The position numbers were made by a program, and so were the translations under genes. The notes below the pieces were generated by a model. That model worked only from the letters and a program-made list of their open reading frames with translations. It did no database searches and was not told the DNA's origin. DNA of 25,665 nt from a virus: positions 1 through 25,665 of IMG/VR virus record IMGVR_UViG_3300042564_002265. One strand, 5' to 3'. Positions within the stretch are counted from its first letter, which is position 1. The number at the start of each line of letters is the position of its first letter. Below, one piece after another: positions 1-25,665 of the stretch.

Positions 1-60
1 TACGGGTGTAGTGTCTACAGGTGGCACGACTACGGGTGTAGTGTCTACAGGTGGCACGAC
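1..60 (-). repeat. Two exact 30-bp tandem repeats encoding a Pro/Val/Thr decapeptide
   Basis: Positions 1-30 and 31-60 are identical, and the first bases of a third unit follow at 61-68 before the match fails. In the minus frame each unit encodes VVPPVDTTPV, part of the Pro-rich tail of the exported protein. The period is a multiple of three, so repeat number can change without frameshift. The array may continue beyond the window edge. Confidence 0.9.
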
Positions 61-1683
61 TACGGGTGGTTCAACTGGTGTAGGTGGAGCAGGAGCTGGT
101 GCAGGAACTGCATTAATTACTGCTTGTGCGGTAGCAACAACCGTTGGTGCTGCCAATACTGTTTCTACTGCTGTTGAAACAACTGAAATATCTGCTACTT
201 TTGTAGTTAATGTTGTAGTTGCTGTTGTTAATGCAGTCACAGTGTTTGCAGAAACAGTAGCGATTACAGGAATTGCTACTGCGGCCGTTGTATTTGCTGT
301 ATTTGTTGCAACAATCGCCGTAACTGCTGAGTTTAATGTAGCAATTTGTGCATTTGCTGTATCAATTGCCGCTAGTACTGTTGCATTGTCTGGATCAGGA
401 GTAGGTGTAAATGCAGCACCTTGATTAATTGTTCCAGTAAACCCTGTAGTAGTGCTTGTATTAGCAATAGCTGTTACGGCACCCCCAGTTGTCTCTCTTA
501 CATTAAACCTAGCGCCATTTGGTATTGGTCCAGTCACGCTTACATCTGCTTGCCATGCGCCATCTGCTGGGTTAACATCGGCATTAAATCGAACTTGAGT
601 CATCTGTGTCTCGGCAGTAGTAAGAGGATATACTCTAAGGTCCCACGCAATAGATAGAGTATTGGTTGTTGTTGAATAAGTAATACCAGATCCATTACTC
701 CATGTAGTCCAGTCATACCCCGCTACAGAAATTGAAGGGGCATTAGGCGTTGTATGATATGTACTACCTTCATTTACTCCAAAGGTAATAGTTGCATTAG
801 ATCCTACGTAAACATTATTATATGTGACTCCACCCATTTGTAAATTAAATGGAAGGTTCATGCGGATACCCGCATCATCTGTATTTGCTAAAACATTTGA
901 TGTTGTTCCAACTGTGGCTACCAAAGCATTGACTGCATCTTGAGCATTATTAATAGCAACATTTGCCTGAGTTAATTGTGTCTGTGCCTCTGTAGTTGCA
1001 GTAGTTACTGCTGCTACCGCCGTGGTTGCCGTTGCTACTGTGGCAGTTGCGGTATCTACTGTTGCCTGAGCTACCTGTATTGCAGTAGAGGCTGTTGCGG
1101 CCTGTGCTACTTCTGTTGTAATTGCGGTGGCCACTTGAGTAACGGTGGTTGGCGTTTCCGTCATTAAAGGGGTTGCTGTTGCTATAACTGTTGCGGTTGC
1201 AGATTCAACTACTGGGATTGCTGCCGTTACGGCAGTTTGGGCTACAACAACTTCTGGGGTTTGAGTTGTAGCACTTACTGGGATCGCTGCTACTGCTTGG
1301 GTAACGGCTGTTACAGCTGATGTAACTCCCTGTGTAACCGCAGTTGCTGTTTCTACCGCCGTAGACACATTTGATACTTCTGATACCGCAGTAGTTGCTG
1401 CAGTGACCGCAGTATTTGCTTCAGCTACGGCTGCATTAGATACTGTTACTGCTTGGACAGCTGTTGCTATTGTTACTGTTGCCGTGTCTGAGGCCTGTGC
1501 TGCTTGTGCTACTTCTGTTGTTGCTGTTGCAAGCGCTGTATTAACTGCTGACTGTGCGGGACTTACTACAACTTGTTCGGATGGTTGTGGCACATCCTCA
1601 GCATAAGCAAGGCTTGGACCGAAAAGAAAAAGCCAGCCCACAATAAAAAGGCTGGTTAAAAAGTACTTAATCCTTTTGGTCAA
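1..1683 (-). CDS. Sec-exported Ala/Thr/Val-rich surface or fibre-like protein, TTG start, C-terminus off the window
   Basis: This is one open frame of 561 codons, checked triplet by triplet with no stop, running off the left edge. The codon before the TTG is an in-frame TAA, and AGGAG sits 8 nt upstream, so TTG is the likely start. Residues 1-26 form a classic signal peptide: basic MTKRIK, a hydrophobic core, then an AYA-type cleavage site before EDV. Residues about 30-270 are almost only A, T, V, Q and S, with helical or coiled-coil periodicity. Residues about 275-395 are a beta-rich domain whose opening (MNLPFNLQMGG, VYVGSNATITFG) recalls nidogen-like or other adhesive beta domains. A second A/T/V stretch follows (about 415-520), then a Pro-rich tail with decapeptide repeats. 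I do not recognise the family. A host-surface or adhesive role is inferred from export and composition. A virion fibre is the alternative, but a signal peptide would be odd there. Confidence 0.85.
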   Translation of the reverse strand, partial: MTKRIKYFLTSLFIVGWLFLFGPSLAYAEDVPQPSEQVVVSPAQSAVNTALATATTEVAQAAQASDTATVTIATAVQAVTVSNAAVAEANTAVTAATTAVSEVSNVSTAVETATAVTQGVTSAVTAVTQAVAAIPVSATTQTPEVVVAQTAVTAAIPVVESATATVIATATPLMTETPTTVTQVATAITTEVAQAATASTAIQVAQATVDTATATVATATTAVAAVTTATTEAQTQLTQANVAINNAQDAVNALVATVGTTSNVLANTDDAGIRMNLPFNLQMGGVTYNNVYVGSNATITFGVNEGSTYHTTPNAPSISVAGYDWTTWSNGSGITYSTTTNTLSIAWDLRVYPLTTAETQMTQVRFNADVNPADGAWQADVSVTGPIPNGARFNVRETTGGAVTAIANTSTTTGFTGTINQGAAFTPTPDPDNATVLAAIDTANAQIATLNSAVTAIVATNTANTTAAVAIPVIATVSANTVTALTTATTTLTTKVADISVVSTAVETVLAAPTVVATAQAVINAVPAPAPAPPTPVEPPVVVPPVDTTPVVVPPVDTTPV

Positions 1684-1693
1684 TTAGGATCTC

Positions 1694-1723
1694 CTAAGTA
1701 AAACAATATTTTTGTTTACTTAG
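1694..1723. promoter_or_regulatory. Inverted repeat (9-bp arms) at the start of the exported-protein transcript
   Basis: CTAAGTAAA at 1694-1702 is the exact reverse complement of TTTACTTAG at 1715-1723, and one more pair is possible across a bulged A. The dyad lies between the extended -10 box (1726-1734) and the ribosome binding site, so it spans the predicted transcription start. This suits an operator. It could also fold in RNA and mask the AGGAG that directly follows it. No U-tract follows, so it is not an intrinsic terminator. Confidence 0.5.
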
Positions 1724-1725
1724 TA

Positions 1726-1734
1726 ATTATAGCA
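1726..1734 (-). promoter_or_regulatory. Extended -10 promoter for the exported A/T/V-rich protein
   Basis: The minus strand reads TGCTATAAT, a full match to the extended -10 consensus TGnTATAAT. It lies in the 66-bp gap between the FmdB-like gene and the TTG start of the next gene. No good -35 hexamer is seen 16-18 bp upstream, as is usual for extended -10 promoters. The predicted start near 1719 falls inside the inverted repeat. Confidence 0.6.
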
Positions 1735-1749
1735 GAATGTTAGTTTAAA

Positions 1750-1938
1750 CTACTTAGGATTATCTGTTTTATAAAATCCATTGCCCTTAAACTGTATGCC
1801 AAAAGGAGTAAAGTGTCTAGTCATTTCTGAGTCACACTCTACACACGTGTAGCCTGGATCTTCATCTTTAATTGATCTATGAGTTGACATTGTTGGGTGT
1901 GCATCATCATATGAACACTTGTATTCGTATACTGGCAT
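1750..1938 (-). CDS. FmdB-like small zinc-ribbon protein
   Basis: A 62-aa protein opening MPVYEYKC and ending GNGFYKTDNPK, both signatures of the FmdB regulatory/zinc-ribbon family (opening aromatic-rich strand, final F-x-G-x-GFYxTD). Cys32 and Cys35 form one CxxC knuckle. The first knuckle is degenerate: Cys8 is present but the usual partner three residues later is Asp, leaving His14 as a possible substitute ligand. The start codon overlaps the thermonuclease stop. The role in phages is not known; regulation or metal/nucleic-acid binding is inference. It is the last gene of the lysin-nuclease run. Confidence 0.75.
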   Translation of the reverse strand: MPVYEYKCSYDDAHPTMSTHRSIKDEDPGYTCVECDSEMTRHFTPFGIQFKGNGFYKTDNPK

Positions 1939-2345
1939 TACTTACCGCTCTTTTTCCTCGCTTTAGCTAAAGCATCAAAATCTTTTACTTTAGTATCTCC
2001 TAGGTATCCCCAAGCATGCCCGTCCGTAATCATCTGCTCATTTATAGATATGGTTTGATCGTCAATAAATAGCCATCCAAGTATTCTTCCATACTTTTCT
2101 GAGGAGTCCATCTTTTCAGTTTTTATCTTTACATTTTTTGCATCTTTTAATTTAGACTTAAGGTATTCTTTTGCCTCAAGACCTAACTTTTTTTCCGCAA
2201 GATCTTTTGTTCTTGATTCTGGAGTGTCTATTCCAGCTAGTCTTACCCTAGAAGCGAACAGGATATCAAAACCAAGGTCGATGAGGACGTCAATTGTATC
2301 CCCATCGACTACACCCTCTACTTTTCTAACATAGTATTCGTACAT
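1938..2345 (-). CDS. Thermonuclease-like (SNase fold) nuclease
   Basis: A 135-aa staphylococcal-nuclease-type protein. It shows VVDGDTIDV (residues 12-20), RVRLAGIDTPE (33-43) and EKYGRILGWLF (83-93), matching the calcium site and catalytic Arg/Glu/Arg of the family. Arg35, Asp40, Glu43 and Arg87 even carry the same numbers as in mature staphylococcal nuclease. There is no signal peptide, so it would act in the cytoplasm, for example on host DNA, unless it leaves at lysis. The ATG overlaps the TAA of the CHAP gene. Catalytic residues look intact, so activity is likely; the biological target is inference. Confidence 0.9.
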   Translation of the reverse strand: MYEYYVRKVEGVVDGDTIDVLIDLGFDILFASRVRLAGIDTPESRTKDLAEKKLGLEAKEYLKSKLKDAKNVKIKTEKMDSSEKYGRILGWLFIDDQTISINEQMITDGHAWGYLGDTKVKDFDALAKARKKSGK

Positions 2346-2956
2346 TACTTAATCTTCTTTGGTGCTACTTTTTTTGCAGCTGGCTTATCTGGTGCTGCTT
2401 TCTTTGCTGGTGCGGGTGCCAACTTATTTAAAAGAGGTGCATTTTCTTCTCCAGCATATACTGGTCTGCCCCAACCAACAACTGCATTAAGTAGCTTTTT
2501 TTTGTTATCCTTTACATAGGCACGAGTTTTTTCAACACACATTCCACCATTGCGCTGATCTCCTTTTGCTGTTCCAGAAGTATTTCCCTCAATAACCTGA
2601 ATTGTTCCGTCTCCATTATTTTTAATGCATAGGCCAACATGTGAAATGCGATTTACGCCATCATCTGGAAAATCAAAATAGATCCAGTCGCCAGCCTGTG
2701 GGTCGTCATTACGTGCATCTGACCAACGTCCTTCTTTCTTAAACTGATCGGAGGCTGCTACTGTTGATGCCGACTTTGGAAACTTTGCTACACCAGCTGT
2801 GAAAGCACACCAAGAAACAAACGATTGACACCATGGCTGGAAGTTAACCTTCATCCATGCACCATACTTTGTTTCATTATCTTTTGGACCCTCAATAGTT
2901 CCAACTTCTTTTTTTGCAACTTCAATAATTGCTTCTAAACTTCCTTTTGCTGCCAT
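2345..2956 (-). CDS. CHAP-domain peptidoglycan hydrolase, probable endolysin
   Basis: A 203-aa protein with a CHAP (cysteine, histidine-dependent amidohydrolase/peptidase) domain. The nucleophile is Cys43 in PWCQSFVSWC, the His is His106 in ISHVGLC, and the acidic/Asn position follows in VIEGNTSG (121-128). Residues 174-203 are a Lys/Ala/Pro-rich tail resembling a flexible wall-binding or linker region rather than a known binding domain. There is no signal peptide or membrane segment, so a holin from elsewhere would be needed. AGGAG lies just upstream of the ATG. A virion-associated hydrolase is the alternative, but the short single-domain layout suits a lysin. Confidence 0.85.
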   Translation of the reverse strand: MAAKGSLEAIIEVAKKEVGTIEGPKDNETKYGAWMKVNFQPWCQSFVSWCAFTAGVAKFPKSASTVAASDQFKKEGRWSDARNDDPQAGDWIYFDFPDDGVNRISHVGLCIKNNGDGTIQVIEGNTSGTAKGDQRNGGMCVEKTRAYVKDNKKKLLNAVVGWGRPVYAGEENAPLLNKLAPAPAKKAAPDKPAAKKVAPKKIK

Positions 2957-2969
2957 TTTATTTCTCCTA

Positions 2970-3653
2970 TTATCTACTTAGATTATTTATATGTAATATA
3001 GAGAGCGTTTCTATATTTACATGTTCTGGTACCATGAGCGCCCATCTGATTGCATCCGCAACATCTTCTGGGTTTAAACAATTGTGCCTGTCACGATCAC
3101 CACGACTATTTACATTGCCTGGCGCTATCTCTGTGACTCTAATATTTTTATCCAATAATTCAAATCTTAATATTTCTGCAAGTGCTACTTCTGCATGCTT
3201 TGCAACCGTATAGCTACTTCCTCCACGATAAACAAAGTGGCCAGCCATTGATGTAATTAGTACAACGTTTCCTCCACCATTTTTTATCATTGATGGTGCT
3301 ACAGTTTTTGTCATATCCATTGCACCAATAACATTTAGATCATAAGCTTTTTTCCAGTTATCAACATCATCATTTAATATGTTATTTGGCAAATTAAATC
3401 CACCACCTGCATTATTAACTAACGCATCTATTTTTCTATCATAGATATACTTGCCAAAATTTTCTACTTCTGATCTATTTGTTATATCCATTTGGTAGAC
3501 CTCTATATTGTCTGATTCTATGGACTTAAGCTCATCTATACTTCTTGCAATTGCTATAACATGAAAATTATTTTCTGCAAGCAGCTTTGCTGTTGCCTTG
3601 CCTATGCCAAATGAGGCTCCAGTCACTACTACGGTTTTCTTTAAATTTTCCAT
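2970..3653 (-). CDS. Short-chain dehydrogenase/reductase
   Basis: A 227-aa classical SDR. It has the nucleotide-binding TGASFGIG (11-18), NNAG near residue 80-83, the catalytic Ser in ITSMAG, and Tyr/Lys as YTVAK around 147-151. An Ala-Arg-Ser sequence after the second strand suggests NADP preference (inference). The order is that of YdfG-like oxidoreductases acting on small hydroxy compounds or sugars. It sits between a second SGNH hydrolase and the lysin, close to a carbamoyltransferase, so modification of a sugar or small metabolite is a reasonable guess. The upstream promoter places the transcript start at or next to the ATG, and no ribosome binding site is seen. Confidence 0.9.
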   Translation of the reverse strand: MENLKKTVVVTGASFGIGKATAKLLAENNFHVIAIARSIDELKSIESDNIEVYQMDITNRSEVENFGKYIYDRKIDALVNNAGGGFNLPNNILNDDVDNWKKAYDLNVIGAMDMTKTVAPSMIKNGGGNVVLITSMAGHFVYRGGSSYTVAKHAEVALAEILRFELLDKNIRVTEIAPGNVNSRGDRDRHNCLNPEDVADAIRWALMVPEHVNIETLSILHINNLSR

Positions 3654-3660
3654 AAATCCC

Positions 3661-3669
3661 AGTATACCA
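3661..3669 (-). promoter_or_regulatory. Extended -10 promoter for a leaderless SDR transcript
   Basis: The minus strand reads TGGTATACT, 8 of 9 to TGnTATAAT, and its 3' end is 7 nt before the ATG of the dehydrogenase. Initiation at the usual distance would start at the ATG. The 7 nt between contain no clear Shine-Dalgarno sequence. The arrangement mirrors the small-terminase promoter at 10349-10357. Confidence 0.45.
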
Positions 3670-3682
3670 TTTCTATCAATTA

Positions 3683-4426
3683 TTATATAGTCTTTGCTAT
3701 ATGCCTGACTATCTTTTCATAGTACTTTTGAGTCATATGGTCATTTAATAAAATCTTTAAAGGTTTTTTAGGCTGCATGTATGGCTCAATCATGTCTGTA
3801 CCTAGTATCTCATCCACCCTTATCGGGGCCTCCAGCCCTCTTTCTAGGCATTGTTTTCTAAGCTCCTCTACAAACACTAGGTGCTGCTCATATCTCCGCT
3901 CAAATTCAATGTCTGGGTCGCTTGAATTAATTCTCCACCCATTGGTTATAATGCATATAAATTGTGGAAGAGGTTCCATAAATACAATACGACATTTGTC
4001 AAACTTATTTAAAACATTATCAATGTATCTAGATACAACATCTTCTGCTGACTTGTAATTGTTTAAATGGGTCTGAGGTAGCCAGTTCCTAATATCAATG
4101 TATCCTAGCCAAGGCACAACTATATTGCCTTCTACATTCCAATTATCAAGAATATATTTCTGTGTCCCGCTTGCAAAGTTATTAAAATCATAGTTTAGAG
4201 CAGATCTTCCAGGGTGAGAAGACATCCATATTTTAAGCTTAGAGTCTTCGTACATTCTCAAGGAGTCTCTGAGCCATACTTCGTTGCCATCCAATATATA
4301 TCTGGTTACATAATTCTGCTCTGAGTCTTTAAATTCCAACCCAACATTTTCTCTTAAGAATACGTCTGGCACACAGTTGCCAAGCTTTGCTGTGTGTGAA
4401 TCTCCCACTATTAATATATTTGTCAT
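3683..4426 (-). CDS. SGNH/GDSL-type hydrolase
   Basis: A 247-aa protein beginning MTNILIVGDSHTAKLG, where GDSH (8-11) is the block I nucleophile motif of SGNH hydrolases. Near the C-terminus NDHM supplies the expected D-x-x-H-like pair. The family includes acyl and acetyl esterases that add to or trim glycans. No signal peptide is seen, so action in the cytoplasm is expected. It follows the tRNA cluster by 23 nt and has GGAG before the ATG. Together with the carbamoyltransferase and the other SGNH-like protein it suggests a decoration pathway for a polysaccharide or other small molecule; the substrate cannot be read from sequence. Confidence 0.75.
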   Translation of the reverse strand: MTNILIVGDSHTAKLGNCVPDVFLRENVGLEFKDSEQNYVTRYILDGNEVWLRDSLRMYEDSKLKIWMSSHPGRSALNYDFNNFASGTQKYILDNWNVEGNIVVPWLGYIDIRNWLPQTHLNNYKSAEDVVSRYIDNVLNKFDKCRIVFMEPLPQFICIITNGWRINSSDPDIEFERRYEQHLVFVEELRKQCLERGLEAPIRVDEILGTDMIEPYMQPKKPLKILLNDHMTQKYYEKIVRHIAKTI

Positions 4427-4449
4427 TATATCTCCATTATACTATTTTG

Positions 4450-4522
4450 TGTCCCCAGATGGTATCGAACCATCGACCCGCAGATTAAAAGTCTGCTGCT
4501 CTACCAGCTGAGCTATAGGAAC
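4450..4522 (-). tRNA. tRNA-Lys (anticodon TTT)
   Basis: A 73-nt cloverleaf on the minus strand. The anticodon stem is GCAGA/TCTGC around loop CTTTTAA (anticodon TTT). The T arm is GATGG-TTCGATA-CCATC, and the acceptor GTTCCTA pairs with TGGGGAC using G-T wobbles. CCA is not encoded. It reads AAA/AAG. It is separated by one base from the next tRNA, so the three are probably processed from one precursor. Confidence 0.95.
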
Positions 4523-4523
4523 G

Positions 4524-4595
4524 TACCCCTGGCTGGGATCGAACCAGCGACCTACAGATTAGAAGTCTGTTGCTCTTCCGCTGAGCTACAAAGGT
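4524..4595 (-). tRNA. tRNA-Arg (anticodon TCT)
   Basis: A 72-nt cloverleaf. The acceptor ACCTTTG pairs with CAGGGGT, the anticodon stem ACAGA/TCTGT closes loop CTTCTAA (anticodon TCT), and the T arm is GCTGG-TTCGATC-CCAGC. CCA is not encoded. It reads AGA/AGG, codons favoured by A+T-rich genomes and often scarce in hosts. Confidence 0.95.
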
Positions 4596-4596
4596 G

Positions 4597-4670
4597 TGCG
4601 GCAGGTAGGACTCGAACCTACGATTACCGAATTATGAGTTCGGGGCTTTAACCAACTAAGCTACTGGCGC
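4597..4670 (-). tRNA. tRNA with CAT anticodon (elongator Met, or Ile reading AUA)
   Basis: A 74-nt cloverleaf. The anticodon stem CCGAA/TTCGG closes loop CTCATAA, and the T arm is GTAGG-TTCGAGT-CCTAC. The acceptor GCGCCAG pairs with CTGCCGC except for a C-C mismatch at the fourth pair. It lacks the C1-A72 mismatch and the three G-C pairs in the anticodon stem of initiators, so it is not fMet. It could be elongator Met or the lysidine-modified tRNA-Ile for AUA. With Lys-UUU and Arg-UCU, AUA decoding would fit an A+T-rich phage. Its first 23 nt are also the end of the carbamoyltransferase CDS. Confidence 0.9.
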
Positions 4671-6090
4671 CAGTTAGTATATTATATCCATAATGAGTCT
4701 GCCAGTCAATAGCATCTTTATCATTATTTAACAATGGTTGTCCTTTTATGTTTAAGCTTGTATTTAATAAAACTGGCACTCCTGTTTTTAAATAAAATTT
4801 ATTTATTGCTCTATAAAGACCAGGATGCTGCTCTCTTGTAACAGTTTGTACTCTTGATGTGCCATCCGCATGCACAACCGAAGGTATCTTTTCTGGCTGT
4901 AAGCACTTGACAGTGTACTGCATATATGGGCTTTCAAAATCCATATCAAACCATTTGTGTGCGTGATCCGCAAGAACAACTGGTGCGAATGGCCTAAACA
5001 ATTCTCTTTGTTTAATTAAATTCACTTTATCTTTAATGTTTGGATCCCTTGGATCAGCAAGTATACTCCTATTGCCAAGTGCTCTGGGTCCGTATTCAGC
5101 TCTTCCTGTTGCTACGGCTACGATTCCGTCTTTCAATATGCCGTCCAAAATTTTCTGAACAGGGTACTCTCCACCAAGGTCATAGCCAAGATAAGGAGTC
5201 TTCCAGTCAAGATGCTTTCCATATAGGGCTGCTGCTGCGCCTAAAGAACTACCAGCATCACCAGGGTTGGGCATTATCCAAATCATATCAAATATTTTCC
5301 ACAGCAGTGTATTTGCGGATGAGTTTAGTGCACATCCACCCATGAATACTAAATTATTTTTGCCAGTTAAACTTTTTGCCATACGCATAAATTGATTTAG
5401 CCTTTGCTCGTATACCATTTGTACTGCTGCTGCTATATCAAATTTATCTTGTTCTGAAATCCAACCCCAGTCAGTTATTCCTTTATGAAAATTATATTTT
5501 TGTTTATCATAACTTGGGAAATATTCGTCTACTTTTTTATAATACTTTTGCCAGTCTCCATAGGCAGCCATCCCCATCATAATATATTCTTCTTGGTTTG
5601 GCATAAGTCCAATCAACTGAGTAAAGGCTGAATAGAATAATCCAAAACTAACTGGATAGTTCTGCTTATACTTAAGTTTAATCTTGTCGCCCTCACCAAC
5701 CCATATTGTTGAGGTATTAAACTCACCAATTGCATCTAAGACTACAATACATGCATCATTGAATGCGCTTGTATAGTACCCTGCTGCTGCGTGAGAGTAA
5801 TGATGTTTGAAGTAGTGTACTGGAACATCTAAAGGAATGTTTGGCTTCCAGTCTGCTGCTCCCCCTCTTAGCATTATTCTGGATTTTTTAAGCCAAGGCT
5901 TTTCATAATAGGCTATAGCATCTGGTGTTCCATAGTTTAATGCATCTAAGATAATTTCTTTGTTGTTATACCAATCATTTTTTTGTTTACTATATCTTTC
6001 TGCATGCCCCGCAAAAAGTATCTCGCCATCTTTAATTAAAGAGACGGATGCATCGTGAGAAGTTTCATTAATTCCTAATATTATAGTCAT
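4648..6090 (-). CDS. NodU/TobZ-family carbamoyltransferase
   Basis: A 480-aa protein of the family that moves a carbamoyl group from carbamoyl phosphate to a hydroxyl, usually on a sugar, through a carbamoyl-adenylate intermediate. The N-terminal Kae1-like domain starts GINETSHDASVSL and carries HHYSHAAAGYY (about 92-102) for metal and ATP binding. The C-terminal YrdC-like domain carries the hallmark EYGPRALGNRSILADPRDP (about 329-347) and, near its end, LLNTSLNIKGQP. It is somewhat shorter than the roughly 550-600 aa of NodU but holds both domains. The last seven codons and stop lie inside the CAT tRNA gene. The substrate is unknown; a sugar on host wall, virion or modified nucleotide are all possible. 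Confidence 0.92.
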   Translation of the reverse strand: MTIILGINETSHDASVSLIKDGEILFAGHAERYSKQKNDWYNNKEIILDALNYGTPDAIAYYEKPWLKKSRIMLRGGAADWKPNIPLDVPVHYFKHHYSHAAAGYYTSAFNDACIVVLDAIGEFNTSTIWVGEGDKIKLKYKQNYPVSFGLFYSAFTQLIGLMPNQEEYIMMGMAAYGDWQKYYKKVDEYFPSYDKQKYNFHKGITDWGWISEQDKFDIAAAVQMVYEQRLNQFMRMAKSLTGKNNLVFMGGCALNSSANTLLWKIFDMIWIMPNPGDAGSSLGAAAALYGKHLDWKTPYLGYDLGGEYPVQKILDGILKDGIVAVATGRAEYGPRALGNRSILADPRDPNIKDKVNLIKQRELFRPFAPVVLADHAHKWFDMDFESPYMQYTVKCLQPEKIPSVVHADGTSRVQTVTREQHPGLYRAINKFYLKTGVPVLLNTSLNIKGQPLLNNDKDAIDWQTHYGYNILTGASSLVG

Positions 6091-6162
6091 TAGTAAATAA
6101 ACCTAGGCTTATCTTTATTTTTTTTTCTAGTAATTTTTCTTATTATTGTATAAATAAAATAT

Positions 6163-7203
6163 TTAATTTTTATCATGCAGGGACCTTTCAAAAGCTTCTG
6201 CGATATGTATATGTTTGTGGACTGGGAAGTGCCCCCTTTGACCGATTTTAAACTCATCGTCCATTGCTATATTAAAATTTTTTTTATACTGGTTTTTAAA
6301 ATCTTCATGGCAGTTAATCAAAAGATTATCTTTGTCTTTGCCTTTAACAGATAGGTCGTATTTATAAAAAGAATTGGAATCTATTTCTATTGGGTCGTAT
6401 TTATAAAAAGAATTGGAATCTATTTCTACACCATCATACCAATTTTTTTGTTCTAAATATACGTAGTCTTTAAAATCCATTTTACTAATATTATCATTTA
6501 AATAAGAGTCTTGATCGCCATCCCAAGTGCCCCAACGAAAATTGATTTTATTTAATTTGCAATAAATCTCTAGCATTCTTATATAATCAAGATTTATTGA
6601 AAATAATAATTCAGACGGAATAATGTCTTCAGCAATATGAGGGGCTTTAGAATACTTTACATCTTTTTCTGGATTGAAGTGGTTTGGGACCAGAGAATAC
6701 TCTCTTCTGCCATACTTATCCTTTTCGTATCTACTTTTCATAAATTCTATTCTAGACTTCATTTGAATTCTTGTAAACTCTGGAAACAAACAAAATAAAA
6801 ATTCTGGGTTTCCGTAAGTTTTAAAAAATCCTATCAGATTTTGAACAATAATCTGGGTGCTAGCTCCGCTAATACTTAAGTTATAGGAGTCTAGTCCTAG
6901 GGTTTTTGATAAAATATTCCCCCACACTCCATCATTTACCACACCCTCGCCAACTGACTGTGAGCATCCCGCAAAAACCATCCTTCTATTTTCTGCAAAT
7001 TCTTCTGTTCTGTAACCCATAGAATTTAATGAATATACTTCCTTATTATCTTCTGGTGTCCAGGAAAGCTTAGAGTTAATGTTATATAAATAATAGCCTT
7101 TTGGCACTTTCATTATTTCATAGCTGGAATTCTTCCAATTAAATTTATCATTAACAAAATCAGAAAATTCTTTTCCTATAGCACTATCAGATTGTTTTTC
7201 CAT
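6163..7203 (-). CDS. SGNH-hydrolase-like protein with an internal tandem duplication
   Basis: A 346-aa protein. FAGCSQSVGEG (77-87) replaces the usual GDS block with GCSQS, keeping the Ser. NLSISGAS (108-115) resembles the glycine block, and HFPVHKHIHIAEAF near the C-terminus gives the D/H-x-x-H-like end. This pattern is seen in phage proteins annotated as SGNH or GDSL-like. Residues around 258-282 hold EIDSNSFYKYD twice in a row, from a 39-bp DNA duplication. The start overlaps the stop of the 74-aa gene upstream. Hydrolysis or transfer of acyl groups on glycans is the family role. Loss of the canonical Asp after Gly makes activity less certain than for the protein at 3683-4426. Confidence 0.65.
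   Translation of the reverse strand: MEKQSDSAIGKEFSDFVNDKFNWKNSSYEIMKVPKGYYLYNINSKLSWTPEDNKEVYSLNSMGYRTEEFAENRRMVFAGCSQSVGEGVVNDGVWGNILSKTLGLDSYNLSISGASTQIIVQNLIGFFKTYGNPEFLFCLFPEFTRIQMKSRIEFMKSRYEKDKYGRREYSLVPNHFNPEKDVKYSKAPHIAEDIIPSELLFSINLDYIRMLEIYCKLNKINFRWGTWDGDQDSYLNDNISKMDFKDYVYLEQKNWYDGVEIDSNSFYKYDPIEIDSNSFYKYDLSVKGKDKDNLLINCHEDFKNQYKKNFNIAMDDEFKIGQRGHFPVHKHIHIAEAFERSLHDKN
6354..6431 (-). repeat. 39-bp tandem duplication inside the SGNH-like gene
   Basis: GGTCGTATTTATAAAAAG starts at 6354 and again at 6393, and the two copies are identical over about 36 nt. The period of 39 keeps frame and duplicates 13 residues (EIDSNSFYKYD plus two). The near-perfect identity at DNA level points to a recent event. 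Confidence 0.9.
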
Positions 7204-7427
7204 TAAAAGTCTTTTTCTACTATGCTTTGTACGTACTCAGAAAAATGTTTTCTAATTGATCCCATTGGCCTTGAACCAAAAGACTCCCAAATTCTTTTAT
7301 ACTCAACAATATTTGAAAACGTTGTTGGGCACACTACATTTCCATTATACTCCTTAAGTACGGTTGGTAGAGGAACATGCTTAGTGCAGCACTTACATTC
7401 TTTTGCTTTTTCTTGGTATTCGCTCAT
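7203..7427 (-). CDS. Small Cys-containing protein after the large terminase, unknown function
   Basis: A 74-aa protein. CKCC at 11-14 and a later Cys in VVCPTT (about 32-34) could bind one zinc, with His17 as a further ligand. The C-terminal half is charged and helical. I do not recognise a family. The ATG overlaps the terminase stop by 4 nt (ATGA), and the TAA overlaps the ATG of the SGNH-like gene, so it is translationally coupled to both. The coupling and overlap-free coding context support it as real. A nucleic-acid-binding role is only a guess from the Cys cluster. Confidence 0.75.
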   Translation of the reverse strand: MSEYQEKAKECKCCTKHVPLPTVLKEYNGNVVCPTTFSNIVEYKRIWESFGSRPMGSIRKHFSEYVQSIVEKDF

Positions 7428-9226
7428 ATTATTTGCATCCTGTCCATTGCTTCTTTTAAGTCTTCAGGCATTCTTGGTGCTCTGATCATATTGTAAGATG
7501 TTATATCAGGGTCATCTTTTGCCCCAAAATCATTGTCGTAGTTCATCGACTCATATGTATGTATATTTATTTCTTGATTATTATCAAATCTAGTTCTGCT
7601 AATTGAATTAAATATTGCACCACAAGTAGCATCGGCTAAGTCTTTGGAACCTTTTCTTGGGTGATCCACTTTGTCTCTCATTATTCTAAGCTGGCAAAGC
7701 TCATCTATAAGCAGAGGTATGTGTGGGCCAATAAGTCTTTCTTCCGCAACGATCATAGCCATATCATCATAATGTTTTTTAGCGACAGACAGAATCTCTG
7801 TATTGATGCCATATTGTTTTAGTTGTTGCATCATATCATGAGAGTTCCATCTGTCAAAGGTACATGCTGCTATATTGAATCCCCTTGTTTTAAGAGACAG
7901 AATATAGTCTTTTACTTCAGTAAAATCTACAGATTTATCTGGGGTCGGGGTCCAGTATCTAACAGCGTCAATCTCCACAATTGGAGCGGGCTGTGAATAG
8001 GTGTCTGTTACTTTAACATTGACCCACCTATTAACGTGTGCCATAGTAACGGCACAATGGTCATGCTTCTGCGCTAAGTCTACGTGGATATAATATTTTT
8101 TATCTGGGTCTGGGAGAAACCACTCCTCCAGTCTTCCAAATGTATCTACTGCTATTTGTCCTACGCTAAAAGCTTTTTCTACTTTTTCTCTTGATTTAAA
8201 AAATGCATCAACTGCGTCAGGTGGCATGCAAGCAAATCTTGATAAAGCGTCTGTTGGGTTTGTATAGAAGGCTGTCTTAAAGTCATCAATTTTTCTAACT
8301 GGGTTGATCTCCCAAGTCGGGCGCTTAATAGCATATACTTTAGGTATCTTGTAAGATATGATATGGTCTTCTTCCCACTGTATTTCAAATTCATTTCCTG
8401 CTGTTCCGTCTGGAAGCTCTTCGTACATCTTAAATTTATGATCCCTGATTACAGTTTCTTTTTCTCCTACAACTGCATCATATCTTTGCTGTATATAATC
8501 GTTCTTAAATCTAGGGAATGAAAGAAGAATGACTTTGCCAAAATCTGGGAAACGGGAGTCTACCGATGCCCTATACATATCGTATACAGCGCTACCTGTT
8601 TTTGCTTGATCGTGACCAGTTGTATTGTCTATAGCAAAACCAGAAATCTCATCTAGGATAACAACTATAACATTGTATCCTTCCCACGCCTCTCTTTCCG
8701 AGTGCCCAGAATGAACTGTGATTGCCTTGTCAAACTGGATTTCAGATGCCTTTGCATAGTATTTACCAACAAACCATGGAGACTTGTCTATGCGGCTTCT
8801 AAAGCCTTTAAAAAACACATTGCTTGCTTGCTGCGAGTTTATAGCAATATTAATAATATCAATCGAGTCACCAGGAGGCTTGCCATAATATGTTGCTGGG
8901 TCTTTTAAACATAGTAGTAAATAAACTATGTAAGCTACAGCAATTGTTGAGCAATAATCTTTTCCAGAGCCTTTGCCTAGCTGTGCTACAACTTCATTAG
9001 CAGTTTGTTTAAATCTAGTGGCACCTTCTTCTTCGCCAAATAATTTTTTTAGCGTGGACTCTTTATAAATCTGAGAGCTTTTTTCAATTAAAGTGTATTG
9101 ATACTCTGATAGAGGCGGCAACCCCAAGTAGTTTGGATCATTTACAAATGTCCTTAAATCTACTGGCTTTTCTTCAAACTCTTCGCCGTCCAGAATATCT
9201 ATTAGGTCAGAAAAATCAAAGCTCAT
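7424..9226 (-). CDS. Terminase large subunit (ATPase and nuclease)
   Basis: A 600-aa packaging motor. The Walker A variant is AQLGKGSGKDY (81-91). Walker B with the catalytic Glu is VIVVILDEISGF (about 186-197), and the RNase H-like nuclease starts at YYIHVDLAQKHDH (about 375-387), with FDRWNSH and a final Asp in SKDLADAT (about 525). It cuts concatemers and drives DNA into proheads. The length is typical. Its ATG overlaps the stop of the 2OG oxygenase by 4 nt. Unusually, the gene downstream is not a portal protein. Confidence 0.95.
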   Translation of the reverse strand: MSFDFSDLIDILDGEEFEEKPVDLRTFVNDPNYLGLPPLSEYQYTLIEKSSQIYKESTLKKLFGEEEGATRFKQTANEVVAQLGKGSGKDYCSTIAVAYIVYLLLCLKDPATYYGKPPGDSIDIINIAINSQQASNVFFKGFRSRIDKSPWFVGKYYAKASEIQFDKAITVHSGHSEREAWEGYNVIVVILDEISGFAIDNTTGHDQAKTGSAVYDMYRASVDSRFPDFGKVILLSFPRFKNDYIQQRYDAVVGEKETVIRDHKFKMYEELPDGTAGNEFEIQWEEDHIISYKIPKVYAIKRPTWEINPVRKIDDFKTAFYTNPTDALSRFACMPPDAVDAFFKSREKVEKAFSVGQIAVDTFGRLEEWFLPDPDKKYYIHVDLAQKHDHCAVTMAHVNRWVNVKVTDTYSQPAPIVEIDAVRYWTPTPDKSVDFTEVKDYILSLKTRGFNIAACTFDRWNSHDMMQQLKQYGINTEILSVAKKHYDDMAMIVAEERLIGPHIPLLIDELCQLRIMRDKVDHPRKGSKDLADATCGAIFNSISRTRFDNNQEINIHTYESMNYDNDFGAKDDPDITSYNMIRAPRMPEDLKEAMDRMQII

Positions 9227-9816
9227 TTTACACCCAATGGGACATCAATATATACAAAAATTTTATTAGAGTGTGTATATCTTATATCGCTTTCTAAGGC
9301 CAGCACCTCATGAGATATGTCTGATCTATGAATTAGCATATCACCCTTTTCTGGCTTGTATTGCATTCCAATCTCTGGGTATGATATCTCTGCGCCATCA
9401 TAATCATTAAAATAAAATATAACGCCATGGGTAGTATATTCAGCTGGGTATACGGTATCGCCCTCTTTTACACTTAAGTTAGCTTCAAACAAATGAATTG
9501 AGTCGTGGTTATCTTTATGAAGATTCCATGTCTGACCTTTTATAAATTTTACAAGGCTAAGATTTTCTCCAAGATAAAAATCTTTTTTTAAAATAGATTT
9601 TAAATGGTTGTGTACTGGAAGTAGGTGGCTTATTTGTTTCTTAGTAGATTTATACCAATCTCTTTCAAACCACATGTTGTCTGGGATGCTACTTGCAACA
9701 CCAGTAATAGAATCACAATCCTGATCAGAAATAAATTTTTTATATACCCATATGCCATCACTTAATTTTTTAAAATTGTCTACGCTTGCAGAAAATGGAA
9801 ATGTATTAGACAACAT
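9223..9816 (-). CDS. 2OG-Fe(II) oxygenase placed between the terminase subunits
   Basis: A 197-aa protein of the prolyl-4-hydroxylase-like cupin fold. The iron ligands are H100-x-D102 in NLHKDNHD and H169 in ISHEV, and Arg179 is suited to hold 2-oxoglutarate. Between them lies the family pattern FYFNDYDGAEISYP followed by YKPEKGDML. Such enzymes hydroxylate protein side chains, small molecules or bases. The gene overlaps the small terminase stop by 11 nt and the large terminase start by 4 nt, so it is locked into the packaging operon and should be made with the terminase. The substrate is unknown. It is distinct in length from the tandem pair at 12885-14809. Confidence 0.85.
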   Translation of the reverse strand: MLSNTFPFSASVDNFKKLSDGIWVYKKFISDQDCDSITGVASSIPDNMWFERDWYKSTKKQISHLLPVHNHLKSILKKDFYLGENLSLVKFIKGQTWNLHKDNHDSIHLFEANLSVKEGDTVYPAEYTTHGVIFYFNDYDGAEISYPEIGMQYKPEKGDMLIHRSDISHEVLALESDIRYTHSNKIFVYIDVPLGVK

Positions 9817-10342
9817 CTGACTCGTGAATCAGAACACTCTCAACAATACCTGTTATCTGAGATAATCTTTTTGCAACATCTAGCTTGCATTTAGGGCACC
9901 CAGCAGTCACTTCTTTTAGGATTCCAACAAGGATGTCTTGCTTTCTTTCAGTTTCGGCAATTTGAGATGCAATTTGAGTATTCTCTAATACACCTACAGA
10001 TTGAAGCATAGCTATTCTTTTTGTTTCAATGTCTGCAATTAGCTTTAGGGCCCCTGCTTTTACGCTGAGCTGTCCTTGGGTATCTGCATCCTCTACGGTC
10101 TTCCAGGCTTCTTTGATTAGCATTGCATAATGTTCGTCTGCTCCAGAGATTGCCTCTCTTGCACGATCTCTTAAATTGGTATCGTTATGGACTACAGACT
10201 TCCACTCATCAACATATTCAAGAACCTCTTTTCTAGAGAATCCTGTATTGGTGGCTATTTGTGTTGCGGAGTTGCCCTTTAGCAGTTCTTGAACAACCCT
10301 GTTCATTCTGTCAAAGTGTACCGCTGGCTCTAATTCGCTCAT
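9806..10342 (-). CDS. Probable terminase small subunit
   Basis: A 178-aa protein. Residues about 23-43 (GNSATQIATNTGFSRKEVLE) form a helix-turn-helix as in small terminases that recognise the packaging site. The middle is helical and suited to oligomer formation. Residues 140-155 contain a CPKC pair, which could bind metal with a partner. The call rests on the HTH, size and position two genes before the large subunit. It begins an operon, with a leaderless-type promoter directly upstream and no Shine-Dalgarno. A transcription factor is the alternative. Confidence 0.65.
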   Translation of the reverse strand: MSELEPAVHFDRMNRVVQELLKGNSATQIATNTGFSRKEVLEYVDEWKSVVHNDTNLRDRAREAISGADEHYAMLIKEAWKTVEDADTQGQLSVKAGALKLIADIETKRIAMLQSVGVLENTQIASQIAETERKQDILVGILKEVTAGCPKCKLDVAKRLSQITGIVESVLIHESDVV

Positions 10343-10348
10343 ATATAA

Positions 10349-10357
10349 ATTATACCA
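10349..10357 (-). promoter_or_regulatory. Extended -10 promoter giving a leaderless packaging transcript
   Basis: The minus strand reads TGGTATAAT, a perfect TGnTATAAT. Only six A/T bases separate it from the ATG of the small terminase, so initiation at +1 coincides with the start codon. There is no Shine-Dalgarno in those six bases and no good -35. It lies in the 27-bp gap after the preceding gene, where the coupled-gene pattern is broken. Confidence 0.6.
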
Positions 10358-10369
10358 TGTTTTAGTTGA

Positions 10370-10696
10370 CTAAGACTTGTTAGCAATTTTAAGAAGAATT
10401 AGATAGCCAATTAGATCATCAATATCATTATCGCCAGGAAATGCTTTATCGTTTTGAATTCTATTTAATTTATCATCAATGCGGACACGAATCTGTTCTG
10501 TTGAATCCGCCTTGGAAAATATGCGAATTGGATCTAGTGCTGAGTTTCCGTATGAGATATTTTTCTTTATAAGCATCTCTGAAATCTCTAAACACTCTCT
10601 AATGATCTTGTGGCCAGAAGGAGCATCTGTTGCAATTAACTGAAGGTCTGTTATCCAAGCCTGATATCCGCCATCTTTATTTGGGTACTCGCTCAT
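10370..10696 (-). CDS. DUF1599-like protein (nucleotide-modification-associated domain type)
   Basis: A 108-aa helical protein. I start it at MSEYPNK because that ATG overlaps the HTH stop (ATGA); a longer frame exists upstream but lies within the HTH gene. The segment KNISYGNSALDPIRIF, the Arg-rich DKLNRI (75-80) and the acidic IDDLIGYLILL (92-102) follow the pattern of DUF1599/Nmad1 proteins, small helical proteins found in phages with modified nucleotides and structurally like MazG folds. The assignment is by eye. If right, it may act on nucleotides or DNA modification. It closes the recombination operon, just before the packaging promoter. Confidence 0.5.
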   Translation of the reverse strand: MSEYPNKDGGYQAWITDLQLIATDAPSGHKIIRECLEISEMLIKKNISYGNSALDPIRIFSKADSTEQIRVRIDDKLNRIQNDKAFPGDNDIDDLIGYLILLKIANKS

Positions 10697-10839
10697 TTTT
10701 TTCTCAACAATCCAAACTCTTGTAAATATCTCTGTATGGTCATAGCAGAGACCCCGCACTCTTTACCTATTTCTGTAACTGTTTTCTTTTGAACTATGTA
10801 TCTTCTATATAGCCAATCTTTACTTTGATAAAGCTTCAT
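10693..10839 (-). CDS. 48-aa helix-turn-helix protein
   Basis: MKLYQSKDWLYRRYIVQKK opens a protein that continues TVTEIGKECGVSAMTIQRYL, a textbook homeodomain-like HTH as in Hin/transposase-type small DNA-binding proteins, ending at Lys48. Its ATG overlaps the RuvC-like stop (ATGA) and its TGA overlaps the next ATG, which argues strongly that it is translated. It probably binds DNA as a small regulator or accessory factor for the neighbouring recombination genes (inference). Confidence 0.8.
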   Translation of the reverse strand: MKLYQSKDWLYRRYIVQKKTVTEIGKECGVSAMTIQRYLQEFGLLRKK

Positions 10840-11402
10840 CGCTTAGTAAGCACCTGGTTGCTGTAGTGTGCAATACCAAAGCTATCCGCAACATCAAAAT
10901 CTATAATTTCTAAACCATATTTTTTATTAAAGTAATCAGCAGTTCTTTGCTTTCTCATATTTCTTAACTGATTTTTATACCAAGATTCCGCATACCCTGG
11001 ATTAGCTAGTCTTATTGCAGACTTCTCATCTTTCGTAGGATTTTTGTTGCCAATGTACGCCTGCCACGAGGATGGACTAATAGTAATAACCTTAGCACCA
11101 GTAGACATAAGCTCAGCAATAACAACTCCATAGACATAGGACAATTTTATCACAGCATCAGGTGATCTGACAAGTATGGCACCTTCAACAGCAATATAAT
11201 CACTCTTCAGTTCATCTAACATCATAGCCATTTTATTTTTAGCGTCGTGAATTTTTTCATATATATCTTCGCCTACAAGATTAATCTTTCCCCATTTAAG
11301 TGGGACGTCATCTTCCATTAAACAAAAGGCTATAGAGTTAGTTGAGGCATCTATACCTAAAACCCTATTTGCCCTTGTCTTTATTAGGCTAGCTAATTTC
11401 AT
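10836..11402 (-). CDS. RuvC-like Holliday junction resolvase
   Basis: A 188-aa RNase H-fold nuclease. Asp18 is in VLGIDAS, Glu73 in IAVEGA, and the paired C-terminal acids are Asp170/Asp173 in DVADSFGIAH, the four-acid set of RuvC enzymes. It would cut four-way junctions and branched replication intermediates before packaging. It starts 14 nt before the stop of the zinc protein upstream and is coupled to the HTH gene downstream. The set with a Cas4-like nuclease and RecA makes a recombination module. Confidence 0.85.
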   Translation of the reverse strand: MKLASLIKTRANRVLGIDASTNSIAFCLMEDDVPLKWGKINLVGEDIYEKIHDAKNKMAMMLDELKSDYIAVEGAILVRSPDAVIKLSYVYGVVIAELMSTGAKVITISPSSWQAYIGNKNPTKDEKSAIRLANPGYAESWYKNQLRNMRKQRTADYFNKKYGLEIIDFDVADSFGIAHYSNQVLTKR

Positions 11403-11667
11403 CTATAATATCCTGTAACAATTTTCTAGACTTTGAATTAGTTTCTTTTAGGCATGAAGAGCATACATCATCAGAGTTATACCTGCTTAGCTGGGACTTA
11501 CATTTTTTACAAAGCCTGACTGCTCCTTTTTTAATAGCCTTTTTTTCATAATACTTTTGCATAATTCTTTTGTTTGTTGCAACCCTGCAGCACTCATCTG
11601 AACAATACTTTTGATTATGTGTCTTAGAATCAAAGTCTTTAGCGCATTCTGTATTGGCACAAATCAT
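11389..11667 (-). CDS. Double zinc-knuckle protein of the recombination operon
   Basis: A 92-aa protein with two Cys4-type sites. The first has CANTEC (3-8) then YCSDEC (about 21-26); the second has CKKC (about 53-56) then CSSC (about 69-72). A basic helix lies between (NKRIMQKYYEKKAIKK). The QKYCSDEC pattern is common in small phage and plasmid zinc-finger proteins. It likely binds DNA or a partner protein; no catalytic residues are seen. Its ATG overlaps the Cas4-like stop by 4 nt. Confidence 0.75.
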   Translation of the reverse strand: MICANTECAKDFDSKTHNQKYCSDECCRVATNKRIMQKYYEKKAIKKGAVRLCKKCKSQLSRYNSDDVCSSCLKETNSKSRKLLQDIIDEIS

Positions 11668-12455
11668 ATTTTAGGAACCTTATATAAATCTATTTCTACT
11701 GTGCCAACGGGACCAGAGTTGTCATAGCATGCCTTTTTAACTGGGCAATATGTGCATGGCATCTTTGACTTAGTTGATCCTGATGGCCTTACTGGTAGGT
11801 CTCCATTCTGAAAGTTATCCCAGACCTGCTCCATCCAAGAAAATGCTTCTTCGATTATTGCTTTATTTTTATCATTCATTGATATTGGAATAATCAATAT
11901 CTCTTGAGTGTTTTTGTTTTCGTACAGAAAGAATCCTTCTTTGGCATTCTTTAACTTCATATAAGTTAATAGTTGAAGCATGTGGTTTGCTGATGACTTC
12001 ATCTCTGATTGTCTGGTATCCCATACCTCTTGCTTTGCCGTTTTGATTTCACCAATTACAGTCTCGCCATCGTACTCCATAATTAAATCTATAAAGCCTC
12101 TAATGGGAGGATACTCATTAATAATTTCCTCTTCTTCCGCTTTCCACTCTGGCATTGTAGCAATAAGCTTTTGAAGTCTTTCGTGAGCCTGGGTTCCTTG
12201 TGCCATATTGGCAACTGCTACGGCATCGTTGTCATCAATGAATACTGCACCAGAAAAAGCCATATACCAATATCTAGGGCATGTTCCGTGCCCATATCCA
12301 AGTGAGCTTGGGCTAAATGACTTCTTTGTCATCTGTCCGTCTGCTCTTTTGGTATTACGATATGACTCGTCAAGCAATGACGCAAACTTTTCTGGGTCAA
12401 AGAACTTTCCAGTATGTTTCTTAAACTTAAGGTTCTTTACAATATCTCTAGCCAT
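11664..12455 (-). CDS. Cas4-like PD-(D/E)XK exonuclease with iron-sulfur Cys
   Basis: A 263-aa nuclease. His91, Asp123 (GFIDLI), Glu136-x-Lys138 (GEIKTA) and a downstream MLQLLTYM motif are the RecB/Cas4 nuclease set. Cys59 together with CTYCPVKKAC (Cys234, 237, 243) matches the four Cys that hold a 4Fe-4S cluster in Cas4/AddB-type enzymes. No CRISPR array or cas genes are present, so the role is phage recombination, probably end resection for the RecA nearby. Start and preceding stop are directly adjacent (TAA then ATG). Confidence 0.88.
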   Translation of the reverse strand: MARDIVKNLKFKKHTGKFFDPEKFASLLDESYRNTKRADGQMTKKSFSPSSLGYGHGTCPRYWYMAFSGAVFIDDNDAVAVANMAQGTQAHERLQKLIATMPEWKAEEEEIINEYPPIRGFIDLIMEYDGETVIGEIKTAKQEVWDTRQSEMKSSANHMLQLLTYMKLKNAKEGFFLYENKNTQEILIIPISMNDKNKAIIEEAFSWMEQVWDNFQNGDLPVRPSGSTKSKMPCTYCPVKKACYDNSGPVGTVEIDLYKVPKI

Positions 12456-12794
12456 TTATGAGTTATACCTAACGACATACTTAAGTGCATCTACAAGTTT
12501 GTCTATGGACTCCTTTACTGAATAATAAACGTTCTTCTTGTTGTTATTTACAGTTCCCGCTTTATCTTTAGCAATGGTTGAATACACAGAAGACATTACC
12601 GCAAACTTAGTAGACATTGCCTGCAGCTCCATAATAAGCATAGGGGCTTTTGCTGAAGGAACATCTGGTGTCATCAATAGCTTTACAACAATAGCCAATG
12701 CTTTGTCTAAGTGCTCATCTTGCATATACTCATGCAGATCATTAAACTCTGTTATATCACTAATCAGCTGTAGAGTATTCTTATCTTCCGCCAT
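12456..12794 (-). CDS. Small helical protein of the recombination operon
   Basis: A 112-aa protein, almost wholly helical by composition, with Met/Lys-rich amphipathic stretches (APMLIMELQAMSTKFAVM) and a basic end VDALKYVVRYNS. I do not recognise it with certainty. Size, helical makeup and position between RecA and a nuclease make a recombination mediator of the UvsY kind a testable idea, but there is no decisive motif. AAAAGGA precedes the ATG, and the start overlaps the 34-aa membrane peptide by 14 nt. Confidence 0.7.
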   Translation of the reverse strand: MAEDKNTLQLISDITEFNDLHEYMQDEHLDKALAIVVKLLMTPDVPSAKAPMLIMELQAMSTKFAVMSSVYSTIAKDKAGTVNNNKKNVYYSVKESIDKLVDALKYVVRYNS

Positions 12795-12885
12795 TTTTAA
12801 TCCTTTTGTCCCATTTGTCTATGAATAATCCAAGTGGATACCCAATAGTAAATCCTAGCATTAATCCTAATAAAAAGATAGTCAT
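12781..12885 (-). CDS. 34-aa single-span membrane peptide
   Basis: MTIFLLGLMLGFTIGYPLGL followed by FIDKWDKRIKNGGR is a hydrophobic span with several small glycines and then a basic tail, giving an N-out or hairpin-free topology with the tail inside. The ATG overlaps the TAA of the 2OG oxygenase (TAATG), GGAAGG is upstream, and the end overlaps the next gene by 14 nt. The layout supports a real gene. The function is unknown; a small holin-like or signalling peptide is possible, though its place among recombination genes does not suggest lysis. Confidence 0.6.
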   Translation of the reverse strand: MTIFLLGLMLGFTIGYPLGLFIDKWDKRIKNGGR

Positions 12886-13838
12886 TATATCAACCTTCCA
12901 TCTATATAAGTGCTGTTACTGCTTTCAATATAAACTTTGATTGCTGGGTAATCGTAGGGATCTTGTCCGTCAATCAAAACCATTCTTTCGTTGCTACCAT
13001 TATTAACTTCATCATTTTCTCTGTCTTCTTGCATTGATTCCCATTTTGCAAGACCGTATGTATCTCTTCCTTGTATCCATTTTTCAGACCCATCATAGTA
13101 CCAAGATATAAATACACGCAAAAGATATTTATTACTACCGCTTACAACTGGCTTTGCGGCATGCCAAAATGGATGGAAAGAAGGAAATATTGTCATGTCT
13201 CCAGCCTTTGGCTTATAGGTAATAAGTTTATTTTCTTTGTCGTTTAAAAACTGTATTTCCCCACCTTCATAGTCATCGTTTAAATATATAGTTAAAGAAA
13301 GCATTTGTTTAAAGCCAGGCTCGTCTTCATGGTATCTAGAGCTATCCGAATGAAAGTTTATTGCAAAATCTTTATCTGGGTATATGTTGTGTTTTAATGC
13401 ATCAATTTGTTGCAGGGTTAGTTTTCTTTTAGAATTATCTGGTTCTATATGAGAAATATATTCTGTAGAGAGCCCAAAGTTTTTAACATAATCAGGCCAC
13501 TCTACAACATTTTTCCATTCAGACATATAGTCATTAAAAACAAAATCAATTACATTTACAATTTCTTGTTTTGTTTTAATCTGCTCAAATATAGTTTGTT
13601 TTTTTAACTCATCTTCTTCGGAGGACATTAATTTTTTGCCAACAAGATCGGGAGCAAAGTTAGTCATTATTCCAAAATCATACCACTTTACCCAGTCACG
13701 AATAAACCCTTTACCAGAAGGCTCGTGCTGATCCTTTATGTCTCCTTCTGAAATTTTAATAATATTTAAAATATTTTCAACATTATTAAACAGCCCTTTG
13801 TATACATTAATACCAGGCAATAAATTAATTTTTTCCAT
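12885..13838 (-). CDS. 2OG-Fe(II) oxygenase, tandem copy 2
   Basis: A 317-aa oxygenase. Iron ligands are H163-x-D165 in NFHSDSSRYH and H226 in FWHAAKP, with Arg241 (LLRVFISW) for 2-oxoglutarate. The core pattern LTIYLNDDYEGGEIQF and YKPKAGDMTIFPS is typical of the prolyl-hydroxylase-like P4Hc group. It is a paralogue of the gene just upstream: both share W-V-x-W-x-x-F-G near the N-terminus, a WPDY/WPEY segment before the catalytic core, and a last motif of Pro-x-Ile-Lys then Tyr-(Ile/Val)-Asp-Gly-Arg. The N-terminal 140 residues have no motif I know. The target may be protein, sugar or nucleotide. Confidence 0.88.
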   Translation of the reverse strand: MEKINLLPGINVYKGLFNNVENILNIIKISEGDIKDQHEPSGKGFIRDWVKWYDFGIMTNFAPDLVGKKLMSSEEDELKKQTIFEQIKTKQEIVNVIDFVFNDYMSEWKNVVEWPDYVKNFGLSTEYISHIEPDNSKRKLTLQQIDALKHNIYPDKDFAINFHSDSSRYHEDEPGFKQMLSLTIYLNDDYEGGEIQFLNDKENKLITYKPKAGDMTIFPSFHPFWHAAKPVVSGSNKYLLRVFISWYYDGSEKWIQGRDTYGLAKWESMQEDRENDEVNNGSNERMVLIDGQDPYDYPAIKVYIESSNSTYIDGRLI

Positions 13839-14809
13839 TACATAGATCTTCCATCTACGTAGATGTGGTTTTCTTTAGATACTTCAATTTTAATAGAAGG
13901 ATTTACATCTTGCCATTTTGTTCCTTCAATTCTAACCTCACGGTCATAGATTCCAGTAGATACCTTTTCTTGTACGCTATCATCTACCATTTGCAACCAC
14001 TTTTCTTCTCCATGTTTTTCTATTCCCTCAAACCATTCTTTTGAACCTGGGTAGTTCCATTGTGCAAAAACTCTAACAAAAACTTTCTTGTTTCCTTCAG
14101 TTACGGCTTTAGCTGAGTGGAAGTAAGGTATACCAGAAGGGAAAACGGTTACATCTCCTACAGCTGGCTTGTATGTAACAACCTTTGGAACTTCGTCAAT
14201 TTCATTTAAAAATTCAACTTCACCACCAGTATAATCGTCATTTACATAGATAGTAATTGTTATAATCTGTTGTGATCTTGGCTGACCAACTCTGTGCTTG
14301 TGTGCATCTGTGTGAAATGTAATTGCTAGATTTTTTTCTGCATGGATGTCATGCTTAAGAATTTCTATCACAGAATAATGCATTCTTCCAGCACCATCCT
14401 CATTTAGCTTCCAGTTGTCTATGTACTCTGGCCAGTATCCAGATTCAGACCACTCATTAATATAGTCTTTAAATACAACTGAAAATATAGCATAAAGTTT
14501 TTCTCTAAACTCGTATAAAAACTTTATGTTTTCATCATTAATATCTTCTGGCATTTTTTTAAAGTTATAAAATGTTTTTTTACCAAAAGTATGCCAAGGA
14601 ACCCATTCATTTAAAGGGGAAATATCTTCCATTTCTTTTGGCAAAACTCCGTGGTTATCGCCTCTTGTTGATAGTTCTTCGTGAGTAATCTCAAATTGGC
14701 TTGTGTCATTTTCATACAAATCCATTAAATTATAAAATCTTTTTAGCTCTTCTTTATTAAACATATCTTTGTATATAACTACTTGTGGCATTACTTGATA
14801 TTTATTCAT
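13838..14809 (-). CDS. 2OG-Fe(II) oxygenase, tandem copy 1
   Basis: A 323-aa oxygenase. Iron ligands are H166-x-D168 in TFHTDAHKH and H231 in PYFHSAKAV, with Arg246 in VFVRVFAQW. The strands ITIYVNDDYTGGEVEFLN and VTYKPAVGDVTVFPSG match the copy downstream closely, so the pair arose by duplication and then diverged widely at DNA level. GGGAGGAAC lies just before the ATG, a strong ribosome binding site. The TAA overlaps the next ATG by one base, and the start overlaps the nuclease-like gene upstream by 8 nt. Both copies keep all catalytic residues, which suggests two related but different substrates. Confidence 0.88.
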   Translation of the reverse strand: MNKYQVMPQVVIYKDMFNKEELKRFYNLMDLYENDTSQFEITHEELSTRGDNHGVLPKEMEDISPLNEWVPWHTFGKKTFYNFKKMPEDINDENIKFLYEFREKLYAIFSVVFKDYINEWSESGYWPEYIDNWKLNEDGAGRMHYSVIEILKHDIHAEKNLAITFHTDAHKHRVGQPRSQQIITITIYVNDDYTGGEVEFLNEIDEVPKVVTYKPAVGDVTVFPSGIPYFHSAKAVTEGNKKVFVRVFAQWNYPGSKEWFEGIEKHGEEKWLQMVDDSVQEKVSTGIYDREVRIEGTKWQDVNPSIKIEVSKENHIYVDGRSM

Positions 14810-15107
14810 GATGTTCCTCCCAGAACTCTATTAACTCTTCTAAAACTGACCACTCTATGATCCCTAGCCTAACCTTAGACTCGGACCCTATAATAATTTT
14901 TAAAGCTGGATGCATGTCTCTATCGACCCTAAACGTGTCTGTGCATATCTTTGCCCAGTTATCTTTGTTTAAAGTGAATGAAGATCCAGCCTCTTTATAA
15001 TCAACAAGAAACTTTTTCCATTGTGCATCACCTTTCTGATAGTCTCCCCTACCAGAATTCTTTTGTGCTTTTGCACCGTCTCTTTTTACTTCTGATCTTT
15101 CAGACAT
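14802..15107 (-). CDS. Small PD-(D/E)XK-like, Holliday-junction-resolvase-like protein
   Basis: A 101-aa basic protein opening MSERSEVKRDGAKAQKNSGRG, then KGDAQWKKFLVDYKEAGSSF and a hydrophobic end IIEWSVLEELIEFW. The order Ser-Gly-Arg-Gly, Gly-Asp, then Val-Asp-x-Lys recalls the D...DxK core of Hjc or VRR-NUC-type small nucleases, and similar proteins are common in actinophages. The assignment is by motif order only. If correct, the phage has two junction-processing enzymes, this one and the RuvC-like protein. It follows the zinc-ribbon gene with a one-base overlap. Confidence 0.5.
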   Translation of the reverse strand: MSERSEVKRDGAKAQKNSGRGDYQKGDAQWKKFLVDYKEAGSSFTLNKDNWAKICTDTFRVDRDMHPALKIIIGSESKVRLGIIEWSVLEELIEFWEEHHE

Positions 15108-15304
15108 TATCCAACCGTATACCTTGTCTCATGCCCGTCTTTACATTTCCAATACATTTCCATTGTTTGATTATTGAATTGATATGAATCAACGTATAGA
15201 TCACATTTAGAGCACGGTCTCATATTTTCTATACTCTCAACTCTATTATCAAATACTGGTTCTTCTGCAATAGGCTTATTTAAAAATTCGTTAAGATTTG
15301 GCAT
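15107..15304 (-). CDS. Small zinc-ribbon protein next to RecA
   Basis: A 65-aa protein starting MPNLNEF; GAGGA lies 5 nt before this ATG, so I prefer it to an ATG four codons upstream. The C-terminal half has CSKC (about 31-34), then WKCKDGHE with Cys and His suited to complete one zinc site. The short N-terminal stretch is acidic and probably unfolded. The start overlaps the end of RecA by 14 nt. It may be a RecA accessory or a nucleic-acid-binding adaptor, which is inference from position. Confidence 0.7.
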   Translation of the reverse strand: MPNLNEFLNKPIAEEPVFDNRVESIENMRPCSKCDLYVDSYQFNNQTMEMYWKCKDGHETRYTVG

Positions 15305-16295
15305 CAATATCCTCAATTAGTTTATCAACAACTTCTGGGTTGTCTCTTAAATAAGCAACAGCCTTTGCACGTCCCTGTAGTCTTTCTCCATTAACTGTAT
15401 ACCAGGCTCCACCTTTTTCAACCGCTCCAACCATTTCTGCAACATCTAAGGTCTCTCCAACTAGGTCTACACCTAGTGACTCTCCTTGGTAATAGAAATC
15501 GTACTGTCCAGATAAGTTAGGGGGGCCGAGTTTGTTGTAATCAATAATCCAATTGACTGGTCTGCCAACCCTTTGTTCAATAATTTTGTCACCAACTTTA
15601 ATGCCAGCTTTGATAGCATTAGCTTCAGCCTCAGAAGACCAAAGTTTAATGACGGTGGAAGAGAAGAACTTGACTGCCATTCCTCCTGTCGGTATGTGGG
15701 AGGCATGCATAGATCCAAACTGATTTCTCTGTTGTGAGATGAGTACCAATAGTGTGTTCTTGTTTGCATAGTTTAACATCTTGACTGCGTGAGTCATATC
15801 CTTTGCTTCAGCGCCGATTTGCTTTGTGTCTTGCAAATCTTTCATTTCATTTCCATCTTTTTCAAAATAAATTGCTGGGAGTAGCGCTGATATAGAATCA
15901 ACTACAATAATATCAACACCAGCGTCCATCAACTTAGTAGCAACATCTACCATATCATTAACTGTTTTAGCTGTGGAATAGATAAGGGAAGAGGAATCTA
16001 CTCCGAGCATCTCTGCCCAAGACTGATCGTATGAAGCCTCAGCATCAATCCAAGCACAAGTCTTTCCTTCTTTTTGTGCAAGCGCAATCATTTGTAAACA
16101 GAATGAAGACTTTCCAGCAGACTTATTTCCCCATACCAGAACTTGTCTTCCGTATCCAAGGCCGCCTTTTAATGCCATGTTGAGTCCAATACTTGGCGTC
16201 TTCTGCTTTTCAACTTTTACATCTTGCGCTGCTTTTACTCTTGCTCTTGTTTTTGGATCTAATCCTGCTAGGATTTCATCAATCGCTATAGTCAT
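15291..16295 (-). CDS. recA: RecA-like recombinase
   Basis: A 334-aa RecA. Walker A is GNKSAGKSS (56-64), Walker B lies in VDIIVVDSISALLP, and the L2-adjacent ISQQRNQFG and GGMAVKFFSS segments match the family. The length is close to that of cellular RecA without most of the C-terminal domain. It drives strand exchange for recombination-dependent replication and repair. It is preceded by its own promoter and a short leader with weak ribosome binding (AGAGAG), and it heads the recombination operon. Confidence 0.92.
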   Translation of the reverse strand: MTIAIDEILAGLDPKTRARVKAAQDVKVEKQKTPSIGLNMALKGGLGYGRQVLVWGNKSAGKSSFCLQMIALAQKEGKTCAWIDAEASYDQSWAEMLGVDSSSLIYSTAKTVNDMVDVATKLMDAGVDIIVVDSISALLPAIYFEKDGNEMKDLQDTKQIGAEAKDMTHAVKMLNYANKNTLLVLISQQRNQFGSMHASHIPTGGMAVKFFSSTVIKLWSSEAEANAIKAGIKVGDKIIEQRVGRPVNWIIDYNKLGPPNLSGQYDFYYQGESLGVDLVGETLDVAEMVGAVEKGGAWYTVNGERLQGRAKAVAYLRDNPEVVDKLIEDIDAKS

Positions 16296-16316
16296 TTATT
16301 CTCTCTCTTTTATACA

Positions 16317-16345
16317 ATTATATCATTAAAATAAATTGCCGTGAA
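16317..16345 (-). promoter_or_regulatory. Promoter for recA and the recombination operon
   Basis: On the minus strand TGATATAAT (extended -10, 16317-16325) is preceded at exactly 17 bp by TTCACG (16340-16345), a 4 of 6 match to TTGACA. It begins at the very end of the MazG-like gene. The predicted start near 16310 leaves a leader of about 15 nt before the recA ATG. Confidence 0.6.
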
Positions 16346-16715
16346 GCATTGGTCTTACTTTATTTTTTTCCATTTTTTTAAATAGGACTTCATCTAGGCT
16401 GTTCTCTACAAATCCACCATTACGCATTGAAGCATATAGATCAAGAGTTCTAATTAGAATATCAACCATCTCTTCTACAATTTCTTCAGAGCCCTTATTC
16501 TTTCTCATTGCCTCAAGAACCTCTGTAACTTCAGAGTGAATTAGTGCTATCTTACTTCCAAAAACATCAAAGTTTTTTGGCTTATCCCAAAATCCTTTTT
16601 CAATAGCAGTCTCATGAAGTAAAGCAGAAAGAACATCCAGTCCAAAATCTGTTACTAGTTCTATTTCTTTATTCGAAACTTTCAATGAGCTGGTCGTTAT
16701 TGAATCCTGGACCAT
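16326..16715 (-). CDS. MazG-like nucleotide pyrophosphohydrolase
   Basis: A 129-aa all-helical protein. E62-x-x-E65 in LIHSEVTEVLEAM and E82-x-x-D85 in EIVEEMVDILIRTLD form the ExxE...ExxD metal site of MazG/dUTPase-superfamily enzymes that split NTPs or dNTPs into the monophosphate and pyrophosphate. Phage MazG proteins have been linked to nucleotide-pool control. The predicted start overlaps the upstream paralogue gene by 47 nt. A TTG about ten codons later would shorten that overlap, so the start is uncertain. It ends the DnaE operon, just before the recA promoter. Confidence 0.78.
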   Translation of the reverse strand: MVQDSITTSSLKVSNKEIELVTDFGLDVLSALLHETAIEKGFWDKPKNFDVFGSKIALIHSEVTEVLEAMRKNKGSEEIVEEMVDILIRTLDLYASMRNGGFVENSLDEVLFKKMEKNKVRPMLHGNLF

Positions 16716-17175
16716 CTTGGTTTTCCTCCTTAACGTATGGAAACTGCCTCTTGTATGTACTATTACCCCATCCTTGAATATTCCAAGGTCTTCTAATTGA
16801 AAAAAACCCTATGCAATTTCCTTCTTGAATCATCCTATCTCCCTCTTCTTCATTACATAATCTGAACTTTACCTTGTCTGTCTCCTGATCATACTGAACA
16901 AGGACATGGCCTCCTAGATCTTTAATGTAATCTGTGTAGCTTTCATCATAAGGGTTTATATTTTCATCGTTTTTAATAGGTTCTGAGTTTCTAATTGGCA
17001 TCATATCTTCTCGATTAAAAGCAGCTTGCGGCATTTGGCTAAGCATAAAACCCAAAAGAATTGAAGAGTTTAGTTTCTGATAAATATCTGTAACGTCTGA
17101 TTTTCTTTCGTTTACTACATCTTCTCTAACATGCTTGCCGTCAGAGGTGTACACGTCATCATCATTAGTTGTCAT
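16669..17175 (-). CDS. Paralogue family member 4 of 4, unknown function
   Basis: A 168-aa acidic protein with no family I know. It shares with the gene at 17362-17787 a helical segment with LNSS (35-38), an almost identical YIKDLGGHVLVQYD (83-96), and GFFSIRRPWN (123-132). It carries a longer C-terminal tail with no counterpart in the others. The core looks like one or two helices followed by a beta-hairpin or small sheet. It overlaps the gene before it by 11 nt and the MazG-like gene after it by 47 nt. Its place suggests a role tied to replication or nucleotide supply (inference). Confidence 0.85.
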   Translation of the reverse strand: MTTNDDDVYTSDGKHVREDVVNERKSDVTDIYQKLNSSILLGFMLSQMPQAAFNREDMMPIRNSEPIKNDENINPYDESYTDYIKDLGGHVLVQYDQETDKVKFRLCNEEEGDRMIQEGNCIGFFSIRRPWNIQGWGNSTYKRQFPYVKEENQDGPGFNNDQLIESFE

Positions 17176-17362
17176 CTTTATCCTTTAGCTTAAACTTAAA
17201 CGATTGATTATCCGAATCGTAATCAACCTGCAGTTCTTTATCAACAGTTGCCGCATCTAAAAATAATTTGCTTGGCACTATAATTTCTTTATGTATCTCT
17301 AAAATTGCAACTAATATTTTTGAAACATTAAGAGATGCAAAAATATCTTGTTCTTCTGTCAC
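17165..17362 (-). CDS. Paralogue family member 3 of 4, short version
   Basis: A 65-aa protein that keeps only part of the family: LNVSKIL (11-17) in the helix and LQVDYDSDNQSFKFKL (44-59) in the hairpin, which aligns with AQIDYDFDNQIFTFNL of member 1. The YIKDLGG segment and the C-terminal IRRPWN motif are missing. It is cleanly bounded by coupled starts and stops, so it looks like a stable short form rather than a broken gene. It may act as a partner or inhibitor of the longer members, which is a guess. Confidence 0.78.
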   Translation of the reverse strand: MTEEQDIFASLNVSKILVAILEIHKEIIVPSKLFLDAATVDKELQVDYDSDNQSFKFKLKDKDDN

Positions 17363-17787
17363 TATCTTTCCTCCTGATTTTGCTTAATGCTGTGGACATT
17401 CCACGGCCTTCTTATTGAAAAAAATCCTACAGAATTGCCTTTTATTTGAGAATCAATTCCTTCTTCTCTAGTTGTTAAAGTAAGCAATACGTCGTCTGAC
17501 TGCGGATCATATTTTACAAGAACATGCCCGCCAAGGTCCTTGATATAATCAAAAAAATCTTCATCGTACGGGTTAACTGATGTATTGTTGGGTGCAATTT
17601 CGTATTCATTAATTTGAATGACTTCATCTCTCTTAAAAGATATTGTTCCAAAATTTTGAAAAATCATTGTAAGTAGAGTTGAGGCATTTAGTCTATGAAA
17701 GACTTCCTCTATCTCAGAGTTTCTTTTGTGACACTCATCTTTTGTTAAAGTAATTCCGTCCTCTAAATATATGTTATGAGTGGGCAT
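17362..17787 (-). CDS. Paralogue family member 2 of 4, unknown function
   Basis: A 141-aa protein closest to member 4. Shared segments are LNASTLL (33-39), YIKDLGGHVLVKYD (81-94) and GFFSIRRPWN (121-130). It starts 14 nt inside member 1 and its stop overlaps the start of member 3 (TAATG). There is no signal peptide, membrane segment or recognisable catalytic triad. The conserved Arg-Arg-Pro-Trp end could contact nucleic acid or a partner. Confidence 0.85.
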   Translation of the reverse strand: MPTHNIYLEDGITLTKDECHKRNSEIEEVFHRLNASTLLTMIFQNFGTISFKRDEVIQINEYEIAPNNTSVNPYDEDFFDYIKDLGGHVLVKYDPQSDDVLLTLTTREEGIDSQIKGNSVGFFSIRRPWNVHSIKQNQEER

Positions 17788-18133
17788 AGTCGTTCCATCT
17801 AGATCTCAAGCAGACATAGCCAAGATCATTACCGATTCCTGACCTCGCCTCTGCTTCTTCTTTTGACATTAAATTAAAAGTAAATATTTGATTATCAAAA
17901 TCATAATCTATTTGTGCATATCCTCCTCGCTCTTTAATGTAATCCATGTATGTATCCATGTAGGTGTCTATTGCATCAAAATCTTGAAGATCTTCTGGCT
18001 TATGATAATTCATAATTTTATCTAGCTCTTTTTTTGGAATTGACACTGGTCCGACTGATTTTAATACGGCTGTAAGCAAATTAGTTGCATTAAATCTTTT
18101 TACTAACTTCTCTAGCTCGGTGGGTTCGTTCAT
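17774..18133 (-). CDS. Paralogue family member 1 of 4, unknown function
   Basis: A 119-aa protein with the family pattern in more diverged form: FNATNLL (14-20), YIKERGGYAQIDYD (65-78), FDNQIFTFNL and GYVCLRSRWN (105-114). AGAGGA is 5 nt before its ATG, which overlaps the stop of the 15-codon mini-ORF (ATGA). The four members run directly after DnaE in one operon, so all should be made with the polymerase. Confidence 0.85.
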   Translation of the reverse strand: MNEPTELEKLVKRFNATNLLTAVLKSVGPVSIPKKELDKIMNYHKPEDLQDFDAIDTYMDTYMDYIKERGGYAQIDYDFDNQIFTFNLMSKEEAEARSGIGNDLGYVCLRSRWNDYAHS

Positions 18134-18177
18134 ACAAGTCCTCTTTCATGTTTAATAAATTCTTTTGTATTTGTCAT
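18130..18177 (-). CDS. 15-aa mini-ORF linking DnaE to the paralogue cassette
   Basis: MTNTKEFIKHERGLV is bounded on both sides by ATGA overlaps, with the dnaE TGA before it and the ATG of paralogue 1 after it. It has its own AAGGA six bases upstream of the ATG. It may be a coupling peptide that passes ribosomes from dnaE to the next gene, a small protein in its own right, or chance. Only its bounds and ribosome binding site support it. Confidence 0.4.
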   Translation of the reverse strand: MTNTKEFIKHERGLV

Positions 18178-21100
18178 AGTATTTCCTTAATGTTTAAAGT
18201 TCCGTCATCTAGCTTTGCTAGTTTGACTTTACATTTCATGCCTTCACGCATTTTAGCAAGAGTCATTTTATACATTGCTGGGAAAGCAATTGCTCTAGTT
18301 AAGTTCTTGTCTTTATCTGAGAGAACTATGTGACTCATTTGCTTACCAGCCTTTGTTGTGTATGGAGTAAAGTTTACCACAATGTACTCGTCTTCTTCAA
18401 GGTCGTATTTTTTTCTATATAAATAGTCTACAAAAAGGTCGGTGGAGTCTGGGTTTATATCAGAAACCTTAATGTACCTTGCAATTCTATTATCCCCGAC
18501 AAGGATAAAGTACATTTGTCCTGTTTCAATTTGTGTCTGCTCTGTGTGGAATAAACCTATTGATCCAGTCTCATCTACCAGCTCTACTCTTGCCCAGCCG
18601 TTTCCTCGTTTAATAGACTTAACCATTCCAAACATAACAAATGATCCCAGGTCATCAAACTCTTCAATTGGTCTTGCCTGTGCTTTAATTCTTGGCGGAA
18701 TGCCTTCAAGATTAAATGTTGGTATACCTAGGTATTCGTAGTAATTGTCTTTTTCATTTCCTTGCCTTTTGTTATCAGTAAACGCAGCACCGCCGATGGA
18801 GTTAAGAGCAGCAATAGCACGGCTATTAATGCCAGAACCCTTTTTCGATGCCTTATCAATAAAGTCAGAATAGTCACTGAACGGTCTTCTTTCTATTATC
18901 TTGTTTGCAATGCTGTCTGAAATAAACTTTACTTCAGCCAATCCAAATCTAATTGCGTTATCTTGTAGTGAAAAATAAACCTGAGATTCGTTGATATGGG
19001 GGAGTAATACTTTTAGGCCAAGTCTCTTTGACTCAATTAAATATTCCGTTCTTGCATCTTTATCATTTTCGTTTTTAAGAACTGAAAACATGAACTCAAG
19101 AGGATAATAGGACTTAAGCCAAGCAGTATAATAACTAAGCATAGAGTAAGCAACAGCATGGGAACGGTTGAAAGAATAACCAGCATGCGCTTCAAAGTCG
19201 TGCCAAAGCGCCTCTGCTTTTTTCTTAGTAATGTGTTCTGAAGCCCCAGCAATAAACTTATCCTTGAACTGGTCGAATTCTTTTGCATCTTTTTTCTTTC
19301 CAATAATCTTGCGGACCTTATCAGCCTCTGCCCAAGTCATACCGCCCAAGTGTACACATGCCTGCATAACCTGCTCTTGATATATGATAACACCATATGT
19401 ATTCTCGGTAAAAGGCTTCATAATGGTATGCATATAGTCTACTGCTTCGTTGCCATTTTTGCGATTAATGTAAGCAGCGCCAACAGTATTCATTGCTCCT
19501 GGTCTAACCAATGCATTTGATGCTGCTAGATCTTCAAATTTATCTACACCCATTTTAATCAAAAGGTTTGTATATGGTGTAGCTTCAGCCTGGAAAACAC
19601 CCTTTGTGTAACCATCATTCAGCATCTTATAAACATTAGCATCATCTAGCGGGAGCTCGGAAAGATTGATTGTTTTCCCATGCCTATCCTTAATAGATTT
19701 TAGAGTATCAGAAATTACTGATAGCGTCTTCAGCCCAAGAGCATCTAACTTAATCAGTCCAATATCAGCAACAGTATCCATATCATATGCGACAACTGGG
19801 ATTCTTCCAGAAACCTTATCCTGAGAGTCTTCACGAGATTCAACTGGTGCAAACTTTCTTAAATCATCTTTTGCGACAACCACACCAGCGGCGTGTACGC
19901 CAACTGATCTGATTCTTCCACGAAGCCTGTCGGCAAGCCAAACAACTTCTGGATAGCGCATTCTAAATTCTTTTGTATTCGGTGAATCAATAAAATCCTC
20001 AAAGGTATCTACGGATTTTAGTGCACGGTTAACTTCTTGAAGTGGAACCATGAAAACACGAGAAGCATCTCTAACCACACCTTTGTCTTTAAAGTATGTA
20101 TATGTTGAAATAGATGCAACGTGCTTAAACTTCTTCTTTAAATAATCTTTAACTTCTTTTCTACGTCGGTCTTCAAAGTCGGTATCGATATCTGGAAAGT
20201 CGTTGCGCTCTTCATTAATAAATCTAAAGAACAGAAGATCGTATTTAATAGGGTCAACATCGGTAATTCCTAATGTATAACAAACTAAAGATCCAGCAGC
20301 TGAACCACGGCCTGGACCAACCATAATATTATTTTCTTTAGCCCAATTAACCATGTCTCCAACAACAAGGAAATATGAGGCAAAATTTTTCTTGGCAATA
20401 ATCCCAAGCTCTTCGTCAAGCCTATCCTTATAAATAGGGTCTGAGGCCTTCAGAAGCCTATCTAAGCCCTTTTCAGCCAACTCCCTTAGTCTTTCATCAG
20501 CATCAGTCTTTGGGACTGGTAGGAGGTCTAGGCCCTGATAGAAGTCATAGTCTGCAACCTTATCAGCAATTTCCATGGTATTTTCATATATATCTGTGCG
20601 CTGGATACCAGCCTTGTTAAAGTCCGCCTCTATCTCTGAACGGCTTTGAATAAATAGATTCATATCTTGAAATGAGATTCTTCGATCAGGATAAAGATAG
20701 TTAAATCTATCTAACATATCCTTCATGTTTCTAGACATATCGAAATCCATATCCTTATCAGCCTTTGGAGATGTTGATAGGATGAGCAATGCTTCTTCTA
20801 GGATTCTATCTTCTTCTTTAGCAAAGTGAGCATCTCCTGTTGCCACCGCTTTAATTCCAAGTTTGTCTGCTAATTCTAGAAGGGCGGAGTTGATCTCCAT
20901 AGGGTTATGTGATTGCACTTCCACGTAAAAATCTTGTCCGAAAGTTTGTTTAAAGTCTTTGAGAAGAAGTTCTGCTTCCTCCATGTTACCTTTATCGATA
21001 GCCTTACTAATGAGTCCATTAAGACATCCGCTGAGAACGATAATACCTTCGCTATAATCATTTAAAACCTCTCTATCAATACGTGGCTTATGATAAAAGC

Positions 21101-21443
21101 CTTCGTTCCAAGCAAGTTCTTGTAGAATATTTATATTCTCCAGCCCCTTTTTATTTTTCGCTAGCAGAATAATATGGTTGTAGGCCTGAATAGACTTGTC
21201 TGTTTTAGAAGATCTGTCAAACCTATCGGTTGGAGAAATGTACGCCTCAACACCAAGAATTGGCTTAATGCCAGTTTCCTTTGCGGCAATCTGCATATCT
21301 CTGTGTGAAGAGAGAGTACCATGGTCTGTAATTGCAATCGCAGTTTGCCCAGCATCTAACGCTGCTTGGCATAATTCTTTAGGTGAATTTAGTCCATCCA
21401 TTAATGAATAGTAGGAGTGAACATGTAGGTGTGTAAAGCTCAT
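18174..21443 (-). CDS. dnaE: DnaE-type DNA polymerase III alpha subunit
   Basis: A 1089-aa C-family replicative polymerase. I start it at MSFTHLHVHS, whose ATG overlaps the TAA of the upstream gene; a longer frame adds six residues. The N-terminal PHP domain has HLHVH (5-9) and AITDHGTL. The catalytic palm has GRGSAAGS (about 376-383) and FPDIDTDF (about 414-421), with the catalytic Asp pair. Fingers, a tandem HhH region and an OB fold (ARVELVDETGSIGLF, about 950-965) follow. It is slightly shorter than bacterial DnaE at about 1160 aa and lacks an obvious clamp-binding tail. No separate 3'-5' exonuclease is seen, so the PHP domain may proofread (inference). Confidence 0.95.
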   Translation of the reverse strand: MSFTHLHVHSYYSLMDGLNSPKELCQAALDAGQTAIAITDHGTLSSHRDMQIAAKETGIKPILGVEAYISPTDRFDRSSKTDKSIQAYNHIILLAKNKKGLENINILQELAWNEGFYHKPRIDREVLNDYSEGIIVLSGCLNGLISKAIDKGNMEEAELLLKDFKQTFGQDFYVEVQSHNPMEINSALLELADKLGIKAVATGDAHFAKEEDRILEEALLILSTSPKADKDMDFDMSRNMKDMLDRFNYLYPDRRISFQDMNLFIQSRSEIEADFNKAGIQRTDIYENTMEIADKVADYDFYQGLDLLPVPKTDADERLRELAEKGLDRLLKASDPIYKDRLDEELGIIAKKNFASYFLVVGDMVNWAKENNIMVGPGRGSAAGSLVCYTLGITDVDPIKYDLLFFRFINEERNDFPDIDTDFEDRRRKEVKDYLKKKFKHVASISTYTYFKDKGVVRDASRVFMVPLQEVNRALKSVDTFEDFIDSPNTKEFRMRYPEVVWLADRLRGRIRSVGVHAAGVVVAKDDLRKFAPVESREDSQDKVSGRIPVVAYDMDTVADIGLIKLDALGLKTLSVISDTLKSIKDRHGKTINLSELPLDDANVYKMLNDGYTKGVFQAEATPYTNLLIKMGVDKFEDLAASNALVRPGAMNTVGAAYINRKNGNEAVDYMHTIMKPFTENTYGVIIYQEQVMQACVHLGGMTWAEADKVRKIIGKKKDAKEFDQFKDKFIAGASEHITKKKAEALWHDFEAHAGYSFNRSHAVAYSMLSYYTAWLKSYYPLEFMFSVLKNENDKDARTEYLIESKRLGLKVLLPHINESQVYFSLQDNAIRFGLAEVKFISDSIANKIIERRPFSDYSDFIDKASKKGSGINSRAIAALNSIGGAAFTDNKRQGNEKDNYYEYLGIPTFNLEGIPPRIKAQARPIEEFDDLGSFVMFGMVKSIKRGNGWARVELVDETGSIGLFHTEQTQIETGQMYFILVGDNRIARYIKVSDINPDSTDLFVDYLYRKKYDLEEDEYIVVNFTPYTTKAGKQMSHIVLSDKDKNLTRAIAFPAMYKMTLAKMREGMKCKVKLAKLDDGTLNIKEIL

Positions 21444-21649
21444 TAGTATCCGCCTGTGCATTCATTTCTAGTATGATATAACCTAATTTTAGTTAATATC
21501 TTTTTTGTTGGTGCATATAAATCTTCTTTACAGCATCCACATTTCATATGCCATTCTCTAGCAAAGAAATCGTATACTGCACCTACATAATTTTTATACT
21601 TATTTGAAACAAATGTCTCAAATGGATCTGGTATCTCGTAGGTAATCAT
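21443..21649 (-). CDS. 68-aa Cys protein upstream of dnaE, unknown function
   Basis: The protein opens MITYEIPDPFETF and contains MKCGCCKEDLYAP (about 35-47), with three clustered Cys, then a Lys-rich stretch and a last Cys in NECTGGY. Four Cys could form one zinc or iron-sulfur site. It is not a clear WhiB, since the spacing and the G-x-W motif are absent. It is the first gene of the dnaE operon, with its ATG placed for leaderless initiation, and its stop overlaps the dnaE start. A regulator or polymerase accessory is possible. Confidence 0.7.
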   Translation of the reverse strand: MITYEIPDPFETFVSNKYKNYVGAVYDFFAREWHMKCGCCKEDLYAPTKKILTKIRLYHTRNECTGGY

Positions 21650-21655
21650 GTTGTC

Positions 21656-21684
21656 ATTCTACTAAATAACACAGGGGCAGTCAA
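21656..21684 (-). promoter_or_regulatory. Sigma70-type promoter for the dnaE operon, leaderless
   Basis: The minus strand has TTGACT (21679-21684, 5 of 6 to TTGACA), a 17-bp spacer and TAGAAT (21656-21661, 5 of 6 to TATAAT). Six bases (GACAAC) separate the -10 from the ATG at 21649, so the transcript should start at the start codon and has no Shine-Dalgarno. The -35 lies inside the terminator hairpin of the upstream gene. Confidence 0.65.
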
Positions 21685-21697
21685 TAGACTGCCCCTG
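21672..21697 (-). terminator. Hairpin terminator after the single-strand-binding gene
   Basis: CAGGGGCAGTC (21672-21682) and GACTGCCCCTG (21687-21697) form a perfect 11-bp GC-rich stem with a 4-base loop. It lies 13 bp past the stop of the SSB gene. On the minus strand it is followed by a U-rich but interrupted tract (TGTTATTTAG). The plus side is also A/T-rich, so it may work in both directions. It is the only strong hairpin of this type I found. Confidence 0.8.
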
Positions 21698-21709
21698 CTA
21701 TTTAATTAT

Positions 21710-22381
21710 TTACCAGTCTAAGTTGCTGCTTGTGGCTGAAGGCTCATCTGCATGAGTACTTTCTCCAGCAAAGAAAGCTTCTTGTTCTGTGTAAGGCATG
21801 TCACGAACTGCTGCAGTTTCAAGTTCAAACAGCTCTAACCCTGAAGCATCAAACGGTGCTTCATCTTTTGCCAAAGGAATGATTGTGTAACTTGTATCTG
21901 TTTTTGTTCCAGAACGCTTAACACGCCACATCAAATTAGTGATGCTTCCCATTTCGCCAGCATATTCAATAAGTGTTGGTGTAATTGTCTTGCCGCTTGA
22001 CCCTTGAGAAAGGATAGCCACATATGGATCTTCCTTGCCATCGTCAACAAGAACATTAATGTAAAGTCGTGAACGACCCTTCCATCCCGCCTTGTAATCC
22101 TTACGATGCTGTTCACATCCGTAGCACTTGCCTTGATCTTCCATTGTGCAAAGACCCTTACGGCGATAATCTTTTGGATTTGTATGCTCTACAGCAATAA
22201 ACCCAAGTCCAGCCTTTTCGCTGTATGTTGGTGAGTCTGGATCTAGTTCTTGCAAGAAGCGAATCTTTACACTCTCTGTATCCTCTAGTTTTACCCAGCG
22301 ACCTTTTGTACCTTCGCCACCACTTGACTGTGGCTTATCCATAACTTTATTAAGATCTTTTAGACCTTTTACTATTCCCAT
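21710..22381 (-). CDS. Zinc-containing single-strand DNA-binding protein (gp32-like)
   Basis: A 223-aa protein. The N-terminal MGIVKGLKDLNKVMDKP is a short basic multimerisation-type segment. An OB-fold region (WVKLEDTESVKIRFLQ) contains a zinc subdomain with Cys78, Cys86, Cys89 and His92 (KCYGCEQH), as in T4 gp32-like SSBs. The C-terminus is acidic and disordered and ends NLDW, suited to recruit partner proteins. A strong AAAGGAG and a terminator right after the gene suggest high output. It coats single strands for the primase, helicase, polymerase and RecA around it. Confidence 0.8.
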   Translation of the reverse strand: MGIVKGLKDLNKVMDKPQSSGGEGTKGRWVKLEDTESVKIRFLQELDPDSPTYSEKAGLGFIAVEHTNPKDYRRKGLCTMEDQGKCYGCEQHRKDYKAGWKGRSRLYINVLVDDGKEDPYVAILSQGSSGKTITPTLIEYAGEMGSITNLMWRVKRSGTKTDTSYTIIPLAKDEAPFDASGLELFELETAAVRDMPYTEQEAFFAGESTHADEPSATSSNLDW

Positions 22382-22423
22382 ATGTTTCTCCTTTATAGTT
22401 GATGGTATAAATCCATCTGTTTA

Positions 22424-23428
22424 TTATTTTTGATGGGTCCAAGATTGATATTCAATATTGGAAACTGCGTTTTTAATACAGGCTTTAATTTCCTCTTCGG
22501 TCATGTCGCCAGCATCTTTTGCATCATGTGGATATATCTTACCATATTCGTACGAAGCCCACAAGAGGTCTTTATTCTTTAATCTAGAAGCTATGCTATT
22601 AGCAAGCTCACGTCCAGCGTGGTCAGCATCTGTCATTAAAGTAACTTTATTAAAATATCTATTTATTAATGCTAGGTTTTCCGTGGATATATGTCCTCCA
22701 AGTGTTGCAATAACATTGGGGAATCCAGCCTGATGCACACGGATTGCATCAAAGCTAGACTCTACAATAATAACATTATCACCTATTTTTTTAGCACGGT
22801 GAATGTTAAACATAGTTTTGCTTCTTGGTAAATTGGTGCTATTCTTAAATTTCTTTTCAGATATTGATCTGCCAACGATTCCTACTGGCAGCCCATCTGG
22901 ACTATGCACTGGAACCGTAACCATATCCTGCTTTGGGGAATAGCCTAAAGAAAAGTGCGCCATCGAAGACATATCAATGCCCCTAGACTTAAAATAATTT
23001 TGTGCTTCTGGGCTGGCAACTAGGTCGTTATATAAATTCTTTAGTATCTCTTCTGGAAACTCTACAAAGTCTGGCTTGTCTTCTAGCATATCGTTTAGAA
23101 GTTCGTCAAAGTTTTCTAGCGTCTCCGCTTCCTTTGAGTAAACATATCTCATTGCTTCAAAGTCATTCTTGTGCAAAACTCTTTTAACTAATTCTATTAG
23201 CGATCCAGTTTCGCCACATGATGGATTAAAGCATAGCCATGCCCCAGTTGTTTTGCTTATGCTACAGCTTGCGCTGTGTCTGTTGGAATGAAATGGGCAG
23301 TAGAAAGAGATCTCTATATCTGTTTCACCAGCTACCTGCAAGCCAAGGCTTTTTACAATTGCCTTTATGTGCTGCTTAGAGTATTGCGTGGTATCAGCTT
23401 TCCTTGCGTAATTGCTTCGTGCTGCCAT
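22424..23428 (-). CDS. DnaG-type primase (CHC2 zinc finger and TOPRIM)
   Basis: A 334-aa primase. I start it at MAARSNYARK because a longer frame has no ribosome binding site and lies deep in the upstream gene; that start still overlaps the upstream gene by 64 nt. The zinc site is CPFH (44-47) with CFNPSC (66-71). The TOPRIM core has VIIVESSFDAIRVHQAG and LMTDADHAGREL with the metal-binding acids. It makes RNA primers with the DnaB-type helicase encoded just upstream. It is shorter than cellular DnaG at about 600 aa and lacks the C-terminal helicase-binding domain, as many phage primases do. Confidence 0.92.
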   Translation of the reverse strand: MAARSNYARKADTTQYSKQHIKAIVKSLGLQVAGETDIEISFYCPFHSNRHSASCSISKTTGAWLCFNPSCGETGSLIELVKRVLHKNDFEAMRYVYSKEAETLENFDELLNDMLEDKPDFVEFPEEILKNLYNDLVASPEAQNYFKSRGIDMSSMAHFSLGYSPKQDMVTVPVHSPDGLPVGIVGRSISEKKFKNSTNLPRSKTMFNIHRAKKIGDNVIIVESSFDAIRVHQAGFPNVIATLGGHISTENLALINRYFNKVTLMTDADHAGRELANSIASRLKNKDLLWASYEYGKIYPHDAKDAGDMTEEEIKACIKNAVSNIEYQSWTHQK

Positions 23429-23676
23429 GCTGTCTTCTTTCCTACATAAGTGCCATAGAGTGTCATTAAGAACATCCATGTTGTGCCATCAAATTCTACC
23501 GAAAAGTTGGTGTCTATGTCAAGTACCCTAAGATACCCTTTGTCTCTCATTTGGTGCGTAAGCATACTTTCATACTGATGCTTAATGCGAACCATATCAG
23601 AGTCATCTAAAAATTCAACTCTAACCTGGAATCTTTTTATCGGTTTGTGATTCATTATTTTGGAACGGATTCTCAT
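23365..23676 (-). CDS. Small protein overlapping helicase and primase genes, unknown function
   Basis: A frame of 103 aa from MRIRSK, or 96 aa from MNHKPIKRF (23655). AAAGAG lies before the first ATG. It is a mixed alpha/beta protein with QVRVEFLDDSDMVRIKHQY and FDGTTWMFLMTLYGTY, with no motif I can name. The 3' end overlaps the primase start by 64 nt and the 5' end overlaps the DnaB frame by 35 to 56 nt, unusually deep overlaps for this window. Protein-like composition supports it. A helicase-primase partner is possible by position only. Confidence 0.6.
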   Translation of the reverse strand: MRIRSKIMNHKPIKRFQVRVEFLDDSDMVRIKHQYESMLTHQMRDKGYLRVLDIDTNFSVEFDGTTWMFLMTLYGTYVGKKTAWQHEAITQGKLIPRNTLSST

Positions 23677-24883
23677 AAATCTCTTTGACGATACCTCTGT
23701 TGATATCCCAATCTAAGTATAAACCAAATTCATGTCCATGTCGATTCTTGCGTGAGACAATCTCAATCATGTTTGTTCCTGGATATCTGTGCACAGCCAT
23801 AGCCATATCTGCATCGTACTCGATAGCCTTTGACCATGCAACCTGCGACATCATTGGTGGGTTATCTTGGTCGGATACATCATCTGCGGTTGCTGCAGTA
23901 ATATCAATAATAGGAATGTTGTTGGAAACCGCTAGCATTTTAAATTCACGAGAAACGTTTCTGTTTCTTTCAACTTCAGAATTGCTTCGCTTGTTATCAT
24001 TAAACAGCTGATGGTAGTCGAGGATAACCAAGTCTGGCTTATGCTGGTCAATCTTCCCCTGAATGGTTGCTGGTGTGACTTCTGTATTACCCTCATTTGA
24101 AATAAGAATAAAGCTATTCTTGTCAGCAAACTTCTTTGTAGACCATGAACGGAAGTCATCAATATTAATATCTCCCTTTGAAAAGTCAGAAGCCTTAAAC
24201 AGTCCAGAGCCAAGCATTGTATAAATACGATCACGCATATTCTCTGGTGACATTTCAAGAGAAACAATCATTGGCTTAAACCCTTGCTCCCACGCTTTGC
24301 ATGCAAGGTAGGAAGTAAACCATGTCTTACCACGCCCTGGCCAGCCAATAGCAACGATAAGGTGTCCTGGAGCCATACCTGTTGGGTATGCCAAGTCTAT
24401 GGCCTCAAAACCCGTCTTGATGCCTGGAGAACCGCCCATCTCGGCAGAGCGTACTCTCAGCAACTCCATGTGTCTAATTGCTGCTTCGGCATCTGTAATG
24501 TCTAGGTCTCGGACATTGTTAGTAAATCTACTTAGGCCTGCTAGCTGTGACTGCATGTTTTCAAGAACTCTAGATGCAGCATCTTCTTTAAGGGATGATC
24601 CTGCACGAAGAATAATAGTCTTAAGTTTATTTGAAATAAATTCATTCTTAAGTGTATCAAGGTAGTAACCCGTTTGACCTTTGACATCAACTGGCTCAAA
24701 GTCCTTAAACTTCTCCTGCAATATTCCAGCCTCTGGCACAGCTTTAAATTTATAGTAATAGGATTTTAAGCCATCCCAGATATCTTTATGTGATGTAAAT
24801 AGATCGTCTACGTTATCTGCAAGTAGTGTGCTTATATCTTTATTCTTACATACTGCTGAGATTAGTTCCGCTTCTGTATTCAC
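23621..24883 (-). CDS. DnaB-type replicative helicase
   Basis: A 420-aa hexameric helicase. Residues 1-120 resemble the DnaB N-terminal domain. The RecA-like core has Walker A in GWPGRGKTWFT (180-190), an SLEMSPENM segment that fits the DnaB signature, Walker B in PDLVILDYHQLF, and an Arg/Lys-rich KNRHGHEFG sensor near 390. It unwinds the fork ahead of the DnaE polymerase. A separate small gene directly upstream (24880-25203) may help load it. The stop overlaps the small protein downstream. Confidence 0.92.
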   Translation of the reverse strand: MNTEAELISAVCKNKDISTLLADNVDDLFTSHKDIWDGLKSYYYKFKAVPEAGILQEKFKDFEPVDVKGQTGYYLDTLKNEFISNKLKTIILRAGSSLKEDAASRVLENMQSQLAGLSRFTNNVRDLDITDAEAAIRHMELLRVRSAEMGGSPGIKTGFEAIDLAYPTGMAPGHLIVAIGWPGRGKTWFTSYLACKAWEQGFKPMIVSLEMSPENMRDRIYTMLGSGLFKASDFSKGDINIDDFRSWSTKKFADKNSFILISNEGNTEVTPATIQGKIDQHKPDLVILDYHQLFNDNKRSNSEVERNRNVSREFKMLAVSNNIPIIDITAATADDVSDQDNPPMMSQVAWSKAIEYDADMAMAVHRYPGTNMIEIVSRKNRHGHEFGLYLDWDINRGIVKEIYENPFQNNESQTDKKIPG

Positions 24884-25203
24884 TCTACTCCGCCTTGCTC
24901 TACCATCTTCTTCGTTTCTTCTAGTAACAAACGACGCTTCTCTTTATCCTTTTCAATCTCAGTCCTTACTGTATCCATTTTATCAAAGTTATATAGAAAG
25001 AACTGTATTGTGTGGCCATGCTTTGTTAAATGGAAATAATACTCCAGCAACTCTTTTGCACGGTTAAATCCTACACTATCAATAACATCTTGCATAGCCC
25101 ACTTCTCACGAAATTTATTAATAGACGCCTCTTTACCATACTTCTCTTTATATAAATTTTGAAATAGGCTGAGAAGAATATATGGCTCTTTATTATTTGC
25201 CAC
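24880..25203 (-). CDS. Helical protein before the helicase, possible loader
   Basis: A 107-aa protein: LLSLFQNLYKEKYGKEASIN, then KWAMQDVIDSVGFNRAKELLEYYF, then a charged C-terminal helix. The all-helical makeup and its direct coupling to DnaB (ATGA-type 4-nt overlap) resemble helicase-loading or replisome accessory proteins in other phages, and similar sequences occur in actinophages. There is no ATPase motif, so it is not a DnaC-type loader. The function is inference. Confidence 0.75.
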   Translation of the reverse strand: MANNKEPYILLSLFQNLYKEKYGKEASINKFREKWAMQDVIDSVGFNRAKELLEYYFHLTKHGHTIQFFLYNFDKMDTVRTEIEKDKEKRRLLLEETKKMVEQGGVE

Positions 25204-25396
25204 GCTTTAGCTCTTCCTCGACCTCTTCTGTTTTTTGAATTAGCTTATTCTCAACAAAAGCATATACTCGTTCCGTGGCAGCTTCTACTGTCTCTCCCTG
25301 CCTTACATCATCTTCAATGCCTACGCCAATCTTAATGCTTTCATAGTTACCAAGATTTCTAGTAAAGGAAAGATCTACTTTTACTCTCGTTGTCAT
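25193..25396 (-). CDS. 67-aa conserved-looking protein, unknown function
   Basis: MTTRVKVDLSFTRNLGNYES opens a small protein with alternating hydrophobic strands (IKIGVGIEDDV) followed by an amphipathic helix (EAATERVYAFVENKL) and a charged tail. It looks like one beta-hairpin plus helix. It overlaps both neighbours by 4 to 11 nt in the replication operon. No catalytic motif is visible. Confidence 0.75.
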   Translation of the reverse strand: MTTRVKVDLSFTRNLGNYESIKIGVGIEDDVRQGETVEAATERVYAFVENKLIQKTEEVEEELKRGK

Positions 25397-25506
25397 TTGT
25401 GTTCCGCCTTCTTGTGTCTACTAAGTGTATCGCTAGCAAATATGCCCCAACGAACTTCTATGTCCCGCTTACAGATATCGCATGTCACAGCTCTACTTTT
25501 TTCCAT
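25393..25506 (-). CDS. 37-aa C2H2-like zinc-finger protein
   Basis: The sequence carries VTCDICKRDIEV with Cys9 and Cys12, then His31 and His36 in SRHKKAEHK, giving C-x2-C-x18-H-x4-H, longer in the loop than a classical C2H2 finger. It is basic. The TGA overlaps the next ATG (ATGA) and the start overlaps the 43-aa gene by 14 nt. A small DNA- or RNA-binding protein is likely. Confidence 0.7.
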   Translation of the reverse strand: MEKSRAVTCDICKRDIEVRWGIFASDTLSRHKKAEHK

Positions 25507-25624
25507 CTTCTACCTTTTTTACTATCACAGGGCCGTTATTAGAATTCCAATATTCAACTTCTGCTTCACGCTTGCGTTTTTTTGCAGCGCCTGTCTCCAG
25601 TGTGTACCGTGCCATTTCAGCCAT
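25493..25624 (-). CDS. 43-aa basic protein, unknown function
   Basis: MAEMARYTLETGAAKKRKRE opens a small protein with a Lys/Arg cluster and the end VIVKKVEDGKK. The ATG overlaps the TAA of the upstream gene (TAATG), which supports this start over an ATG five codons earlier. It has no recognisable domain. The basic patch suggests nucleic-acid contact. Confidence 0.6.
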   Translation of the reverse strand: MAEMARYTLETGAAKKRKREAEVEYWNSNNGPVIVKKVEDGKK

Positions 25625-25665
25625 TACTCCGCCTTCCATACTGGAACAAACTTTCCGTCTTCTGT
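25624..25665 (-). CDS. C-terminal fragment of a gene that enters from the right edge
   Basis: The frame reads TEDGKFVPVWKAE then TAA, with the start outside the window. The TAA overlaps the ATG of the next gene by one base, which is the junction type used throughout this operon. Thirteen residues are too few to name it. Confidence 0.6.
   Translation of the reverse strand, partial: TEDGKFVPVWKAE

Follow-up and report, generated by a model that had tools for sequence, protein, structure and literature searches.

The window, by which we mean the whole 25,665-nucleotide stretch of viral DNA that was analysed, carries on its minus strand a gene for a C-family DNA polymerase III alpha subunit, dnaE (18174..21461; 1095 aa). 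It was recognised by PF07733 (E 2.5e-76), PF17657, PHP and phrog_405, and its product is up to 57.6% identical to DnaE of Streptomyces phages. Four small genes come next on the same strand: P1 (17774..18133, 119 aa), P2 (17362..17787, 141 aa), P3 (17165..17362, 65 aa, with a GTG start) and P4 (16669..17175, 168 aa). P1, P2 and P4 are long paralogues, and P3 is the conserved core member. They are followed by a mazG-like nucleotide pyrophosphohydrolase gene (16326..16715, minus strand; Pfam MazG, E 4.8e-5) and by a recA/uvsX-like recombinase gene (15291..16295, minus strand; PF00154, E 9e-37), which forms the other border of the interval. The initial annotation had reported four adjacent related genes at 16669-18133 between dnaE and mazG, and this span is exact. 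Neighbouring members overlap by 14 nt (P1/P2), 1 nt (P2/P3) and 11 nt (P3/P4); dnaE and P1 are separated by 40 nt, with no start-stop overlap there.

P4 and mazG share 47 nt (16669..16715, minus strand), as seen in a DNA alignment of 5 sequences, and the last P4 residues, NNDQLIESFE, are encoded within this shared stretch, which forms the 5′ end of mazG. Since the corresponding DNA encodes the P3 tail in related phages without P4 (same alignment), P4 was probably inserted just ahead of the mazG start codon. The P4 of locus L033, which lies away from mazG, is without the NNDQLIESFE tail.

Homology and history of the paralogues

Run against 1259 ORFs, a profile built from P3-type proteins alone matched window-type P4 (E 5.8e-6), window-type P1 (E 1.5e-5) and P5 (E 2.2e-6), a fifth type, found in relatives. 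P2 alone was not recovered by this profile (E 2.4) and joins the family through P4, with which it shares 39% identity. Profile-profile comparison of P3 with the P1/P2/P4 alignment gave E 1.3e-10. These profile matches confirm the four window genes as real and homologous, beyond chance, and bear out the claim of one shared family. The motifs had been described only partly correctly. P2 and P4, called nearly identical in them, are alike there but only 39% identical overall; P3, said to be devoid of the first and last motifs, indeed has no WN end, whereas the first motif is present as SLNVS. P3 also has the YD hairpin, and YIK-x-x-GG is absent from it.

In a tree of 36 proteins (later-found members, for example those of L228-L230, were left out), P1, P2, P4 and P5 each lie on one side of a branch, with one change each. 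Support was only 69/66 for the P1 grouping and 98/95 for P2 and P4 as sisters, and the tree program flagged the joins of P4 with P1 and of P2 with P5 as long-branch ones. The grouping of each type on one branch identifies them as old paralogues, and a recent tandem duplication in the window is ruled out on the same ground. P1, P2 and P4 each occur in a minority of loci. The constancy of P3 across dnaE-recA loci rules out that it is a fragment of P2 or P4. The picture of a local expansion with P3 as a reduced form was therefore abandoned: the core present throughout is P3, and each of P1, P2, P4 and P5 has a branch of its own.

Between the window and its relative L032, dN/dS is 0.19 for P2, 0.09 for P3 and 0.04 for P4, and these three genes are shown to be under purifying selection; for P1, saturation of dS makes the value (0.135) unreliable. 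P2-P4 share 94-99% identity in this pair, and 10 of the other 11 genes compared are at 91-100% (a small Zn-type gene is at 74%). P1 is at 52%, and the sequences indicate that close relatives have exchanged alleles of this gene. The selected diversity proposed initially is thus supported by the P1 swap and not by P2, P3 and P4, which are conserved in this comparison. Across loci P3 evolves fast, with a median pairwise difference of 0.59 versus 0.13 for DnaE. Such features could belong to small acidic host-takeover or counter-defence proteins, each with its own host target; paralogues and allele swaps would then reflect an arms race, and the interval would be a tolerated early-gene slot. All four window proteins are acidic (pI 4.5-4.8), and the distant P1 allele, the rapid change of P3 and the unrelated ORFs found in the same interval fit as well. 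The near-identity of P2-P4 between the window and L032 argues the other way, and we regard a host-takeover role as unlikely.

Position of P3 between dnaE and recA

All IMG/VR loci that span both dnaE and recA (91/91) have P3 between the two genes; these loci come from the 80 top-ranked of at least 582 DnaE relatives, the window and 12 further loci. The 93 loci behind this count are the window, L071-L150 (80) and 12 of L030-L046; L146, which ends in dnaE, and L086, which has P3 and ends before recA, are not among the 91. L033, L036, L042, L047 and L064 were left out as the same contigs as L084, L105, L125, L093 and L071, respectively. Three further contigs were also left out: L038 and L065, with the same arrangement as the counted loci, and L035/L055, where L055 begins within P2. 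Over this region L030, L031 and the window represent one and the same virus. Where different samples yielded near-identical contigs, each was counted, and 71 of the 85 full dnaE genes differ by >0.5%.

A P3 scan blind to dnaE, many of whose contigs are common to the 91-locus set, placed P3 no more than 2 kb downstream of dnaE in 77/80 loci (best 80 of 198), and in 58 of the 77 no recognised gene separates the two; the remaining 3/80 contigs begin at P3 or one gene ahead of it. L251 has no P3 by profile, and a diverged P3 can be seen by eye in its dnaE-recA gap. The start codon of the first family gene lies inside the dnaE stop in 75/92 loci (71 ATGA, 4 GTGA), and AAGGAG/AAGGAA-type ribosome sites stand ahead of P3 in most of the 92. 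The guess that the genes are linked to the upstream polymerase fits this strict synteny with dnaE (91/91 and 77/80 in the two best-80 sets). The fixed position of P3 at all 91 loci also counts against a host-takeover role; counter-defence genes are typically patchy. Unrelated ORFs too occupy the dnaE-recA interval.

The other border has to be considered as well. recA is found no more than 2.5 kb downstream of P3 in 80/80 loci (best 80 of 198), and the proteins could regulate or mediate the action of the phage RecA/UvsX recombinase, through loading or inhibition, rather than serve DnaE. Distances to DnaE gave r 0.57 for P3 (70 loci), r 0.61 for recA and r 0.50 for mazG; since recA and DnaE distances are themselves correlated, synteny with one is indistinguishable from synteny with the other. 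In two of the 36 P5 loci, P5 is located between recA and HJR. The start-stop overlap, however, is with dnaE and not with recA, and P4, P5 or mazG sometimes separates P3 from recA, so that a recombinase role seems unlikely.

In the 91-locus set (from the window, 12 further loci and the 80 top-ranked of at least 582 DnaE relatives), mazG was recognised in 72/91, and the order of recognised genes was dnaE-P3-mazG-recA in 51/91 and dnaE-P3-recA in 17/91. The 19/91 loci with no recognised mazG retain P3. In 16 of these 19 the dnaE-recA gap is 226-311 nt, which leaves no room for mazG and is filled by P3; in the other three, a diverged copy could escape the search, which used a single query (phmmer, E 1e-6). 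mazG is dispensable to the arrangement, and its absence while P3 stays points to a link with dnaE/recA rather than with MazG. The existence of mazG-less loci weakens a reading of the family as working with MazG or in nucleotide metabolism, which would draw on the frequency of mazG and on the 47-nt overlap of the last window gene with the mazG start; we consider it very improbable.

Genetic linkage and coupling to dnaE are constant within the clade and absent in seven more distant DnaE phages, where no P3-like gene was found after dnaE. Such a polymerase can therefore do without P3. Four of the seven have no gene between dnaE and the next known gene, and in Sauce, Rusticus and Rooney the small genes that follow dnaE gave no match to the P3 profile (hhalign E 0.23-0.45). 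A fusion of P3 to the DnaE C-terminus in distant phages was rejected, the best E being 0.73 for the P3 profile against 11 DnaEs.

Database relatives and predicted structures

No match at E <= 1 was found for the four window proteins in Pfam or PHROGs. NCBIfam and PADLOC gave partial, weak matches only, the strongest being P1 to PDC-M09B (E 2.4e-4, covering 53 of 486 profile positions); P1 also matched Cas12a (E 0.0035). The PADLOC matches of P1 are probably due to chance, and none was obtained for P2-P4, one P5 and two Streptomyces proteins; that these matches are partial, weak and confined to P1 is a further point against counter-defence. With no credible match to a named family in these four collections, the family is indeed unrecognised, as first described. 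DUF3006 (4/24 members, best E 0.013), Peptidase_M10_C (1/24 members, E 0.0067) and, for Braelyn gp79, TIGR04140 (E 0.0019, below the cut-off) were judged chance matches. Exact-peptide-pattern scans, which can miss distant members, found no homologues in cellular genomes. A search of 50,697 annotated phage records gave no homologue of P2 (lowest E 3), the P3 proteins of L139 and L142 gave chance matches only against annotated phage records, and a full-text literature search found nothing on these genes.

The absence of described relatives holds only in part, as P3 has distant relatives in Streptomyces phages, all called hypothetical. The first type, phrog_12174, is a hypothetical protein encoded between dnaE and mazG by Streptomyces phages of the Boydwoodruffvirinae (Braelyn, Mildred21, Bmoc gp79). 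It resembles P3 in place (dnaE - short gene - mazG - recA), length (59-65 aa) and helix and hairpin pattern; the window differs in that P3, in the same interval, is flanked by P2 and P4. Profile-profile comparison (hhalign) gave E 8e-6, and single-protein alignments to P3 were weak (Mildred21, E 0.013; Quaran19, E 0.003). The phrog_12174 model matches Braelyn gp79 at E 6e-43 and does not match window P3 at E <= 1, which makes P3 a distant homologue and not a member of phrog_12174. Likewise, the aquatic P3 profile had no HMMER match in 5/5 Stanwilliamsviridae genomes (E <= 1). The second type, Circinus/BillNye gp59 of Streptomyces Loccivirinae, occupies the same place with 63 aa (hhalign E 6e-7), and Circinus gp59 has no PHROG or NCBIfam match. 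It was the best of 64 neighbouring proteins from two phages against the P3 profile; the Streptomyces short genes ranked 1 and 2 (E 5e-5 and 0.003; next 0.034) in this comparison, which left out dnaE and two genes cut by the region ends per phage. With the long-form profile, neither the Braelyn nor the Yaboi genome yielded a P1, P2, P4 or P5, and no long-form relative turned up in Circinus or Comrade. The gene after the gp59 type is dUTPase in Circinus, Comrade and Muntaha, and mazG in Sham and Emma1919. Over 10 annotated Streptomyces records the short gene is followed by mazG in 7 and by dUTPase in 3, which would suit partners of nucleotide metabolism.

Single-chain AF2 models had a mean pLDDT of 70 for P2 and 77 for P3. 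The P3 core is predicted to consist of two helices and a beta-hairpin. Its BFVD fold matches included a 63-aa Muntaha protein (rank 4, prob 0.97, E 0.05) and a 59-aa Mildred21 protein (rank 6, prob 0.99, E 0.13), tied to the short genes by length and phage name only. For P2, the modelled elements are H35-46, E49-52, H53-61, H81-85, E88-94 and E99-105. The winged-helix order is H-S-H-H-S-S, and the long members could accordingly be modelled as winged-helix accessory factors binding DNA near the fork. Several weak PDB matches are to the regulators ScpB, MepR and AbfR (E 0.8-3.5). None reaches significance (E 0.83 at best, Z no higher than 2.2), the proteins are acidic, and pLDDT is only 50-60 over residues 61-90 of P2; a winged helix is thus improbable. 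PDB Foldseek and BFVD returned no usable match for P2, though a missing match is not proof of a new fold, and VIA-align returned none for the P2 and P3 models, P3 being compared with the PDB through VIA-align candidates only. Solved-structure sequence searches gave 9 chance-level matches in one and 0 in the other.

A candidate accessory factor of DnaE

The ring-shaped beta clamp has so far filled the processivity role in the Pol III family. The clamp-binding motif Q-x-x-[LMIF]-F is absent from 84/85 full aquatic DnaEs (the sole match is at residue 272) and from a set of 11 DnaEs that includes the window; the E. coli control DnaE has QADMF at 920. The beta-clamp model PF02767 had no match in 10/10 related records. 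With no Q-type motif in the polymerase and no beta-clamp match in these 10 records, a translationally coupled DnaE accessory factor is the best explanation for the P1-P4 family, and we favour it tentatively, at somewhat less than an even chance. The family members would be small acidic proteins with an accessory part in the phage replication module. P3, whose translation is presumably coupled to that of the polymerase gene, would most likely bind DnaE, or DnaE on primed DNA, and support its work, for example by stabilising or tethering a polymerase devoid of the usual clamp-binding motif. P1, P2 and P4, as older paralogues that carry an internal insertion and are extended at the C-terminus, would add to this role in some phages, with a division of labour among them.

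Bacterial Pol III accessory subunits (theta/HolE, psi) and processivity factors are likewise small proteins or rings serving a DnaE-type polymerase. The likeness of P3 to them is a functional comparison drawn from gene position only, and no named accessory subunit was among the solved-structure sequence matches or the fold-search matches listed. Several points go against an accessory role: synteny is not binding, the fast evolution of P3 is unusual for a core replisome subunit, P1 of the window begins 40 nt beyond dnaE with no overlap, and recA correlates with DnaE as highly as P3 does. The DnaEs of the seven more distant phages are also without the Q-type motif and lack P3, so P3 is no simple follower of motif loss. 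A more specific proposal, decidedly unlikely in our estimation, is that a phage C-family replicase would have in P3 a subunit dedicated to processivity or tethering that works independently of a clamp, with P1, P2, P4 and P5 as an expandable subunit set.

In this phage clade, a motif-less DnaE with no clamp match (10 records) has one small gene beside it wherever the interval is complete. The question of polymerase processivity thereby becomes testable with two purified proteins, and there is reason to examine the 'hypothetical' genes that Streptomyces phages carry in this position. PMC3919608 treats the processivity of DnaE-type polymerases without a clamp-binding motif as an open question for some bacteria, and non-Q clamp motifs are described there for DnaE2/DnaE3. 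A non-canonical xxxMF string, SFVMF, is present in the next domain of 80/85 aquatic DnaEs, with SFIMF in one more, and through such a string the aquatic DnaEs may bind a host clamp weakly, which would speak against the accessory-factor reading.

Four related small genes between dnaE and mazG

The dnaE-mazG interval of the window holds four genes on the - strand, P1 (119 aa), P2 (141 aa), P3 (65 aa) and P4 (168 aa), successive ones slightly overlapping. The motifs described in the initial annotation are present, except that P3 had been wrongly denied the first one, which it carries as SLNVS; P3 has neither the YIK-x-x-GG segment nor the WN end. Alignments give a common core of an N-x-[ST] helix, a short strand, a second helix and a Y-D hairpin. 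The long members (P1, P2 and P4) add a segment ahead of the hairpin and a C-terminal G-[FY]-x-x-x-R-x-x-WN extension, and the short forms cover roughly positions 5-48 and 73-94 when aligned to the 125 positions of the long-form profile. As judged by sequence comparison, the homology of P1, P4 and P5 (a fifth type, found at other loci) to P3 is statistically sound. The P3 profile does not find P2 by itself (E 2.4); P2 is tied to the family via P4 (39% identity). P1-P4 had no match at E <= 1 in PHROGs and Pfam, and NCBIfam and PADLOC gave only partial, weak matches to the window proteins. A separate array (L228:4257-4981, L229:1637-2361, L230:4257-4981) has two diverged long members, scoring 80 and 100 against the P4 and P1 profiles, followed by P3 and mazG; the family is thus wider than the four named types.

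The models of P3 (mean pLDDT 77; helices 13-24 and 31-36, strands 42-49 and 54-61) and P2 (mean pLDDT 70; helix-strand-helix-(helix)-hairpin) match in element order; P2 is longer by a hairpin and helix at the N-terminus and by a helix and a strand that follow the core hairpin. This agreement, which concerns element order only, is independent since the input alignments had no common rows. Searches against solved structures gave no useful match.

P3 in the dnaE-recA interval

P3 is the core member of the family. A DnaE profile found at least 582 relatives; the best 80 of these, the window and 12 more loci made a set of 93, of which 91 reach from dnaE to recA, and P3 lies in between in 91/91. Counting recognised genes only, the arrays were P3-mazG (51 loci), P3 alone (17), P1-P2-P3-mazG (11), P1-P2-P3-P4-mazG (4, three of them one virus: the window, L030 and L031), P3-mazG-P5 and P3-P5 (2 each), and P5-P3-mazG, P1-P4-P3-mazG-P5, P5-P3-mazG-P5 and P1-P2-P3-mazG-P5 (1 each). 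To escape the bias of starting from dnaE, the best 80 of 198 relatives were taken from a scan with the P3 profile only, many of these contigs being already in the dnaE set. P3 lay less than 2 kb downstream of dnaE in 77/80, in 58 of these without a recognised gene in the gap, and the remaining three contigs start at P3 or one gene ahead of it; recA followed within 2.5 kb in 80/80. Of 36 loci from a scan for P5, 34 have it between dnaE and recA and two have it between recA and HJR. The long-form profile, run on 14 records, matched in 10 related records over their whole length (some of them are fragments), in this region only, and found no member in four Streptomyces phage genomes. With recA as the other border of the interval, a role in recombination can be considered, and we regard it as improbable.

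The first family gene begins inside the dnaE stop codon in 75/92 loci (67 P3, 7 P1, 1 P5; 71 ATGA, 4 GTGA), and most P3 starts are preceded by ribosome-binding sites. The window departs from this pattern, with P1 first after a 40 nt gap. Between the SSB gene and dnaE stands a G+C-rich hairpin of 12 bp (21671-21698), overlain by a promoter-like match on the - strand (21684-21656); together they are possibly a terminator and the start of a dnaE-P1-P2-P3-P4-mazG transcription unit, promoter-like matches in the region being overall at chance level (22 found, 22.1 expected). The interval looks like an insertion hotspot. An unrelated ORF of 112-134 aa, marked by the sequence C-x-C-H-x-C-I-T-N-D-V-L-Q, separates dnaE from P1 in four loci (L034:1658-2008, L040:2833-3237, L045:7666-8004, L093:9285-9653), and a different ORF of 75-76 aa stands ahead of P3 in L073 (8144-8374), L078, L079, L080 and L089. 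In L045 (4382-7669) dnaE is split into two ORFs (134 and 921 aa), possibly by a sequencing or assembly error; L046 has a single ORF at the same coordinates.

Streptomyces phages already have the core gene on record, as a hypothetical without a name. A short gene lies directly 3' of dnaE in 10/10 annotated Streptomyces phage records examined, followed by mazG (7/10) or dUTPase (3/10). Relatives of the Braelyn and Circinus short proteins occur in 86 and 38 phage records, two sets that may overlap; among the matches listed, 30 for each protein, all are from Streptomyces phages. Several results support the identity of this short gene with P3. Profile-profile comparison of P3 with the short proteins gave E 8e-6 and 6e-7. 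When 64 annotated neighbouring proteins from Circinus and Braelyn were compared with P3, the positional counterparts ranked first and second (E 5e-5 and 0.003; next protein 0.034). In a Foldseek search of predicted viral structures with the P3 model, a 63-aa Muntaha protein ranked fourth and a 59-aa Mildred21 protein sixth, lengths that agree with their dnaE-adjacent genes. Other results count against the identity: the Foldseek search gave no E under 0.001, single-protein alignments were weak (Mildred21 E 0.013, Quaran19 E 0.003), and a 20-row P3 profile (HMMER) found no match in 5/5 such genomes. Of seven more distant DnaE phages, four (E3, Pupper, BirthdayBoy and GBK1) have dnaE followed at once by the next known gene; in the other three (Sauce, Rusticus and Rooney) small genes occupy that place, with no match to P3.

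Growth of the array and exchange of P1

A tree of 36 distinct sequences (long members and P5), built by maximum likelihood, places each of P1, P2, P4 and P5 on one side of a branch. P2 and P4 group together (98/95). With weak support for P1 (69/66) and long branches that meet, the rooting and the deeper branching order are uncertain. Starting at the first codon of mazG, the DNA encodes the P4 tail in the window and the P3 tail in P4-less relatives, a switch that would be a legible mark of P4 insertion. Between the window and L032, 10 of 12 genes are 91-100% identical; the two exceptions are P1, at 52% and with dS saturated, and the small Zn-type gene downstream of recA, at 74%. Since P1 of L032 groups with that of L084, and P1 of the window with that of L034, P1 has been exchanged. 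This exchange and the fast evolution of P3 would fit a host-directed role, which we nevertheless hold to be rather unlikely.

Polymerase, clamp and source virus

According to one study (PMC3919608), a clamp-binding motif near QL[S/D]LF is present in almost every bacterial DnaE1. Q-x-x-[LMIF]-F was found in 1/85 full aquatic DnaEs of the related IMG/VR loci, at residue 272, and in 0/11 of a set including the window; the E. coli control gave QADMF at 920. Where the E. coli motif aligns, the window and three Streptomyces phages have a gap and then YL. Further along, SFVMF in 80/85 and SFIMF in one more may be a weak non-canonical clamp motif. The beta-clamp Pfam model had no match in 10/10 related records (four complete Streptomyces phages, six possibly incomplete contigs) and matched in 10/14 control genomes. 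These phages might use the host clamp via a different motif, or some other factor. Of the readings considered, a polymerase accessory factor best fits the constant association with dnaE, the start within its stop codon, the dispensability of mazG and the lack of a canonical clamp motif. We put it forward tentatively; the family proteins would bind the polymerase and affect its work. Among the matches listed by full-text searches of open-licence papers there was no account of the P3 constancy beside dnaE in these contigs, the paralogous expansion or the missing clamp motif.

The virus record of the window (25,665 bases) has a replication block of helicase, primase, SSB, dnaE, mazG, recA, Holliday junction resolvase, a PD-(D/E)XK/Cas4-like nuclease and RuvC, in the gene order of Streptomyces Stanwilliamsviridae phages, with whose DnaEs that of the window shares up to 57.6% identity; this kinship suggests an actinobacterial host. 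The gene after recA (15107-15316) encodes 69 aa with CxxC and CxxGH motifs that by eye resemble a zinc ribbon. It is also 3' of recA in most related loci, and its rate of evolution is close to that of P3 (median difference 0.56). At 12885-14809, two neighbouring genes for 2OG-Fe(II) oxygenases (PF13640) each match phrog_61. Finally, a carbamoyltransferase (4648-6090; PF16861 E 2.7e-55, PF02543) and a short-chain dehydrogenase (2970-3653) one gene away from it are possible DNA or glycan modification genes.
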